A stretch of DNA of 64,000 nt from Alphaproteobacteria bacterium HGW-Alphaproteobacteria-18 (GTDB lineage Bacteria > Pseudomonadota > Alphaproteobacteria > Caulobacterales > Hyphomonadaceae), in NCBI GenBank assembly GCA_002841155.1, contig PHEH01000009.1, positions 183,046-247,045 of the forward strand. The letters are read 5' to 3'. Made by a program: the position numbers and the translations under genes. Positions 1-64,000 of this stretch are shown here, one piece after another; the stretch's first letter is position 1, and each line of letters starts with the position of its first letter. Under the pieces are notes generated by a model. The model was not told the origin of the DNA, did not search any database, and saw only the letters and a program-made list of their open reading frames with translations.

Positions 1-429
1 GCCACCCATGCCTTTTTCTTTCGGCGTCAGCACAAGCTCGGCGCCAAGATAGGCAAGCATCTTGCGCCGCTCAACCGACATCGATTCCGGCATGGTGAGG
101 ATCAGGCGATACCCCTTGGCGGCCGCCACAAAAGCAAGACCAATGCCGGTATTGCCCGAAGTTGGCTCAACCAGCACGCCGCCCGGCTTCAGCTTACCCT
201 CGGCTTCCAGCCCCAGAATCATCGCCAGACCGATCCGGTCCTTGACGCTGGCAAGGGGATTGAAGAATTCGAGCTTGAAGAGGATGTCGGCGTCCACGCC
301 TTCGGTTTTGGCGAACTTCTCGGCGCGCACCAGCGGCGTGGAGCCGACCGTTTCCAGGATAGAGCCGTAAATCCGGCCGCGCGGACCATCGAGCGTTACG
401 CCGCCCTCGAGTTTCACCGTTCCGGCCAT
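1..429 (-). CDS. cysK: Cysteine synthase, 3'-truncated by window edge
   Basis: Makes cysteine from O-acetylserine and sulfide with PLP in the cytosol. Only the first 143 residues are present; the gene runs off the left edge. Visible family marks are the N-terminal ETVGSTPLV segment (about residues 26-34), the PLP Schiff-base lysine in SVKDRIG (Lys63) and the substrate-loop TSGNTGIG (90-97). The ATG at 429 is preceded by an AAGGGAG ribosome site that lies inside a perfect hairpin (see 434-464). The family is certain; CysK versus CysM subtype is inferred from the N-terminus. Confidence 0.93.
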
Positions 430-433
430 GACT

Positions 434-464
434 TTCTCCCTTCAGAGCTTTTCTGAAGGGAGAA
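434..464 (-). promoter_or_regulatory. Perfect 13-bp hairpin over the cysK ribosome site
   Basis: Arms at 434-446 and 452-464 are exact reverse complements with a 5-nt loop. Read on the minus strand, the 3' arm contains AAGGGAG and ends five bases before the cysK ATG, so folding would bury the Shine-Dalgarno. It could be a translational switch or a dimeric regulator's operator. The function is inferred; the symmetry is seen directly. Confidence 0.55.
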
Positions 465-522
465 TATCGGGCCGCGCCGCCAGAATGGCAACCAAACTCG
501 GATAAGCTGGGCTAAACTCAGC

Positions 523-1485
523 CTAGCACTTCGAACAACTGCCCCCGACGGATTCAAGCAGGCGGGCGTCTTTATCCATGGCCGGATTGGCGGTCGTCAG
601 AAGGCGGTCGCCCACGAAAATGGAGTTGGCACCCGCCAGAATGCAGAGCGCCTGGCCTTCCGGGCTCATGGTTTCGCGACCCGCCGAGAGGCGCACCCAG
701 CTCTTTGGGAACACGATGCGGCAGACCGCAATCGCGCGGGCAAGCTCCAGCGTGTCGAGCTCTTCGCTGTTTGCCAGCGGTGTGCCTTCGATGGGCACCA
801 GCTTGTTGACCGGAACGCTTTCCGGATGCGGGCTCAGCAGGGAAAGCTCATGAATGAGGCCGACCCGGTCAGAACGCGACTCGCCCATTCCAAGGATACC
901 GCCGCAGCAGAGTTTGATGCCCGCCTGACGCGCGCGGCCGAGCGTTTCGATCCGATCGTCAAACGTCCGTGTCGTGACGACCGTGCTGTAATACTCACGC
1001 GAGGTATCGAGGTTGTGATTGTAATAATCGAGGCCCGCTTCTTTCAGCGCTTCGGCCTGGCCTTCTTCCAGCATGCCGAGCGTCACGCAGGTTTCGAGGC
1101 CCTCGGCCTTCACGGCTGAAATCATCTCGGCGACTTTGGGCAGGTCGCGGTCTTTCAGGGAGCGCCAGGCGGCGCCCATGCAGAACCGGTCAGCGCCATT
1201 GGCCTTTGCGCGACGGGCGGCGTCGACGACCTCTTCCACCGGGAGCAGTTTTTCAGCCTTCAGGCCCGTCTTGAAGCTCGCCGACTGGCTGCAATAGCCG
1301 CAATTCTCGGCGCAGCCGCCGGTCTTGATCGACAGGAGCTGGGATTTCTGCACGGCCCCATCTGCCCAATGGGCAGCCTTCACGGCAAGCGCGCGCGCAA
1401 AAAGCTGATCGAGGGGCAGATCATAAATGGCCGCGATTTCCTCGCGGGTCCAGTTCTGGCGGGGGGTGAGGTCAGAAGACGTCAT
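523..1485 (-). CDS. bioB: Biotin synthase
   Basis: Radical-SAM enzyme that inserts sulfur into dethiobiotin, the last step of biotin synthesis. The 320-residue length is normal. The radical-SAM cysteines are C58, C62 and C65 in [13 protein letters not shown], and the later [11 protein letters not shown] and RLSAGRE segments are typical of BioB, the latter carrying the [2Fe-2S] arginine ligand. It starts 25 bases after the leuC stop on the same strand, so the two may be co-transcribed although they belong to different pathways. No other bio genes are in the window. Confidence 0.96.
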
Positions 1486-1510
1486 GAAATGATCCTGATC
1501 AGTTAACAGA

Positions 1511-2908
1511 TTATCCGAGGACGCCGTTGATGGCGGCCCGGGCAGCCAGTGCGGGGCTCATCAGATGGGTGCGCCCACCCCTGCCCTGCCGGCCTTCGAA
1601 ATTCCGGTTTGAAGTCGAGGCGCAGCGCTCGCCAGGGGAGAGAATGTCCGGATTCATACCCAGGCACATGGAACAGCCGGGCTCGCGCCATTCAAAGCCA
1701 GCCTCCATGAGGATAAGGTCGATACCTTCGGCTTCTGCCTGGGCGCGGACGAGGCCGGAGCCGGGCACGACCATGGCGCGCACGCCCTCGGCAACCTTGT
1801 TGCCTTTGGCGACTTCAGCAGCGGCGCGCAGATCTTCGATCCGGCTGTTGGTGCAGGAGCCGATGAAAACGCGCTGCACCGGCGTGCCGGCAATCGGCTT
1901 GCCGCCCTCAAGGCCCATATATTCCAGCGCGCGCTCGCAGGCGGCGCGCTTCACCGGGTCGGAAAAATCTTCCGGCCTTGGAATGATGCCGGAAAGCGCA
2001 ATGCCCTGCTCCGGGCTGGTGCCCCAGGTGACCGTCGGTTCGACGTCTTCACCCTTGATCCGCAGAACGGCGTCGAAGACTGCGTCATCATCGGAATAGA
2101 AAGTGCGCCAGTGTTTCTCGGCGAGTTCCCAGGCCCCGCCTTTGGGCGTGGAGGGGCGGCCCTTCATATATTCGAACGTCACTTCGTCTGGCGCCACAAG
2201 ACCGGCACGCGCGCCGCCTTCGATGGAGAGGTTACAGAGCGTCATGCGCCCTTCCATCGAGAGCGCGCGGACAGCTTCGCCGCGATACTCGATCACATGG
2301 CCAGTGCCCCCGGCCGTACCGGTGATGGCGATGACATGCAGGGCGAGGTCTTTCGCCGTTACCCCGTCGCGCAGGCGGCCGGAGACCTCCACCGCCATAT
2401 TCTTCATCTTGCGCGCCCGCAGAGTTTGCGTCGCCAGCACATGCTCAACCTCGGACGTGCCGATGCCGTGGGCGAGCGCACCGAAGGCGCCGTGGGTGGA
2501 GGTGTGGCTATCGCCGCACACGATGGTCATGCCTGGCTGGGTGCGCCCCTGCTCAGGACCGACCACATGGACAATGCCGTTATTGATGTCGCCCATCTGG
2601 AAAAACTGGATGCCGTGTTCGGCGACGTTGCGGGTCAGCGTTTCGAGCTGATTGCGCGCTTCGGCGTCTTTCACGCCAGCCAGACCGAGGGCCTGATTTT
2701 CCGTGGGCGTGTTGTGATCGGCAACAGCGAGGGTGAGCTCGGGGCGGCGCACCTTGCGGCCGGCCGCTTTCAGGCCCGCAAAGGCCTGAGGGGTCGTCAC
2801 CTCATGGATGAGATGGAGATCAATATACAGAAGGCTCTCACCCGACTGCGCATCGGTATGGACGACATGGGCGTCCCAGATCTTGTCGTAGAGTGTCTTC
2901 GCGGACAT
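1511..2908 (-). CDS. leuC: 3-isopropylmalate dehydratase large subunit
   Basis: Large subunit of isopropylmalate isomerase in leucine synthesis; it works with LeuD and a [4Fe-4S] cluster. The 465 residues include the aconitase-type motifs [27 protein letters not shown] and [11 protein letters not shown], which supply the cluster cysteines. The ATG at 2908 has a GAGAGG ribosome site. leuD is not adjacent. The gene follows rplS, a neighbour pair common in alphaproteobacteria, with a terminator between them, so it probably has its own promoter in the short gap after 2908. Confidence 0.96.
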
Positions 2909-2975
2909 TTTGGCCTCTCACTTGCGCGGCGCACCATAACGCTGAAGTCCACATAGGGAAGCCTTCTCCATGCGA

Positions 2976-3003
2976 AAACGCCCTCCAGAGGGGGAGGGCG
3001 TTT
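2976..3003 (-). terminator. Terminator after rplS
   Basis: An 11-bp perfect stem (2976-2986 with 2993-3003) with a 6-nt loop lies 28 bases beyond the rplS stop. Read on the minus strand it ends in TTTT. It separates the ribosomal operon from leuC. Confidence 0.8.
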
Positions 3004-3031
3004 ACATAGCTGCTATGTTTCAGATGGAAGC

Positions 3032-3592
3032 TTACGCTTCGCCGCCCTCGGCGGGCGCTTCAGCAGCGGCGGCGGCTTCAGCAGCAGCTGCCTCGGCAGC
3101 CTCAGCAGCGTCAGCTTTTGCCTTGTCAGCGCGAGCCTGGGCAGCCACTTCCTTGCGGTTTGCCTTCTCGGCGTCTTTCTGGCGGCGGCGCTCGGTTTTC
3201 GAGACGGTGATTTCAGCTGTTTCGATGCCGTGGCCCGTGGTCCGCTCAGCGATACGGGCGCCTTTGCCGCGCAGGTCGCGCAGATAGTAGAGTTTCGCGC
3301 GGCGTACACGGCCTTTGCGGATCACTTCGACCGACTCGATCAGCGGCGAAACGAGGGGGAAAACCCGCTCTACACCTTCGCCGAAGGAGATCTTGCGAAC
3401 CGTGAAGCTCTCATTGATGCCACCGCCCGAGCGGGCAATGCAGACGCCCTCATAGCGCTGGACGCGCTCGCGGTCGCCTTCCTTGATCTTCACGTTCACG
3501 GCGAGGGTGTCGCCGGGCGAGAATTGCGGAATGGTCTTGTCGCCGAGGACACGGGCCATTTCGGCGGTCTCAAGCTCTTTAATCAGGTTCAT
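3032..3592 (-). CDS. rplS: 50S ribosomal protein L19 with long Ala-rich tail
   Basis: L19 sits at the 30S/50S interface. I start at the ATG at 3592 because it gives MNLIKELE, matching the family N-terminus; this start overlaps the trmD stop by 14 bases, implying translational coupling. The conserved core ([48 protein letters not shown]) fills about residues 1-115. The remaining roughly 70 residues are an Ala/Glu/Lys-rich, probably helical or disordered tail, making 186 aa against about 115 in E. coli. S16 in the same backbone has a similar tail. Confidence 0.95.
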
Positions 3593-4334
3593 CGCCAGTC
3601 TCCGGCGCAGTAGGGGTCGGGGTTTCGGAGTAAGCGGCGTATAAATCGGGGCGGCGGTCAAAAGTCAACGCCTTTGAGCGGCTGATTCGCCACTCTTCTA
3701 TCCGCCTGTGGTCGCCAGACAGCAAAACCGGGGGGGTCTCCCGCCCTTCCCACTCTCTGGGCAGCGTATAATGGGGGTATTCGAGGAGGCCATTCTCGAA
3801 AGATTCCCCTGTAATGGATGCAGAATTGCCCGCAACGCCGGGGAGGAGACGGATTGCCGCCTCCAACATCGCCATCGCTGCGACATCGCCGCCCGCCAGG
3901 ACAAAATCTCCGAGGGAAACTTCCTGCATATCCCGCGCTTCTATGGCGCGTTCGTCCAGGCCCTCAAATCTTCCGCAGAAGAGGATAACTCCCGGCCCGG
4001 CGGCCCACTGCCTTGCCATGGCCTGGTCAAACCGGCGCCCACGCGGCGACAGATAGATGACAGGCCGGGTCATTTCCGGGACAGATCGGGACAGATCGGG
4101 ACAGTTCAGGACAGAATCGACCGCCGCCGCAGCCACATCCGGACGCAGCACGAGCCCTGCCCCGCCCCCGGCGGGCGTGTCATCGACCTTGCGATGCTTG
4201 CCGAGGCCGAAGGTGCGCAGATCGACCGTTTCGAGATCCCAGATGCCTTCAGCCCGCGCCCGCCCGAGGATGGAGGCGCCGAGCGGACCCGGCCAGGCTT
4301 CCGGGATGAGGGTGATGGCAGTGGCCTTGAACAT
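3579..4334 (-). CDS. trmD: tRNA (guanine-N1)-methyltransferase
   Basis: Methylates G37 of tRNAs with a SPOUT knot fold. The start at 4334 ([16 protein letters not shown]) follows an AGGGGC ribosome site. Diagnostic segments are [43 protein letters not shown] and [15 protein letters not shown]. Between the GGG loop and VIYLSPRG the protein carries an extra stretch, [13 protein letters not shown], encoded by a 10-bp-period TGTCC repeat (4079-4113) that family members normally lack. The reading frame is intact, so the enzyme is presumably active. Confidence 0.95.
4079..4113 (-). repeat. TGTCC repeat, 10-bp period, in trmD
   Basis: On the minus (coding) strand TGTCC occurs four times at exactly 10-bp spacing, with spacers TGAAC, CGATC and CGATC. 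The first 17 bases (TGTCCTGAACTGTCCCG, at 4097-4113) are identical to the repeat at 61171-61187 in the thiE-like gene. It encodes an apparent insertion in TrmD. The origin is unknown. Confidence 0.8.
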
Positions 4335-4366
4335 GGACGCCCCTTTAGCGCGGGACGGGCCGCCCG

Positions 4367-6172
4367 TCACCCACTGGCAGGCTCCACATCCGTTTCGGGC
4401 TTGCGGGCATCCAGCGGAACCGCCCCCCCGCCATTGCCAAACATCAGTTCGCGCCCCGCGAAGGTGCCTCCCGTAAGCTGGAGGGCAAAGCGTTCTTCGT
4501 CGCGGCGGCGGACTTCTTCTATGGCGTCGGTGATGGCGCCTTCGGGTTCGCCCAGCCGGTCGAGGGCCGCATGGGCAAATTTGAGGGCGGATTCGAAAGT
4601 TTCGCGGACGGGATAGTCGACGCCGGCCTTCACCAGCTCAAGGCCGTGATCGCGGTCATACGCCCGGGCGACCAGGAGGGCGTTTGGAAATTCATGCCGG
4701 ACAAGCTCGACAATCTTGGTGGCAGCGGCCGGATCATCGACACAGACCAGCACGAGCGCGGCATGGTGGGCGCCGGCCGCATGGAGAATGTCGAGCCGGG
4801 CGCCATCGCCATACCAGACCTTGAAGCCAAACTGCCCGGCGACACGGATCATCTCGGGATCATTGTCGATGGTTGTGATCGTGTAGCCGCGCGCGAGCAG
4901 CGGCTGGCTGACGACCTGGCCGAAGCGGCCAAAACCGATGAGGAGGGCTGTGCCGCGGGCATCATGTGGGGTTTCGACGCCGGAGGCATCGACCTCGGCT
5001 TCCGGCATCAGCCGGTCATGGATTACGACAAAGAGCGGCGTCATCAGCATCGACACGATGATGATGGCCGTCAGCATGGCGCTGCCTTCCGGATCAATGA
5101 TGCCAACCGCGAGGGCGGCCGCGTATAGGACGAAGGCGAACTCACCGCCTTGCGTCATCAGGACGGTGCGCTCTATGGCCTCGCGGTGGCTGGCCTTGAG
5201 GGCGCGGGCGACGCCATAGACCCCGGCGGCCTTCAGGAGGGTGAAGGCAACCACGCTGATGGCGATGATCTGCCAGTTGTTGGCAACGACATTGAGATCC
5301 AGCGACATGCCCACAGCGAGGAAGAACAGGCCGAGGAGGATGCCCCGGAAGGGCTCAATATCGGCCTCAAGCTCGTGGCGGTAAGAGGATTCAGAGAGGA
5401 GTACGCCGGCCAGAAACGCGCCCATCGCCGTAGAGAGGCCGCCAAGCTGCATCCACCAGGCCGCGCCAAGCACGAGCAGCAGTGAGGCGGCCGTCATCAC
5501 TTCGCGGGCACGGGCGGCGGCAAGGACGCGGAAGATGGGGTTCAGCAGGTAGCGGCCCGCCAGGACCAGACCCAGGATACAGCCAAGGCCTATGCCGACG
5601 CCGATCAGCCGCTCGGTGAGGGTAACCTCCCCTCCCCCCGGCGCCATGAAGGCGACAAGCGCAAGGAGCGGCACGATGGCAAGATCCTCAAACAGGAGGA
5701 TCGAAACCATCTTCTGGCCGCGCGGCTTGGCGAGATCGCCGCGCTCCTGCAACATCTGCATGACGATAGCGGTGGAGGTGAGGACAAAGCCCGTGCCCGC
5801 GACCAGCGAGGTTTGCGCCGAATAGCCAAGCGCCATGCCGACCCAGGACAGGAGCAGCATGCAGATGCCAACCTGGGCGAGGCCGAGACCGAAAATGTCC
5901 TTGCGCATCGACCAGAGCCGGGAGGGCTGCATTTCCAGCCCCACGATGAAGAGGAACATCACCACGCCGAGTTCAGCGACATGCAGGATGGCTTCCGGCT
6001 CGGTGAAAACGGCGAAGCCGAAGGGACCAATAACCAGGCCAGCAGCGAGATAGCCCAGGACCGAGCCAAAGCCGATCCGCTTGAACAGGGGCACCGCCAG
6101 GACAGCTGACCCCAAAAGGATGACGATCGGCGCGAGGTCCATCGCGTGAGACGCGTGCGATTCAGCGGCCAT
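4367..6172 (-). CDS. Kef-type cation:proton antiporter with TrkA-N domain
   Basis: A CPA2-family monovalent cation/proton antiporter of 601 residues. About residues 10-390 form a multi-spanning membrane domain (for example LAAGLVIGPFGFAVF and LSTAMGAFLAGVLLSES). After it comes a cytosolic Rossmann RCK domain starting at ALLIGFGRFGQVVSQPLL near residue 410, with the acidic TTIDNDPE strand end that binds NAD. The layout matches KefB/KefC, but no ancillary KefF/KefG is nearby, so the substrate (K+ or Na+) is uncertain. It lies 32 bases upstream of trmD on the same strand, inside the old ribosomal operon. Confidence 0.88.
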   Translation of the reverse strand: MAAESHASHAMDLAPIVILLGSAVLAVPLFKRIGFGSVLGYLAAGLVIGPFGFAVFTEPEAILHVAELGVVMFLFIVGLEMQPSRLWSMRKDIFGLGLAQVGICMLLLSWVGMALGYSAQTSLVAGTGFVLTSTAIVMQMLQERGDLAKPRGQKMVSILLFEDLAIVPLLALVAFMAPGGGEVTLTERLIGVGIGLGCILGLVLAGRYLLNPIFRVLAAARAREVMTAASLLLVLGAAWWMQLGGLSTAMGAFLAGVLLSESSYRHELEADIEPFRGILLGLFFLAVGMSLDLNVVANNWQIIAISVVAFTLLKAAGVYGVARALKASHREAIERTVLMTQGGEFAFVLYAAALAVGIIDPEGSAMLTAIIIVSMLMTPLFVVIHDRLMPEAEVDASGVETPHDARGTALLIGFGRFGQVVSQPLLARGYTITTIDNDPEMIRVAGQFGFKVWYGDGARLDILHAAGAHHAALVLVCVDDPAAATKIVELVRHEFPNALLVARAYDRDHGLELVKAGVDYPVRETFESALKFAHAALDRLGEPEGAITDAIEEVRRRDEERFALQLTGGTFAGRELMFGNGGGAVPLDARKPETDVEPASG

Positions 6173-6315
6173 GAGGTTCCCCTGCGATCTGCTTACGGGC
6201 CAGTCTTAGAAAGTTTGGCGGCATTCGCAACGCCCGGCTGTGGCCCACAGGCGCAGGCAGGCTGACAGAGCCCCCGGTTTGCGGTTAAGAAGCAGAGTAC
6301 AAACAAGGCTGCCCC

Positions 6316-7065
6316 ATGAGCCCAGCGCCTCAGCTCTCCGTCCTCATCCCCTTCTTCAATGAAGCTGGCAACGTCCATCCCGTGATCGCGGAGGTGCATG
6401 CCGCCCTTGCCGGGATCGATTTTGAAATTGTCTGCGTCAATGACGCGTCTGCCGACGCGACCGGAGCGGAACTGGCCGAAGCCAAAGCCAAATTCCCCGA
6501 CACGGTGACCGTGCTGACGCATGTTCAGCGCCGGGGGAAATCTGCCGCGCTGTTCACAGGCCTCAAATCCGTACGCGGGGAATGGGTGCAGTTACTGGAC
6601 GGCGACGGACAGAACGACCCGGCTGACACCGCGCGCCTCTGGAAAGACATCATGGCACCGGGGGCGCCAGCCAGGCTCGGCATCATTGCGGGCAAGCGCA
6701 ACAGCCGGAATGATTCCGGGTTCAAATGGGTGCAGTCGCGCATTGCCAATGGCGTGCGCCGGTCTGTGCTTCAGGATGACGCGAAGGATACAGGCTGCGG
6801 CTGGAAGATGATCCGCACAGCCGCTTTCAGAGACCTGCCCTATTTTGCCTCCATGCACCGGTTCCTCCCGGCCCTGATCAAACGGGCAGGATGGGAAGTG
6901 CGCGAGGAGATGGTCAATGATCGCCCGCGCCTGGCCGGGCAATCCAAGTATGGATTCCTTGGACGCCTTGGCGCGGGGGTGTTTGACCTGATCGGCATGT
7001 TCTGGCTGATCCGGCGCGGCGGTTATGGCATTGCCGCAGAGTGGAATGATCCGCGCGCGAACTGA
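6316..7065 (+). CDS. Family 2 glycosyltransferase (DPM1-like)
   Basis: A GT-A fold glycosyltransferase of 249 residues resembling dolichyl/undecaprenyl-phosphate mannose synthases. The N-terminus SVLIPFFNEAGNV and CVNDASADAT bind the nucleotide sugar, and D95-G-D97 in LLDGDGQNDP is the metal-binding DXD. The C-terminal GVFDLIGMFWLIRRGG is hydrophobic but too short for the multi-spanning tail of larger homologs. It is transcribed away from the antiporter gene with 143 bp between them. Donor and acceptor are unknown. Confidence 0.85.
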   Translation: MSPAPQLSVLIPFFNEAGNVHPVIAEVHAALAGIDFEIVCVNDASADATGAELAEAKAKFPDTVTVLTHVQRRGKSAALFTGLKSVRGEWVQLLDGDGQNDPADTARLWKDIMAPGAPARLGIIAGKRNSRNDSGFKWVQSRIANGVRRSVLQDDAKDTGCGWKMIRTAAFRDLPYFASMHRFLPALIKRAGWEVREEMVNDRPRLAGQSKYGFLGRLGAGVFDLIGMFWLIRRGGYGIAAEWNDPRAN

Positions 7066-7074
7066 TCTTACCGA

Positions 7075-8580
7075 TCAGTCCTGAGAACTGCCCGGACGCC
7101 GGCCACCCCGGCCGCCGCCACCTTCCCCGCCCCGGCCTCGGCCAGTTTCAGCCCGCGGCGCCGGCGCAGGCCGTGACACAGCCGTTGGTGGAGATGAAGG
7201 ACGCGCTTCGGGAGTAGGCGCGGGCGATGTAGCCGCGCGCCGGCCCGTGTCGCCGCCACCGCGAGGCGGGCTGGCCGTGGCGGGCGGGCTGCCGCCGGAA
7301 GGTGCACCAAGAAGACGATCCCCGCCCCGCCGGCCACCATCACCGCGCATACCGTCCCCGTTCGGACGGTCGCCAGTGGGCCGGCCGCTGGAGGGGGTAG
7401 ACGGGGTACTGACGCGAGGCGGTGAAGAAATTGCTTGCGGCGCCGCTGGCGCTGAACCTGCGCCGGAACGGACACCGCCGCGATCCCGGCCGCGTTCACC
7501 CCTTGCTCCATCACGATCACGACCCGAGCCCGCCGGAGGCGTTCCGGCCGCTGTGCCAGCCGAGCTGCCTGACCAGTCCCCCCGGCCATCGCCGCGGCGC
7601 GGATCTGTGGGAATAGCGCCGCCGCCTGTGCGGGGTGGGCTGGAGCGATCTGTGCGCGGACTATCTCCGCCGCGCTGGGCCCTGTCGCCGGGATTCCAGC
7701 TACGGTCCCGGTCGTCGGTACGCTCGCGTGTCGTGGTGCCGCTTCCGCGGCCATCGCCGCCGCGACCTGGGCGTCCGTCTGTACGGTCCCGATCCCGGTT
7801 GCGATCCCAGCCATCATTGCCGCGTCCCGGACCGCGCCCGTCATCACGGCCTGCATTCCGATTTGGCTTCTGGCGCCAGTCATCCCGGTGTCCCCGGCGA
7901 TCCCAGTGCTTGTGGCTGGAACCCCAGTTCTTCTTCCAGTAGTTATTTATAATGACCGGACGCGGATGAACGCGGTAAACGTACGACACATAGCGCGGGC
8001 CACCGATCGGGCGCCAGGCAAAGCCGTAGGGGTCATACCCCCAGCGCGGATCATAATAGCCAAAGCGCCAATAGTCGGGCGAGTAGCCGTAATGCTGGAC
8101 GCTGATGCGGACAGAGCTGGAATAGCCGTAATTCCAGGTGTCGTAGCCATAGGCTTCATTATGCGCGTAGCGGATGTAGCCATTGTTATCGCGCGTGAAC
8201 ATGAGGCCATGCTGGGCCTCGGTATAGTCAAAGATCGGACGGATGGAGGAGACGCGGCTATTGAGACCAAACCAGCCAAGATCGGCCACATCCTCGCGGA
8301 CGAAGACGCAGCGGCCGGTGAAATTGGCGTGCTCACAAAGCTCCCACTGGCCGGCGAGGACCGCAACCGAGCGGGCCCGGTCATTGAAGGCCAGATCATG
8401 CATCGAGGCGAAGGGATCGAAGGCTTCCCGGACATCGCCGTAGAAATTCTCCGAGGTGAAGAGAGCGATGGCCGCCGGAGGCTGGCCGTCGTCATAATAG
8501 GCACCCTGGGCAAGAGCCGGTGCGCCGGCCATAGCCGGTAGCGAGAGGGCGAGCGCAAAGCGCCGGATCGAGACCCGCAT
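7075..8580 (-). CDS. Secreted beta/gamma-crystallin-like protein, disordered RGD-rich tail
   Basis: A 501-residue exported protein with a signal peptide ending at PALAQG (about residue 26). Residues 38-116 form a beta/gamma-crystallin Greek-key unit: ALFTSENFYGD, FNDRARSV, WELCEHANFTGRCVFV and GLNSRVSSIRPI. A Tyr/Trp-rich segment follows (about 120-215, YGYDTWNYGY type), then nearly 290 residues dominated by Arg, Gly, Asp and Pro, surely disordered. I use the ATG at 8580. A second crystallin gene lies at 9232-10098 and rimM sits between them. The role (Ca2+ binding, envelope or inhibitor) is unknown. Confidence 0.75.
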   Translation of the reverse strand: MRVSIRRFALALSLPAMAGAPALAQGAYYDDGQPPAAIALFTSENFYGDVREAFDPFASMHDLAFNDRARSVAVLAGQWELCEHANFTGRCVFVREDVADLGWFGLNSRVSSIRPIFDYTEAQHGLMFTRDNNGYIRYAHNEAYGYDTWNYGYSSSVRISVQHYGYSPDYWRFGYYDPRWGYDPYGFAWRPIGGPRYVSYVYRVHPRPVIINNYWKKNWGSSHKHWDRRGHRDDWRQKPNRNAGRDDGRGPGRGNDGWDRNRDRDRTDGRPGRGGDGRGSGTTTRERTDDRDRSWNPGDRAQRGGDSPRTDRSSPPRTGGGAIPTDPRRGDGRGDWSGSSAGTAAGTPPAGSGRDRDGARGERGRDRGGVRSGAGSAPAAPQAISSPPRVSTPSTPSSGRPTGDRPNGDGMRGDGGRRGGDRLLGAPSGGSPPATASPPRGGGDTGRRAATSPAPTPEARPSSPPTAVSRPAPAPRAETGRGRGGEGGGGRGGRRPGSSQD

Positions 8581-8669
8581 CAAGGGCTCCTTTCATCCAT
8601 TACGCTCTCAGAATGAGACAAGTCACCTGAACACGCCGCAACAAGCTGCAAGATTGCTGTAAGGCGCTG

Positions 8670-9221
8670 TTACGGGGCCGGGCCGCCGTCTTCCTCCGGG
8701 TTCGCCCAGAGGGAGAGTTCGGGGATCACGATGCGGCGGGCGGCCATGTCGATGACCGGCACATCGGCGCGGGTGAGCGGGACATAGACGGTGGCCGGGG
8801 CGCCGGGGATCTCGATCTCCAGAAGGTCATCGGAGCCGAAATTCTGCACCGCGCGGACAGTGCCTTCGGCTTCCTCGCCGATGGTATAGACGGGCATGCC
8901 GATGAGATCCTCGAAATAGAACTCGTCTTCATCGGTGTCAGGCAGACGGTCGCGGGAGGCGTGCAGGAGACAGCCGCGCAGGGCGTCCCACTCTTCCTTC
9001 TGCAGGTTTTCCTTCGGGCGGACGATGAAATGGTCCTTGCCCGGCCGCGCGGAAACGGGAGTCAGCAGGACCTTGCCGGCCCCGTCCATCAGCGGGCCAT
9101 AGGTGAAGAGGGCATCTGGATCCGCGGTGAAGCTTTTCACCCGGACCTCGCCGCGAACGCCATGGGCGCCCTTCAGGACGCCCATGGGAATTAGTCTCTG
9201 TGTCTTTGTGTCTGCGCTCAT
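8670..9221 (-). CDS. rimM: 16S rRNA processing protein RimM
   Basis: Assembly factor for the 30S head that binds S19 and acts with S16. The ATG at 9221 gives MSADTKTQRLIPMGVLKGAHGVRGEV, with the family motif GxxxGxHGxRGEV. The N-terminal domain (about 10-95) is followed by a PRC barrel (EFYFEDLIGMPVYT ... VYVPLTRADVPVID). The length of 183 aa is normal. It starts 10 bases after the upstream crystallin-like gene, so it is probably translated from that gene's transcript rather than directly with rpsP as in most bacteria. Confidence 0.94.
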   Translation of the reverse strand: MSADTKTQRLIPMGVLKGAHGVRGEVRVKSFTADPDALFTYGPLMDGAGKVLLTPVSARPGKDHFIVRPKENLQKEEWDALRGCLLHASRDRLPDTDEDEFYFEDLIGMPVYTIGEEAEGTVRAVQNFGSDDLLEIEIPGAPATVYVPLTRADVPVIDMAARRIVIPELSLWANPEEDGGPAP

Positions 9222-9231
9222 GGCGCGCTTG

Positions 9232-10098
9232 TTAGCGGCAAACGACGTCGGAGAGAACGGGGCCGGGTGCTTTATAGACAGCTTCGGAGAAACCCATGCT
9301 CTGGCAGAAGCGAGTTCCGGCGCCTGAGCCGTCATTGATGCGGCGGCCATTGGTGGTTGGCGTGGGGAAAAACACCGTCTGTTCGCCCTGGAAACCCCCG
9401 CGCGTATCGCGGATCGGGGTGGGCGCCGGCGTCACCGGGCGCCGCCAGGGGCCTTCGCGGCGCACATCATAGCGGCGGAAAGAGGTGATCTTGTCATTCA
9501 GGCCGATGGTGCTGAGATTGGCGATTGAAGCATCCAGCAGTTCACACTGGCCGCGATAGTCTGCATGTTCGCAGACGAGCCAGGTGCCGCGATTGATCAT
9601 CACCGAGCTGGCCGTGTCATTGAAGCGGAACTTGGAGAGATTGGCCTCGCCCTCATCAAAGCCGAGGAAAGCGCCGGAATAATTGCCGTCTGCGAAGAAG
9701 GCGATGTCATAGCTGCGCGGGCCTTTGTCATAGGGAACGCGCTTGGCAGAGGAGATTGCGCCCGAGAGGCCGATCTCGCCGAGATTGCGGACTGTGCGGT
9801 CAATATACTCGCAGCGGCCTTTATAGTTACCATCGGCGCAGACGAGCCAGACCCCGCCGCGCACTTCGATGCTGCGAGCCTGGTCGTTGAAGCGGATCGT
9901 ATTGAAATTGGGCTGGTCAGATGTCAGCTCGACCGTCTTCCCGCGCAGGTTCGTATCCGAATAGAGCGTGATACCCGGCGGACCCGAGGGCGCGTCCGGA
10001 CGCCCGCCCCCGCCGCGCTGGGCAAGCGCAACCGGGCTGAGGGCGGTGGCGGCAAGACCGGCCGCAAGCAGCAGGCGGGTGAGTGTACGGGTCAACAT
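9232..10098 (-). CDS. Secreted protein with two beta/gamma-crystallin units
   Basis: A 288-residue exported protein. The start at 10098 (MLTRTLTRLLLAAGL) has a GGAGGAG ribosome site and gives a signal peptide cleaved near ALAQ (residue 27). Two similar Greek-key repeats occupy about residues 42-120 and 131-208, each with a YSDTNLRGK/FADGNYSGA motif, FND, a WLVC...Y(K/R)GxCE stretch and a final NLxxIGL..I.S. The last 80 residues are unassigned and end CR. The gene sits directly upstream of rimM. Function unknown; the Ca2+-binding N/D-N/D-X-X-S/T-S motif is not obvious. Confidence 0.75.
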   Translation of the reverse strand: MLTRTLTRLLLAAGLAATALSPVALAQRGGGGRPDAPSGPPGITLYSDTNLRGKTVELTSDQPNFNTIRFNDQARSIEVRGGVWLVCADGNYKGRCEYIDRTVRNLGEIGLSGAISSAKRVPYDKGPRSYDIAFFADGNYSGAFLGFDEGEANLSKFRFNDTASSVMINRGTWLVCEHADYRGQCELLDASIANLSTIGLNDKITSFRRYDVRREGPWRRPVTPAPTPIRDTRGGFQGEQTVFFPTPTTNGRRINDGSGAGTRFCQSMGFSEAVYKAPGPVLSDVVCR

Positions 10099-10140
10099 GA
10101 GCAGGGCTCCTCCAGTTCGTGAAGGATAGACCTGGCATGG

Positions 10141-10188
10141 GGCATCTGAACAGTGTGTGCAGCCTGTGTTGGCCATTGTTCAGATGCC
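10141..10188. repeat. 12-bp perfect inverted repeat upstream of crystallin gene
   Basis: GGCATCTGAACA at 10141-10152 is repeated exactly in inverted form at 10177-10188, with 24 bases between. It lies 43 bases upstream of the crystallin-like start at 10098. It could be a long-loop leader hairpin or a paired operator. The rest of the 10099-10380 gap shows no gene. Confidence 0.6.
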
Positions 10189-10380
10189 GGTGAAAGCAGA
10201 GCATAATCTACAAGCTTGGCGTGAGCAGCTCGCATGCCTGAGCGCCTCGGCATAAATAAACCAACGCAAGTGATCGGATGATGAATTTCTGGTCGCGTTC
10301 TCTGTATCCCGGGTTTAGGACATTGCGCGCTCTGGAGAGTTCAGCCCGCAAGGGCTTTTACTGGGATCCGGTACTGAGAT

Positions 10381-12360
10381 ATGATTAAATACCGTTCTGA
10401 CATTGATGGTCTGCGTGCCCTCAGCATTGCGCCCGTGTTACTATTCCATGCCGGCTACAGCTTCATGCCGGGCGGCTTTGTGGGCGTGGACACATTCTTT
10501 GTTCTCTCAGGGTATCTGATCACTTCTCTGATTTCGCGAGAGATCGAAGCGGGCAACTTCTCTTTCGGCAATTTCTATATGAGACGCCTGAGAAGGCTTC
10601 TTCCCGCACTCATCTGCGTTTACGCGGCGGTTCTCGCCTTCTCATGGATCTATGATACTCAGCTGAATTTTTACTCTGCGGTCGAACAAATTTTCGCCAG
10701 CTTACTTTATGTCTCCAACATCTATTACCTTTTCAATATCGACTATTTCGCGGGCAACGCCTTCGATTACATATTATTGCACACTTGGAGTCTCTCGATC
10801 GAGGAGCAGTTTTACCTGATCTTTCCGGTGGCCATCTGGCTTGCCTATAAAGTTTCGAGACTGTGCGCTCAGGTTTTGCTCATCACGATAACGGCCGCGA
10901 GCTTGGTGTTCTCAGCCTATCTATCCCTATCGACCAGCAATGACGGGGAGTACTATCATTCTCTAAGTCGCTTCTGGGAGTTGGGCGTAGGTGGGTGTGT
11001 CGCGCTCTTTCAAATGCGGATTACGAGATGGGTTACTCCTATCAGGCTCGCAGCTCTGCTGGTCATTGTTGCCGCGCCTTTCCTGATACAGCCCGATCAC
11101 GCATTCCCGTTCCCATTCGCCATACCCAGCGTGCTCGCAACAGCTTGCCTGATTGCCGCCTGGAATAGCGGGACAGATATTGTTTCGCGAGGGCTGAGCC
11201 TCCCCCCCATCGTGTATCTGGGGAAGATCAGCTACTCGCTCTATATCTGGCATTGGGTCGCTTTTGTGGCCGCAAGCAAGATGGGGTTTTTTGACAAGGA
11301 GACGATCCCACTCGTCATTCTTGCGACCGTCCTAATCTCAGTAACAAGCTATCATGTTGTCGAAAAACCCTTCCGCTATGGGCGCACGAATCTTCATAGC
11401 AATAAGGCCGTATTGAGCTATTTCGGCACGGCGTGTGTCGTGTTTCTTGTCGCTCCCTATGCTTACACTCTCACCTTCGCTCGCGCTGTAACGCTGGAAC
11501 CCAAAACGGCTTATGAGAGGATCATGGCGCTTAATGCTGCCGGTTTCCGGGAGAGCGGAGAGCTAGCCCGCTCATATCGTGGCGGAGAGTGTTTTCTGGA
11601 GCCGAGCAGCTCTCAGAGCTTTGCCCCTGATTGTTACACTATCGATGAACGCCGCCCCAACATTGCCTTGATTGGTGATAGCAACGCCGCCCATTATTCG
11701 GCAGGAATCCGTCACAGTTTCCCGAATGCCAAAGTGCTACAATTGTCTGCCAGCAATTGTATCCTCACCATTCCTGGCGTTCTGACGCGGAACATGGATG
11801 GCTGCCGTGAGTCCAATCGGCTGTTCTTCGAGAAAATTCTGCCCTCTGATGATATTGATCTCTACATATTTTCTTCATGGTGGTCGCCATCTCTGATCGA
11901 TAACGGCGCGATTGAAAAATTCCTTGTCTCGCTGGAAGAGCAAGGCATAGCAGACCGATCCATCATTATCGGCAGGCAAGCCTATTTTACGCACGGCATA
12001 GCCAATCAGGCAGTTTATTCGCTGAGGACAATGAGCCCGGAAAATTGGGAGCCCGAAGAACTCAACCGCCAGATCAATCAAGTCGTTGGGATTCCAGAAG
12101 ATGTGGCTGAGCGACTTGAAGAGATTGATGCCCTGCTTACGCAGATGACCGCAGAACGCGGGATAGTCTATGTTTCTGCGCTTGGGCTACAGAAGCACCC
12201 CGATGGCATTGAGTTCATTTCCCCACAAGGTGAACTCCTCTATTGGGATACCGGCCACCTTACGACAGAAGGCGCTCTTTACCGTGTACGGCAAATACTT
12301 GCCCAGCCCAAAGTGCGCAAGGTCGTGGCCCAAACCAATGTCGGAACCGTCCGCGACTAG
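10381..12360 (+). CDS. OafA/YrhL-type O-acyltransferase with SGNH domain
   Basis: A 659-residue integral membrane acyltransferase. The N-terminal part is the acyltransferase-3 domain (YRSDIDGLRALSI, FHAGYSFMPGGFVGVDTFFVLSGYLI, RRLRRLLPAL, HTWSLSIEEQFY) with about ten membrane spans. The C-terminal part is an SGNH esterase-like domain with the nucleophile in IALIGDSNAAH near residue 431 and the late Asp/His in DTGHLT near 622. Such proteins acetylate surface glycans. Base composition and codon use are visibly more AT-rich than the neighbours, and the gene lies on the opposite strand between rpsP and rimM, suggesting acquisition. Confidence 0.9.
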   Translation: MIKYRSDIDGLRALSIAPVLLFHAGYSFMPGGFVGVDTFFVLSGYLITSLISREIEAGNFSFGNFYMRRLRRLLPALICVYAAVLAFSWIYDTQLNFYSAVEQIFASLLYVSNIYYLFNIDYFAGNAFDYILLHTWSLSIEEQFYLIFPVAIWLAYKVSRLCAQVLLITITAASLVFSAYLSLSTSNDGEYYHSLSRFWELGVGGCVALFQMRITRWVTPIRLAALLVIVAAPFLIQPDHAFPFPFAIPSVLATACLIAAWNSGTDIVSRGLSLPPIVYLGKISYSLYIWHWVAFVAASKMGFFDKETIPLVILATVLISVTSYHVVEKPFRYGRTNLHSNKAVLSYFGTACVVFLVAPYAYTLTFARAVTLEPKTAYERIMALNAAGFRESGELARSYRGGECFLEPSSSQSFAPDCYTIDERRPNIALIGDSNAAHYSAGIRHSFPNAKVLQLSASNCILTIPGVLTRNMDGCRESNRLFFEKILPSDDIDLYIFSSWWSPSLIDNGAIEKFLVSLEEQGIADRSIIIGRQAYFTHGIANQAVYSLRTMSPENWEPEELNRQINQVVGIPEDVAERLEEIDALLTQMTAERGIVYVSALGLQKHPDGIEFISPQGELLYWDTGHLTTEGALYRVRQILAQPKVRKVVAQTNVGTVRD

Positions 12361-12410
12361 GCATTCAGGCAGACGCGCTGGCAAACTTTTCTGGCTTACT
12401 TCCAGAACGA

Positions 12411-12442
12411 AAAGGCCGGCGCCCATTGGACGCCGGCCGTTT
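12411..12442. terminator. Bidirectional terminator between acyltransferase and rpsP
   Basis: An 8-bp perfect GC stem (GGCCGGCG at 12414-12421 with CGCCGGCC at 12431-12438) has a 9-nt loop. It is flanked by AAA on the left and GTTT on the right, so it can end both converging transcripts, more strongly the minus-strand rpsP one. Confidence 0.7.
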
Positions 12443-12464
12443 CAGGAGAGGGCAGAGCCGGAAC

Positions 12465-12893
12465 TCAGCTTTCGCTGACTTCCTCGGCTGATGCCGCTTC
12501 AGCCGGCGCAGCCGCAGCTTCTGCCGCAGCAGCGGCCTTGGCTTCAGCCTTGTCAGCACGCTCTTTGGCGCGCTCCTGGGCTTTCTTGCCGGGCTCGGCT
12601 TTCTTCGGGTTGTTGCCATGGGTCCAGGCCACAACAGCCTTGCCGTCGACTTCGACCTTGGACAGGAAGCGTGCGACGCGGTCAGTCGGCTGGGCGCCTT
12701 TCTTGATCCATTCAGCGGCCTTCTCGCCGTTGACCTTCACGCGCTCGCCGGAGTCTTTGGCAAGACGCGGATCATAGGTGCCGATCTTCTCGATGAAGCG
12801 GCCATCGCGCGGGGCGCGCGCGTCAGCCACGACGATCGAATAGAAGGGGCGTTTTTTCGAGCCGCCACGGGCGAGCCGGATTTTGAGTGACAT
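12465..12893 (-). CDS. rpsP: 30S ribosomal protein S16 with Ala/Glu-rich tail
   Basis: Essential for 30S assembly. The S16 core ([41 protein letters not shown]) spans about residues 1-85. After it comes a Lys/Ala/Glu-rich tail of about 50 residues, bringing the protein to 142 aa against about 82 in E. coli. It follows the chorismate mutase gene on the same strand and is cut off from rimM by the acyltransferase gene and a terminator. Confidence 0.96.
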
Positions 12894-12931
12894 TTGGGGG
12901 TCTCCTGTAAAGTCTTGTCTCTCGGGGTTTC

Positions 12932-13243
12932 TTACTCGGCCTCTTGGCCGCGAATTTGCTCATGGTGACGGATGACTTCCGCCACGATGAAATTGAGGAA
13001 TTTTTCGGCAAAGGCCGGATCGAGCCCGGACTCCTTGGCGAGATGCCGGAGGCGCTCGATCTGCGCAGCCTCACGGGATTTGTCCGCAGGCGGCATATTG
13101 TGCAGCGCCTTGAGCTTGCCGACCTGCTGGGTCAGCTTGAAACGTTCCGCCAGCGTATGGATCAGGATCGAGTCCATATTGTCGATGGACGCGCGCAGCT
13201 GGTTCAGCTGGAACTGGGCGAGGGTCTGATCAGGATTGGTCAT
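12932..13243 (-). CDS. Chorismate mutase, AroQ type
   Basis: A monofunctional all-helical chorismate mutase of 103 residues; it converts chorismate to prephenate for Phe/Tyr synthesis. The family signs are [33 protein letters not shown] (active-site Arg and Lys) and [35 protein letters not shown]. The start overlaps the ffh stop as ATGA, so translation is coupled. A chorismate mutase between ffh and rpsP is a known alphaproteobacterial arrangement. Confidence 0.9.
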
Positions 13244-14730
13244 TTCTTCTTGGTTCCTCCGGGAAGACCGGGAAGCCCGCCACCACCGGGCAGGCCCGGC
13301 AGGCCATTGCCACTGAGGCCGGGTAGACCGCCGGGGGGCATGGCGCCGCTGCCCATCTTGGCCAAATCGGATTGCGAGATGCCGGCCTGCTGCGCCATGC
13401 CGAGCAGGTTTTTCATGCCGCCCTTGGTGCGCATCTTCTTCATCATGGTGGCCATCTGAAGATGCATCTTCAGCACCTTGTTGACGTCCGACACATCGAC
13501 GCCCGCGCCGGCAGCAATCCGCTTGCGGCGCGAGGCGTTGAGGAGGGCAGGCTTGCGGCGCTCTTCGCGCGTCATGGAGGAAATGATCGCCTCCTGACGT
13601 TTCAGAACCCGGTCATCGACATTGGCACTGGCCATGGCTTCCTTGGCTTTGCGCACGCCGGGCATCATGCCCATGATGCCGCCAATGCCACCCATGCGCT
13701 GCATCTGGCGCAATTGTTCAGCCAGGTCTTCAAGATCGAACTCGCCTTTCTTGAGCTTGGCGGCCATGCGCTCAGCTTTTTCGGCGTCGTAGTGTTCAGC
13801 CGCTTTTTCGACGAGGCTGATGATGTCGCCCTGGCCGAGGATGCGGCCGGCAACGCGCTTGGCATCAAAGGCATCCAGCCCGTCAAGCTTTTCGCCGACG
13901 CCGAGGAATTTGATCGGGAGGCCGGTGACCGCGCGCATGGAGAGCGCTGCGCCGCCGCGCCCATCGCCGTCCATCCGTGTGAGGACGAGACCGGTGAGTG
14001 GCAGGCGTTCATGGAAGCGGCGGGCGGTTTCGACAGCGTCCTGACCCGTGAGAGCGTCGGCCACGAGGAGGACTTCCGACGGGTTGGCGATGGCGGCGAT
14101 CTCGGCCGCCTCGCTCATCATCTGCTCATCAATCGAGGTGCGCCCGGCGGTATCGAGGAAGAGGACGTCATAGCCGCCGATCTTGGCAGCCTGAAGCGCG
14201 CGGCGCGCGATGTCGGCCGGAAGCTGACCCGGAATGATCGGCAGGGAGCTGACGGTTTCGCCCGCCTGTTTGGCGAGGATCGCGAGCTGTTCCATGGCCG
14301 CCGGGCGGCGCACGTCGAGCGAGGCGAGGAGAACTTTCTTCTTGCCGCGATCGGCCAGACGTTTGGCGATCTTGCCGGTGGTGGTGGTTTTGCCCGAGCC
14401 CTGAAGGCCGGCCATCATCACCACGGCAGGGGGCGTGTCGACGCGGAGGTGGTTTTCCTCCTCATCGGAGCCGAGCATGTCCACCAGCGCGTCATAGACG
14501 ATCTTGATGACCTGCTGGCCGGGTTTGACGGAGCGGATGACTTCTTCGCCAACGGCGCGGACGCGGACTTTCTCGACGAAATCCTTGACCACGGGGAGGG
14601 CCACATCGGCCTCGAGCAGGGCCACACGGATTTCGCGCAGCGCCTCGCTGACGTCTTTATCAGACAGCGCGCCGCGGCCGGTGAGGCCGTCGAAGATACT
14701 GCCAAGACGTTCGCTTAGGGCGTCGAACAT
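13240..14730 (-). CDS. ffh: Signal recognition particle protein Ffh
   Basis: SRP54 GTPase that targets membrane proteins co-translationally. The start at 14730 (MFDALSERLGSIFDGLTGRG) follows a GGAGTG ribosome site. N domain 1-90; G domain with the P-loop GLQGSGKTTTTGK near residue 112, LDTAGR and TRMDGDGRGG; M domain from about 320 with Met-rich helices (GGIMGMMPG, MHLQMATMMKKM). The last 40 residues form an unusual Gly/Pro/Leu repeat (GLPGLPGG type). It heads the ffh-aroQ-rpsP unit. The SRP RNA gene was not found nearby. Confidence 0.97.
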   Translation of the reverse strand: MFDALSERLGSIFDGLTGRGALSDKDVSEALREIRVALLEADVALPVVKDFVEKVRVRAVGEEVIRSVKPGQQVIKIVYDALVDMLGSDEEENHLRVDTPPAVVMMAGLQGSGKTTTTGKIAKRLADRGKKKVLLASLDVRRPAAMEQLAILAKQAGETVSSLPIIPGQLPADIARRALQAAKIGGYDVLFLDTAGRTSIDEQMMSEAAEIAAIANPSEVLLVADALTGQDAVETARRFHERLPLTGLVLTRMDGDGRGGAALSMRAVTGLPIKFLGVGEKLDGLDAFDAKRVAGRILGQGDIISLVEKAAEHYDAEKAERMAAKLKKGEFDLEDLAEQLRQMQRMGGIGGIMGMMPGVRKAKEAMASANVDDRVLKRQEAIISSMTREERRKPALLNASRRKRIAAGAGVDVSDVNKVLKMHLQMATMMKKMRTKGGMKNLLGMAQQAGISQSDLAKMGSGAMPPGGLPGLSGNGLPGLPGGGGLPGLPGGTKKK

Positions 14731-14907
14731 ACCGCTACACTCCTCTTTTCCGCACAAAACGATGAAAGCCCCGCTGAGCGAGGTATCGCCGGGCGGGGGG
14801 CCCCGCCGGCCTCCCGTCCCTGTTATATAGGGAGTTGTGCCAGTCAGAGCGCGCTTCTCGAGATTGCGCGAAATGTGGGGGGCCTAAAGCACGGGGCTAT
14901 CCACAGG

Positions 14908-15504
14908 TCAAGCCTCAGCGGCTGCCAGGGCGTCTACGTGCTGGCGCAGGCTGTCGAGGGTGCGGTCGATTTCCGGGTCTATCAGGGAGAAAACGGCGAC
15001 ATCCGCCCAGAGGCCGTTTGCCGTGCGCATATAGTGGCGCAGCACGCCTTCCCGGGCGGCGCCAAAGCGCTCAACGGCGGCGATGGCCTCCTTATTGGCG
15101 ATGTTCACGAGGAATTCGATGCGCTGGAAGCGGCAATCCTTGGCCCGCTGCATCAGGGCGAGGGATGCCGCCGCGGAGACGAGGCCCCCGCGCATGCTCT
15201 CCGGATGCCAGCGGTAACCAATGCGCAGGCGGCGATGCAGACGAACGATATTCATATAGGCGACGACCCCAGCAAAGGCGCCATCCGTAAGGCGCGTGAT
15301 GGCGAAGGGCACCATCCGCCCTTCGCGGGCCTCTTGCAGTGTCTGGTCGAAATAGGCGTTGAAGCTTGTGCCGGTATCCATCAACGGCATCCAGCTCCAC
15401 ATCGCTTCGATGGCGCCGGATTTGGCAAGAATTTCCCGGTGCGCCTCGTTCACACGGTCGAGGCGCACGTTTGCCACCTCTAAACCGGGCGCGTCGAGCT
15501 TCAT
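14908..15504 (-). CDS. GNAT-family acetyltransferase (RimJ/RimL-like)
   Basis: A 198-residue GNAT N-acetyltransferase of the type often annotated as ribosomal-protein serine acetyltransferase. Visible features are the central strand GVVAYMNIVRLHRRLRIGYRW, a diverged acetyl-CoA loop (RGGLVSAAASLALMQRA) and the C-terminal NIANKEAIAAVERFGAAREGVLRHYM. I use the ATG at 15504; an upstream TTG at 15522 would add six residues. It shares a 177-bp gap with ffh, in which I see no gene. The substrate is unknown. Confidence 0.8.
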   Translation of the reverse strand: MKLDAPGLEVANVRLDRVNEAHREILAKSGAIEAMWSWMPLMDTGTSFNAYFDQTLQEAREGRMVPFAITRLTDGAFAGVVAYMNIVRLHRRLRIGYRWHPESMRGGLVSAAASLALMQRAKDCRFQRIEFLVNIANKEAIAAVERFGAAREGVLRHYMRTANGLWADVAVFSLIDPEIDRTLDSLRQHVDALAAAEA

Positions 15505-15543
15505 GAGGGGAATATGCCACAAATGGAGAGGCGCGGCAAAAGG

Positions 15544-15574
15544 AAGGCCCGGCCAGTGGGGCTGGCCGGGCCTT
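15544..15574 (-). terminator. Terminator of the prolyl oligopeptidase gene
   Basis: A perfect 12-bp stem AAGGCCCGGCCA/TGGCCGGGCCTT with a 7-nt loop lies just beyond the peptidase stop; on the minus strand it is followed by CCTTTT. Confidence 0.75.
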
Positions 15575-15600
15575 ATATGTCCGTGAGCAGGCTGCGCCTG

Positions 15601-17766
15601 TTAGTCTTCGGCCGGCTTTGGAAAGAGCTGGCGGGCCAGATAGGTGTATTCGAGCGCCGAGCGCTTGGCGCGCGCCGTCTGATCGGCTGCCGCCGCGTGG
15701 CCGCCATCCATATTCTCGAAATAGTAAAAGGGCAGGCCTGCCTCTTCGAAGCGTTTTGCCATCTTGCGGGCATGACCCGGATGGACCCGGTCATCCTTGG
15801 TCGAGGTGACGAAGAAGGGCACCGGATAGGGCTTTGACGCATCGAAGTTCTGATAGGGCGAGATGGTCTCGAGGAAGGCGCGCTCCTCGGGCACATCGGG
15901 CGAGCCGTATTCATCCACCCAGGAGGCGCCCGCCAGAAGCAGGTGGTAGCGCAGCATGTCGAGCAGGGGCACCTGCACCACGACCGCGTTCCAGAGATCC
16001 GGGCGCTGGTTCAGCATCACGCCCATCAGGAGGCCACCATTGGAGCCGCCCATGATGCCAAGATGCTGCGGGCTGGTGATATTGCGGGCGATCACGTCTT
16101 CGCCGACGGCAATGAAGTCATCATAGATCCGCTGGCGGCTGAGCTTCAGGCCTGCCTGGTGCCAGTTGGGGCCAAATTCGCCGCCGCCCCGGATATTGGC
16201 GAGGACATACGCCCCGCCCTGCTCCAGCCAGAGCCGGCCGGTAACCGGGCTGTAGCCGGGGTTCATCGACACCTGAAAACCGCCATAGCCATAAAGCAGG
16301 GTGGGCGTTGTTCCATTGAGCGGGATGTCTTCGCGGTGGACGATAAAATAGGGCACGCGGGTGCCATCTTTCGAGGTGGCGAAGAATTGCTCGACGGTCA
16401 GGCCTTCGGTATCGAATTTGGGCGGCAGGGATTTGAGGCTGGTGACGGCGCCGGTGGCGACATCATAATTGAGGAGCGAGCTCGGCGTCAGGAAGTCTTC
16501 GTAATTGAGGAAGACAGTGCTTTCGTGTTCGTCAGCAAAGGTGATGCCGACCTGGCCTGTGCCGGGGAGTTCCACCGGAGCTGTCGTCCATCCGCTGGCG
16601 GAGGGTTCGATCCGCAAAAGCTTGCCCACGACATTGTCATTGATCGAGAGGAGCGCAGCGCCTTTAGCGACGGCAACGCCATTGACGGCTTGCGTTTCCG
16701 ACGGGCGGAAGGCGAGCGTGACCGGCGGCAGCGCGCGGGTTTCAAGGAAAGTGTCGAGGTCAAAGGCGAGGAGATCGCCGGATTTGAACGGGCCCTGGCC
16801 TTCCGGCGTCCAGTCCTGCTCGATGGAGAAGAGGAACTGGCCTTTATAGATGCCATTGGGGCTCGCCTTCAGCGGCAGCGGCCATTGGACCGCTTCGCTT
16901 TCGCCATCCGGGAACCAGAAGTATTTTGAGGTGAAGAAGGTCTCTGCCTGAACGGCGCCCTGCAGCACGCGGCCGTCTTCCAGTTTCATCGTCATCGGCC
17001 AGACGCCGACATCGGTTTCCTTGCCGCGGATCAGCTCCTGGGCGCTTTCCAGCGGCGTGCCCCGCTGCCAGCGCTTGACGATGAAGGGGTAGCCGGACTC
17101 GGTCAGCGAGCCGGCGCCCCAGTCGGTCGCGATCAGCAGCGTATCGGGGCCTGCCCAGGCGAGGCCCTGCTTGGCCTCGGGCGTAACAAAGCCGTCTTCG
17201 ACGAAGGTTTTTGTGGCGAGGTTGAATTCGCGGTTCACCACCGCGTCCTTACCGCCATCCGACAGCGAGACGAGGCAGCGCCACTGCCCGCCCGGCGCCG
17301 GGCGCAGGCAGTCAGCGCCCTTATAGACCCAGTTGGCGCCCTCTTCGGCGGCAAGCTTGTCGAAATCGACAATCGTTTCCCAATCCGGGGTTTCGCTTGC
17401 ATAACTCGCCAACGGCGCGCGGCGCCAGAGGCCGCGGACATTCTTCTCGTCCTGCCAGAAATTATAGACATACCCGTCGCGGACCGTGCCGTAGGGAATA
17501 CGCTCGGACGAGTTCAGCACGTCCAGCGCGGCCGCCTCGAACCTGGCATAACGGGGATCGGCCTCAAGCTCGGCGAGGGTGCGTTCATTCTGGGCGGTGA
17601 CCCAAGCGAGCGCTGTTTCGCCCTCCACCTCTTCCAGCCAGAGATGTGCGGTTTCATCGAGGGGGGCAGTGCGGGGATTGTCAGCGGTCAAGTTCATCTC
17701 CGGTTGAGGGCCTGACACACAGGCGGCCAGAAAAAGGGTGCTCAGCGACACGACCAAAGTACGCAT
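15601..17766 (-). CDS. Prolyl oligopeptidase family lipoprotein (S9)
   Basis: A 721-residue serine peptidase exported as a lipoprotein: the signal TLFLAACVSG carries a lipobox with Cys16. The N-terminal two-thirds is the seven-bladed propeller (HLWLEEVEGETALAWVTAQNE at its entry is the classic S9A start). The C-terminal alpha/beta hydrolase has the nucleophile in GIMGGSNGGLL near residue 575, Asp in TSTKDDRVHPGH near 657 and His in MDGGHAAA near 689. It probably degrades proline-containing peptides in the periplasm. It is a monocistron with its own terminator. Confidence 0.93.
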   Translation of the reverse strand: MRTLVVSLSTLFLAACVSGPQPEMNLTADNPRTAPLDETAHLWLEEVEGETALAWVTAQNERTLAELEADPRYARFEAAALDVLNSSERIPYGTVRDGYVYNFWQDEKNVRGLWRRAPLASYASETPDWETIVDFDKLAAEEGANWVYKGADCLRPAPGGQWRCLVSLSDGGKDAVVNREFNLATKTFVEDGFVTPEAKQGLAWAGPDTLLIATDWGAGSLTESGYPFIVKRWQRGTPLESAQELIRGKETDVGVWPMTMKLEDGRVLQGAVQAETFFTSKYFWFPDGESEAVQWPLPLKASPNGIYKGQFLFSIEQDWTPEGQGPFKSGDLLAFDLDTFLETRALPPVTLAFRPSETQAVNGVAVAKGAALLSINDNVVGKLLRIEPSASGWTTAPVELPGTGQVGITFADEHESTVFLNYEDFLTPSSLLNYDVATGAVTSLKSLPPKFDTEGLTVEQFFATSKDGTRVPYFIVHREDIPLNGTTPTLLYGYGGFQVSMNPGYSPVTGRLWLEQGGAYVLANIRGGGEFGPNWHQAGLKLSRQRIYDDFIAVGEDVIARNITSPQHLGIMGGSNGGLLMGVMLNQRPDLWNAVVVQVPLLDMLRYHLLLAGASWVDEYGSPDVPEERAFLETISPYQNFDASKPYPVPFFVTSTKDDRVHPGHARKMAKRFEEAGLPFYYFENMDGGHAAAADQTARAKRSALEYTYLARQLFPKPAED

Positions 17767-17898
17767 CTTGTCTCCTGTTCTGAATCATATGGGTCCGCCG
17801 CGCAGGGAAATAACTACTCGCGCCTTGGAAGCGTTTGGCACTTGATATCGGCGGGGCAGGCAAGGCGCAACTCGGGCCCTGACAAAGCTGGGGTACAG

Positions 17899-18477
17899 CT
17901 AGGGCAGGCGCTCCAGCACGATACGCTCGACGATGATGGCCCGAGATTTGTCGGGCACCACTGGCCGGATGGCGATGTAATCAACGCCCTGCTCTCCCTG
18001 ATGCACAGGCACATCATATTCAAAGCTGATTTCTGAGAACCCAGGCTGAAGGTCCAGCACCTGCCAGCCTGAGTCTCCAACCCGCCCGGCAGAGTAATTC
18101 AGTTCGGCCTGTTGGGCGCCCCGGGTATCGGCGGGACGTACAAGCGCCGTCACGCGTACCCGGCGCCCGGAAAACTGCACCTCAATATCAGCGGCGAGAC
18201 GGAAATGCGGGCCGAGTTCCGGCGCCGCAGATAGCGCATCCGCAGCAGCCTCGATATAGAGGTAATAGGTCTTGTCTTCGCGGATGAGCTGGGCGCGCGC
18301 GTCGCCGCCGGCAATAATCTTGTTGAGATAAGGCCCCTCGATGACGATGCGATTATAGTTGAGGCCATCGCCCGCGATGGCGCCCGTGGGCAGGCGGCCA
18401 ATGCCCGGTTGAAGCGCCAGCAAAACCATCATCACGGTCAGGATTACCGCAAGGGGAAAGAAAAACTTGTCGCGCAT
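17899..18477 (-). CDS. Membrane-anchored periplasmic protein, unknown function
   Basis: I do not recognise this 192-residue protein. It has an N-terminal membrane anchor (about residues 6-24, FFFPLAVILTVMMVLLALQPG) and a beta-rich exported domain (NRIVIEGPYLNKIIAGG ... AADIEVQFSGRRVRVTALVRPADT ... VDYIAIRPV) that reads like a jelly-roll sugar-binding fold; that resemblance is only an impression. It is transcribed away from the AGE epimerase gene, with a 117-bp gap holding both starts, so a role in glycan or exopolysaccharide metabolism is possible. Confidence 0.6.
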   Translation of the reverse strand: MRDKFFFPLAVILTVMMVLLALQPGIGRLPTGAIAGDGLNYNRIVIEGPYLNKIIAGGDARAQLIREDKTYYLYIEAAADALSAAPELGPHFRLAADIEVQFSGRRVRVTALVRPADTRGAQQAELNYSAGRVGDSGWQVLDLQPGFSEISFEYDVPVHQGEQGVDYIAIRPVVPDKSRAIIVERIVLERLP

Positions 18478-18594
18478 CGGCGCTCCTGCGTTGCCTGTCC
18501 GGCGCTGGCCAATCTGTCAGGCTCCTGTTAGCAGGTGGAGCCTCATATTGGCGAGCCAATTGCAGCTGATAAACCGGGGGGAAGGCAAGGACTT

Positions 18595-19737
18595 ATGTCG
18601 ATATCGGCGCTTCAGAGACGAGCCCGCGAGGCCAGAGGCTGGCTACTGGACAGCTGCTTCCCGCTCTGGGCCGATCATGGCGTGAACGAAGCCGGGCTTT
18701 TCCCCGAAGCCCTGACCATGTCGCTGGATGAGGCTTCCGGAAGTTTTACCCGCGTGCGCGTACAGGCGCGCCAGACTTATGTTTTCTCTGAAGCCTGGCG
18801 GCTTGGCTGGAAACGGGAAACCGCGGCCCGGCTGGTCCATGCCGGTGTCGCCACACTTGCCGGCAATGCGCTGAATGCTCAGGGCCTGGCCGGGCGCACC
18901 CTGTCCACGGGCAGTGGCCATCTCGTTGATACGACGTTTGATCTTTATGACACGGCGTTCGTGCTGTTTGCGCTTGCAGACGCCGCCCGGGGACCTGGCC
19001 CGGCAGAGCCTGCACTGGCGGCTGCCAATGGCATCCTGGCCAGCCTGGAGCGGGAAGCCCGGGACACAGTCCATGGCGGTTACGCCGAAGCCTTGCCGAA
19101 GCCCGCTCAGCGTCAGCAGAACCCGCACATGCACCTGCTGGAAGCATGTCTTGCCCTGCACATCGTCCAGCCAGACGCCGGGCATATGTCGCGTGCGCAG
19201 GAACTGGTTGGCTTGTTTGAAACAAAGCTCACCGCCGGAGAGAATGGCCTGCTTGGCGAATTTTTCGCCCCGGACTGGTCGCCCCTGCCCGGAGATCCGA
19301 GCAGGGTGGTGGAACCGGGACATCAACTCGAATGGGTCTGGCTGTTACATGCCTATGCCCGTCTGAGGGGAGAGCCGGTCTCGCCCGCAGCGGAGCGGCT
19401 ATATGCTTTTGCCCTGACAACCCTGGATATTGAGGGGCGCGCCATACAGTCTGCGGCGCGGGGTGGAGCGCCGATTGATGCTTCCCGCCGGGCGTGGCCA
19501 CAATCTGAGGCGCTCAAGGCACACTTGTCCATGTTTGAGGCGCGCCGGGATGAACGCTTTGCCGCCGCAGCTTGTCGCAGTTTTGACGTGCTGATGGATG
19601 AATACCTGACTGAGGATGGCGGCTGGGTCGATCATTTCGCCGCAGACGGCGCAATCCTGTCCAATACCATCCCCGCCTCGACCGGCTATCATGTGGTGCT
19701 CGCCTTTGCAGAGCTGATCCGCGTGATGAACGCTTGA
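18595..19737 (+). CDS. AGE-family sugar epimerase/isomerase
   Basis: A 380-residue (alpha/alpha)6-barrel protein of the N-acylglucosamine 2-epimerase / mannose-6-phosphate isomerase family. The start at 18595 has a GGGGGAAGG ribosome site. Family marks are the early RVRVQARQTYVFSEA, the His-containing HMHLLEACLAL, VVEPGHQLEWVWLLHAY with the catalytic His, and RRAWPQSEALKAHL. It probably interconverts mannose and fructose or glucose type sugars; the exact substrate is not readable. It is followed after 75 bp by gpmA. Confidence 0.85.
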   Translation: MSISALQRRAREARGWLLDSCFPLWADHGVNEAGLFPEALTMSLDEASGSFTRVRVQARQTYVFSEAWRLGWKRETAARLVHAGVATLAGNALNAQGLAGRTLSTGSGHLVDTTFDLYDTAFVLFALADAARGPGPAEPALAAANGILASLEREARDTVHGGYAEALPKPAQRQQNPHMHLLEACLALHIVQPDAGHMSRAQELVGLFETKLTAGENGLLGEFFAPDWSPLPGDPSRVVEPGHQLEWVWLLHAYARLRGEPVSPAAERLYAFALTTLDIEGRAIQSAARGGAPIDASRRAWPQSEALKAHLSMFEARRDERFAAAACRSFDVLMDEYLTEDGGWVDHFAADGAILSNTIPASTGYHVVLAFAELIRVMNA

Positions 19738-19812
19738 TATTCCCCGGATTTGCAGGGAATACAGCCGCAAACCCTGCCAGCCCGAACGGGCGGCCCTGAC
19801 GTGAGGAATGCC

Positions 19813-20526
19813 ATGACCAAGCTCGCCCTGATCCGGCACGGCCAGTCGGCCTGGAACCTGGAAAACCGCTTCACCGGCTGGTGGGACGCTGATCTCACTG
19901 CCCAGGGCGAAGCCGAAGCCCGCGCTTCGGGCAAGCTGCTTGCCGAAGTGGACGCCGATTTCCGTGCTGGTTTCACCAGCGTCCAGACTCGCGCGATCCG
20001 CACAATGTGGCTGGCGCTGACCGAAATGCAGCGCGTCTGGCTGCCCATCGAAAAAGACTGGCACCTCAATGAGCGCCATTATGGCGGGCTGACCGGCCTC
20101 GACAAAGCCGAGACCGCCGCCAAGCATGGCGAGGATCAGGTGCATGTCTGGCGCCGCAGCTATGACATTCCGCCCCCGCCGCTGGAGGTTGGCAGCACCT
20201 ATGACCTCTCCACCGACCCGCGCTATCGCGGCATCGATATTCCGAACACGGAGAGCCTCAAGATGACGCTGGAGCGCGTTCTGCCTTATTGGCAGCAACA
20301 TATCGCGCCGGGCATCATCGCAGGAACCGATACGATGATCGCAGCACACGGGAACTCTCTGCGCGCGCTGGTCAAGCACCTGTTCAAGGTGCCCGATGAC
20401 ACGATCACCAGCCTCGAGATCCCGACCGGTAATCCGCTGCTGATCGAGCTTGATCCCAACCTCAAACCTGTCTCGGTTCGCTATCTTGATGCGGCCCGCG
20501 CCCAGGCCCTGCCTGACCTTCCATGA
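19813..20526 (+). CDS. gpmA: 2,3-bisphosphoglycerate-dependent phosphoglycerate mutase
   Basis: Glycolytic enzyme interconverting 3- and 2-phosphoglycerate through a phosphohistidine. The 237 residues begin with the histidine-phosphatase motif LIRHGQSAWN (His9 of this start) and continue with NRFTGWWDADLTAQGEAEA, LNERHYGGLTGLDKAETAAKHGE and MIAAHGNSLRALVKHL. The ATG at 19813 has a GAGGAA ribosome site. Its stop overlaps the start of the deaminase gene as ATGA, so the two are translationally coupled. Confidence 0.95.
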   Translation: MTKLALIRHGQSAWNLENRFTGWWDADLTAQGEAEARASGKLLAEVDADFRAGFTSVQTRAIRTMWLALTEMQRVWLPIEKDWHLNERHYGGLTGLDKAETAAKHGEDQVHVWRRSYDIPPPPLEVGSTYDLSTDPRYRGIDIPNTESLKMTLERVLPYWQQHIAPGIIAGTDTMIAAHGNSLRALVKHLFKVPDDTITSLEIPTGNPLLIELDPNLKPVSVRYLDAARAQALPDLP

Positions 20527-20981
20527 AAGGCCGGAGCCGCCGCCGGGATAGACGGATGATGGGCCGGGCCTTCCAGCTCGCCCGTCTCAATCAGGGCCTT
20601 ACGGGAGAAAACCCGTCCGTCGGCTGTATCCTTCTGGACGCGCACGGGCATATCGCCGGAGCCGGGGTGACCGGAACAGGCGGACGCCCGCATGCGGAGG
20701 AAGTCGCGCTGGAAGAAGCGGCAGGCAAAGCGCGCGGGGGCACGGCCTATGTGACGCTGGAGCCCTGTCGCGAACGCTCGTCGGGGGCGGCGTCCTGCTC
20801 GGTTAAACTTGTCGAGGCCGGGATTGCCCGCGTGGTTGTCGCTATCGAAGACCCGCACCCGACTGCCCGTGACGGGCTCGCCATTCTGCGCGAGGCCGGC
20901 GTACAGGTGGAAACGGGGCTCGGAAAATATAGCGCCGCGCGGCTCTACCGCTGGTTTTTTGCCGCTTCGAAGAAAGCCTGA
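20523..20981 (+). CDS. Stand-alone RibD-type deaminase domain
   Basis: A 152-residue zinc deaminase resembling only the N-terminal half of RibD, which deaminates the pyrimidine intermediate of riboflavin synthesis. Zinc ligands are H57 with E59 (HAE), C82 (LEPC) and C92. The flanking text GGTAYVTLEPC, VEAGIARVVVAIEDPHP and a late LREAGVQVETGL are RibD-like. The reductase half and other rib genes are absent here. It is coupled to gpmA. It could supply the deaminase step with a separate reductase or act on another pyrimidine. Confidence 0.8.
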   Translation: MKGRSRRRDRRMMGRAFQLARLNQGLTGENPSVGCILLDAHGHIAGAGVTGTGGRPHAEEVALEEAAGKARGGTAYVTLEPCRERSSGAASCSVKLVEAGIARVVVAIEDPHPTARDGLAILREAGVQVETGLGKYSAARLYRWFFAASKKA

Positions 20982-22031
20982 TCAGACCTCAAACGGCCCG
21001 GCATGGGCACGGATACGCTCATAGAAAGCAGCCGAATCGCGCTGGAAGGCCGCCTTGTTGAACTGCGCTTCATAGCTGGCGCGGCCGCCCTCCACGAGTT
21101 TTGCGGCGAGGGTCTTGTCGGTGATCACACGCGTCAGGGCATTGGCCAGCGCCTCAACATCACTCTTCGGAATGAGGAGGCCGTTGATCCCGTCCTTTAC
21201 ATAAGCCGCCGGACCAGCGGCATCGGCGGCCACAAGCGGGCGCGAGGCCGCCCAGGCATCGACCGTCACCGTGCCGAAGGGTTCATAGCGTGAGGGGAAG
21301 GCCACCACATCGCAGGCTTCCAATAACGCGCCGCGATCATTACGCCAGCCCAGGAAGCGGACGCGGTTATTTAGCCCAAGACGGGCACAATGGGCTTTCA
21401 GCTCCGCTTCGAGCGGCCCTTCCCCGGCGATCCAGACATACAGGCCGGGCACTTTTGCGGTTGCGTCGAGCAAGGTGTCGAGACCCTTCTTTTCGTGCAG
21501 GCGCGCCAGGGCAAGCGCAACGGGGGCGTCGGCCGGCGTATCCAGCCCGCTGCGGTCTGCCGGGGCAGAGCCGGTAAAATCCGCATACGTATGGATGATG
21601 GCAGCGCGGTCTTCAGGCACGCCCTGCTCGCGGATATGGCGCAGGAGATCTATCGTGAGGCCGACATGCCATTCGCAGTTCTTGAACCGCTCCAGTTTGT
21701 AATAGCCGCCATACCAGCCGATCGAGCGGCTGCGGTAAGCTGCCGGGGCGAATTGTCCGGCGCGGCCCATCCAGTATTCGATGATGTCGGGCCGGAAGGC
21801 TTTGATGGCGCGATTGAGGACGCCGCGCGTGGGGAATGGCCAGGCATTGTTGAAGCTGGCGGTATCGACGCCGATTCCGGCGTCCTGGAACTTGCCAATG
21901 CGGAAGGCATTGTTCGGGCGCGTAACGACATGTTGCTCATGACCCGCCTCTGCGAGGGCCAGAACTGACTCCAGCATGATGTTCTCTGCGCCGCCTTCAG
22001 CGGCGCCCGCCATGACATGCATCACCCGCAT
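20982..22031 (-). CDS. Family 4 glycosyltransferase
   Basis: A GT-B retaining glycosyltransferase of 349 residues. The N-terminal domain begins RVMHVMAGAAEGGAENIMLE, the usual GT4 glycine-rich acceptor loop. The C-terminal donor domain has ALALARLHEKKGLDTLL, VRFLGWRNDRGALLEACDVVAFPSRYEPFGTVTVDAWA (EPFG-type E-x7-E) and NGLLIPKSDVEALANAL. The ATG at 22031 follows AGGAGAG. It converges directly on the deaminase gene with abutting stops. It is probably used in lipopolysaccharide or exopolysaccharide synthesis; donor unknown. Confidence 0.9.
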   Translation of the reverse strand: MRVMHVMAGAAEGGAENIMLESVLALAEAGHEQHVVTRPNNAFRIGKFQDAGIGVDTASFNNAWPFPTRGVLNRAIKAFRPDIIEYWMGRAGQFAPAAYRSRSIGWYGGYYKLERFKNCEWHVGLTIDLLRHIREQGVPEDRAAIIHTYADFTGSAPADRSGLDTPADAPVALALARLHEKKGLDTLLDATAKVPGLYVWIAGEGPLEAELKAHCARLGLNNRVRFLGWRNDRGALLEACDVVAFPSRYEPFGTVTVDAWAASRPLVAADAAGPAAYVKDGINGLLIPKSDVEALANALTRVITDKTLAAKLVEGGRASYEAQFNKAAFQRDSAAFYERIRAHAGPFEV

Positions 22032-22161
22032 TTTTGCTCTCCTGAGACCGTCTTCCTGCTGCAACAGCGCATACCGGGGAACAGCGATTGCGGCAAACTG
22101 TGCTTGGCAGCGGGAAATGAACTGCCTAGAGAGACCCCATGTTTCCCGAGAGATTTTTCTG

Positions 22162-23187
22162 ATGGCCGGTTACAGACTCTTTGGCGCTGACACGTCGCCC
22201 TACTCATTCAAGGTGCGGTCGGCGTTGCGCTTCAAGGGGCTCGACTTTGAATGGGTCAGCCGGTCTGCCGCCAATGACGCTGAATTCCACGCGCTGGCGA
22301 AGACGCCGACCGTGCCGCTGCTCGTCTCGCCCGAGGGCAAGGTGAACCAGGATTCCACGCAGATCCTCGCAATCCTGGACAAGGCCCACCCTGAACCTGC
22401 CATGCAGCCTGACGACGGGGCGCTGGCTGCTTTGTCGCTGATCCTTGAGGATTATGCCGATGAATGGCTGAACAAGGCGATGTTCCAGCAGCGCTGGGGC
22501 CAGATGCCCGACCGGGACGCTGCCTCGATCCGCGTGCTGGTGCAGATCAATGGTGGCAAGCGCCCGCGCGCCTACAAGACGCCGGCCAAGCAGATTGCCC
22601 AGCGCATGCTGGCGCGCCTGCCACTTGTGGGCGCCGAAGCGGAGAATGCCCCAACCCTGGAGGCGTCCTATCGCCGATTTGCCCTGCGCCTCAACGATCA
22701 CCTGAAAGAGCATCTGTTCATTTTCGGCGGTCATCCGTCAGCGGCAGACTTTGCCCTGGCCGCACAGTTCCAGCAAATGCTGACCGATCCGACACCGGCC
22801 ACCTGGCTGACAGATCGCGCCCCGTTCCTGCTGGCCTGGTGCGAGAATATGGCTGACCCCAAGGCGGGGGGCCCGTATGCGGCGCTTGAGGCGCTGGCGC
22901 CGACGTTGCTGCCGCTGTTCGAAAGCGAAGTTGCGCGCACTTACCTGCCCTGGGCCAACGCCAATGCAGCGAGCGCCACGCGCCAGAAGAAGCGGTTTTC
23001 CGTAACGCTGGGGGACGGGATATTCGAGCAGGCGACGCAGAATTATGCGGGCCGGGCCTTCCACAAGCTGCGGGATAAAGTGCGCGGCGCGAAGGAGGCT
23101 GAGGGTCTGGCGGACTTCCTCAAGGATGCAGGCGCGGCGGACTTTTTCGCCGAGCCACCCGCCCAGCAAAAAGCCCCCGCAGCCTGA
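22162..23187 (+). CDS. Glutathione S-transferase family protein
   Basis: A 341-residue protein whose N-terminal thioredoxin-like domain (YRLFGADTSPYSFKVRSALRFKGLDFEWV, then TPTVPLLVSPEG and NQDSTQIL) is a glutathione S-transferase. The helical C-terminal domain follows to about residue 250, and a further roughly 90 residues are unassigned. The cis-Pro motif VPLL and the DST glutathione-binding turn are intact. The ATG at 22162 has only a weak ribosome site. Substrate unknown. Confidence 0.85.
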   Translation: MAGYRLFGADTSPYSFKVRSALRFKGLDFEWVSRSAANDAEFHALAKTPTVPLLVSPEGKVNQDSTQILAILDKAHPEPAMQPDDGALAALSLILEDYADEWLNKAMFQQRWGQMPDRDAASIRVLVQINGGKRPRAYKTPAKQIAQRMLARLPLVGAEAENAPTLEASYRRFALRLNDHLKEHLFIFGGHPSAADFALAAQFQQMLTDPTPATWLTDRAPFLLAWCENMADPKAGGPYAALEALAPTLLPLFESEVARTYLPWANANAASATRQKKRFSVTLGDGIFEQATQNYAGRAFHKLRDKVRGAKEAEGLADFLKDAGAADFFAEPPAQQKAPAA

Positions 23188-23200
23188 AGCTGCGAGGGCC
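23168..23200 (-). terminator. Terminator of hsp20 inside the GST gene end
   Basis: A stem of CGCAGC/GCTGCG extended past one mismatch by GCCC/GGGC, with a 5-nt loop, is followed on the minus strand by TTTTT (23168-23172). It lies about 23 bases beyond the hsp20 stop and overlaps the last codons of the converging GST gene. Confidence 0.65.
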
Positions 23201-23222
23201 ATGCTGACTGAGTTTCAGCCGA

Positions 23223-23708
23223 TCAGGCGGCGGTGTCCGTAGCGGACTTCTTGCCGATCAGTTTGGGCCCCTTGGTCTGGGTGCCGGTGCCGATTTCGAT
23301 CTTGCGGGCTTTCTTCTCTTCGGGAATTTCCCGGATGAGGTCGATGCGCAGCACGCCATGCTCAAGATTTGCCCCGGTCACGAGAACGTGATCGGCGAGC
23401 TGGAAGCGGCGGATGAAACTGCGCTGGGCAATGCCGCGATGCAGGAAGTTGCGGCCATCGCCATCTTCACTTTCGCCTTTCTTGCCGGCGACCGTGAGCT
23501 GGCCTTCCTTGGTTTCGATCTCGATGTCGGCCTCGGTAAACCCGGCGACGGCGATCTCGATGGCGAAGGCGTTTTCGTCGACACGCTCGATATTGTAGGG
23601 GGGATAGCCTTGCGTCCCGTCGAGGCGGGAGGCCTGGTCGATCATGCCGGCGAGACGGTCAAAGCCGACCATGGTGCGATACAGGGGGGTAAGATCAATA
23701 TTGCTCAT
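23223..23708 (-). CDS. Small heat-shock protein Hsp20
   Basis: ATP-independent chaperone of the IbpA/alpha-crystallin type, 161 residues. N-terminal arm LTPLYRTMVGFDRLAGMID; alpha-crystallin domain about 35-125 (YNIERVDENAFAIEIAVAGFTEADIEIE ... LTVAGKK ... FLHRGIAQRSFIRRFQLADHV ... LEHGVLRIDLIREIPEE). This N-terminus and the HRGIA block are standard in rhizobial class A sHsps. The start codon at 23708 is preceded by a probable ROSE thermometer hairpin. Client specificity is not readable. Confidence 0.93.
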   Translation of the reverse strand: MSNIDLTPLYRTMVGFDRLAGMIDQASRLDGTQGYPPYNIERVDENAFAIEIAVAGFTEADIEIETKEGQLTVAGKKGESEDGDGRNFLHRGIAQRSFIRRFQLADHVLVTGANLEHGVLRIDLIREIPEEKKARKIEIGTGTQTKGPKLIGKKSATDTAA

Positions 23709-23714
23709 TTGGAC

Positions 23715-23732
23715 AGTCCTCTAAAAGCAACT
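23715..23732 (-). promoter_or_regulatory. Probable ROSE-type RNA thermometer upstream of hsp20
   Basis: On the minus strand the leader reads AGUUGCU-UUUAG-AGGACU. The UUGCU strand pairs with the AGGA of the ribosome site, leaving one G bulged, and the start codon lies six bases past the hairpin. This is the signature of ROSE elements that control alphaproteobacterial small heat-shock genes. The pairing is seen directly; heat-dependent melting is inferred. Confidence 0.65.
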
Positions 23733-23884
23733 GCGGTTGGAGTTTTTCGGAAGGGAAGCGAGACCCCAGCCCGACAATGCGGCGCTGGCACTTCTTCCGG
23801 CCCCGGCCCGCTCTGCGGCACCGTGACAAGCCCTATGTGGGTAGCGTATGGGGTGTATCAAGAGCCTTGGGATGGAGACTTCTG

Positions 23885-24781
23885 ATGAAAAAACTGATGC
23901 TGATGGCCGCTTCTGCCGCGATACTGGCCGCCTGCTCGCCAGACGCCCCGCCGGCCGCCGCGCCTGGAGAAGGCGCCGCCGAAACCGCAGCGACCGAAAC
24001 CGCCCCGGCCGTGACGCTGGCCGATATTGTCAATTCCGACCTGCGCTCGGACGCGGAAAAGGCCCGCGATGCCTGGCGCAATCCGGCCGCGACGCTGGAA
24101 TTCTTCGGCGTTGAGGCCGATGACAAGGTGGTCGAAATCTGGCCGGGCGGGGGCTGGTACACCAATATTCTGGCGCCCTGGCTCGCCTCTGGCGGCGGCA
24201 CGCTGGTGGCCGCGGGCTTTGACCCGGCCTCCGTGGAAGACGAAACCCGGCGCGCCGGAATCGAGGAGCGCCTCACCGAATTCAAGAATTCGTATGCTGA
24301 CCCGCGCTTTGGAAACATTGAATATTCAGCGTTTTCTGCCGTATCCGGCCCGCTGACAGAGCCAGGCACAGCCGATGTCGTGCTGACCTTCCGCAACATT
24401 CATAACTGGATGTCGGGTGGCTATACCGAGAAATTCTTCACCGACGCCTATGCGGCGCTGAAGCCCGGCGGCGTGCTGGGCGTGGTGGAACACCGCCTGC
24501 CCTCAACCGCGATGCAGGACCCGACCGCCGCCAGCGGCTATGTGCACGAGGACTTCGTGAAGGGCCTCGCCGTTGCGGCGGGCTTCGAATTCGTGGACGC
24601 CAGCGAGATCAACGCCAACCCGGCCGACACCGCCGACCACCCCTTCGGCGTGTGGACCCTGCCGCCCAACAGCGCGACTTCGGCCCGCGACGGCACGACC
24701 ATCGAAGGCTTCGACGCGGCCAAATACGCCGCCATCGGCGAGAGCGACCGGATGACCCTGAAATTCCGCAAGCCGGAATAA
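23885..24781 (+). CDS. Lipoprotein with methyltransferase fold
   Basis: A 298-residue protein with a lipoprotein signal (MKKLMLMAASAAILAACSP, Cys17) followed by an Ala/Pro/Glu/Thr-rich linker. From about residue 50 it looks like a class I SAM methyltransferase (predicted methyltransferase family COG4798): ARDAWRNPAATLEFFGVEADDKVVEIWPGGGWYTNILAPWL with the glycine-rich motif I, DVVLTFRNIHNW, and ALKPGGVLGVVEHR. Periplasmic location would leave it without obvious SAM, so its chemistry is open. It ends at a strong terminator. Confidence 0.8.
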   Translation: MKKLMLMAASAAILAACSPDAPPAAAPGEGAAETAATETAPAVTLADIVNSDLRSDAEKARDAWRNPAATLEFFGVEADDKVVEIWPGGGWYTNILAPWLASGGGTLVAAGFDPASVEDETRRAGIEERLTEFKNSYADPRFGNIEYSAFSAVSGPLTEPGTADVVLTFRNIHNWMSGGYTEKFFTDAYAALKPGGVLGVVEHRLPSTAMQDPTAASGYVHEDFVKGLAVAAGFEFVDASEINANPADTADHPFGVWTLPPNSATSARDGTTIEGFDAAKYAAIGESDRMTLKFRKPE

Positions 24782-24803
24782 GGGCCCGTCCCCTCACCCA
24801 ACC

Positions 24804-24840
24804 AAAAGCCCGCCCCGGACCCCCGTGGCGGGCTTTTTCT
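24804..24840 (+). terminator. Terminator after the methyltransferase-like gene
   Basis: An 11-bp perfect stem AAAAGCCCGCC/GGCGGGCTTTT with a 12-nt loop is followed by TTTCTTT, 23 bases past the stop. Confidence 0.85.
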
Positions 24841-24865
24841 TTGGGGGATAAGCGCCCGGAAAAAA

Positions 24866-24916
24866 CTCCAACAAAAACTCCAACGAGGGGGCAGAAAACT
24901 CCAACGGGGCTCCAAC
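24866..24916. repeat. Four phased CTCCAAC repeats
   Basis: CTCCAAC occurs at 24866, 24878, 24899 and 24910 (spacings 12, 21, 11, close to one, two and one helical turns). Three copies are preceded by AAAA. It fills the space between two converging genes, after the terminator. A single related GTTGGAGTTTTT lies at 23736 upstream of hsp20. The role is unknown. Confidence 0.65.
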
Positions 24917-24989
24917 AATTATGGGTGAAGGCACTTTCACGCCTCCACCCATAAAGTTTGTCACGACCAAGCGTGATCACATTTGTCGA

Positions 24990-25286
24990 CTAAAGCTCGG
25001 CGATAATGCCGCCCTTCATAGCCTTGTCGCCCTTTTTGTAATCGGGGCGAGGGCCATCGAAGTGCTGCCCATTATCGTTTGCTACAATCAGACGATCGAG
25101 CCGGAACAGTTTCCAGTTCTCATGCTCGCCCGAAGCACTCACGCCCTCCGTTTGATAGGCGCGGATCAAGATGTTTCCATCTTTGCTGTAACCGATGGCA
25201 TGCGGTTCGATAATCCGCATGCCCGGGTCATAGCTGATGGAAAGTCGCGACTGAGTCGCAATTGCGTTAGTGATGGTCGTCAACAT
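24990..25286 (-). CDS. Small WYL-like domain protein
   Basis: A 98-residue protein starting at the ATG at 25286, which has a strong GGAGG ribosome site. The text LSISYDPGMRIIEPHAIGYSKDGNILIRAYQTEG...WKLFRLDRL follows the strand order of a WYL ligand-sensing domain (Y, then EPHAIGY, then FRLDRL) without the DNA-binding part. Such short proteins are common in alphaproteobacteria and unassigned. Its start faces a 370-bp non-coding stretch that contains a perfect CtrA box. Confidence 0.65.
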   Translation of the reverse strand: MLTTITNAIATQSRLSISYDPGMRIIEPHAIGYSKDGNILIRAYQTEGVSASGEHENWKLFRLDRLIVANDNGQHFDGPRPDYKKGDKAMKGGIIAEL

Positions 25287-25410
25287 GACGCACCTCCTTC
25301 TAAGAGGCGGAGCGGTTGACAACATCGGCAAGGTGCCGAATTCTGAAATCCCTAGTCAGAACTTGTCTCTGCCCCGCTCCACTAGAGAATGGCAGAAGCT
25401 AATCTGATCC

Positions 25411-25441
25411 GCCCGCCCACCCTTGCCGGGGTGTGGCGGGC
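25411..25441. other. GC hairpin in the intergenic region
   Basis: GCCCGCC (25411-25417) pairs with GGCGGGC (25435-25441) and continues as CACCC/GGGTG with one bulged T. ATTTCATTT follows on the plus strand, so it could be a terminator, but no plus-strand gene ends here. Confidence 0.5.
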
Positions 25442-25522
25442 ATTTCATTTCAGCAGTCAAAGCCCATTAGGTCTGAAGGTTAATTCGTGGTCAAGAGCAT
25501 ATATTTCCCAATTTGTTGCGTG

Positions 25523-25537
25523 TTAACTGTTTGTTAA
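25523..25537. promoter_or_regulatory. Perfect CtrA box
   Basis: TTAA-CTGTTTG-TTAA matches the CtrA full site TTAA-N7-TTAA and sits inside the perfect inverted repeat GTGTTAAC/GTTAACAC (25520-25540). It lies 120 bases upstream of the TetR gene and 237 bases upstream of the WYL-like gene, so the controlled promoter is uncertain. Confidence 0.65.
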
Positions 25538-25606
25538 CACAATATATTGGGTCCGGAACAAGATCCGTGTGCGAATCAACCTTCTTTCTACTCTAAAGAT
25601 TAGATA

Positions 25607-25634
25607 TTGACATACCAACTAGTTGGTATGTCAA
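25607..25634. promoter_or_regulatory. 28-bp perfect palindrome, probable TetR operator
   Basis: Each half reads TTGACATACCAACT into the centre CTAG. It ends 22 bases before the tetR-family start, so autorepression of the cassette is likely. Each arm also begins with TTGACA, a consensus -35, so the operator would cover the promoter. Confidence 0.8.
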
Positions 25635-25656
25635 TCCTTCTAGGAGCAAGACAGCC

Positions 25657-26271
25657 ATGGCCCGCACTGCCAATCCCCGAACGCGAGAGACCCTCATGGA
25701 GGCCGCTTTCAAGCTCGTTCGGCAGAAGGGGCTGAGCGCGACGAGTGTGGACGAGATCTGCGCCGGGGCCGGCGTTTCGAAGGGCGCGTTTTTCCATCAC
25801 TTCAAGAGCAAGGAAGACCTCGCCGTGGCGGCGGCCCATCACTGGTCTGCGATGACCGGCGGGTTTTTTGACGGGGCGCCCTATCACGCGCCGGAAGACC
25901 CGCTGGACCGGCTGCTTGGCTATATCGCCCTGCGGCGGGAGATGATGGACGGGGAGATTGCCGAGTTCACCTGTTTCGTGGGCACGATGGCGCAGGAGGC
26001 CTGGGCGACGAGCCCGCCTGTGGCGGCGGCGGCCTGGGACAGCATGGCAGAGCATGCCGAAAAGCTGGTGCCTGATATTGAGACCGCCATGCGGGCGCGC
26101 GGGATTTCCGGCGATTGGAGCGCGCAGAGCCTGGCGCGGCACATTGTGGCGGTGACGCAGGGCGCGTTCATCCTGGCCAAGGCGAGCGGCGCGCCTGCGA
26201 TTGCGCAGGAGAGCCTCGATCATCTGCGCCGCTATGTTGAAACGCTGTTCGTCCGCCCCGGGACGACCTGA
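25657..26271 (+). CDS. TetR-family transcriptional regulator
   Basis: A 204-residue one-component repressor. The N-terminal helix-turn-helix is typical (TRETLMEAAFKLVRQKGLSATSVDEICAGAGVSKGAFFHHFKSKEDLAVAAA). The C-terminal ligand domain contains CFVGTMAQEAW and a final helix that resemble the TetR_C group near AcrR/ComR. It heads a cassette with two AHSA1 proteins and a DHFR-fold protein, and a 28-bp palindrome lies directly upstream. Ligand unknown. Confidence 0.9.
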   Translation: MARTANPRTRETLMEAAFKLVRQKGLSATSVDEICAGAGVSKGAFFHHFKSKEDLAVAAAHHWSAMTGGFFDGAPYHAPEDPLDRLLGYIALRREMMDGEIAEFTCFVGTMAQEAWATSPPVAAAAWDSMAEHAEKLVPDIETAMRARGISGDWSAQSLARHIVAVTQGAFILAKASGAPAIAQESLDHLRRYVETLFVRPGTT

Positions 26272-26298
26272 GCCGACCCCGACCTGAAAGGACATGTC

Positions 26299-26742
26299 AT
26301 GCCTGGAACCGTAACGATGCACCGCGTCATCACCGCAAAGCCCGACAAGGTCTACCGGGCATTCATCGAGCCGGACGCCATCGCCAGCTGGTATCCGCCC
26401 GATGGCTTTCTCTGCACCGTGCACGAGTTGGACGCGCGGGTGGGCGGGGCGCACCGGATGTCGTTCCGCAATTTCACGACCGGAAACGTCATTTGCTTTG
26501 GCGGCACCTGTCTGGAGCTGATCCCCGGCGAGCGGCTGGTGTATACGGACAAATTTGACGATCCGGCGATGCCGGGCGAAATGACGGTCAAGGTTACCCT
26601 GAAAGCGGTTTCGGCCGGGACCGAGCTGACCATCGAGCAGGCCGGCCTTCCGGACATGATCCCGCCGGACCAGTGCCAGCTCGGCTGGCAGCAATGCCTC
26701 GATAAGCTCGCCCGGCTGGTCGAGCCCGAGATCGGCGATTAA
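26299..26742 (+). CDS. AHSA1/SRPBCC-family protein
   Basis: A 147-residue START-like (SRPBCC) protein of the Aha1-like group: TMHRVITAKPDKVYRAFIEPDAIASWYPPDGF at the N-terminus, GTCLELIPGERLVYTDKFDD in the middle and LGWQQCLDKLARLVEP at the end. The fold encloses a hydrophobic ligand cavity. It is the second gene of the TetR cassette, 27 bases after the regulator. No catalytic function can be assigned. Confidence 0.85.
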   Translation: MPGTVTMHRVITAKPDKVYRAFIEPDAIASWYPPDGFLCTVHELDARVGGAHRMSFRNFTTGNVICFGGTCLELIPGERLVYTDKFDDPAMPGEMTVKVTLKAVSAGTELTIEQAGLPDMIPPDQCQLGWQQCLDKLARLVEPEIGD

Positions 26743-26756
26743 CCGGAGCGCGCGCG

Positions 26757-27362
26757 ATGCGGAAGATAACCTTGCTTGAATACATCTCGCTCGACGGTGT
26801 TATCCAGGCGCCCGGCGGGCCGGGTGAAGACAGTGATGCGGGCTTTCCGTATGGCGGGTGGTCGGCGCCGTTTGATGATCCGATCCTCGATGAAGCGGTT
26901 GAGACTGCGCATGCCTCACGCTTTGACCTGCTGCTCGGGCGCAGGACCTATGACATCTGGGCGGGCTACTGGCCGCATGCCGGGGAGAACCCGATCGCCG
27001 TGAAGTTCAATGGCGCGACGAAATATGTGGCGACCCACCGGCCGGAGAGCCTCGGCTGGGGCCCGGCGGAAAGTTTGGGTCCGGACATTGTGGCAGGTCT
27101 CCAGCGCCTGAAGGCGCAGGCGGGGCCGGAGCTGGTTGTGTGGGGAAGCTCGAGCGTTGCGGCGGCGCTCATGGAACACGGGCTGGCCGATCAGGTCGTG
27201 CTGATCGTCGTGCCGGTAATCCTTGGCACGGGAAAGCGCATCTTTCCGGAGGGCACGCCGCCGAGAGAGCTGAAGCTGATCAGTATGCGGGCGGGGGCAA
27301 GCGGGCTGATGATCCACACATTTGAACCGGCCGGCTCGCTGCGGACCGGACGCTATACCTAG
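26757..27362 (+). CDS. Dihydrofolate-reductase-fold (RibD C-terminal type) protein
   Basis: A 201-residue member of the DHFR/RibD_C reductase family (YyaP/YwjB-like), starting MRKITLLEYISLDGVIQAPGG. LLLGRRTYDIWAGYWP and LVVWGSSSVAAALMEHGLADQVVLIVVPVILGTGKRIF are the NADPH-binding and C-terminal signatures. It lies between two AHSA1 genes with 14- and 12-base gaps, so it belongs to one operon. It is not the true FolA; the substrate is unknown. Confidence 0.87.
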   Translation: MRKITLLEYISLDGVIQAPGGPGEDSDAGFPYGGWSAPFDDPILDEAVETAHASRFDLLLGRRTYDIWAGYWPHAGENPIAVKFNGATKYVATHRPESLGWGPAESLGPDIVAGLQRLKAQAGPELVVWGSSSVAAALMEHGLADQVVLIVVPVILGTGKRIFPEGTPPRELKLISMRAGASGLMIHTFEPAGSLRTGRYT

Positions 27363-27374
27363 AGGAAACGACCG

Positions 27375-27857
27375 ATGACCGACACGATGACGATGGCAAG
27401 ACCGAAACACGTCCTGACCCTGGAGCGCATCCTGGATGCACCCGTGGCCAATGTCTGGCGCTGCTGGACGGAGCCGAAACTGCTGGAGCAGTGGTTCTGC
27501 CCGAAGCCCTGGTATGTGAGCGATGTGCGGATGGATCTGCGGCCGGGCGGGGAGAGCTTCTTCGTGATGCATGGGCCGGAGGGTGAGCGGTTCGAGAATC
27601 TCGGCGTCTATCTGGAGGTGGCGCCGATGAAGAGGATCGTGACGACCGATGCCTTCCATCCCGGCTGGGTGCCTTCGGCGCGGCCCTTCATGGTGGCCGA
27701 GACATTGTTCGCAGATGGCGGCAATGGCCGCACGAAATACACCGCCCGCGCCCTGCACTGGAGCGAGGAGGCGATGAAGGAACATGAGGCGATGGGCTTC
27801 CATGAGGGCTGGGGCATGGCGGCCGATCAGCTTGAAGCGCTCGCCAAGACCCTATAA
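27375..27857 (+). CDS. AHSA1/SRPBCC-family protein, second copy
   Basis: A 160-residue SRPBCC protein: LTLERILDAPVANVWRCWTEPKLLEQWFCPKPWYVSDVRMDLRPGGESFFVMHGPEGE, ending MGFHEGWGMAADQLEALAKTL. It resembles the activator-of-Hsp90-like polyketide-cyclase group seen next to TetR or ArsR regulators. It is only distantly similar to the first copy at 26299, so it is a family partner rather than a recent duplicate. Fourth gene of the cassette. Confidence 0.85.
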   Translation: MTDTMTMARPKHVLTLERILDAPVANVWRCWTEPKLLEQWFCPKPWYVSDVRMDLRPGGESFFVMHGPEGERFENLGVYLEVAPMKRIVTTDAFHPGWVPSARPFMVAETLFADGGNGRTKYTARALHWSEEAMKEHEAMGFHEGWGMAADQLEALAKTL

Positions 27858-27888
27858 GGGCGCCGGGACTTGAAGGAGTCCCTACCCC

Positions 27889-28500
27889 ATGCGTCTTTTG
27901 TTTGCGACCCGGATTGAGGAAATGCCCCTTGGCAACGCCGCCCTGCGCGAGGGGCTGGAGCGGTGCGCGTGGTCGCTGGAAGAGGACGACGCGGCGGGCA
28001 ATGCCTGGTGCGACGCGGAGGGGTATGACGGGTATACTTCCTACGCCTCGCTGGATGACCTGCCGGAGCGCTTTCCGGAATTTGCCGAGCTGAAGCGCCA
28101 TCTGGACAAGGCAGCGGCGGCTTTTGCCAAGGCCCATCACTGGGACATGGAAGGGCTCTCGCTCAGCCTTGACGCGATCTGGGTGAATATCCTCGGCGAG
28201 GGCGGGCACCATTCGGGGCACATACATCCTGGTAGTGTGATCTCGGGCACGTATTATGTGTGCGTTCCGGAAGGGGCCGGCCGCATCAAATATGAAGACC
28301 CGCGCCTGGCGATGATGATGGCCGCGCCGCAACTGACCGAGGACGCGCCCGAAGACGCCAGGCGGTTTGTGTATGTTCAGCCCCAGGAAGGCCATTGCCT
28401 GCTCTGGGAAAGCTGGCTGCGCCATGAAGTGATGCCCAGCCAGAGCGAAGAGGCGCGTATTTCGGTGAGCTTCAATTATGCGCTGAAGCGGAAGGGGTAA
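27889..28500 (+). CDS. TIGR02466-family putative 2OG-Fe(II) oxygenase
   Basis: A 203-residue protein matching the TIGR02466 family. The double-stranded beta-helix core shows GHHSGHIHPGSVISGTYYVCVP (iron His candidates), IKYEDPRLAMM, and the late GHCLLWESWLRHEVMPSQSEEARISVSFNY with another His and the 2OG-binding Arg. It follows the TetR cassette by 31 bases with its own GAAGGAG ribosome site. Substrate unknown. Confidence 0.82.
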   Translation: MRLLFATRIEEMPLGNAALREGLERCAWSLEEDDAAGNAWCDAEGYDGYTSYASLDDLPERFPEFAELKRHLDKAAAAFAKAHHWDMEGLSLSLDAIWVNILGEGGHHSGHIHPGSVISGTYYVCVPEGAGRIKYEDPRLAMMMAAPQLTEDAPEDARRFVYVQPQEGHCLLWESWLRHEVMPSQSEEARISVSFNYALKRKG

Positions 28501-28523
28501 GTACCCCCCGGTGCACCGACAGC

Positions 28524-28907
28524 CTATTGGCGGCCGGACGTGGCGCGTATCTGTGTCTCCTGCGCTTCTTCTGGAGCGCCGCCGGGCCCAGACATACCAC
28601 CGCACGGATTGGGCAGCCCAGCCATACCGACACACTCATCGCTGATGATCAGGGAATCCAGATCAACAGGGGTGTCAGCCTTCAACGGCCGGTATTCAAA
28701 CTTTTCGCTGCCCTCATCCTCGTCTACGGACGGGTCCGGGCGCGCAATGTTGACCTTGTCGCTCAGTTCCGAGCCAGCCTTGAACTTCACTTTTTCCGTG
28801 GTTGCTTTTGACGCTTGGCTGGCAGCACCATTCTCGCCAGCCAAGGCAGGCGCAGCATAAAGAAAGGACGCCAGCAGCGCCGCGACAAGCAGGTTTGATT
28901 GTTTCAT
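28524..28907 (-). CDS. Small secreted protein, unknown
   Basis: I do not recognise this 127-residue protein. The ATG at 28907 gives a clear signal peptide (MKQSNLLVAALLASFLYAAPALA, cleavage near residue 23). The mature part is acidic and low in hydrophobics, with a Cys pair in DECVGMAGLPNPCGG and a Gly/Pro/Gln-rich end. It converges on the TIGR02466 gene with a 23-bp gap. Probably periplasmic. Confidence 0.65.
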   Translation of the reverse strand: MKQSNLLVAALLASFLYAAPALAGENGAASQASKATTEKVKFKAGSELSDKVNIARPDPSVDEDEGSEKFEYRPLKADTPVDLDSLIISDECVGMAGLPNPCGGMSGPGGAPEEAQETQIRATSGRQ

Positions 28908-29050
28908 GTGAAAGTGCCCCTTGATAGTCAGCCCAGGGAACATTCACAGCAACAGCGCGCGCTCTCCCCTTGCAGACCTTGGTGGCGGCGATGTGAATGC
29001 ATCATGAATTGTGATCGGGCTCAGCAGATATTCTCTAGGCCTCTCTTGAC

Positions 29051-29080
29051 TAATTCCATATTTCCACAATATTGGAATTA
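29051..29080. promoter_or_regulatory. ArsR operator / promoter of the arsenic operon
   Basis: TAATTCCATAT at 29051 is repeated in inverted form as ATATTGGAATTA ending at 29080, with one extra T in the right arm. TTGACT (29046) just upstream could be the -35. The right arm includes the first base of the arsR ATG, and no Shine-Dalgarno fits, so the transcript may be nearly leaderless. Confidence 0.65.
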
Positions 29081-29415
29081 TGGAATCAAAAATCGCTCTT
29101 GCTCAACTCTCTGCCCTTGCCCAGGAAAACCGGCTTGCGCTGTTCCGGCTGCTGATCCGGGCCGGGCAGGATGGCCTGCCGGCAGGCGAAATAGCCGCCG
29201 CGCTCGGCGTGCCGCCCAATACGCTGTCGGCGCAACTTACCCTCCTCTCCAATGCCGGGCTGATAGAGGGCACGCGGCAGGGCCGCTCCATCATCTACAA
29301 AGCCCAATTCGATGCCATCAGCGGACTGATCGTGTTCCTGATGGAAGACTGCTGCCAGGGGCGAAGCGAGATCTGCGCGCCGGTACTGGAAGCGGCTCAG
29401 TCGCGCTGTTGCTGA
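29080..29415 (+). CDS. arsR: ArsR-family arsenic-responsive repressor
   Basis: A 111-residue winged-helix repressor (SALAQENRLALFRLLIRAG, PAGEIAAALGVPPNTLSAQLTLLSNAGLIEGTRQGRSIIYK). The DNA helix carries no metal cysteines. Instead C91, C92 and C99 near the C-terminus form the CC-x6-C site seen in Acidithiobacillus-type ArsR, and a final C110-C111 pair may add to it. It releases the operator when As(III) binds. First gene of the operon. Confidence 0.93.
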   Translation: MESKIALAQLSALAQENRLALFRLLIRAGQDGLPAGEIAAALGVPPNTLSAQLTLLSNAGLIEGTRQGRSIIYKAQFDAISGLIVFLMEDCCQGRSEICAPVLEAAQSRCC

Positions 29416-29439
29416 AGATCCGGGAAGAAAGGATATCCC

Positions 29440-29931
29440 ATGAAACGCCTGCATGTTCATATTGCCGTGGATGACCTGTCACGCTCCGTGGCATTCTATT
29501 CCACACTGTTTGCTGCGCCCCCAAGCGTGATGAAAGACGATTACGCCAAATGGATGCTGGACGATCCGAGAGTAAACCTTGCGATCAGCGCACGCGGCGC
29601 GGCGCCCGGCGTCGAACATCTGGGTATTCAGACGGAAACGGGCGAAGAACTGGCAGAAGTCTATGAGCGGCTGTCGCGCGCAGATGCGCCGGTTCTGGAA
29701 GAAGGCGCAACTGTGTGCTGCTATGCCAAGTCTGAGAAAAGCTGGGTGAGCGATCCGGCAGGCGTTCCCTGGGAAGTGTTCCACACCGTTGGCGAAAGCG
29801 CCGTATACGGAGGCGGACCGGAAGTCGAAGGAGGCCGTCTCGCGGCTTCGCCGACCGGCATGGCGGTTGCGGCCTGCTGCCCGGCCCCTGCCCCGAAGGT
29901 GGAAACACCCGCCTCTAGCTGTTGCGGCTGA
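29440..29931 (+). CDS. arsI: ArsI/CadI-family VOC protein, probable C-As lyase
   Basis: A 163-residue vicinal-oxygen-chelate protein. ArsI is an Fe(II) dioxygenase that breaks the C-As bond of trivalent methyl- and aryl-arsenicals. The expected ligands are visible: H5, H60 and E112, plus the As-binding vicinal pair C93-C94 in [14 protein letters not shown]. The C-terminal tail adds more cysteines (ACCPAP, SSCCG). Related CadI proteins bind cadmium, but the neighbours argue for arsenic. Second gene of the operon. Confidence 0.87.
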
Positions 29932-29935
29932 ACCA

Positions 29936-30961
<1,026 letters not shown>

Positions 30962-30972
30962 AGGAGTTTTCC

Positions 30973-31386
30973 ATGCGCATCCTGTTTCTGTGCGTCGCCA
31001 ATTCGGCACGCAGCCAGATGGCCGAAGGGCTCGCGCGCAGCCGCTTCGGCGCCCGCGCAGAGGTCGCCAGCGCCGGGTCCGCGCCCACAAAACCCAACCC
31101 CTACGCCATCGAAACCATGGCCGAGATCGGCATTGACATCACCTCCCACACATCGAAATCCTTCAACGATCTGAACGCGGCCGATTTTGACTTCGTGATC
31201 ACGCTCTGCGCCGAGGAAATCTGCCCTTGGCTGCCGGGCAAGACACAACGCCTGCACTGGCCTATCGATGATCCGGCAAGTGACGATCCTGCGTTGACAC
31301 CTGCGGATATGCGAAAGCGGTTTGCCCGGGCGCGCGACATCATCCACGCCAAACTTGCCGAATTCGAAGCCGATCACCTCACCTGA
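30973..31386 (+). CDS. arsC: Arsenate reductase, thioredoxin-linked (LMW-PTP fold)
   Basis: Reduces arsenate to arsenite for Acr3. The 137 residues start [20 protein letters not shown]: the P-loop nucleophile is C7 with C-x5-R13. The two relay cysteines are C79 and C84 in [14 protein letters not shown], as in the pI258-type enzyme, and HWPIDDPAS holds the catalytic Asp. It is unrelated in fold to the second arsC at 31824, so the operon has both reductase classes. Confidence 0.93.
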
Positions 31387-31398
31387 ACAGGCGACCCC

Positions 31399-31827
31399 AT
31401 GCTGGAATATTCCGTCTCCGCCCGCCGGATCGATAGTCATGGCAGCCAGGCTATAGCCAAGGAGGCCGTCCTTGTACTGGATACCGATCTTGCCGGCCGG
31501 CCGGACGCCTTCAACCCGGCCGAGCTCTTCCTCGCCTCCATTGCCGCCTGCATGCTGAAGGGCATCGAGCGCGTCACGCCCCTGCTCGGTTTCCAGCTTG
31601 AGGGCGCCAGCGTCCATCTGCACGGCGTGCGCCAGGACGCGCCGCCAAAGATGCTCTCGGTCACCTACGAACTCGTGATCGACACAGACGAGCCTGCTGC
31701 CCGGCTCGACCTCCTTCACAAGAATGTCCGTAAATACGGCACCATTTCCAACACCGCCGCCGCCGCGCTCGATCTTCAGGGAACGATCCGGCGGACATCT
31801 GACCCCAGCGAAACGGAAACCCCATGA
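31399..31827 (+). CDS. OsmC-family protein lacking one redox Cys
   Basis: A 142-residue OsmC/Ohr-fold protein: PDAFNPAELFLASIAACMLKGIERV carries the first active cysteine (C51). At the place of the second cysteine (usually CPVSN) this protein reads KYGTISNTAA, so the standard peroxidase disulfide cannot form. It is embedded in the arsenic operon with 4-base overlap to the next gene. A thiol-stress or arsenical-binding role is plausible but unproven. Confidence 0.85.
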   Translation: MLEYSVSARRIDSHGSQAIAKEAVLVLDTDLAGRPDAFNPAELFLASIAACMLKGIERVTPLLGFQLEGASVHLHGVRQDAPPKMLSVTYELVIDTDEPAARLDLLHKNVRKYGTISNTAAAALDLQGTIRRTSDPSETETP

Positions 31828-32243
31828 TCGTCATCCATCACAATCCAGACTGCGGCACCTCCCGCAACGTCCTCGCCATCATCGAGGCAAGCGGGGCCGC
31901 GCCCGTCGTCATCGAATACCTCAAGGAAGGCTGGACGCGCCCCCAACTGCTCGGCCTCTTCGCCGCCGCCGGCCTCACCCCGCGCGCCGCCCTGCGTGAA
32001 AGCAAATCCCCCGCCAAAGAGCTTGGCCTTCTGGAGCCAGGCGTCAGCGACGAGACGATTCTTGCGGCGATGCTGGAACACCCCGTACTGGTCAACCGCC
32101 CGATCGTCTGCTCCCCCAAAGGCGTGCGCCTCTGCCGCCCCAGCGAAGCGGTGCTCGACCTTCTGGAAACCCTGCCGCCCGGTCCTCTTTACAAGGAAGA
32201 TGGCGAGATGATCATTGACGAGAAAGGACAGCGCATTGGCTGA
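31824..32243 (+). CDS. arsC: Arsenate reductase, glutaredoxin-linked
   Basis: A 139-residue ArsC of the E. coli R773 type: the catalytic Cys is C10 in [18 protein letters not shown], and [26 protein letters not shown] holds the conserved RPIV block with the oxyanion Arg. It uses glutathione and glutaredoxin, so it is complementary to the thioredoxin-linked enzyme upstream. The start overlaps the osmC-like stop as ATGA and its own end overlaps arsH. Confidence 0.93.
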
Positions 32244-32958
32244 CCCCGACACCCGCCTCCCCGCGCTCGACGAAGCCAGCTTCCATCAGATCGACCGCGA
32301 CGCGCTGCTCACGCCCCCGCCGAAAACCCATGCGCCCCGCATCCTGCTGCTGCACGGCTCGCTGCGGGAGCGGTCCTTTTCCCGGCTCGCCAATGAGGAA
32401 GCCGCCCGCATCCTGCAACGCTTTGGCTGCGAGACGCGCATTTTCGATCCCGAAGGCCTTCCCCTCGCAGACGCAGCGCCCGACGATCACCCGAAGGTCC
32501 GGGAACTGAGGGATCTCGTCATCTGGTCGGAAGGCATGGTCTGGTGCTCGCCCGAACGCCATGGCGCGATGACCGGCATCATGAAAACCCAGATCGACTG
32601 GATACCGCTATCGCTCGGCGGCGTGCGGCCCACGCAGGGCAAAACGCTCGCCGTCATGCAGGTCTGCGGCGGCTCGCAAAGCTTCAACGCCCTTAATCAG
32701 CTGCGCATTCTCGGCCGCTGGATGCGGCTGATCACCATCCCGAACCAGTCATCCGTGGCCAAGGCCTTCCTTGAATTTGATGAAGACGGCCGGATGAAAC
32801 CCTCCCCCTATTACGACCGCATCGTCGATGTGATGGAGGAGCTGGTAAAGTTCACCCTGTTGACGCGCGAGCGCGCAGACTATCTGGTTGATCGCTACTC
32901 CGAGCGCAAGGAAAGCCCCGCCGCCCTCTCTGTTCGGGTCAATCAGAAAAGCATCTGA
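32236..32958 (+). CDS. arsH: ArsH organoarsenical oxidase
   Basis: An NADPH-dependent flavoprotein that oxidises trivalent organoarsenicals to the less toxic pentavalent form. Flavodoxin-like motif [22 protein letters not shown], then [51 protein letters not shown], the hallmark of ArsH. I choose the TTG at 32236, which has AAAGGA seven bases upstream and overlaps arsC; a TTG at 32215 is possible. Together with ArsI it suggests organoarsenical exposure. Last gene of the operon. Confidence 0.9.
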
Positions 32959-33133
32959 GGTTTTCTACGCCTCTCGATGGGTCATTGCGCGGGCTTTACA
33001 CCTCAGGGACAAAGGCCGATCCAGTGTATTCATTTTAGCCTGCGGTCTCCAATGCCCTTGACCTGAAGCCTTGGGCAGTTCATCGGAGCGCCGAACTTTC
33101 CTGCCCTCCCACAGCGAAGGACGCGAGTCTCCT

Positions 33134-33673
33134 ATGGATCTTTCGAAAATTTCTGCCGGCCACAATCCGCCTGACGACATCAACGTTCTGATCGAGGTTC
33201 CGCTGGGCGGCGACGCGATCAAATACGAGATCGACAAGGCCTCCGGCGCGATGTTCGTGGACCGCTTCCTCTACACCGAGATGCGCTATCCCTGTAATTA
33301 CGGGTTTGTGCCGCACACGCTGAGCCTTGATGGCGATCCGATCGACGTGATGGTCGTGGGCAACCGCCCGCTGGTGCCTGGCTGCGTTCTGCGCGTGCGC
33401 CCGGTCGGCGTGCTGATGATGACCGACGACAAGGGCCAGGACGAGAAGATCCTTGCCGTGCCCCACCCGAAGCTGACGGGCTATTATGACAAGATCTCGA
33501 CCTATCACGATCTGCCCCAGACCCTCTGCGACAAGATCCAGCACTTCTTCGAGCACTACAAGGATCTCGAAAAAGGCAAATGGACCCGCATCGATGGCTG
33601 GCAGGGCATCGAGAAGGCCCGCGAACTGATCCGCGAGGCGGTAGCCCGCGAGCAGGCCAATACGAAGGGCTGA
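33134..33673 (+). CDS. ppa: Inorganic pyrophosphatase
   Basis: Family I soluble pyrophosphatase that drives biosynthesis by hydrolysing PPi. The 179 residues include the substrate and metal sites: [42 protein letters not shown] (Asp ligands) and the late [16 protein letters not shown]. The ATG at 33134 follows a 175-bp gap in which I see no feature. A strong terminator follows the gene. Confidence 0.95.
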
Positions 33674-33693
33674 ATGTCCTGAGATGATTTAAG

Positions 33694-33728
33694 ACGGCCC
33701 GGAAGGAACCCCCTTCCGGGCCGTTTCT
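33694..33728. terminator. Bidirectional terminator between ppa and carbonic anhydrase
   Basis: A perfect 13-bp stem ACGGCCCGGAAGG/CCTTCCGGGCCGT (33694-33706, 33712-33724) has a 5-nt loop. TTTCTGTTT follows on the plus strand; on the minus strand TCTTAAAT follows. Confidence 0.85.
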
Positions 33729-33731
33729 GTT

Positions 33732-34355
33732 TCAAGGGGCCACGATTTCGAAGCGTTTCGAGTTTGGATTTCGCCAGTGTAGCTCGCCATGCTTGATGGC
33801 AAACCAGGCGCCGTGGATTTCCAGCGTGCCTGCCTCGACCTTCTCGCGGACAAAAGGGAAAGTCATCAGGTTCTGGATCGAGGTTTCGATACCTTCCAGT
33901 TCCAGCGCAAATTGCGGGTTGAGCGGTTTGCTATCCAGAACGCGCGCGCGGGCGTCATCGAGCAGCTTGACCCAGGGCGCAACAAACTCGCCGATCAGCG
34001 GGCTGTCATTCTTGGTCAGCGAGGCTGTGATGCCCCCGCAGCCGCCATGACCCATCACGACGATGATCTTCACTTTGAGAATATTCACTGCAAATTCGAG
34101 CGCGGCGGAAACCCCATGCAGCCCGCCATTAGGCTGGTAGGGCGGCACGAGATTGGCAACGTTGCGCACGACAAACATCTGACCCGGCGCGGCATTGAAA
34201 ATATCGGACGGCTCGGCGCGGCTGTCGGCGCAGCCGATCAGCATGATATCCGGGTCCTGACCCTCGCCCAGGAGGCGGTAGAGCTCGGCCTGCTCAGCAT
34301 ATACGCCGGACCGGAAACGCCGGTAGCCGGTGATCATGTCATCAACGGTATTCAT
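33732..34355 (-). CDS. Beta-class carbonic anhydrase
   Basis: Zinc enzyme interconverting CO2 and bicarbonate, 207 residues. The zinc ligands and gate are C42 with D44-S-R (IGCADSRAEP), H103 and C106 (VVMGHGGCGGITA). The Gly-rich NVANLVPPYQPNGGLHGVSAALEFAV is typical. The start at 34355 (MNTVDDMITGYRRFRSGVY) is the conserved one. Gene names can or cynT would both fit. Confidence 0.93.
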   Translation of the reverse strand: MNTVDDMITGYRRFRSGVYAEQAELYRLLGEGQDPDIMLIGCADSRAEPSDIFNAAPGQMFVVRNVANLVPPYQPNGGLHGVSAALEFAVNILKVKIIVVMGHGGCGGITASLTKNDSPLIGEFVAPWVKLLDDARARVLDSKPLNPQFALELEGIETSIQNLMTFPFVREKVEAGTLEIHGAWFAIKHGELHWRNPNSKRFEIVAP

Positions 34356-34510
34356 CCCAGTTCTCCAAGCTTGCGGAGGGGCGGATTGCGCAAATTTTGT
34401 TGCAGTGCAAGCAAATTTGAAACGAATCCTTCTTAACACGGAACGCTCAGTCTCGCCTAAGCGCCGAATCCGGTCTATCAAGGCATGCTGCGCCCATGGA
34501 GATCCCCCAA

Positions 34511-35119
34511 ATGACAACGCCGACCGAAACCCCAAGCACAGCCTCGCGCTCCCGCAAGGGACCGACGCGCAGCGAGGTATCGAAAGCGGCGATCCTGGAT
34601 GCTGCGCGCGATGAAATGGCCGAAAATGGCTGGCGCGGGTTCAGCGTCGACTCAGTGGCCAAGCGCGCGAGCGCCTCCAAACAGACGATCTATCGCTGGT
34701 GGCCGTCCATCGGCGCGATGTGTGTGGATGCTGCGCTCGCCCTCATCCCCGACGCGCCCGATGGTGGACGCGACCCGCAGGAACGCATCACGGCGCTGAT
34801 CATTCCGCTCGAAGCGGCTGCCCGCACCGGACATGGCCATGCCGTGCTGCGCGTGGCGCTGCTGGCAGCGGCCGATGACAAGGAGGCCGGAGAGGTCTGG
34901 CGCGCCTGGGTGGGCCGCGACATTCGCCAACCGCTGCGCATGCTTCTGGCCGAACTTGCCGGGAAGCGCGTGATCCGGCGTGACTTCGAGCTGGATGATG
35001 TGCTGGAGCAGCTGCTGGGCCCGATCTTCCACCGGCTGACCATCTCGCGCGCACCAGTCAAGGAAGGCTTCTGCGCCGAGCAGGCGACGGCATTCCTGCG
35101 GACCTACGCCGCATTCTGA
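34511..35119 (+). CDS. TetR-family transcriptional regulator
   Basis: A 202-residue repressor. Its helix-turn-helix is RSEVSKAAILDAARDEMAENGWRGFSVDSVAKRASASKQTIYRWWPSIGAMCVDA, the TIYRWW type of the TetR_C_11 group. I choose the ATG at 34511 because GGAGA lies eight bases upstream; the ATG at 34496 has no ribosome site. It is divergent from the carbonic anhydrase gene (155 bp between). No neighbouring target operon is evident. Confidence 0.87.
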   Translation: MTTPTETPSTASRSRKGPTRSEVSKAAILDAARDEMAENGWRGFSVDSVAKRASASKQTIYRWWPSIGAMCVDAALALIPDAPDGGRDPQERITALIIPLEAAARTGHGHAVLRVALLAAADDKEAGEVWRAWVGRDIRQPLRMLLAELAGKRVIRRDFELDDVLEQLLGPIFHRLTISRAPVKEGFCAEQATAFLRTYAAF

Positions 35120-35159
35120 TTTTCTGAAAGACAGGCCGCCCAGCCCGAAGGCGCGCCGC

Positions 35160-35702
35160 TTACTTCGCGCGGCGCCAGATCATGAGCGGGTCGAACGCGC
35201 CGGTGTCGGCAGCTTTCTGGAGAGCGGCCATCTGCTCCGAGACAGGGTTGGGCGCGTTTGCTGCGCGGGCGGGCTGATAGAGGGCCTCATCCAGGCGGCA
35301 GACCTGTTCGAACAGGGCTTCAGCGCGGCCGACCAGTTCCAGGAAGCGCGGCGGCAGCCCCCTGCCCTCCTGCATCGACGGGTCCAGCGCGGGCTCGTCC
35401 CGGCGAATGCGGTATTTGCGCGAGCCGGCATCTTCGCGGCGCATATCACCATCGCGGACGGCTTTCTGCATGACAAGCCAGGAGGCGGCCTGCATCAGGC
35501 GCGTCGTCAGTTCCATACTCCAGGCCGCGTAGGTGAGGCTCGCCTCGCGCGGGAGGGTTTTGGACTGATCACGGCCCGGCCCATCAAGATAGGCGGCGGT
35601 TTCCTCAACCAGCGCCATCCCGCGGGTGAACACGGTATCGAACAGCTTGCCACCGGTGAACGGCTCCAGCGACTGCGGGGAAACCAAATCGCGCTCTGCC
35701 AT
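35160..35702 (-). CDS. rcdA: RcdA-like protease adaptor (DUF1465)
   Basis: A 180-residue all-helical DUF1465 protein. In Caulobacter RcdA links CpdR-primed ClpXP to CtrA and other cell-cycle substrates. The signature stretch FTRGMALVEETAAYLDGPGRDQSKTLPREASLTYAAWSMELTTRLMQAASWLVMQKAVRDGDM fits this three-helix family. The ATG at 35702 has GGAGAGG. It follows a DUF1192 gene on the same strand. Naming rests on family recognition; the shorter, variable C-terminus is where adaptors differ. Confidence 0.72.
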   Translation of the reverse strand: MAERDLVSPQSLEPFTGGKLFDTVFTRGMALVEETAAYLDGPGRDQSKTLPREASLTYAAWSMELTTRLMQAASWLVMQKAVRDGDMRREDAGSRKYRIRRDEPALDPSMQEGRGLPPRFLELVGRAEALFEQVCRLDEALYQPARAANAPNPVSEQMAALQKAADTGAFDPLMIWRRAK

Positions 35703-35768
35703 CACACCTCTCCACGTATTGTCGCGGCACATCCTTGCAGGTTTACCCCGAAAGCCGTTTCGCGCCGC

Positions 35769-35954
35769 TTAACTGTTACCACCAAACAAGGCATCTGCGG
35801 CGCGTTTCTGCGCTTTCTTTTTTTCGATCTCGGTTTCGCAGGCGGTAATCTCGGCTTTCAGCTGCGCGATACGCGCTTCCAGCTCCACCACCGACATCTG
35901 ATCCAAACCTTGAGCCTTGCGGACAAGGACTGGCTCTTCATCATTGAGCGCCAT
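35769..35954 (-). CDS. DUF1192 family protein
   Basis: A 61-residue protein of the DUF1192 family: NDEEPVLVRKAQGLDQMSVVELEARIAQLKAEITACETEIEKKKAQKRAADALFGG. The middle is a short coiled coil. These small proteins are common in alphaproteobacteria and lack an assigned function. It lies 66 bases upstream of rcdA on the same strand and is divergent from the quinone oxidoreductase gene. Confidence 0.8.
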   Translation of the reverse strand: MALNDEEPVLVRKAQGLDQMSVVELEARIAQLKAEITACETEIEKKKAQKRAADALFGGNS

Positions 35955-36047
35955 GGGCGTGTCTCCGTCTCATTGGTTTCATCAAAGCAGAAAGCCGGGC
36001 TAGAAGCGACTCCGAGACCCTTAATGCCCGCGCAAGGAATTGCTCCC

Positions 36048-37022
36048 ATGACCGTAACGATGACAGCCGCCCATGCCGAAACCGGCAATCCCCTGACCCT
36101 GGTTGAGCGGCCCCGGCCAGCACCGGGCGCAGGCGAAATCCTGATTGAAGTGGCCGCGGCCGGCCTCAACCGGGCCGACCTTGCCCAGCGCGCGGGCCGC
36201 TATCCGCCCCCACCCGGCGCCTCGGACATTCTCGGCCTGGAGGTTTCGGGCACGGTGGTGGGCATGGGTCCCGGCGCGGCGCGCTTCAAGGATGGCGACC
36301 GGGTGTGCGCCCTGCTGGCGGGCGGGGGCTATGCCAGCCATGTGGTCGTGGATGAGGGATCGGTGTTGCCCGTGCCCGACACGCTCGACCTCGTTACGGC
36401 GGCCTGTTTCCCAGAAGCGCTGATGACGGCCTGGGCCAATGTGTTTGACCGGGCGGGGCTGAAACCCGGCGAGAGCTTTCTCTGCCATGGCGCCACCAGC
36501 GGCATCGGCGTGATGGCGATCCAGATGGCGAAAGTTTATGGCGCGGCGAAGATCTTTGGAACGGCCGGCTCTGAGGAGAAATGCGCGCTGGCGCGGGATC
36601 TGGGCGCTGATATCGCCATCAATTACCGCGAGGAAGATTTCGAGCAGGTGGTGAAGGCCGCCGGCGGGGCCGATGTGACGCTCGACATGGTGGGCGGGGA
36701 TTACATCCAGAAGAATATCGGCGCGGCCAAGGCAGATGGGCGGATCATCAACATCGCCTATCAGAACGGCATGACCGCGACAGTGAATTTCGGCCTCGTG
36801 CTGATGAAACGGCTTTCCCTGATGGCGACGACGCTGCGGGCGCGCCCTGTTCCCGAGAAATCCCGCATCCGGGCTGCCGTCGAGCAAGATTTCTGGCCGC
36901 ATGTGGCCAGCGGGAAGATCCGCGCGGTGCTGGAGACAACCTATCCTCTGGCGCAGGCAGAAGCGGCCCTCGCCCATATGGAAAAAGGCGGGCATTCGGG
37001 GAAGATCCTGCTCACATTATAG
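36048..37022 (+). CDS. NAD(P)H quinone oxidoreductase (PIG3-type MDR)
   Basis: A 324-residue zinc-independent medium-chain dehydrogenase/reductase. GLNRADLAQRAGRYPPPPGASDILGLEVSGTVV is the PIG3-group N-terminus, and FLCHGATSGIGVMAIQMAKVYGAAKIFGTAGSEEK is the NADPH-binding Rossmann. The ATG at 36048 has AAGGAA. Reduces quinones or related electrophiles; exact substrate not known. Divergent from DUF1192 with a 93-bp gap. Confidence 0.87.
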   Translation: MTVTMTAAHAETGNPLTLVERPRPAPGAGEILIEVAAAGLNRADLAQRAGRYPPPPGASDILGLEVSGTVVGMGPGAARFKDGDRVCALLAGGGYASHVVVDEGSVLPVPDTLDLVTAACFPEALMTAWANVFDRAGLKPGESFLCHGATSGIGVMAIQMAKVYGAAKIFGTAGSEEKCALARDLGADIAINYREEDFEQVVKAAGGADVTLDMVGGDYIQKNIGAAKADGRIINIAYQNGMTATVNFGLVLMKRLSLMATTLRARPVPEKSRIRAAVEQDFWPHVASGKIRAVLETTYPLAQAEAALAHMEKGGHSGKILLTL

Positions 37023-37160
37023 GATGCTTCCCTTGGCGGCGCATTTGGCCTATAGGACGCTTCAAGGTTCACAGATTGCCTGAAACCTCATCCGCCCGGC
37101 ACTCGCGTGCCGGGCGGCTGCATTTCAGGCCCCCAGTTTGGAATGATACAGGAGACTTCC

Positions 37161-37832
37161 ATGGCCGATGTCCTGATGCCCCGCGCCACCGCCGTCTGGC
37201 TGCTCGACAACACGACGCTGACCTTTGGTCAGATCGCCAAGTTCTGCGGTCTGCACCATCTCGAGGTGAAGGGCATTGCCGATGGCGACGTTGCCGAGAA
37301 CATGCGCGGTGTCGACCCGATTGCCGGCGGCATGCTTTCACGCGAAGAGATCGCCATTGGCGAAGAAGACCCTGAGCATGAGCTGGAGCTGGCGAAATCA
37401 AAAATCGCCCACATTCCCCAGCCCAAGCGTAAGGGCAGCCGTTACACCCCGGTCATCCGCCGTCAGGACAAGCCTGACGCGGTCGCCTGGTTCATCCGTA
37501 ACCACCCGGAAGTGACCGACGCGCAAATCATCAAGCTGATCGGGACCACCAAGTCGACGATCAACAATGTGCGCGACAAGTCTCACTGGAATTCGCAGAA
37601 TATCCGCCCGGTCGACCCCGTGACGCTTGGCCTCTGCTCCCAGATCGAGCTGGATGAGGTGATCTCGAAAGCGTCTGACCGCCGCCGCAAGATGGACGCC
37701 GAACGCGCTGCACGCGGCGAAGGCCCCGGCCTCACAGAGACCAAGGACACGGCAGACGAGTACAAGGTTGAAGAAGAGGATGTCCGCAAGAAGGACATCT
37801 CTGCGGCAGACGTGTTCCGCGACTTCGACTAA
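37161..37832 (+). CDS. trcR: TrcR-like cell-cycle transcriptional regulator (DUF1013)
   Basis: A 223-residue DUF1013 protein, known in alphaproteobacteria as TrcR, a cell-cycle-linked transcription factor. Features are MPRATAVWLLDNTTLTFGQIAKFCGLHHLEVKGIADGD (first helix-turn-helix-like part) and WFIRNHPEVTDAQIIKLIGTTKSTINNVRDKSHWN (second), ending in a charged tail. The ATG at 37161 has AGGAGA. Name by family recognition. Confidence 0.8.
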   Translation: MADVLMPRATAVWLLDNTTLTFGQIAKFCGLHHLEVKGIADGDVAENMRGVDPIAGGMLSREEIAIGEEDPEHELELAKSKIAHIPQPKRKGSRYTPVIRRQDKPDAVAWFIRNHPEVTDAQIIKLIGTTKSTINNVRDKSHWNSQNIRPVDPVTLGLCSQIELDEVISKASDRRRKMDAERAARGEGPGLTETKDTADEYKVEEEDVRKKDISAADVFRDFD

Positions 37833-37857
37833 GCTTCGCCTTCGGCGACAGACATTC

Positions 37858-37890
37858 AAAGCCGGGTCTTTCGAGGCCCGGCTTTTTTAG
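37858..37890 (+). terminator. Terminator of trcR
   Basis: AAAGCCGGG (37858-37866) pairs with CCCGGCTTT (37877-37885) over a 10-nt loop and runs into TTTTTT. The stop of the converging smr gene lies within the T run. Confidence 0.85.
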
Positions 37891-38417
37891 TCCCTCCGCC
37901 TGAGGAACACATAGAAGGCGCCGCTGCCGCCATGTTTGGGGTGGGATTCGGCATAGCCTGATACGAGCGCGCGGGCTTCGGGCGATTCCAGCCAGATCAG
38001 GAAGTTGCGGCGCAGGACGCCCTGCCCTTCCCTGCCTTTCCCGGTAATGATCAGCACGCAGCGTGCGCCGTCTGCCTGCTGGCTCATCAGAAAGGCCGGA
38101 AGCGCGCGCGCAGCGCTAAGCTGTGTGTGACCATGAAGGTCGAATGTTGAGGCAATGTCGAGCTTGCCGCGCCGGACGCGCTTTTCCCGCCCCCGGTCTG
38201 CCGGCGGAATGGGTTGCGGCGGGACGGCGGGGCTTGGAGCTTTGACCTGCGACGCTGATTTCTTTGCGGGCCTTGTCTCGCGAAGTTCAGCTTCACCCGC
38301 TTCAAGCGCAGCCTGAAAATCCGGCAGGGAGGCTTCCTGCGGGCCTATACGTTTTACGGTCGCGGCGACCTTTGCCCAGGCCCGCGTTTCCTCTTCGCTG
38401 AGCCGGCGCCCTTTCAC
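37887..38417 (-). CDS. Smr-domain protein
   Basis: A 176-residue protein with a C-terminal Smr domain (TFDLHGHTQLSAARALPAFL near residue 94, then CVLIITGKGREGQGVLRRNFLIWL). Smr domains are nucleases or nucleic-acid binders related to the MutS2 tail; the DLHGH and TGKG motifs are intact. The N-terminus is basic, Pro/Ala-rich and probably unstructured. I use the GTG at 38417. It follows mltA by six bases. Confidence 0.87.
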   Translation of the reverse strand: MKGRRLSEEETRAWAKVAATVKRIGPQEASLPDFQAALEAGEAELRETRPAKKSASQVKAPSPAVPPQPIPPADRGREKRVRRGKLDIASTFDLHGHTQLSAARALPAFLMSQQADGARCVLIITGKGREGQGVLRRNFLIWLESPEARALVSGYAESHPKHGGSGAFYVFLRRRD

Positions 38418-38423
38418 CCTGAC

Positions 38424-39638
38424 TCAGCCCGCACCGGGATAAATGTCGCGCGCGGCGATCCGCCCGGCATTCAGATCCTGCCGGAGACGTTCGGCGACCT
38501 TCACCGGAAGCAGCACCCAAAGGCGGCCCGGCGCATTCATCGTGCCGGCGCGCTGGCCCGCGTCAAACCCCGTGCCGAAATAGATGTCACCCCGCACCGG
38601 TCCCTTGATCGCCCCGCCCGTATCCTGTGCGATGAGAAGGCCCGACCAGTTTCCACCAAGGCCAGGGGCAGTCGTCTGCACGAACATTGGCACGCCGAGC
38701 GCATGAAAGGAGGGATCTATCGCCATCGAACCAAAAGGGGTGAGCGGAACATTATGCGCGCCGGTGGGGCCAAGCGTCGGGTCCCCCTCGGGCAAGGACT
38801 GGAAGAAGACGAAGCGGGGATTGATGTTCATGGATTGGCGCACCTCTTCGGGAGAAGAGCGGTCCATCCAGGCGCGGATGCCCTGCATCGAGCCTTCTCC
38901 GCGTGTGATGCGTCCAGTTTCGATCAGCCAGTTGGCAGTCGAGCGGAAGGGCTGGCCGTTATGGGCCGCGTAGGCGGCACGCAGAGTGGTGCCATCCGGG
39001 AATGTGAGCCGGCCCGAACCCTGGATCTGAAGGAAAAAGACGTCAGTGGGGTGGGCCCAGGCGATGGCCTGCCCACCTTTGGCGGTGATCTCCGCGCGCG
39101 GCGGATAGGGCCGGGTCGTGCCATTGGGCAGGCGCTGCAACGGGCTGTCCCCATTGGCGACAAAGTCCGCCGGCAGTGCCAGGACCGGTTCTGTAAAGCC
39201 CGGCTCCGGCGTGCGGCGTGCCTCATAGGTAGGCTCGAAATAGCCCGTGAAGCGTGGCTTGGCTTCCTGGTCGATGATCTCTACCGGGATGAAAAGGGTT
39301 TCAAACACGCGGCGGGCGGCGGTCTCATCCAGCGGGGCAGAGAGCGACGCGCAGGCGGGTGCCCAGTCTTCTGCCGTTCCTGCCCAGGCAACAGTGCGCG
39401 AGAGCGGCGCATCCCAGGCGCGACGGGAGAAACGGTCGCAGGTGCGGCGGAAAGCTTCCAGCGAGGGAGCCAGCGGCGCCGACTGCCAGCCTGGAAGATC
39501 CCGATAATTTGCGGGAGAGGCCGTCGGAGGCGGGCTTACGGTGCCGGGCGCCTGAATCGGCGGGACGACAGAACGCGGCGCTGACTGACAAGCGGCCAGC
39601 ACCAGGGCGGAAATCAGGAGCGAAGCAAGGCGGATCAT
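38424..39638 (-). CDS. mltA: Membrane-bound lytic murein transglycosylase A
   Basis: Cleaves peptidoglycan to anhydromuropeptides from the outer membrane. The 404 residues begin with a lipoprotein signal (LISALVLAACQSAP, Cys17). MltA domain: FTGYFEPTYEARRTPE, VFFLQIQGSGRLTFPDGTTLRAAYAAHNGQPF; 3D domain near the end with the catalytic Asp region LIAQDTGGAIKGPVRGDIYFGTG. Grouped with timA upstream and smr downstream on one strand, a frequent alphaproteobacterial order. Confidence 0.95.
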   Translation of the reverse strand: MIRLASLLISALVLAACQSAPRSVVPPIQAPGTVSPPPTASPANYRDLPGWQSAPLAPSLEAFRRTCDRFSRRAWDAPLSRTVAWAGTAEDWAPACASLSAPLDETAARRVFETLFIPVEIIDQEAKPRFTGYFEPTYEARRTPEPGFTEPVLALPADFVANGDSPLQRLPNGTTRPYPPRAEITAKGGQAIAWAHPTDVFFLQIQGSGRLTFPDGTTLRAAYAAHNGQPFRSTANWLIETGRITRGEGSMQGIRAWMDRSSPEEVRQSMNINPRFVFFQSLPEGDPTLGPTGAHNVPLTPFGSMAIDPSFHALGVPMFVQTTAPGLGGNWSGLLIAQDTGGAIKGPVRGDIYFGTGFDAGQRAGTMNAPGRLWVLLPVKVAERLRQDLNAGRIAARDIYPGAG

Positions 39639-39689
39639 AGCCCGCTCGTTATGGCGTGAAACCGTTTACGATGTCACCTGTGAGATATG

Positions 39690-40304
39690 TCAGGCAGCCG
39701 CGTCGACGTCATCCAGCAGCCAGTTGGGATCGCTGGAGGAGACATCGCGCATGAAGGTCCAGATTTCCCGGGCGATCCGCGTCGTCTCGCCATCTCCAAG
39801 CTCGGCGTCATAGCGCACCATGACGCGGGCCATCGTGCCATCCAGCTCCGCGCGGTCGATCTCGGCTTTCTTGATGCGAAGCAGTTCGAAGGCGCGGGCG
39901 CCGGTGCTGTCGCGCTCGGAAATGGCCGCGTCCCAAGCTTCGTAAACATCGTCATCCAGCAGCGGGCGGAGCGCGGCGCGATCCCCCTTCGCATAGGCGC
40001 CGACGATCATCTGGTAGGCAGCCTTTGCCCCGCGCATGAACTCTTCGGTGCTGAAGGAAGGATCGGCATTGTAAATATCTTCCAGCCCACCCGCAGCCGG
40101 GCCGGTGAAGATCGGCCGTTCATTCTCGATACGCCGCGGCTGGGGCGTGGGCATCTCGCCTTGAGGCGCGCGCTTGTCAGGCGTCGGCGCAGGGCGCTGG
40201 ATCGGCCCTTCATCGCCCCCCCGGCCAAGCGCAGAGTAGAGGCGCCACAGAACAAAGAGCGCGACAGCTGCGAGTATCAGGACTTCAATCAGCGGGTTGG
40301 ACAT
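39690..40304 (-). CDS. Tim44/TimA-domain membrane protein
   Basis: A 204-residue protein with an N-terminal membrane anchor (about residues 4-22, PLIEVLILAAVALFVLWRLY), a Pro-rich linker and a Tim44-like domain (STEEFMRGAKAAYQMIVGAYAKGDRAALRPLLDDDVYEAWDAAI ... ARVMVRYDAEL ... REIWTFMRDVSSSDPNWLLDDVDAA). Alphaproteobacterial TimA is the relative of mitochondrial Tim44; it is next to secB here, divergently, as in many relatives, suggesting envelope export links. Confidence 0.87.
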   Translation of the reverse strand: MSNPLIEVLILAAVALFVLWRLYSALGRGGDEGPIQRPAPTPDKRAPQGEMPTPQPRRIENERPIFTGPAAGGLEDIYNADPSFSTEEFMRGAKAAYQMIVGAYAKGDRAALRPLLDDDVYEAWDAAISERDSTGARAFELLRIKKAEIDRAELDGTMARVMVRYDAELGDGETTRIAREIWTFMRDVSSSDPNWLLDDVDAAA

Positions 40305-40439
40305 GTTGGCGGCGAAATCCTTTAGTGCATTAGAGAGTATGAGGCACACATAGTGCCAGTAGCGGCACCTTGCCAGCCCATGCGTTGCACCTGACCGGCC
40401 TGCATGCTAGGCGCGAGACCCTAACTTCAGAGGTGGATA

Positions 40440-40940
40440 ATGACAGATACGAGCGCCGCCGGGAACCCCACCCCGGGTCAGCAGCCCGCCAATCCGCCGA
40501 GCCTTCGGGTGCTCGGCCAGTATGTGAAGGATCTCTCTTTCGAGAATCCAGGCCATCCGCCGGTTCAGACCCAGCCGAATATCGATCTGGGGATCGATGT
40601 TGGCGCCGCCCCCCATGCGGACGGAAACGGCATGTTCGAGGTCTCCCTCAAGCTTTCGGCCAAAGCCTCGTCAGGGGAAACGGTCCTGTTCATCTCAGAA
40701 CTGGACTATGCAGGTCTGTTCCAGTTGCAGAATGTTCCGGAAAACCAGGTTGAAGCGATGCTGCTCATCGAGTGTCCGCGCCTGCTGTTCCCGTTCGCGC
40801 GCCGGATCATCGCCGAAATCACCCGCGAAGGCGGCTTCCCGCCCCTGCTCATCGATCCGGTGGATTTTGTCGCACTTTACCAGTCGCAATACCGCCGGGC
40901 GGCTGAGCGCAATCAGAATGGCAACGGCACCGCCAACTGA
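40440..40940 (+). CDS. secB: Protein-export chaperone SecB
   Basis: Homotetrameric cytosolic chaperone that holds preproteins for SecA. The 166 residues show LRVLGQYVKDLSFENP, FEVSLKLSAKA..., LFISELDYAGLFQLQNVPENQVEAMLLIECPRLLFPFARRIIAEITREGGFPPLLIDPVDFVALY, the last block near-invariant in SecB. N-terminus slightly extended and Pro/Gln-rich. Divergent from the timA operon with 135 bp between; no regulatory motif was found there. Confidence 0.97.
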   Translation: MTDTSAAGNPTPGQQPANPPSLRVLGQYVKDLSFENPGHPPVQTQPNIDLGIDVGAAPHADGNGMFEVSLKLSAKASSGETVLFISELDYAGLFQLQNVPENQVEAMLLIECPRLLFPFARRIIAEITREGGFPPLLIDPVDFVALYQSQYRRAAERNQNGNGTAN

Positions 40941-40946
40941 TCGGCT

Positions 40947-41645
40947 TCAGAGCCAGGACTTCCAGAGCGCGTCTGGCCCAAGCTTTCCGACAAGGTCTGT
41001 ATGGGCGGCGCGCTCTGCGTCTGTCACCAGAGAGGCAAGTGGCGCCGGCCGCTGACGGGCGGGCGGACGCTTATAACCCTCACCGCCGACCGTTGGTTCA
41101 AAGCTGAACGCACGCGCCCGGCCACCAAGCAGTTCCAGATAGACGCTGGCCAGCAGCTGGCTATCGAGCAACGCGCCGTGAAAGGTGCGGCTTTCCAGTG
41201 AAATGTCGAACCGTTTGCAAAGCGCATCGAGGCTGGCCGGCGCGCCGGGATAGCGTTTGCGCGCCATCTGGACAGTATCCACCCAGCGATCTTCAGGAAT
41301 GATGTCCCGGCCACAGCGCTGAAGCTCCATGTTCAGGAAGCCCCGGTCGAAGCTTGCATTGTGAGCCACGAGGATCGCGTCCCCGACAAAGTCGAGAAAT
41401 GCATCGATGATGTCGGGATCTTCAAAAGGCGGTTTGTCGCGCAGATGATCGTCTGTGATACCGGTGATGCGGATCGTCGCTTCGGAGACCGGCATGCCCG
41501 GATTGATCAGGCGCCGGAATGTCTTGCCGGTAGGAATATGATTGATCAGCTCAACCGCGCCGATCTCGATGATCCGGTCCCCTTCATTCGGGTTGAGGCC
41601 GGTGGTCTCCGTATCGAAAGCGATTTCGCGCACACGGTCTGTCAT
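40947..41645 (-). CDS. dnaQ: DNA polymerase III epsilon subunit (proofreading exonuclease)
   Basis: 3'-5' exonuclease of the replicase. The DEDDh set is visible: D11 and E13 in [24 protein letters not shown], and [17 protein letters not shown] with His and Asp. The 232 residues end in a short tail ([10 protein letters not shown]) likely to contact DnaE. The start overlaps the coaE stop as ATGA; together with aroE, maf and ppsR it forms a five-gene overlapping operon running from the origin. Confidence 0.95.
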
Positions 41646-42250
41646 GGCGTCTCTCCCTCAGCGATTCGGCACATGAGGGCGATGATGGCGCGGACATGGT
41701 CGCGTGCAAAGTCGAAACCATGGGCGGTCGACAGGATAAAATCTGCCTTCGCGCGCTTGTCAGCGTCAGGCATCTGGCGGGCAAGGATAGCCTCGAACGC
41801 CTCCTGTGTCATGCCCGGCCGGGCAAGCACGCGGGCGCGTTGGATTTCAGCCGGCGCAGAAACGACCAGCGTGTAGCCACAGTGCCGGTTGCCCCCTGTC
41901 TCAAACAAAAGCGGAATATCGAGAACTGCAAAAGATGCGCCTTCTTCTTTTGCGCGGCGGCGAAAGTCGAGCTGGGCCTCTCCGGCGAGCGGGTGCACGA
42001 TGCCCTCCAGTCTCTTCATGGCGTCAGGATCATCCAGCACGCGGGCGCGCAGTTTCTGCCGGTCGATGGCGCCTTCCTGCGTGACGCCTGGAAAGATTTC
42101 CTCGATCGGCGCAACGGCTGCCCCGCCCTCTGCATAGAGGGCGTGAACTGCGGCGTCGGCGTCGTAAACGGGAATCCCTGCGTCTCGGAAGAGGCTGGCA
42201 GTGGCAGATTTTCCCATACCAATGGAGCCCGTCAGCCCAAGGATAATCAT
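41642..42250 (-). CDS. coaE: Dephospho-CoA kinase
   Basis: Last enzyme of CoA synthesis. The 202-residue protein has the P-loop [17 protein letters not shown] at the start, the Asp-rich [27 protein letters not shown] and [10 protein letters not shown], and the late FILSTAHG. The ATG at 42250 overlaps the aroE stop as ATGA. Position between aroE and dnaQ is the usual alphaproteobacterial one. Confidence 0.95.
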
Positions 42251-43059
42251 GAGGTTGCCTCCACCAGCCGGCGGCATCTGGCGTGCGCCTCTGCCATATC
42301 CGGCATAACCCCGAACCAGTGTTCAAAGCTGATCGCTGCCTGCGCCACCAGCATGCCGAGACCATCAAGAGAGCGCCAGCCTTTGGCTTTTGCTTCTGTC
42401 AGGGCGGCAGCGGCCCCCTTGCCATAGCTGATATCATAAAAGATGCCGCCTGCTGCCTCGGGCAGTTTCAGATTTCCACCGGAATGACCAAGGCTCAACG
42501 TATTGACCACAAGCGCTGCGGAAGGAAGCTGCTTCAAGCCCTCCTCCAATGAGAGGATGGATGCCTCTGGGGCCAGGTCGCGGGCCAGTGCCTCTGCGCG
42601 CTGAGCCGTCCGGTTACATATCGTGAGGCGCGCGCCGCGGTCGGCCAGGACTGAAGCCACCGCGCGGGCAGACCCCCCTGCCCCGAGCAGGAATACATTG
42701 CGGCCAGAAACCTCTATGTCCCCGAAATCAAGCGTCAGCCCGAAACCGGGGGCATCGGTATTGTCGCCAATCCATCCGTCTTCGCGGCGCACAAGGAAGT
42801 TTACCGCGCCAAGCCGGTGAGCTGTGCCACTGACCGATGCCGCGAGGCGCATCGCCTCTTCCTTGTGCGGAAGGGTAATGTTGAGGCCGATCACGCCTTG
42901 CCGGGCCAGGGCATCGAGGCCAGAAGCAAGTTCTCCCCCCTTTACCTCGAAGGCGGAATACACAGCGTCAATCTGGTGGGCACGCAGCCAACCATTATGA
43001 ATGAAGGGAGAAAGCGAATGGGTGACAGGATCGCCCACAACGCCAAGAAGGTGGGTCAT
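42247..43059 (-). CDS. aroE: Shikimate dehydrogenase
   Basis: NADPH-dependent reduction of 3-dehydroshikimate. The 270 residues have the substrate site [11 protein letters not shown], catalytic Lys in [10 protein letters not shown], Asp in GDNTDAPGF and the nucleotide fold [22 protein letters not shown] with NRTAQRAE for NADP. Overlaps maf upstream and coaE downstream by four bases each, so all are translationally coupled. Confidence 0.95.
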
Positions 43060-43652
43060 GTAGGAAGCACTTTCCGGATACGGAGGTAGTCCAGGAGCGG
43101 CAGCAGCGGCAGGCCGAGAATGGAAAAATAGTCTCCCTCGATCCTCGTAAAGAGCTGCGCACCTGGACCCTCGAGCTGGTAAGCCCCCACAGTCGAGAGA
43201 AGCGCGTCCCCACAGGCCGAGACATAAGTCTCGATGAATTCCTCCGTGAGTGGGCGCATGGTCAGTTTCGGCCGGGCGAGATGGCGCCAGATCGGCGCGC
43301 CATCCTCGCAGATGACAATTGCGGTTTCCAGCGTATGGGTTTTCCCTGACAGCTGCCGCAGATGGTTCTTTGCCGCTTCCAGGTCGGCCGGCTTGTCGAA
43401 AGCGGCCTCGCCGAGTGCAAGCATCTGATCTCCGCCAATGACGAGCCCGGAACGATTGGCAGAAACGCGCATCGCTTTGAGTTCAGCCAGCTGCATCGCC
43501 TGCTCGCGGACAGGCAGCTTGTTGGCGCGCATGGAATTGCGAAACGTTTCCTCATCCACATTCGGCGCTGCGCTCATGGCCTCAACGCCAGCAGCCGCCA
43601 GAAGCGCGCGGCGGCTTTTACTGCTTGAGGCGAGCGTGACAGCAAGGCTCAT
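43056..43652 (-). CDS. maf: Maf-family nucleotide pyrophosphatase
   Basis: A house-cleaning nucleoside triphosphate pyrophosphatase of 198 residues. Motifs: VTLASSSKSRRALLAAAG, the catalytic Asp in LVIGGDQMLAL, and GAYQLEGPGAQLFTRIEGDYFSILGLPLLPLLDYLR. Lower identity than usual at the first motif (SSSKSRR instead of SxSPRR), as in many alphaproteobacterial copies, which may shift its nucleotide preference. Fourth in the operon. Confidence 0.9.
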   Translation of the reverse strand: MSLAVTLASSSKSRRALLAAAGVEAMSAAPNVDEETFRNSMRANKLPVREQAMQLAELKAMRVSANRSGLVIGGDQMLALGEAAFDKPADLEAAKNHLRQLSGKTHTLETAIVICEDGAPIWRHLARPKLTMRPLTEEFIETYVSACGDALLSTVGAYQLEGPGAQLFTRIEGDYFSILGLPLLPLLDYLRIRKVLPT

Positions 43653-44491
43653 GCATGCCCCCAGCGCTCATGCAGCATGTTGAGAATACCAGCGGCGGTT
43701 TCTTCTACGGACCGCCGGGAGACATCAATCGTTTTCCAGCCATTGCGTTGGAACAGACGGTTGGCCTGGGTGATCTCGTCGCGCACAGCCTCTTCATCGG
43801 CGTATTCGGTGATTTCGTCCTGATTGAGCGAGATGAGGCGCTGGCGGCGGATCTGGACAAGACGCTCAGCTGATATCTTCAGGCCAATGACGAGAGGGCC
43901 CTTCTCGCCAAGCTTTTCCATGAACTCAGGCAATGGCACGCCGGGCACAAGAGGAATGTTCCCTGCCCTCACCTTGCGGTTTGCCAGATAGACGCAGGTT
44001 GGCGTTTTCGAGGTGCGGCTGACCCCCAGCAGAATGACATCGGCGCCAATCAGGCTTTCCACATTTTGTCCGTCATCATGTGCGAGGGTGAAATTGATGG
44101 CTTCCATACGCTCAAAGTAATCTTCATCGAGCGCGTGCTGACCGGCAACACGGTTGTTGGCCGCAACACCCAGATGCCGGCTGAGCATGGCAATCGACGG
44201 GTCCAGTACGGGAAGCGTCGGGATACTCCGCTCACGGCAAAAAGCTTCGAGCCGGGAGCGCAGCGCTGCATCAGATATCGTGAACCAGACCACGCCTGGC
44301 GCCGCCTCGATCTCGCGCATCACGCGCTCGAGCTGACGTTCGGAACGAACCAGGTAATAGTTATGTTCGAGCGGCTGAACATTCTCGAATTGCGCGCAGG
44401 CAGCGCGTTGGATGGCGTTCAGGGTCTCGCCCGTACTGTCGGAAACGAGATGAACATTGAAATAGATGCTGGGGCGTTGGGGCTGGGTCAC
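43649..44491 (-). CDS. ppsR: PEP synthase/PPDK regulatory kinase-pyrophosphorylase (DUF299)
   Basis: A 280-residue bifunctional kinase/phosphorylase that controls pyruvate-phosphate dikinase or PEP synthetase. FNVHLVSDSTGETLNAIQRA opens the protein, and the P-loop is GVSRTSKTPTCVYLANRKVRAGNIPLVP. I use the GTG at 44491, which has an AGAGAG ribosome site and fits the family length. The same gene (RP001) borders the origin in Caulobacter and Rickettsia. First gene of the operon leading away from oriC. Confidence 0.92.
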   Translation of the reverse strand: MTQPQRPSIYFNVHLVSDSTGETLNAIQRAACAQFENVQPLEHNYYLVRSERQLERVMREIEAAPGVVWFTISDAALRSRLEAFCRERSIPTLPVLDPSIAMLSRHLGVAANNRVAGQHALDEDYFERMEAINFTLAHDDGQNVESLIGADVILLGVSRTSKTPTCVYLANRKVRAGNIPLVPGVPLPEFMEKLGEKGPLVIGLKISAERLVQIRRQRLISLNQDEITEYADEEAVRDEITQANRLFQRNGWKTIDVSRRSVEETAAGILNMLHERWGHA

Positions 44492-44832
44492 AAAGCTCTC
44501 TTGCCGGTCTGAAACAGATTTCACAAGGGGTGTGACTCGCGTGTGGAATTCGAAATCACACACAGGGATTCACAGGCGACTCACAATTGCAGGATTCTCA
44601 CCTCTGGAGAGTCACGCTGCGTTCTCCTCTGTGATTCCAACACGGACGTTTACACCCTATTAACCATTGACTCATTTCGAATTTGAAATGGCAAAGCGCC
44701 GCGGGCCAATCTGTGACTCGCCTGTGGATTTGACGGGATAAAGCGTTAACAGACGGGTTATCCTCGAATCCCTCGGGGTTATAATCATAAGCGCCCTGAC
44801 GGGCATTTGAGTGAGATTGGGAAGGGGCCAGC
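44492..44832. other. Putative chromosomal origin of replication (oriC)
   Basis: The 341-bp gap between ppsR (DUF299) and hemE holds no gene and is the position of oriC in Caulobacter-type genomes. It has a lower GC content, a candidate unwinding stretch around 44645-44690 (TTTACACCCTATTAACC and CATTTCGAATTTGAAATG), several DnaA-like boxes (TGTGGATTT at 44723, TTATCCTCG at 44759, GGATTCACA at 44566) and nine GANTC sites. A 19-base element TGTGACTCGC(G/C)TGTGGA(A/T) occurs at 44531 and 44712 and, inverted and diverged, at 44567-44585. parS sites and parAB lie about 7-9 kb away. Confidence 0.78.
44780..44785 (+). promoter_or_regulatory. Candidate -10 element of hemE
   Basis: TATAAT, a perfect -10, lies 48 bases upstream of the hemE start. 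No good -35 is at the right distance (GTTATC at 17 bases). In Caulobacter a hemE promoter also lies inside the origin. Confidence 0.35.
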
Positions 44833-45867
44833 GTGGCAACGTCCGTTAAGAAATTACTGGCTGTGCTGTCAGGCGAGGCTGTGAGGCCCCCTCCGGTATG
44901 GATGATGCGCCAGGCTGGCAGGCATCTGCCCGAATATCTGGAGACAAGAGCCCGTTCCAAGGACTTCCTGGATTTCTGCTACACGCCGTCCCTGGCCAGC
45001 GAGGCAACACTCCAGCCGATCCGCCGCTATGGTATGGACGGGGCGATCCTCTTTGCCGACATCCTCCTCATCCTGGATGCGATGGGTCTCAAAGTGGCTT
45101 TCGAGAAGGGGGAAGGCCCCTTGGTCGAGCAGATCTCCGGACCGCTGGATCTTGCCAGAGTCAGCCCTCAGAAAGCGGCAGACCGCCTCTCCCCTGTCTA
45201 TGAAACAGTATCGCGGGTGAAAGCGGCCCTGCCAGCGCAGACAACCCTGATCGGATTTGCCGGTTCACCCTGGACGGTGAGCCTCTATGCCATCGAGGGC
45301 CGGGGTAAGACCGACAAGTCCACCGCCTGGCGCTGGGCGCATGGCCGTCCGGACGATCTGGCCGCAGTGATGGACCTCGTCTCAGTGGCCTCGGCCGAAT
45401 ACCTTGCCCGCCAGGTTGAAGCCGGCGCCGAGGCGCTGATGCTGTTCGACAGCTGGGCCGAAGGTCTCCCGGATAACATCTTCCGCGAGGTTATCATCCA
45501 GCCCACCAGGAAGCTGGTCGCCCGCCTGCGAGAGCGTGGGATCACGGTTCCGATTATCGGTTTTCCCCGCGGCGCGGGCGTGATGCTTCCCGAATATGCG
45601 CGTGAAACCGGCGTCACCGCGGTCGGCCTCGATACGGCCGCCTCCCCGGCTTTCATCAATGCAGAGCTGGCAGAGGGCTTCCCGGTGCAGGGCCATCTCG
45701 ACCCTCTCCTTCTCATCGAAGGCGGCGGGCGACTTGACGCACGTGTCCGGGAATTGCTGGACGCTTACCGGGGGCGGCCCCATATCTTCAATCTCGGTCA
45801 TGGCGTTCGTCCCGAGACGCCCATCGCGCATGTCGAGCGCGTGCTGGAACTGATCAGAAACGAATAG
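44833..45867 (+). CDS. hemE: Uroporphyrinogen decarboxylase
   Basis: Decarboxylates the four acetates of uroporphyrinogen III in heme synthesis. The 344 residues have the signatures PPPVWMMRQAGRHLPEYLETR and the active-site Asp in ILFADILLILDAMGL, then GFAGSPWTVSLYAIEG. The GTG start at 44833 has a strong GGAAGGGG ribosome site. It leads an operon-like run hemE-hemH-hemJ, with 15 bases before hemH, transcribed away from oriC. Confidence 0.96.
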   Translation: MATSVKKLLAVLSGEAVRPPPVWMMRQAGRHLPEYLETRARSKDFLDFCYTPSLASEATLQPIRRYGMDGAILFADILLILDAMGLKVAFEKGEGPLVEQISGPLDLARVSPQKAADRLSPVYETVSRVKAALPAQTTLIGFAGSPWTVSLYAIEGRGKTDKSTAWRWAHGRPDDLAAVMDLVSVASAEYLARQVEAGAEALMLFDSWAEGLPDNIFREVIIQPTRKLVARLRERGITVPIIGFPRGAGVMLPEYARETGVTAVGLDTAASPAFINAELAEGFPVQGHLDPLLLIEGGGRLDARVRELLDAYRGRPHIFNLGHGVRPETPIAHVERVLELIRNE

Positions 45868-45882
45868 GAAGTGAGAGCCGAT

Positions 45883-46956
45883 ATGGGCCGCCGGATTGCT
45901 GTTGTTCTGTTCAACCTCGGAGGCCCTGATACGGGCGATGACGTTCAGCCCTTCCTGAAAAATCTATTCCGGGATCCGGCCATCATCCGGGCACCTTTGC
46001 CGGTCCGCTGGCTGGTTGCCCGGTTGATTTCTACCCTGCGCGCCCCTGCGGTGAAGCAAAACTATGCCATGATGGATGCGGGCGGCGGCTCTCCCCTCCT
46101 CCGGGAAACGAAGAAACAGTCGGACGCGCTTCAGGCAGAGCTCGCCAAACGCCTGCCCGGAGATGACGTGCGCTGCTTCATCGCCATGCGCTACTGGCAC
46201 CCGTTCACCGAAGAAGCTGCCGCAGAGGTGCAGGCATGGGGCGCTGATGAAGTTGTGCTCCTGCCGCTTTATCCGCAGTTTTCCACCACCACGACCGGCT
46301 CCTCCCTCACCGCCTGGAAGAAGGCTTACAAAGGCAAGAGCCGCACAATCTGCTGTTATCCCTTCGCAGAAAACTTTGTCGCCGCCCATGTTGATCAGAT
46401 CATGGCCGCCTGGGAACGGGCCGGCCGGCCGGAGACTGTAAACCTCCTCCTCTCTGCGCACGGCCTGCCTGAAAGCGTCGTCAAATCGGGTGATCCCTAT
46501 CAGTGGCAGTGCGAGGCGCTTGCCGAAATGATTGCGGGCCGCGTGCCGGCGGGCTGGGAGGTCAGCGTCTGTTACCAGTCACGTGTCGGACCGATGAAGT
46601 GGATCGGCCCGTCCACCGAAGAAGAGATCGCGCGGTTTTCAGACATGGGCCGCCATATCCTCATCGCGCCGATCGCCTTCGTTTCCGAGCATATCGAAAC
46701 CCTGGTCGAACTCGGCGAGGAGTATCGCCTGGTTGCGGAAAAGCATGGCGCGGCAAGCTATACCCGGGTCGAGGCGCTGGGCGTCCATCCGGGCTTCATC
46801 GGCGCGCTGGCGGGGGAAGTGGTTGAAGCGCTCTGCATGAAGGAAACCATCCGATCCTGCGCGGGCGGCCGGCTCTGCCCTTCTGGCTGGAGCGGATGCC
46901 CACAAGCAGAATTGAAACAGAAAGCCGGCATGCGTATTACCGAAGCTGCCGTCTGA
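45883..46956 (+). CDS. hemH: Ferrochelatase, [2Fe-2S] type
   Basis: Inserts Fe(II) into protoporphyrin IX. 357 residues: AVVLFNLGGPDTGDDVQPFLKNLFRDP at the start, AMRYWHPFTEE, LLSAHGLPESVVKSGDPYQWQ (active-site His), FVSEHIETLVELGEEY (Glu). The C-terminus carries CMKETIRSCAGGRLCPSGWSGC, a cysteine cluster like the [2Fe-2S] ferrochelatases of Caulobacter. The ATG at 45883 is chosen over a GTG at 45871 because GTGAGAG precedes it. Confidence 0.95.
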   Translation: MGRRIAVVLFNLGGPDTGDDVQPFLKNLFRDPAIIRAPLPVRWLVARLISTLRAPAVKQNYAMMDAGGGSPLLRETKKQSDALQAELAKRLPGDDVRCFIAMRYWHPFTEEAAAEVQAWGADEVVLLPLYPQFSTTTTGSSLTAWKKAYKGKSRTICCYPFAENFVAAHVDQIMAAWERAGRPETVNLLLSAHGLPESVVKSGDPYQWQCEALAEMIAGRVPAGWEVSVCYQSRVGPMKWIGPSTEEEIARFSDMGRHILIAPIAFVSEHIETLVELGEEYRLVAEKHGAASYTRVEALGVHPGFIGALAGEVVEALCMKETIRSCAGGRLCPSGWSGCPQAELKQKAGMRITEAAV

Positions 46957-46969
46957 GGGGAGCAGCCAA

Positions 46970-47413
46970 GTGGATCTCTATAACTGGCTGAAGGCCGGGC
47001 ATATGATTTTCGTGGTCGCCCTGATGGCGGGCCTGCTCGTCTACCCGCGCTACAAGATCCATCAACTCTCCAGTCAGCCGGGCGAGCCACTGTTCGAAAC
47101 GATGAAGAAATCCTCCAGCCAGTTGAGGATGATCATCCTCAATCCGAGCCTTATCCTGGTCTGGCTTTTCGGCCTCGCCATGGTCTATCTCGACTGGCAG
47201 CGCGGCGGGCAGCTCTATCTGGAAGGATGGTTTCACGCGAAACTTCTTCTCGTTCTCATCCTTTCCGGCCTGCATGGATATTTCATTGGCCTTGGCAAAA
47301 AGGTCGACCGGGTGACAGGGACCGTCCAGGCCAAAACCCTGCGGATGCTGAATGAGATTCCGTTTCTGCTGATGATCGGGGTTGTGATCCTCGTCATCGT
47401 GAAGCCTTTCTGA
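46970..47413 (+). CDS. hemJ: Protoporphyrinogen oxidase HemJ
   Basis: A 147-residue, four-span membrane protein that oxidises protoporphyrinogen IX, replacing HemY/HemG. Features: WLKAGHMIFVVALMAGLLVYPRYKIH with the heme His, ILNPSLILVWLFGLAMVY, GWFHAKLLLVLILSGLHGYFIG (second conserved His-x-Lys) and an end helix. The GTG at 46970 follows GAGGGGAGC. It completes the heme cluster between hemH and rho, a standard alphaproteobacterial order. Confidence 0.92.
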   Translation: MDLYNWLKAGHMIFVVALMAGLLVYPRYKIHQLSSQPGEPLFETMKKSSSQLRMIILNPSLILVWLFGLAMVYLDWQRGGQLYLEGWFHAKLLLVLILSGLHGYFIGLGKKVDRVTGTVQAKTLRMLNEIPFLLMIGVVILVIVKPF

Positions 47414-47434
47414 CAGGGCCTGCGCCACAATCGC

Positions 47435-47464
47435 TTGACGGGCGGGGCGTTTCTGACGGATAAC
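47435..47464 (+). promoter_or_regulatory. Candidate promoter of rho
   Basis: TTGACG (47435-47440) and GATAAC (47459-47464) are separated by 18 bases, a good housekeeping-sigma match, 92 bases upstream of the rho start. The leader between is C/T-rich, consistent with Rho autoregulation by rut sites; that part is inferred. Confidence 0.45.
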
Positions 47465-47555
47465 ACACGGGCTGGTCCGCCAAGTCCTTTGGCGCGCGTC
47501 TTATTTTCGCCCAGCCCCTCCCCTTTTGAACTTCTCCAGTCCGGATACTGCCCGA

Positions 47556-48845
<1,290 letters not shown>

Positions 48846-48857
48846 GGGAGCGGCCGG

Positions 48858-50183
48858 GTGGGCGCGCGCGACACAATCTGCGCTCTCGCTTCTGGCCCGC
48901 CGCCTTCGGCCATTGCCATCATCCGCGTTTCCGGTCCCGCCGTCGGCGAGATCGGCGCGGCATTTTTGGCCGCCGGCCTGCCCGAACCCAAACGCGCCAC
49001 GCTCACCTATATACATGACGCCGAAGGCGCGCAGATTGATCAGGGGCTCGCGCTCTATGCCAGGGGCCCTCACTCCTATACCGGCGAAGACACGCTTGAG
49101 CTCTACCTGCATGGCGGGCCGGCCGTCATCGGCCATGCCCTTCGCGCACTGACATCCCTGCCGGGTGTCCGCCTGGCTGAGCCCGGGGAATTTACCCGCC
49201 GCGCCTTCGAGGCCGGCAAGCTGGACCTCACCGAAGCTGAAGGTGTTGCCGACATCATCGAGGCAGAAACGGTTGCGCAGAAAGCGCAGGCCCTTCGCCA
49301 ACTGGGGGGTGGACTGACACAAATCTATGATGCCTGGCGGGAAGAGCTGACCGGCGCGCTCGCCCTCATAGAAGTCATGATCGACTTTCCCGATGAGGGC
49401 GATGTTCCTCTCGACACGCTCCGGCCGATCCTCTTGGAACTCGACAAGGTCATCGCCGAAATCGAAACCGCGCTCGGTGACAGGGGTGTCGGTGAACGCA
49501 TCCGGGACGGATTCCGCATCGCCATCATCGGCCCGCCCAATGCCGGCAAGTCGTCCATCCTCAATCGCCTCGCCCGGCGCGAAGCCGCCATCGTCACGGA
49601 CATTGCCGGCACGACGCGCGACGTGGTCGAGGTCCGTCTTATCCTCGGAGGCCAGGTCGTCTGGATTGCGGACACGGCGGGGCTGCGCGAAACCGAAGAT
49701 GTGGTTGAAGCCGAAGGCGTGCGCCGCGCGCGCCGGGCGGCGGCCGAAGCCGATCTGCGCATTCATGTCATCGACGGAGCAGCCCCCTCCCCTCCCCCGG
49801 GACCGGTTGAGACCCAGGACATCGTCGTCTTCAACAAGGCCGATCAGCGCCCGGCAATCCTTGCGCCCGATGGCGCGCTTCCTGTTTCGGCAACTTCCGG
49901 CGAAGGCATCGAGACGCTCGAATCCCGGATTGCCGCATTCGTATCCCAGCGAGCCTCATCGGTCGAAGCGCCGGTCATTACCCGCGCCCGGCACCGCGAA
50001 AAACTGCTTGCCGGTCTCGCCAGTCTGACGGCGGCGCGCGCGGCGCTCATCTCTGACATGGGCGCGGAACTCGCCGCCGAAGATGTCCGCATGGCCTTGC
50101 GCCAGCTATCCTCGGTGATCGGCCGGGTCGATGTGGAAGACGTTCTCGGTGCGGTCTTCTCCAAATTCTGCATCGGAAAATGA
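48858..50183 (+). CDS. mnmE: tRNA modification GTPase MnmE
   Basis: With MnmG installs the 5-carboxymethylaminomethyl group on U34. The 441 residues show the N-terminal tetrahydrofolate domain (TICALASGPPPSAIAIIRVSGP), a helical domain with the G domain inserted (G1 GPPNAGKSSILN near 225, IAGTTRD, DTAGLRETED, NKAD) and the functional C-terminal CIGK. The GTG at 48858 follows a GGGAG ribosome site and lies 12 bases after rho. Confidence 0.96.
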   Translation: MGARDTICALASGPPPSAIAIIRVSGPAVGEIGAAFLAAGLPEPKRATLTYIHDAEGAQIDQGLALYARGPHSYTGEDTLELYLHGGPAVIGHALRALTSLPGVRLAEPGEFTRRAFEAGKLDLTEAEGVADIIEAETVAQKAQALRQLGGGLTQIYDAWREELTGALALIEVMIDFPDEGDVPLDTLRPILLELDKVIAEIETALGDRGVGERIRDGFRIAIIGPPNAGKSSILNRLARREAAIVTDIAGTTRDVVEVRLILGGQVVWIADTAGLRETEDVVEAEGVRRARRAAAEADLRIHVIDGAAPSPPPGPVETQDIVVFNKADQRPAILAPDGALPVSATSGEGIETLESRIAAFVSQRASSVEAPVITRARHREKLLAGLASLTAARAALISDMGAELAAEDVRMALRQLSSVIGRVDVEDVLGAVFSKFCIGK

Positions 50184-50233
50184 CCCCTAGGGTTTGACGG
50201 CACGCGGCGTTATATACCCGCCTCAAGCAGTAT

Positions 50234-50248
50234 TTAAGGGTTGGTTAA
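50234..50248. promoter_or_regulatory. Perfect CtrA box over the mnmG start
   Basis: TTAA-GGGTTGG-TTAA (TTAA-N7-TTAA) ends on the first base of the mnmG ATG. A CtrA dimer here would block, or sit just downstream of, an mnmG-rsmG-parAB promoter. The match is exact; binding is not proven. Confidence 0.6.
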
Positions 50249-52113
50249 TGCCGGACTTCCCGGGTTTCGACGTGATTGTCATCGGCGGCGGGCATGCCGG
50301 ATGTGAAGCCGCGGCCGCGTCGGCCCGCTTTGGCGCGCGCACGGCGCTGGTCACACACAAGCTGTCGACGATTGGCGAGATGAGTTGCAACCCTGCCATC
50401 GGCGGGCTCGGCAAAGGCCACCTGGTGCGCGAGATCGATGCCCTCGATGGCCTGATGGGCCGTCTGGCGGACCAGTCTGGTATCCAGTTCCGGATGCTGA
50501 ACCGCTCCAAGGGTCCGGCCGTCTGGGGCCCCCGGTCCCAGATCGATCGGAAGCTTTACCGTGAAGCCATGCAGGCCGAACTGGCGGACTATCCAAATCT
50601 CACCATCATCGAAGACGGCGCCGAAGACCTGATCGTCGAGGACGGCATTCTTCGCGGCGTGATCGGTCTGACGGGCAAACGCTATTCAGCCGCGAAGGTG
50701 GTCATCACGACCGGCACTTTCCTCAAGGGCGAAATCCATATCGGGGCCAAACGCATCCCGGCGGGCCGAATTGGCGAAGCGCCCGCGCTCGGCCTGTCAG
50801 ACCGGCTCTATGCCATCGGCCTGCCGATGGGGCGCCTCAAGACTGGTACGCCTGCCCGCCTCGATGGGCGGACCATCCATTGGGACCGTCTGGAGATGCA
50901 GCCTGCCGATGAGGCGCCGATCCCGTTCTCTTTCCTCAACTCGGAAATCTCGGTGCCGCAGGTCCAGTGCGGCATCACCTGGACCACGCCGGAAACCCAT
51001 TCGATCATCCAGGCCCATATCGGCGAGTCGGCGGTCTATTCCGGCGCCATCTCCGGGCGCGGCCCGCGCTATTGCCCCTCGATCGAGGATAAGGTCCACC
51101 GTTTCGGAGACCGCGACCGCCATCAGGTCTTCCTCGAACCGGAAGGCCTCGACGACCATACCGTCTATCCAAACGGCATCTCGACCTCGCTTCCCGAAGA
51201 GATCCAGGAGAAGTTCATCCGGACGATCCCCGGTCTCGAAGACGCTGTCATTCTCCAACACGCCTATGCGATCGAATATGACTATGTCGATCCGCGTGCG
51301 CTGAGCTCCGCACTGGAAGTCAAACTCATGCCGGGTCTTTATCTGGCCGGACAGATCAACGGGACGACGGGATATGAAGAAGCTGGCGCCCAGGGGCTGA
51401 TGGCCGGCCTGAACGCCGCGCGCGCCGCCGCTGGCAAGGAGCCCATCATCTTTGACCGGGCCGAAGCCTATATCGGTGTCTTGATTGATGACCTCGTGAC
51501 CCGCGGCGTGACCGAGCCGTATCGGATGTTCACCTCGCGCGCCGAATACCGGCTCGTCCTGCGCGCCGACAATGCGGACCAGCGTCTCACACAGCGCGGG
51601 ATCGAAGCCGGAGTCGTCGGTGAAGCACGCGCCGCAATGTTTCACGTGAAACATCGGGCTTTGGAATCCGCCCGGAATCGTCTCAAAACCCTCAATCTCA
51701 GTCCGGCCGCTGCCGTCAAGAATGGATGGACGGTCAATCAGGATGGCCGTGTCCGCTCGGCCTGGGAGTATCTCTCTTACAAAGAGATCAGCTTCGATCA
51801 TCTCGCCCAGGTTTGGCCAGACCTCGCGGAGATTCCAAAAGAGATTGTCGCGCAGATCGAGATTGAAGCCCTCTACTCGGCTTATCTTGATCGCCAGGCC
51901 GATGATGTCGCCGCGCTGCGCCGGGACGAGGCGCTGACGATTCCGCCAGATCTGGATTATGACCTGATCGGCGGCCTTTCTAATGAGGTTCGCCAGAAAC
52001 TGAAATCGGTCAGACCCGGCACGCTCGGTCAGGCCGGGCGGATCGAAGGGGTAACGCCGGGCGCGCTGACGGCGCTACTCGGTCATGTCCGGCGTGTCCG
52101 GAAAGCTGGGTGA
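50248..52113 (+). CDS. mnmG: tRNA uridine modification enzyme MnmG (GidA)
   Basis: FAD partner of MnmE, 621 residues. [65 protein letters not shown] is the diagnostic N-terminus with the FAD loop and redox Cys. [31 protein letters not shown] and [21 protein letters not shown] follow. A parS site (51638-51653) is encoded as MFHVKH inside the C-terminal domain. The start overlaps a CtrA box. Confidence 0.97.
51638..51653. promoter_or_regulatory. parS centromere site 1 (in mnmG)
   Basis: TGTTTCACGTGAAACA, the perfect palindromic parS consensus bound by ParB, lies within mnmG. It is about 1.1 kb upstream of parA and about 6.8 kb from the putative oriC. Confidence 0.95.
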
Positions 52114-52116
52114 GAT

Positions 52117-52740
52117 ATGAGTGAGCGAGACGACCGCGCGGCCTTTCTGGCCGCCAATGATGTTTCACGTGAAACATTGGCGCGAATCGACCGCGTGATC
52201 GCCACGCTCGATGTCTGGCGGCAGAAGAGCAATCTGATAGGCCCGAAAGAATGGCCGCAGATCTGGACCCGGCATGTCGGGGACTCCTGGCAGCTCCTGG
52301 ATCACCTCCCGGAAACGGCGCGCGTGGTCGATCTGGGGTCAGGCGCGGGCTTTCCCGGATTGATCATCGCTGCCGCCCGGCCATCGGGTCACGTGACCAT
52401 GATCGAAAGCGTCGGGAAAAAATGCGCGTTTCTCAACGCCGCGATTCAGGAAGCCGGTCTCAGCGCGTCAGTTTACCAGGGCCGGGTGGAAGCTGCCCCT
52501 CTGATAAAAGCAGAATTCGTCACGGCGCGCGCTTTTGCGCCGCTGCCCGAACTCCTTGATTATGCTGCACCTTGGCTCGGAAAAGGCGCGACCGGCATTT
52601 TTCCAAAGGGCGAACGCTGGAATGAGGAATTGACGGCGGCTAGGCAAAGATGGAATTTCGCTTATGAAGCGATTCCAAGTCGCAGTGGTGGGTCAGGCGT
52701 CATCTTGATTATCAGGGAGGTCGCACGTCGTAATGACTAG
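52117..52740 (+). CDS. rsmG: 16S rRNA (guanine-N7)-methyltransferase RsmG (GidB)
   Basis: Methylates G527 of 16S rRNA with SAM. The 207 residues have the SAM site VVDLGSGAGFPGLIIAAARPSGHVTMIESVGKKCAFLNAAIQEAG. Early in the gene the residues VSRET are encoded by a parS site. The ATG follows the mnmG stop by three bases; the stop overlaps parA by eight. The gene order mnmG-rsmG-parA-parB is highly conserved. Confidence 0.96.
   Translation: MSERDDRAAFLAANDVSRETLARIDRVIATLDVWRQKSNLIGPKEWPQIWTRHVGDSWQLLDHLPETARVVDLGSGAGFPGLIIAAARPSGHVTMIESVGKKCAFLNAAIQEAGLSASVYQGRVEAAPLIKAEFVTARAFAPLPELLDYAAPWLGKGATGIFPKGERWNEELTAARQRWNFAYEAIPSRSGGSGVILIIREVARRND
52161..52176. promoter_or_regulatory. parS centromere site 2 (in rsmG)
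   Basis: A second perfect TGTTTCACGTGAAACA, 523 bases from the first, in the 5' end of rsmG and 557 bases upstream of the parA start. Confidence 0.95.
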
Positions 52741-53539
52741 ACCCAGAATTTTTGCCGTGGTGAATCAAAAGGGCGGGGTCGGAAAGACCACGACCTCGAT
52801 CAATCTCGGAACAGCGCTCGCCGCCGTCGGCCGACGCGTCCTGATCGTCGATTTCGACGCCCAGGGGAACGCCTCGACCGGCCTTGGCATTTCACGTGCC
52901 GAACGTCTGATGACCTCTTATGATCTGGTCGTGGACCGTATCCCGCTGGAGGAGGCTGTGCTCTCCACCATCGTTCCGCGCCTGGATATTGTCCCGGGCG
53001 ATGAAAACCTGTCGGGCGTCGAAACCGAGCTTGCCGGGGATGCCCACCGGTCATACCGGCTGAAGGAAGCCCTCCATTCCTACATCGACCGGGTCGAGCA
53101 GGGCGGACTGGTTAAGTATGACTATGTCCTGATCGATTGCCCGCCCTCACTCTCGGCGCTCACCATGAATGCCATGACGGCGGCCGACGCGCTCCTCGTT
53201 CCGCTTCAGTGCGAGTTCCTGGCGCTTGAAGGGTTGACCCAGCTTCTGCGCACCGTGGAAGTGGTTCGCTCCGGCCTCAACCCGACGCTCGAAATCCAGG
53301 GCGTTGTGCTCACCATGTATGACCGGCGCAACAGCCTGTCAGACCAGGTGGCCAATGAGGTCCGCGCCTTCTTCGGCACCAAGGTCTATAACACGGTCAT
53401 CCCGCGCAATGTCCGCCTGTCGGAGGCCCCGTCCTTCGGCAAGCCCGCGCTCCTCTATGATTATCGCTGCCCGGGCAGTGAGGCATATATCCGTCTCGCC
53501 TCCGAAGTGCTGCAGCGTGAAAAGGCGAGAGCGGCATGA
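52733..53539 (+). CDS. parA: Chromosome-partitioning ATPase ParA
   Basis: Deviant Walker ATPase that moves ParB-parS complexes to the new pole. The 268 residues begin RIFAVVNQKGGVGKTTTSINLGTALAAVG with the signature KGGVGKT, then VLIVDFDAQGNASTGLG, DYVLIDCPPSLSALTMNAM and the DNA-binding Arg/Lys region near the end. The ATG has GGGAGG and overlaps rsmG; parB overlaps its stop as ATGA. Confidence 0.97.
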   Translation: MTRPRIFAVVNQKGGVGKTTTSINLGTALAAVGRRVLIVDFDAQGNASTGLGISRAERLMTSYDLVVDRIPLEEAVLSTIVPRLDIVPGDENLSGVETELAGDAHRSYRLKEALHSYIDRVEQGGLVKYDYVLIDCPPSLSALTMNAMTAADALLVPLQCEFLALEGLTQLLRTVEVVRSGLNPTLEIQGVVLTMYDRRNSLSDQVANEVRAFFGTKVYNTVIPRNVRLSEAPSFGKPALLYDYRCPGSEAYIRLASEVLQREKARAA

Positions 53540-54501
53540 GTGATCCGGCAGAGGACAATCGCGGACGTCCGAGCCGGCTCGGCCGGGGTCTTTCCGCGCT
53601 GATTGGCGAAGTTGAGGCGATGAATGTTCGCCCCGCCGCGCAACCTGTTGCTCAAGGCGAAGCAAGCAGCGCGCCCGGTTCCGTGCCGGGGGGCGGCACG
53701 AATGAGATCGCCATCGACCTGATCCGCCGTAACCCGGCCCAGCCGCGCCGCACCTTCACCGAAGAGAACCTGCGCGAACTGGCCGACTCGCTGAAAGCCA
53801 AAGGCGTGCTCCAGGCAATCCTCGTCCGGCCTGACCCCAAGGAGGCTGGTAAGTATCAGATCATCGCGGGCGAGCGCCGCTGGCGCGCTGCGCGCATGGC
53901 GGGCCTTTCTACCATTCCGGCCATCATCCGGAATGTCGATGAACTTGAGCTCCTCGAGATCGGCATCATCGAAAACGTCCAGCGCTCCGACCTCAATCCG
54001 ATTGAAGAGGCCGAAGCCTATGAGGCGCTGATGAAGCGCTTTGGCCGGACACAGGAAAGCCTAGCTTCCAGTGTCGGTAAAAGCCGGGCCCACATCACCA
54101 ATACACTGCGCCTGCTCCAGCTTCCTGAAAACGCCCGCATCCATGTGCGCGAAGGTCGGATTAGCGCCGGCCATGCCCGCGCCGCGCTCGGCGCGCCCGA
54201 CCCGGAGGCGCTGATCGAGCTTGCCGTGGGGAAGGGCCTCAGCGTCCGCGAAGTCGAGGCGCGTGCCCGAGAGGCGCGTGAAAGTCTGCCTATCGAAACC
54301 AAGTCGATGGACAGCCTCTTGCCCACACCCAAGGACATCAACACCGAAGCTCTTGAAGCTGATATCAGCCGCACTCTCGGTCTCGATGTCGATATCCGTC
54401 ATGGCAAGAATGGCGGCGAGATCCGGATCAAGTATCGCGACCTGGAACAGCTGGACGAGGTCTGCCGCCGCTTGACCGCCAAACGCCGCGCTCCGGAATA
54501 A
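53536..54501 (+). CDS. parB: Chromosome-partitioning protein ParB
   Basis: CTP-dependent clamp that loads at parS. 321 residues: N-terminal ParA-activating peptide (RPSRLGRGLSALIGE), CTP-binding parts LRELADSLKAKGVLQAILVRP and IIAGERRWRAARMAGLSTIPAI (GERRxRA), central helix-turn-helix (LASSVGKSRAHITNTLRLLQLPENAR), then a linker and C-terminal dimer domain (EIRIKYRDLEQLDEVCRRL). Cognate parS sites are 51638 and 52161. Confidence 0.97.
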   Translation: MSDPAEDNRGRPSRLGRGLSALIGEVEAMNVRPAAQPVAQGEASSAPGSVPGGGTNEIAIDLIRRNPAQPRRTFTEENLRELADSLKAKGVLQAILVRPDPKEAGKYQIIAGERRWRAARMAGLSTIPAIIRNVDELELLEIGIIENVQRSDLNPIEEAEAYEALMKRFGRTQESLASSVGKSRAHITNTLRLLQLPENARIHVREGRISAGHARAALGAPDPEALIELAVGKGLSVREVEARAREARESLPIETKSMDSLLPTPKDINTEALEADISRTLGLDVDIRHGKNGGEIRIKYRDLEQLDEVCRRLTAKRRAPE

Positions 54502-54508
54502 TAATCCG

Positions 54509-55540
54509 TTAACGAACGTTTTCAGCGGCCCTTGCCAGATCGTTAATCAGCAGGCGGACCACCGGATCACCGGTTGGTCCGGACAGCTTGGTCTGGCGCT
54601 CGGCGTCATAAATACGCTCCATCACCCGCATCAGCCGCCGCGCCGGCCATTTGCCAAGGCGTAGCCGGAATGCCGGCCAGTCGCTGGGCCAGACTGGCGG
54701 GCGCAGGTACTTTCCAGGATTGCCGTCGCCGCCCGCAATCTTCTCATGCGCGCTCAGCATCCGGAGCACTTCCATCTGAAGGGAGCGCAGGACAGAGATA
54801 CCGCTCGTTCCGTTCTCGGAAAGTTTGTCCAGTGCGGTCTGGGCCTCGCCCGGCCGCCCATCAAGCGCGGCATTGATGACGCCCGAGATCGCCTGCTTCA
54901 CATCCGTCGCAGACAGCGCGCGCACATCTTCCAGTGTCAGGGGCCGGCCAAGGCCTCGAGCATAGAGGGCGAGCTTTTCGATTTCCGAATTGGCGAGGGC
55001 CCGGTGTCCTGGCAGGTCGCCCACAAAGGCGTCGAGGGCAGGGGGGTCTATAACGGCGCCTTCCGCGAGCAAGGCTGTCTTCACGCGGCTGGCCACATCG
55101 GCCTCTTCCTCAGCAAATAGCTGGAGGCAGGCGGCGCGCCTGGCGCTTTCGGCCGCCGCGCGCAGTTTTGACTTTGCCGGCAGGCTGCCGGCTTCGATAA
55201 CGAGTTTTGCAGCAAAGCGCCGGGGATCCTTGTCGCCCGCCGCGATGGCCTCGGCCAGGAGCGCAGCGATCTTGTCACCGCTTGTGCGTACGCGAACGGC
55301 GCGGGCATCCCCCAGAAGCGAGACCGCCTCGAGGGCGTCGAACAACAGCGCAGGTTCTTTCTTGATGGCGTCATCGTCGAGCACGGTCACATCCATGCCG
55401 TGCTTTCCGCCCCAGCCCGCGATCAGCGCCTGCCCGGCATCAAAGGAGAGACCTTCATCCTCGCTGAAAGCAAGCACGGCCCAGACTTCCGGATCGGGCC
55501 GCCGGGCGAAGCCTTCCGCCGCGCGTCCCTTGTGCAGCAT
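54509..55540 (-). CDS. holA: DNA polymerase III delta subunit
   Basis: Clamp-loader wrench, 343 residues. AAA+-like architecture: LHKGRAAEGFARRPDPEVWAVLAFSEDEGLSFDAGQALIAGW at the N-terminus, then ALFDALEAVSLLGDARAVRVR, and the C-terminal ISVLRSLQMEVLRMLSAHEKIAGG. It follows lptE with a one-base TGATG overlap and converges on parB, with seven bases between the stops. In this class leuS-lptE-holA-parB is a standard gene order. Confidence 0.9.
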   Translation of the reverse strand: MLHKGRAAEGFARRPDPEVWAVLAFSEDEGLSFDAGQALIAGWGGKHGMDVTVLDDDAIKKEPALLFDALEAVSLLGDARAVRVRTSGDKIAALLAEAIAAGDKDPRRFAAKLVIEAGSLPAKSKLRAAAESARRAACLQLFAEEEADVASRVKTALLAEGAVIDPPALDAFVGDLPGHRALANSEIEKLALYARGLGRPLTLEDVRALSATDVKQAISGVINAALDGRPGEAQTALDKLSENGTSGISVLRSLQMEVLRMLSAHEKIAGGDGNPGKYLRPPVWPSDWPAFRLRLGKWPARRLMRVMERIYDAERQTKLSGPTGDPVVRLLINDLARAAENVR

Positions 55541-56013
55541 CAGGAGCCCGCAAACTTCAGGCGGATGTCGTCGGCAATCTGCTTGGCGAGCACCCGCATC
55601 GCCCGGTCACCCGCGCTGGTCTGGGCAGCGATGTCGCCATAGGGGGAGTCAGGCACAAGAAAACCCGCCTCGACATTGCTGCGCCCGGTCACCCGTGTCT
55701 TCTCGCCCTCAAGCCGGTAACTGCCGGTCGCCACAATGCTCGATCGCGAGGCCGCGCCGTCGGGCCGCAGGGCAAGGCGGCTGAGATTGCTGCTGAGGTT
55801 AACTGTTAACGTGGCTTTCTCGGTAAGCCCGGGAACACCCACGGCCAGTTCCTGCTGAAGCGCGCGGCGCAGCATATGACCCTGGCGCCCCTGGATCGCT
55901 GAAACCTCGATCAGGCCACCCTCGGCATACTTGCCGTCCACCGGCGCATAGACCGGCTGGAAGCCGCAGGCGCCAGTGAAGACGAGCAGAAGGACCGGAA
56001 TAATGAGCTTCAT
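55540..56013 (-). CDS. lptE: LPS-assembly lipoprotein LptE
   Basis: Lipoprotein plug of the LptD lipopolysaccharide translocon. The 157 residues begin [21 protein letters not shown]; Cys16 follows a relaxed lipobox (TGAC) and GFQPVY is the alphaproteobacterial LptE hallmark. The rest ([39 protein letters not shown]) forms the small alpha/beta sandwich. Starts inside the leuS stop as ATGA. Confidence 0.9.
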
Positions 56014-58577
56014 GCGACCACGATATTCACAATACGGCCGGGCACAACAATCGTTTTCTTCACGCTCTTGCCCTCGATGAAGGTGGCAACCTCGGGAACG
56101 GCCATGGCGGCGGCTTCAACCGCCTCATTGGCCATATCTTTTGCCACAGTGATTTCCGCCCGGCGCTTGCCGTTCACCTGTACGGCCAGCGTCACTGTAT
56201 CGTCCACCACCATGGCGGCGTCGACCTCAGGCCAGGAGGCCACCGAGACAAGGCCGGTTTGGCCGAGCCGTTCCCAGCAGGCCTCCGCCAGATGCGGCAT
56301 GAAGGGCACTAGGCAGCGGGCCAGCATGTCAGCGCCTTCGGCCCGCGCGCCCACCGTTGCGGCGTCGCTTTCGGCTTTCTTCAGCGCGTTGACCCATTCA
56401 TGGATCGTGGCGATGGCGGAGTTGAAGCGGAACTCCTCGATTGCCCGGTCGATCGCGGCAACGGCTTTGTGGTTTGTCTTGCGCAGGGCGGTGGAGGCCG
56501 CATCACTGCCGGGGGCAGGGAAGGGGCCTGTCTCCGGCAGGGCGTCAACGAAGGACCAGACGCGCTGGACAAACCGCGCCGCGCCCTCTGCGCCAGACTG
56601 GGTCCATTCCACATCCCGCTCGGGCGGCGAATCCGACAGCACGAACCAGCGCGCCACATCGGCGCCATAGGTGGCGACAATGGCATCGGGGTCGACCGTG
56701 TTCTTCTTCGATTTCGACATCTTTTCGATGGCGCCGACTTTCACCGGTTGCCCGGTGGCAATCTCGAAAACCTTGCCGTCCTTGCGTTCGATAGCTGAGG
56801 GTTCCAGCCATGCTCCGCCTTCGGACTTGTAAGTCTCGTGCGTCACCATGCCTTGGGTGAAGAGACCGGCAAACGGTTCGCCGCTCGGCAGGTTGAGTTC
56901 GCCGACATCGCGCATCGCCCGCGAGAAGAAACGCGAATAGAGAAGGTGCAGCACCGCATGTTCCACCCCGCCGATATACTGATCAACAGGCAGCCAGTAG
57001 GCGCGCTCTTCAGGATCGGCCACGCTGGCAAATCGGGCATAATACCAGGAGCTGTCGACAAAGGTGTCGAGCGTATCGGTTTCCCGCCGCGCCGGCTTGC
57101 CGCATTTCGGGCAATTGACATGCTTCCAGCTCGGATGCCGGTCGAGCGGATTACCGGGCACATCAAAGGTGACGTCATCGGGCAGGCGCACCGGAAGATC
57201 CGTCTCCGGAACACCCACCACGCCGCAATCCTCGCAATGGATCACCGGGATCGGGCAGCCCCAATAACGCTGGCGCGAAACGCCCCAGTCGCGCAGGCGG
57301 TAGTTCACCTTGCCTTCGCCCTGGCCGGCGCTTTCAATCTTCGCAATCGCGGCCCGCTTGGCGTCCTCAATGGAGAGACCGTCCAGAAAGCCTGACTTAT
57401 ATATATGTCCGGGCCCGGTATAGGCTTCGGTGCCAACTTCAAACGTCGCCGCATCGGCGCCAGGCGGCAACACCACCGGGTAAACGTTGAGACCAAATTT
57501 GCGCGCATAGTCGAGGTCACGCTGATCATGCGCGGGACAGCCGAAGATGGCGCCCGTGCCATAGCCCATCAGCACGAAGTTCGCGATCCACACCGGCACC
57601 GTCCGTCCGGGCTCGAACGGGTGAGCGACCGTCAGCCCGGTGTCAAAGCCGAGCTTTTCGGCTTTCTCGATGGCTTCTTCGCTGGTGCCGATCTGCGCGC
57701 ATTTCGCGCGGAAGGCTTTTAGCTCCGGCGAAGCGTCCGCCAGTTGGATCGTCAGCGGATGATCCGGTGACAGCGCCACAAAGCTTGCCCCGAACAATGT
57801 GTCGGGCCGTGTCGTGAAAACGCTGATGCCGCTTTCAAATCCTTCTGGCGGCTCACCCGCAAACGCGAAGGTCATTTCCAGACCTTCTGACCGGCCGATC
57901 CAGTTGGCCTGCATCGTGCGGACCTTCTCGGGCCAGCGCTCCAGTTTCTGAACAGCCTCCAGCAGGTCGTCTGCATACGCTGTAATCTTGAAGAACCATT
58001 GCGTCAGCTCGCGCTGCTCGACCGGCGCGCCCGAACGCCAGCCGCGGCCATCAATCACCTGCTCATTGGCGAGCACGGTATTGTCCACCGGGTCCCAGTT
58101 CACTTTGGAGGCCTTGCGATAGACAAGGCCCTTGTCGAACAGCTTCAGGAACAGGGCCTGCTGGGCGCCATAATATTCCGGGTCGCAGGTCGCAAATTCC
58201 CGGCTCCAGTCCAGCGACAGGCCAAGCTTCCGGAATTGAGCCTTCATCGACTCGATATTCGCATACGTCCATTTGCCGGGATGCACCTTGCGTTCCATCG
58301 CGGCGTTTTCTGCCGGCATGCCGAACGCGTCCCATCCCATCGGGTGGAGCACATTGTATCCCTTGGCGCGCTTGTGCCGGGCCACCACATCGCCCATCGC
58401 ATAGTTGCGCACATGGCCCATATGCAGCCGCCCGGAAGGGTAGGGGAACATCTCCAGCACGAACGCCTTCGGCGCGCCGGGCGCGTCCTTCGGAGACTTC
58501 GTCCGGAAAATGTCTGCCTTTTCCCAGGCGTCACGCCAACGGGGTTCCGCGCTCTGCGGATCATAACGGGTGGCCAT
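56010..58577 (-). CDS. leuS: Leucyl-tRNA synthetase
   Basis: Class Ia synthetase, 855 residues. The HIGH signature is in [17 protein letters not shown] near residue 50, and KMSKSKKN is near 617. The editing domain ([35 protein letters not shown]) and a zinc-like knuckle ([29 protein letters not shown]) are present. The ATG at 58577 has GGGAGC. First gene of leuS-lptE-holA. Confidence 0.97.
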
Positions 58578-58627
58578 CCGCGGCTCCCTTGAATGGATTT
58601 GAGGTAAGACCGGCGAATGCCGGGGCG

Positions 58628-59056
58628 TTAGCTGATCTGTGAGGTCCGTAGAAGACGGGCCCTTTCCAGGATCTTGTTTTCAAGCTGGATGGCTGTTTCC
58701 GGATCGGCAACCGCGTCGACCCACTGGCCTTCAGTGTTCACCTGACGGTACACCGTCACCTTCACGCCGTCAGCGCGCAGGCGCGAGTCCAGAATGAACA
58801 CCGTCGCCTTCACCCGCTCATCCGGCGAGTCCGGAAAGCTTTTCCAGTCATAGGAAATGATGCCGCCGATCGGATCGGTGGACTGGATGGGCAGCGCGCT
58901 CAGCGTATCCAGCGTGGCGCGCCACAGGAACGGGTTCGACGCGCCGACCGACTGGACCACAAGTGGGCCATCATTGGCTCTACCGCGCGATTGGCAGCCC
59001 GAGACGAGCAGCAGGCCGGCGAAGGCGGCAGTGAGGATCGGCTTGATCATGTTCAT
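58628..59056 (-). CDS. DUF3576 family lipoprotein
   Basis: A 142-residue DUF3576 protein. The signal ends in LLLVSGCQS, a lipobox with Cys21. The mature part reads [62 protein letters not shown]. This family stands next to leuS in many alphaproteobacteria; function unknown, probably outer-membrane biogenesis. ATG at 59056, or 59050, which has better ribosome-site spacing. Confidence 0.85.
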
Positions 59057-59171
59057 TTTCCGCGTGCAATTCCTTGTTGACTGGCCGTGTATAACAAGGG
59101 GGTTCTGGCCTCGCCAGTATTGTTATGCGGCTGACTGAAACACGAATGCCGCCCGTGATGGAGGCCCCCTC

Positions 59172-60365
59172 ATGCCCGACCCCCGTTTTTTCCTTCTGGC
59201 CCTGGCTTTGCCGGCGGCTGCGCTGGCCCCTGCGGCCAGCGCGCAGGATGTGTGGGATGATCCGGGCGGGGTTGAAACAGAGGTCAGTTTCGAGGGCGCG
59301 CTGGTCGTTGCGCCTGATGCCGATGAAATGGTCCTTGGGCTCGCCAGGGGGCGCCTTGCACTCAACTATGTGCTGATGAATGGGGCCGAGATCGGCGTTG
59401 TCGGCGGGCTCGAAGCACAATATGACCATCCCGCGCGGGCCGGTTTCAGTGGCGTCTTCCCCCCTGCGGCCGGGGCAGGGGCCGCTTCCGGGGGCGCGTT
59501 CAGCGGCCTTGGCCGCGGCGCAGCCAGCGAAGACCGGGATCTCCGCCTCAGTCTGGAAACCGCTTACATCTATATAGACGGGGGCTATGGCGAGGCCCGG
59601 CTCGGCGCCGATGATGGCATCGCGGCGCGCTTCTTCGAAGGTGGCCCGGCGCTCTTTGCTCATGCTGGCCTCGTCAATCCGGCGCTCGACCCGTCTGGTC
59701 AGGTCATCGCCCGCACGGATCATGATCTCACCGGCCCGGCCATGAAGATCAGCTATGCCAGCCCGCGTATCCTCGGCCTGCGCGCCGGGCTTTCCTACAC
59801 GCCCGAGGCCGACCGCCGGGGGCTCGACCGCGATCCGGCGCGGGACTTTCCCGGCGCCGCGCGTCCTGAGATCGAGGACGCCTTTGAAATCGCGCTCAAT
59901 CTCTCCCGGCGCCTGCCGCAAAGCGGGGTGCGTCTGCGCGCTGGCGTCGCCTACAGCCAGGCCGAAACCCGCTTCCTTCCGGACCCGACCCTCTACGGCA
60001 CCGTGGAAACCTGGTCGGCCGGCGCCTCGGCAGAGTTCTCGAAAGTCCGGATCGGCGGCAGTTACCTGTCATCAAATAATGGCGTCGCCCGCGGTCCTGG
60101 CGATTATTCTGCCTGGTCGGTCGCCGCTGCCATACCGCTTGGAAAGCTGGAAGCGGTTGCCGAAGTCGCCGGCGCAGAAGATGAATTCGCCGGTCTTGCC
60201 AGTGACAGCTGGCAGCTTGGCCTTGTCTGGAAGCCAATAGACGACTGGCGCCTTGCTGCCGGCTGGCGAAATGTGGATACTGATTTCCTGGATACAGGCG
60301 GGCCGCGCCCCTCTTCAGGGGGGAGTCGTAAGGGCATTGTGATCGAAATCACACGATCCCTGTAA
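59172..60365 (+). CDS. Gram-negative porin
   Basis: A 397-residue outer-membrane beta-barrel. Signal peptide to about residue 24 (ALAPAASAQ). The barrel shows alternating strands (YGEARLGADDGIAARFFEG, KISYASPRILGLRAGLSYTPE, GVRLRAGVAYSQAETRF, EFSKVRIGGSYLSSNNG, WRLAAGWRNVDTDF) and ends with ITRSL rather than the usual final Phe, so the terminal residue is atypical. GARLGADDG resembles the porin_4 group. Substrate unknown. Confidence 0.85.
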   Translation: MPDPRFFLLALALPAAALAPAASAQDVWDDPGGVETEVSFEGALVVAPDADEMVLGLARGRLALNYVLMNGAEIGVVGGLEAQYDHPARAGFSGVFPPAAGAGAASGGAFSGLGRGAASEDRDLRLSLETAYIYIDGGYGEARLGADDGIAARFFEGGPALFAHAGLVNPALDPSGQVIARTDHDLTGPAMKISYASPRILGLRAGLSYTPEADRRGLDRDPARDFPGAARPEIEDAFEIALNLSRRLPQSGVRLRAGVAYSQAETRFLPDPTLYGTVETWSAGASAEFSKVRIGGSYLSSNNGVARGPGDYSAWSVAAAIPLGKLEAVAEVAGAEDEFAGLASDSWQLGLVWKPIDDWRLAAGWRNVDTDFLDTGGPRPSSGGSRKGIVIEITRSL

Positions 60366-60385
60366 TTTCACGCTTTATCCGAATG

Positions 60386-60400
60386 TTAATCTTCCTTTAA
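60386..60400. promoter_or_regulatory. Perfect CtrA box upstream of ntrZ-like gene
   Basis: TTAA-TCTTCCT-TTAA (TTAA-N7-TTAA) lies 38 bases before the ATG at 60439, the distance expected for a CtrA-controlled promoter. Sequence match is exact; binding is inferred. Confidence 0.6.
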
Positions 60401-60438
60401 GCCGCCCCCATCACTATTGTTCTTGGTTGGGAGCCATC

Positions 60439-60891
60439 ATGAACACACGCTTTGTCCTCTCCTTCGCCATTGCGGCCGCAGCCTTCGCGCTGCCGGTTGT
60501 TGCGCAGGAACGCGTGGCAAGCGACGTGATTCGCGTTGAAGCGCCCACCCTGTCGGAAACCAATTCGGCCCGGTCTGAATGGTATCGCCAGTTCTCCGAA
60601 GGCAAGCCGCCCGAGTCCCGCCTCCAATGGCAGGCAGAGCCCAATCAGGACTTCTCGGTCCAGATCGGCAAGGATTCCCGTTGGCAGCTTAACCTTGATA
60701 AGGTCACACGGCCGGGTCAGACCTATCTTCCGCGCGAGGAAGTCCAGGCAGGCGCCACCTTCCGCATCACGCCCCGCTTGTCGGTTGGCGGTGAAGTGCG
60801 CATTGGCGCTGAAGAACTCGACTCCGCCAATCGCTGGGAAAACCAGGAAGTCGAAGCCGGCATCCGCCTGAAGTCTGCCTTCAAGTTCTGA
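60439..60891 (+). CDS. NtrZ-like periplasmic protein
   Basis: A 150-residue exported protein (signal to about residue 22, FALPVVAQ). The C-terminal half (QIGKDSRWQLNLDKVTRPGQTYLPREEVQAGATFRITPRLSVGGEVRIGAEEL ... VEAGIRLKSAFKF) resembles NtrZ, the periplasmic inhibitor of the NtrY kinase in Caulobacter. It ends in KFx-like Phe as an outer-membrane strand would, so a small barrel-like protein is an alternative. CtrA box upstream. Confidence 0.6.
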   Translation: MNTRFVLSFAIAAAAFALPVVAQERVASDVIRVEAPTLSETNSARSEWYRQFSEGKPPESRLQWQAEPNQDFSVQIGKDSRWQLNLDKVTRPGQTYLPREEVQAGATFRITPRLSVGGEVRIGAEELDSANRWENQEVEAGIRLKSAFKF

Positions 60892-60939
60892 TCTTCTGAA
60901 AATCGACAGATGCGCGCAGGCCTTCATGGGTCATGACGG

Positions 60940-61578
60940 CTATTCTGGGTCTGTCTGTTGGACTTCAAAGCATCGCCAGCCATCAATCGCCGCAAGCCCC
61001 CCAAAGCCCGCAATAGAGAGTCCATTATCCGGATTCACTCCGCCCAGCGCATAAGCAGGGCAGGGGAGGGACCGGGCTATCCGCCGGAACCGCTGCGCGC
61101 CCAGGGCCGTCCCGGCGCTGGCGCTGCGGGACGCAAAGACGGCCGAATAGAGCACCGCATTGACCGGAAGTGTCCTGAACTGTCCCGGATTGTCCCCAAA
61201 GTGTCCGCTCATGGTCTGGATTTTGAACCGCCCGCGCCATCTGCGCGCCGCCCCCGCCATCCGCCCCGGCCAGTGCACGCCGTCCGCCCCGATCTTCACC
61301 GCCAGTTCCGCATCCGCCCCGATCAGTAGAAGAAGTTTGCGCTGCCGGCAGAGTTTGAGCAGCCGCCGCGCAACAGCTTCGCGGTCTGCGGCGCCGAAAT
61401 GGCGATAAATCACCCCCCAGCCGGCGGGCAGCCCCGCGACCACCCGTTCGGGATGGGGCGTGCGCGCCGGATCCGTCAGAAAAAAAGCCGGGGGCAGGCC
61501 CTCTGGCAGGTGCCGCGCCGCGACCCGCGCCGCCATCAGCGCCTTGCGCCTTGATCCGTATTGGGCTTTCTCGCTCAT
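60940..61578 (-). CDS. ThiE/TenI-like thiamine-phosphate synthase
   Basis: A 212-residue TIM-barrel protein of the ThiE family, which joins the thiazole and pyrimidine phosphates of thiamine. FFLTDPARTPHPERVV, LIGADAELAVKIGADGVHWP, SAVFASRSASAGTALG and PAYALGGVNPDNG are the family motifs. The segment before LYSAVF is replaced by SGHFGDNPGQFRTLPVN, encoded by the TGTCC repeat (61171-61206). The start at 61578 is four bases from the divergent yggS start. Activity is uncertain. Confidence 0.75.
   Translation of the reverse strand: MSEKAQYGSRRKALMAARVAARHLPEGLPPAFFLTDPARTPHPERVVAGLPAGWGVIYRHFGAADREAVARRLLKLCRQRKLLLLIGADAELAVKIGADGVHWPGRMAGAARRWRGRFKIQTMSGHFGDNPGQFRTLPVNAVLYSAVFASRSASAGTALGAQRFRRIARSLPCPAYALGGVNPDNGLSIAGFGGLAAIDGWRCFEVQQTDPE
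61171..61206 (+). repeat. TGTCC repeat, 10-11-bp period, in thiE-like gene
   Basis: TGTCC occurs at 61171, 61181, 61191 and 61202 on the plus strand (spacing 10, 10, 11). It is antisense to the gene. The first 17 bases equal those of the trmD copy (4097-4113, other strand). Inserted in frame, without a stop. Confidence 0.8.
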
Positions 61579-61582
61579 CAAG

Positions 61583-62251
61583 ATGACTGATACCTTGAAC
61601 CAGGACATTGCCAACCGCCGCGCCGCGATCCTTGCCGAGCTCGCTGCCGCGCATGACCCTGCGCCTGAACTGATCGCCGTGTCGAAATTCCAGCCGGAGG
61701 CTGCGATTGAGGCCATTCTCGCCGCCGGGCAGCGTGTTTTCGGGGAAAATCGCGTCCAGGAAGCCCAGCAACATTGGGAAGCCCGCCGCGCCACCTATCC
61801 AGATCTGACGCTTCACCTGATCGGCCCCCTCCAGACCAACAAAGCCGCCGATGCCGTCCGCCTGTTCGATGTCATCCAGACGCTCGACCGGGAAAAGCTC
61901 GCCGACGCGCTCGCTGCCGCCATGGAAAAGGAAGGCCGGCGCCCGAAGCTGATGATCCAGGTCAATACCGGCGAAGAAGCCCAGAAAGCCGGGGTTTCCC
62001 CGACCAAGGTGGGGCATCTGCTGCGATACGCGCGCGAAGAGGCGGGTCTCGATGTTGAGGGCCTGATGTGCATCCCACCCGTGGACGAGCCCGCTGGCCC
62101 CCATTTTGCGCTCCTGAAAAAGATCGCGAAGGACTACGGGCTTGGCGCGCTGTCGATGGGTATGAGCGGGGATTACGAACTCGCTGCCCGCTACGGCGCC
62201 ACCCATGTCCGCGTCGGAACGGCCCTCTTTGGGGACCGAAACCCGGCTTAA
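61583..62251 (+). CDS. YggS-family PLP homeostasis protein
   Basis: A 222-residue YggS/PLPBP protein. The PLP lysine is in LIAVSKFQPEAAIEAILAAGQRVFGENRVQEAQQHW; LHLIGPLQTNKAADAVRLFDVIQTLDR, MIQVNTGEEAQKAGVSP and LSMGMSGDYELAARYGATHVRVGTALFG are the signature blocks. Keeps PLP homeostasis. The ATG at 61583 is 4 bases from the thiE-like start on the other strand, so its promoter lies within that gene. Confidence 0.93.
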   Translation: MTDTLNQDIANRRAAILAELAAAHDPAPELIAVSKFQPEAAIEAILAAGQRVFGENRVQEAQQHWEARRATYPDLTLHLIGPLQTNKAADAVRLFDVIQTLDREKLADALAAAMEKEGRRPKLMIQVNTGEEAQKAGVSPTKVGHLLRYAREEAGLDVEGLMCIPPVDEPAGPHFALLKKIAKDYGLGALSMGMSGDYELAARYGATHVRVGTALFGDRNPA

Positions 62252-62754
62252 GCCCGGATTTCGACCGTCGAACTACCATTGAGGCGCCTCAGCACCTCAC
62301 GCAGATCCTTTTCCGCCAGAGCCACACATCCTTCGGTCGGCACATAGCCCGGCCGCGCCAGATGCATGAAGATGGCGCTGCCCCGGCCCGCCACCGGCGG
62401 ATCATCATTGTATCCGAGCTCGATCACGAGATTGTAGACCTCATCCTCCCGCCACATCCGCTCATGGCTGGCCGGGAAGGGGAGGGATACCAAGCGATTA
62501 TAGGCCGGGTGACCGGGCGCGTCGCACCATCCGTCGCCCGGACGGAGCGCCAGCGCCGGTAGGCCGGTTTCGGGGGGCGGCCCCTTGTCCGGCCGGTACC
62601 AGACGCGGCGAACGGGCCAGATGCCGATGGGAGACGCCCCATCGCCTTCGCGCTTCTCTGCGGCCGGTTTGACCCCGCCTTTTCCCAGGGCGCAGCGCGC
62701 CAAAAAGCCCTCGCTCTCAAGCTTCCCCTCTGAAAATGCTATGAAATGCGCCAT
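62248..62754 (-). CDS. L,D-transpeptidase-family (YkuD) protein
   Basis: A 168-residue YkuD-domain protein. The catalytic motif is HLARPGYVPTEGCVALAEKDLREVL, with His and Cys, and the fold opening is CALGKGGVKPAAEKREGDGASPIGIW. No signal peptide is visible, unlike most L,D-transpeptidases, so it may act in the cytosol or be exported otherwise. It converges with yggS, overlapping its stop by four bases. Confidence 0.85.
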   Translation of the reverse strand: MAHFIAFSEGKLESEGFLARCALGKGGVKPAAEKREGDGASPIGIWPVRRVWYRPDKGPPPETGLPALALRPGDGWCDAPGHPAYNRLVSLPFPASHERMWREDEVYNLVIELGYNDDPPVAGRGSAIFMHLARPGYVPTEGCVALAEKDLREVLRRLNGSSTVEIRA

Positions 62755-62838
62755 CGGCCTGCGCCTCCCGTTCTTGTTATTGGATAAACAGGCGCCACCT
62801 TTCTATGCAAGCGCAGGTTCAAAGGGTGAGACACGCAG

Positions 62839-63525
62839 ATGACAGCCAAGAAGTTCATTCTGATCGTCGATGATGAGGCAGACTTGCGCGACACTCTCGC
62901 CGAACAGTTCGAGCTGAGCGATGGCTTCACCGCGCTCACCGCCGCGACGGGCGAAGACGCGCTCGTAAAGCTTGGCGAAGAGCGCGTCGATCTCGTCATC
63001 CTGGATGTAGACATGCCCGGCATGAACGGGCGCGAAGTCTGCCGCCAGATGCGCGAGACGGGCAATCGCGTCCCCGTCATCATGCTCACCGGGCGCTCAG
63101 GGGACAGCGACACCGTCGCGGGGCTGGAAGCGGGCGCGAATGATTACGTCGCCAAGCCGTTCAGTTTTGCCGTGCTCCTGGCGCGCGTCCGCACCCAGCT
63201 GCGCAGCTTCGAGCAGACCGAGGACGCGACCTTCGATATCGGCCCGTATGAATTCCGCCCCTCCATGAAAGTGCTGCGCACCAAGGAAGGCCGCCGCATC
63301 CGGCTGACCGAGAAGGAAACCGAAATCCTGAAGTTTCTCTACAGGGCAGGGGGCAAGCCAGTCGCGCGCGAGACGCTGCTCTCAGAGGTCTGGGGCTATA
63401 ACGCCGCCGTCACCACCCATACGCTCGAAACCCATATCTATCGCCTCCGCCAGAAGGTGGAGCCCGATCCGTCGAACGCGCAGCTTCTGCTCACCGATAC
63501 CGGCGGCTACCGTCTCAGGCCTTGA
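62839..63525 (+). CDS. cenR: OmpR-family response regulator, CenR-like
   Basis: A 228-residue response regulator. Receiver domain: ILIVDDEADLRD, the phosphorylated Asp in VDLVILDVDMPGMNG and Lys in NDYVAKPFSF. OmpR winged helix: IRLTEKETEILKFLYRAGGKPVARETLLSEVWGYNAAVTTHTLETHIYRLRQKVEPDP, which closely resembles CenR, the essential envelope regulator of Caulobacter. The kinase is not in this window. Ends 10 bases into xth, convergent. Confidence 0.75.
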   Translation: MTAKKFILIVDDEADLRDTLAEQFELSDGFTALTAATGEDALVKLGEERVDLVILDVDMPGMNGREVCRQMRETGNRVPVIMLTGRSGDSDTVAGLEAGANDYVAKPFSFAVLLARVRTQLRSFEQTEDATFDIGPYEFRPSMKVLRTKEGRRIRLTEKETEILKFLYRAGGKPVARETLLSEVWGYNAAVTTHTLETHIYRLRQKVEPDPSNAQLLLTDTGGYRLRP

Positions 63526-64000
63526 GGGTCAGGGTCACCGGCGCGTGGTCAGAAGGCTTCCAGCCGCTCCGCCAGATCGGATGGATGCGGTAGGAGCTGA
63601 CATCGACGTCCTCCATCGCGGCCTTGTTGGCCCAGATATGGTCCAGCCGCCGGCCCCGGTTGGAGGCAGCCCAGTCGGCGGCGCGATAGCTCCACCAAGT
63701 ATAGAGCTTCTGCTGATCGGGCACGGCGAGCCGGGCAATATCTTCAAACCCGGCTGATTTGCGCGAATCCTCCAGCCGCTCGGTTTCCTGCGGCGTGTGA
63801 GATACGATCCCGAGCAGCTGTTTGTGTGACCAGACATCATTCTCATGCGGGGCAACATTGAGATCGCCCACCAGAATACGTTTGCGGCCTTTGGTGAGCT
63901 TCTTGTAGCCCGGCCCCAGCCGGTCGAGAAAATCGAGCTTGTGGGCAAACTTGTCATTGGTGTCCGGGTCGGGAACGTCCCCGCCGGCTGGCAGGTAGAT
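63515..64000 (-). CDS. xth: Exodeoxyribonuclease III, 5'-truncated by window edge
   Basis: C-terminal 161 residues of an Exo III / AP endonuclease; the start lies beyond position 64000. Motifs: ILVGDLNVAPHENDVWSH (catalytic Asp, Asn), YTWWSYRAADWAASNRGRRLDHIWAN (Asp), and SDHAPVTLTL with the catalytic His. AP endonuclease in base excision repair. It overlaps the cenR-like gene by 11 bases at the 3' ends. Confidence 0.93.
   Translation of the reverse strand: MYLPAGGDVPDPDTNDKFAHKLDFLDRLGPGYKKLTKGRKRILVGDLNVAPHENDVWSHKQLLGIVSHTPQETERLEDSRKSAGFEDIARLAVPDQQKLYTWWSYRAADWAASNRGRRLDHIWANKAAMEDVDVSSYRIHPIWRSGWKPSDHAPVTLTLKA

Follow-up and report, generated by a model that had tools for sequence, protein, structure and literature searches.

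GANTC sites fused to DnaA-like cores are conserved in a putative replication origin of one Hyphomonadaceae genus

In the oriC of Escherichia coli, GATC sites lie inside or overlap the weak DnaA sites R5M, tau2, I2 and I3, and DnaA sites are placed 2 bp apart (PMC8488378). The locus described here, judged by its sequence, resembles this origin as described in that source in having a dense adenine-methylation palindrome, methylation sites in or overlapping weak boxes beside stronger ones and a 2-bp spacing of DnaA sites. It differs in that the palindrome is GANTC, the target of CcrM, which acts late in the cell cycle, instead of GATC and Dam, in that SeqA is missing, and in that the methylation site is part of one uniform fused 8-mer, TGTGANTC, conserved over a genus. 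SeqA (PF03925) was not found in the genome, the E. coli control being positive. The parallel with GATC and SeqA of E. coli drawn in the first-pass annotation would, by sequence, extend to methylation sites in putative weak initiator boxes and fails for SeqA, so that another protein, or none, would be the reader. In chromosome 2 of Vibrio cholerae, GATC is contained in the 12-mer and 11-mer iterons of RctB, and binding is methylation-dependent (PMC6090056). There too the methylation site is embedded in initiator boxes, but the proteins are RctB and Dam and the methylation dependence is demonstrated, whereas for the DnaA-like boxes of our locus it is proposed.

Among alphaproteobacteria, the Caulobacter crescentus origin (Cori), beside hemE, holds GANTC sites. 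CcrM is described as unnecessary for its initiation control, deletion of ccrM having left the DNA-content profile and initiation normal, and CcrM overexpression as adding chromosome copies (PMC3973325); the deletion result argues against an easy transfer of methylation control from models. Unlike our locus, Cori has no TGTGANTC fusion reported in the literature covered, which does not extend to the comparative study of Caulobacter origins. The Agrobacterium ori2 and repABC origins are likewise GANTC-rich and CcrM level alters ori2 firing, but the initiator there is RepC, and the effects of CcrM on the DnaA-dependent ori1 are given as not significant (PMC11514494, PMC6090056). No description of a fused DnaA/GANTC box was found in the literature searched, with key Caulobacter origin papers outside its coverage, and a text search for the motif strings had neither TGTGANTC nor GANTCACA among the matches listed. 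The earlier statement that no composite DnaA/CcrM box is described must therefore be narrowed: the GANTC/CcrM form without SeqA appears to be new, whereas weak initiator boxes that contain a methylation site have precedents with GATC, in E. coli and in Vibrio.

The fused sites lie between the divergent genes ppsR and hemE of the window, as we call the whole stretch of 64,000 nucleotides analyzed (Table 1). Forty-one congeners have hemE; L002 (G042, whose contig starts in the origin) and L010 (at a contig end) were left out, and the remaining 39 gaps were aligned. All 39 show the same hemE/ppsR arrangement. Two copies of TGTTTCACGTGAAACA, at 51638 and 52161, which we take to be parS from the parS consensus, lie together with parAB about 7-10 kb to the right of the gap. 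A CtrA-like site in the gap departs by one mismatch from TTAA-N7-TTAA, whose exact form is present in the gap of 31 of the 39 congeners, and its last TTAA is constant in all of them. This layout of ppsR-hemE, parS and parAB is the one published for the origin region of Hyphomonas neptunium, where the marker-frequency maximum is close to hemE and parAB is located some 7 kb from hemE, with two parS upstream (PMC6650430). In the same species CtrA was bound adjoining the origin (PMC7200025). Judged by this layout and by the named relatives Henriciella (L031) and Hirschia (L032), the source genus is probably Hyphomonas, which makes H. neptunium a probable congener. In view of the position between hemE and ppsR, the nearby parS and parAB, the conserved CtrA-like site and the marker frequency published for H. 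neptunium, the gap can very probably be taken as the origin of the chromosome, and its first designation as a putative oriC very probably right.

GC skew supports this assignment weakly, because its local sign in the window is opposite to that expected around an origin and because the search for the H. neptunium origin by GC skew, dnaA position and DnaA sites is described as giving no clear result (PMC6650430). Sampling of the complete congener G046, with hemE at 0.695 Mb, showed negative skew in three of the five stretches ahead of this gene and a value near zero at 0.72 Mb, after which the seven stretches sampled between 0.90 and 1.98 Mb were all positive. For G042, with a contig that begins within the gap, 9 of the 12 stretches sampled up to 2.1 Mb had positive skew. 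The well-conserved element TATAATCATAAGCGCCCTGACGGGC could belong to the promoter or leader of hemE, or be part of the opening region.

Table 1. Features of the ppsR-hemE gap and its surroundings (positions of the window; counts refer to the 39 aligned congener gaps)
Feature	Position	Strand	Remarks
ppsR (Kinase-PPPase)	start about 44491	-	left of gap
Putative oriC gap between divergent ppsR and hemE	44492..44832	.	341 bp
DnaA-like core 1, TTTCACAAG	44519..44527	-	CACAAG invariant in 39 genomes; without GANTC
Fused box 1, TGTGACTC	44531..44538	+	TGTG 39/39, GANTC 33/39, middle base C or G
DnaA-like box TGTGGAATT	44542..44550	+	11 bp after fused box 1; TGTG and position-6 A 39/39
Fused box 2, GATTCACA	44567..44574	-	GANTCACA 39/39; middle base T14 G9 A9 C7
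Fused box 3, GACTCACA	44578..44585	-	11 bp from box 2; CACA 39/39, GANTC only 15/39
GATTC without TGTG	44593..44597	.	GANTC 28/39
GANTC column without TGTG	44599		kept 33/39, lost in window
GAGTC without TGTG	44609..44613	.	GANTC 28/39
Fused box 4, TGTGATTC	44630..44637	+	GANTC 38/39; middle base C24 T10 G4
CtrA-like site TTTA-N7-TTAA	44649..44663	.	
GACTC without TGTG	44669..44673	.	GANTC at column 15/39
Fused box 5, TGTGACTC	44712..44719	+	GANTC 37/39
DnaA-like box TGTGGATTT	44723..44731	+	11 bp after fused box 5; TGTGGA 39/39
GAATC without TGTG	44766..44770	.	GANTC at column 9/39
Well-conserved TATAATCATAAGCGCCCTGACGGGC adjoining hemE	44780..44804	+	short GCCC/GGGC inverted repeat
hemE	GTG start 44833		right of gap
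Presumed parS, TGTTTCACGTGAAACA	51638..51653	.	second copy at 52161
parAB	52709..54501	+	parA reading frame 52709-53539, parB 53521-54501

The nine GANTC reported for the gap by the first-pass annotation (44534, 44567, 44578, 44593, 44609, 44633, 44669, 44715 and 44766) are all exact, as are the five TGTGANTC/GANTCACA at 44531, 44567, 44578, 44630 and 44712. The site at 44609 (GAGTCACG) is one base off GANTCACA, as had been stated, but it is not the sole near-match, since 44593 (GATTCTCA) is also one base off. In 5,000 first-order Markov sequences with the composition of the gap itself (44498-44832), GANTC occurred on average 2.0 times and reached nine or more in a single sequence; TGTGANTC had a mean of 0.08 and five or more were obtained in none. 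The next densest 240-bp stretch of the window outside the cluster has four GANTC. Of 19,780 segments of 237 bp, taken in 20-bp steps from 20 stretches of 20 kb in this genome (400 kb of its 3.88 Mb), none exceeded four, the exact sliding maximum being five. Two complete congeners (800 kb sampled) gave top values of 8, 6 and 5 per 240 bp, of which the 8 is the G042 origin itself, clipped by the contig start. The GANTC density of the gap is the highest found in everything sampled: it exceeds all 400 kb of this genome and all non-origin stretches of the congeners. Two smaller accumulations were seen, one of six GANTC in 240 bp without TGTGANTC at about 542666 of G046:C1 and one of five at positions 51611-51960 of the window (350 bp), where the first parS site lies.

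Counted over the whole 3.88-Mb genome, TGTGANTC is present 66 times (38 forward, 28 reverse) and the reversed-pattern control 43 and 42 times, so that the motif is exceptional only in its clustering and is not over-represented genome-wide. Five of the 66 copies fall within 189 bp in the gap. Elsewhere, two copies come no closer than 133 bp to each other, and a 2-kb stretch has at most two of them. Of all 16 NN-N-NN palindromes, the gaps of the genus contain GANTC by far most often, with 8.0 per gap, followed by GTNAC with 2.9.

The fused motif is kept across the genus, each of the 39 readable gaps holding three to five TGTGANTC. Together these gaps contain 312 GANTC, 162 of them fused to TGTG; the earlier description of most GANTC as fused is thus correct for only about half, and at three more positions most genomes keep a GANTC that lacks TGTG. 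TGTGA is found 210 times in the 39 gaps and is followed by NTC in 162 cases; the window outside the origin has 49 TGTGA, none of them followed by NTC. Exactly eight TGTG/CACA cores are invariant in the 39 gaps. Six of these form three tandem pairs, 11 bp apart, each of which puts a fused box beside another box. Such a spacing corresponds to two adjacent 9-mers with 2 bp between them, as in the DnaA sites of E. coli oriC (PMC8488378).

The fewest changes per column were counted on a tree of ppsR DNA for the 341 columns of the gap, leaving out 14 of the 355 alignment columns that had fewer than 30 letters, and the column mean was 3.46 changes. The four fused sites that are kept best (44531, 44567, 44630 and 44712) had 0 changes in the 12 TGT/ACA columns and 8 in the 16 columns of GANTC letters; their middle bases, in the same order, changed 5, 5, 5 and 3 times, that is, 18 changes in 4 columns. 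The site at 44567 is the extreme case, as seven of its eight columns never change and the middle base takes all four letters. In a DnaA box of the form TGTGNAWAA, position 5 would be free to vary and position 6 would be kept. In the four best-kept sites position 5 is kept and position 6 is free, as GANTC demands, which is how a methyltransferase palindrome varies. At the fifth fused site, 44578, the middle base is not freer, with 5 changes at G, 2 at A, 3 at N, 5 at T and 0 at C, and 22 of the 24 genomes without GANTC there carry CC before ACA. At 44531, TGTG stays where GANTC is lost. The TGTG core therefore has its own reason to exist, being kept at 44531 without GANTC and alternating at 44578 between GANTC and CC before its CACA, and by the same observations the fused sites sit in the places of DnaA boxes. 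Selection thus seems to act on the DnaA-like core as well as on the methylation palindrome.

Not all of the cluster follows this rule. A free middle base is found at four of the five fused sites, is missing at 44578, 44593 and 44599 and is slight at 44609. The middle bases of 44593 and 44599 changed 1 and 0 times, against sums of 5 and 3 changes for the remaining letters of each site, whereas at 44609 the middle base changed 4 times and the others 3, 2, 0 and 0. These three GANTC, conserved without TGTG, would need another reason. Their close spacing resembles the doublets of other genera (GAATCCGACTC, GACTCGACTC), so that the reason for part of the cluster lies outside DnaA boxes.

The full DnaA 9-mer is TTATNCACA. 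In spite of the eight invariant CACA/TGTG cores, TGTGANTCG is a poor DnaA box that departs from this 9-mer in two or three of nine letters, and TTWTNCACA has no match in either direction in the whole window and one match in the gap of 4 of the 39 congeners. If the fused box is read as CGANTCACA, the adenines predicted to be methylated fall within the DnaA 9-mer, one at position 3 and the other opposite position 5. The genome encodes CcrM (N6_N4_Mtase plus RAMA), GcrA and DnaA. The CcrM match to NF050803 has an E value of 2.6e-183, yet its 608.7 bits stay below the curated cut-off of 830. Since CcrM was found in 99 of 101 genomes of the family (89 of 89 high-quality ones) and in 42 of 44 others, a relation between GANTC enrichment and CcrM presence offered no contrast. 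DnaA residues were compared at 50 loci of the 98 genomes with DnaA. R399 of E. coli DnaA, in domain IV, makes a minor-groove contact, and Lys occupies its place at all 33 loci of the genus (g1) and in genera g2 (1), g3 (6), g6 (1) and g9 (3), while Arg is found in g4 (2), g5 (1), g7 (2) and g10 (1). This Lys was rejected as the cause of the fusion, as it also occurs in genera with few or no fused boxes, and would be at most permissive. Elsewhere in the genome of the window, L214 (1396-1740, minus strand) encodes a protein of 114 residues with a match to the C-terminal DNA-binding domain of DnaA (PF08299) but no ATPase part.

The range of the fusion was followed over 170 loci examined for the ppsR-hemE gap. 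Of the 58 other family genomes with hemE, 9 were left out. The 97 gaps outside the genus, in which at least two genomes are counted twice (L031/L137, L034/L167), hold 435 GANTC against 159 expected (Markov). This enrichment is widespread but uneven, with 10.7 per gap in g10, 4.9 in g3 and 1.7 in g7, and it is partly not origin-specific, since GANTC is enriched in the intergenic regions of most alphaproteobacterial chromosomes (PMC8116508). Fusion to TGTG in these 97 gaps is near chance, with 15 of the 435 GANTC against 11.5 expected. A single g6 genome has two fused sites, one of them in a right-hand module matching 44712. By these counts the fusion is a trait of this genus, plus the two sites of one g6 genome, and not of the family or of alphaproteobacteria. 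No ppsR match was obtained at 34 of the 170 loci, and for 12 of these the 620 bp upstream of hemE were inspected. Six loci of Rhodobacterales type showed neither GANTC nor TGTGGA/TCCACA in that stretch. Three Caulobacteraceae loci had 2, 0 and 1 GANTC and no TGTGGA/TCCACA, and three Devosia/Pelagibacterium loci combined 5, 6 and 5 GANTC, of which one, none and one were fused, with words of the TGTGGA/TCCACA type.

Close doublets or triplets of GANTC (GAATCCGACTCTGAATC, GACTCGACTC, GATTCAGATTC) were observed in the gaps of L034, L143, L134, L150 and L049, and spacings of 5 or 6 are among the frequent ones in g3, g10 and g4. Such arrangements in other genera would suit a protein that reads paired methylation sites. 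Elsewhere in the genus, GANTC is present upstream of ctrA (about -43) at 30 of 30 loci (L292-L321), always as GATTC and followed by ACA, forming GATTCACA, at 20 of them; its middle base is constant, unlike that of most origin sites. A fused site upstream of dnaA was seen only in the genome of the window among the 30 loci examined, its own included.

We give an even chance to a reading in which the gap is a Hyphomonadaceae origin with a DnaA array in which some weak members have been turned into fused DnaA/CcrM boxes, and in which methylation licenses initiation. Each fused box would adjoin, always or in most species, a box without a methylation site. DnaA would bind the plain TGTGGAW boxes in any methylation state, using them as anchors, and would spread cooperatively from these to the fused boxes, which would act as methylation-dependent steps of array growth. 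For this, the m6A of the fused boxes, at position 3 and opposite position 5, would have to change the affinity of DnaA or be read by another protein. Full methylation, restored only on the late-cycle arrival of CcrM, would license the array, and the hemimethylated state right after firing would leave it weaker up to the next pulse of CcrM; this phase would limit initiation to once per cycle without SeqA. The origin would be the first region to become hemimethylated and, as CcrM is expressed late (PMC8116508), would stay so longest. We infer the binding of DnaA to the fused boxes, the methylation of the sites and its effect and direction on initiation, and either methylation state may be the one that favours DnaA. 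A more specific proposal, which we consider less likely than not, is that DnaA itself is the methylation reader: weak boxes would have been rebuilt as TGTGANTC, m6A would set the affinity, and the SeqA-free origin would fire once per CcrM pulse.

Reading by a separate protein is in our opinion unlikely. Such a stand-in for SeqA would recognize hemimethylated or methylated GANTC pairs and block DnaA sterically, DnaA itself ignoring methylation. It would fit the dense and partly paired GANTC without TGTG of the other genera, and E. coli SeqA does block low-affinity DnaA sites (PMC8488378), but the TGTG fusion special to this genus would not be required, the PF03925 search gave no SeqA, and no candidate reader was found among those sought (SeqA, GcrA).

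We also think it rather improbable that the GANTC serve transcription, with methylated origin sites recruiting GcrA and sigma-70 for hemE, ppsR or an origin RNA like ccnA, and with the overlap of the DnaA core making transcription and initiation mutually exclusive. The genome encodes GcrA, which favours promoters whose GANTC is fully or hemi-methylated (PMC8116508), ccnA is located in the Caulobacter origin (PMC8959179), and the ctrA upstream regions of the genus have the GANTC near -43 and the frequent GATTCACA mentioned above. However, the five origin sites are scattered, occur in both orientations and are phased to DnaA-like cores instead of one promoter, and the middle base is free at four of them while it is GATTC at all 30 ctrA loci.

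The departure of the letters from the textbook DnaA box, with no TTWTNCACA in the window, would be explained if TGTGANTC were bound by a different protein that prefers this 8-bp word and has no connection with DnaA. We regard this as very improbable, because TGTG cores persist after loss of GANTC, CC-ACA forms alternate with the core at 44578 and the boxes are phased by 11 bp with TGTGGAW boxes. Chance or composition, which has nothing but the shortness of the motif in its favour, is already refuted by the conservation over 39 species, as well as by the Markov counts, the genome sampling and the invariant cores.

Returning to the fused DnaA/CcrM boxes, their presence may explain why the search for DnaA sites in H. 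neptunium gave no clear origin (PMC6650430). The kept overlap of DnaA-like words and CcrM words suggests that the methyl tag could help to time the start of replication. Whether CcrM controls replication start in alphaproteobacteria is a matter on which the Caulobacter data conflict, as overexpression adds copies and deletion leaves initiation normal (PMC3973325). A genus with GANTC inside its initiator boxes would make this question directly testable.
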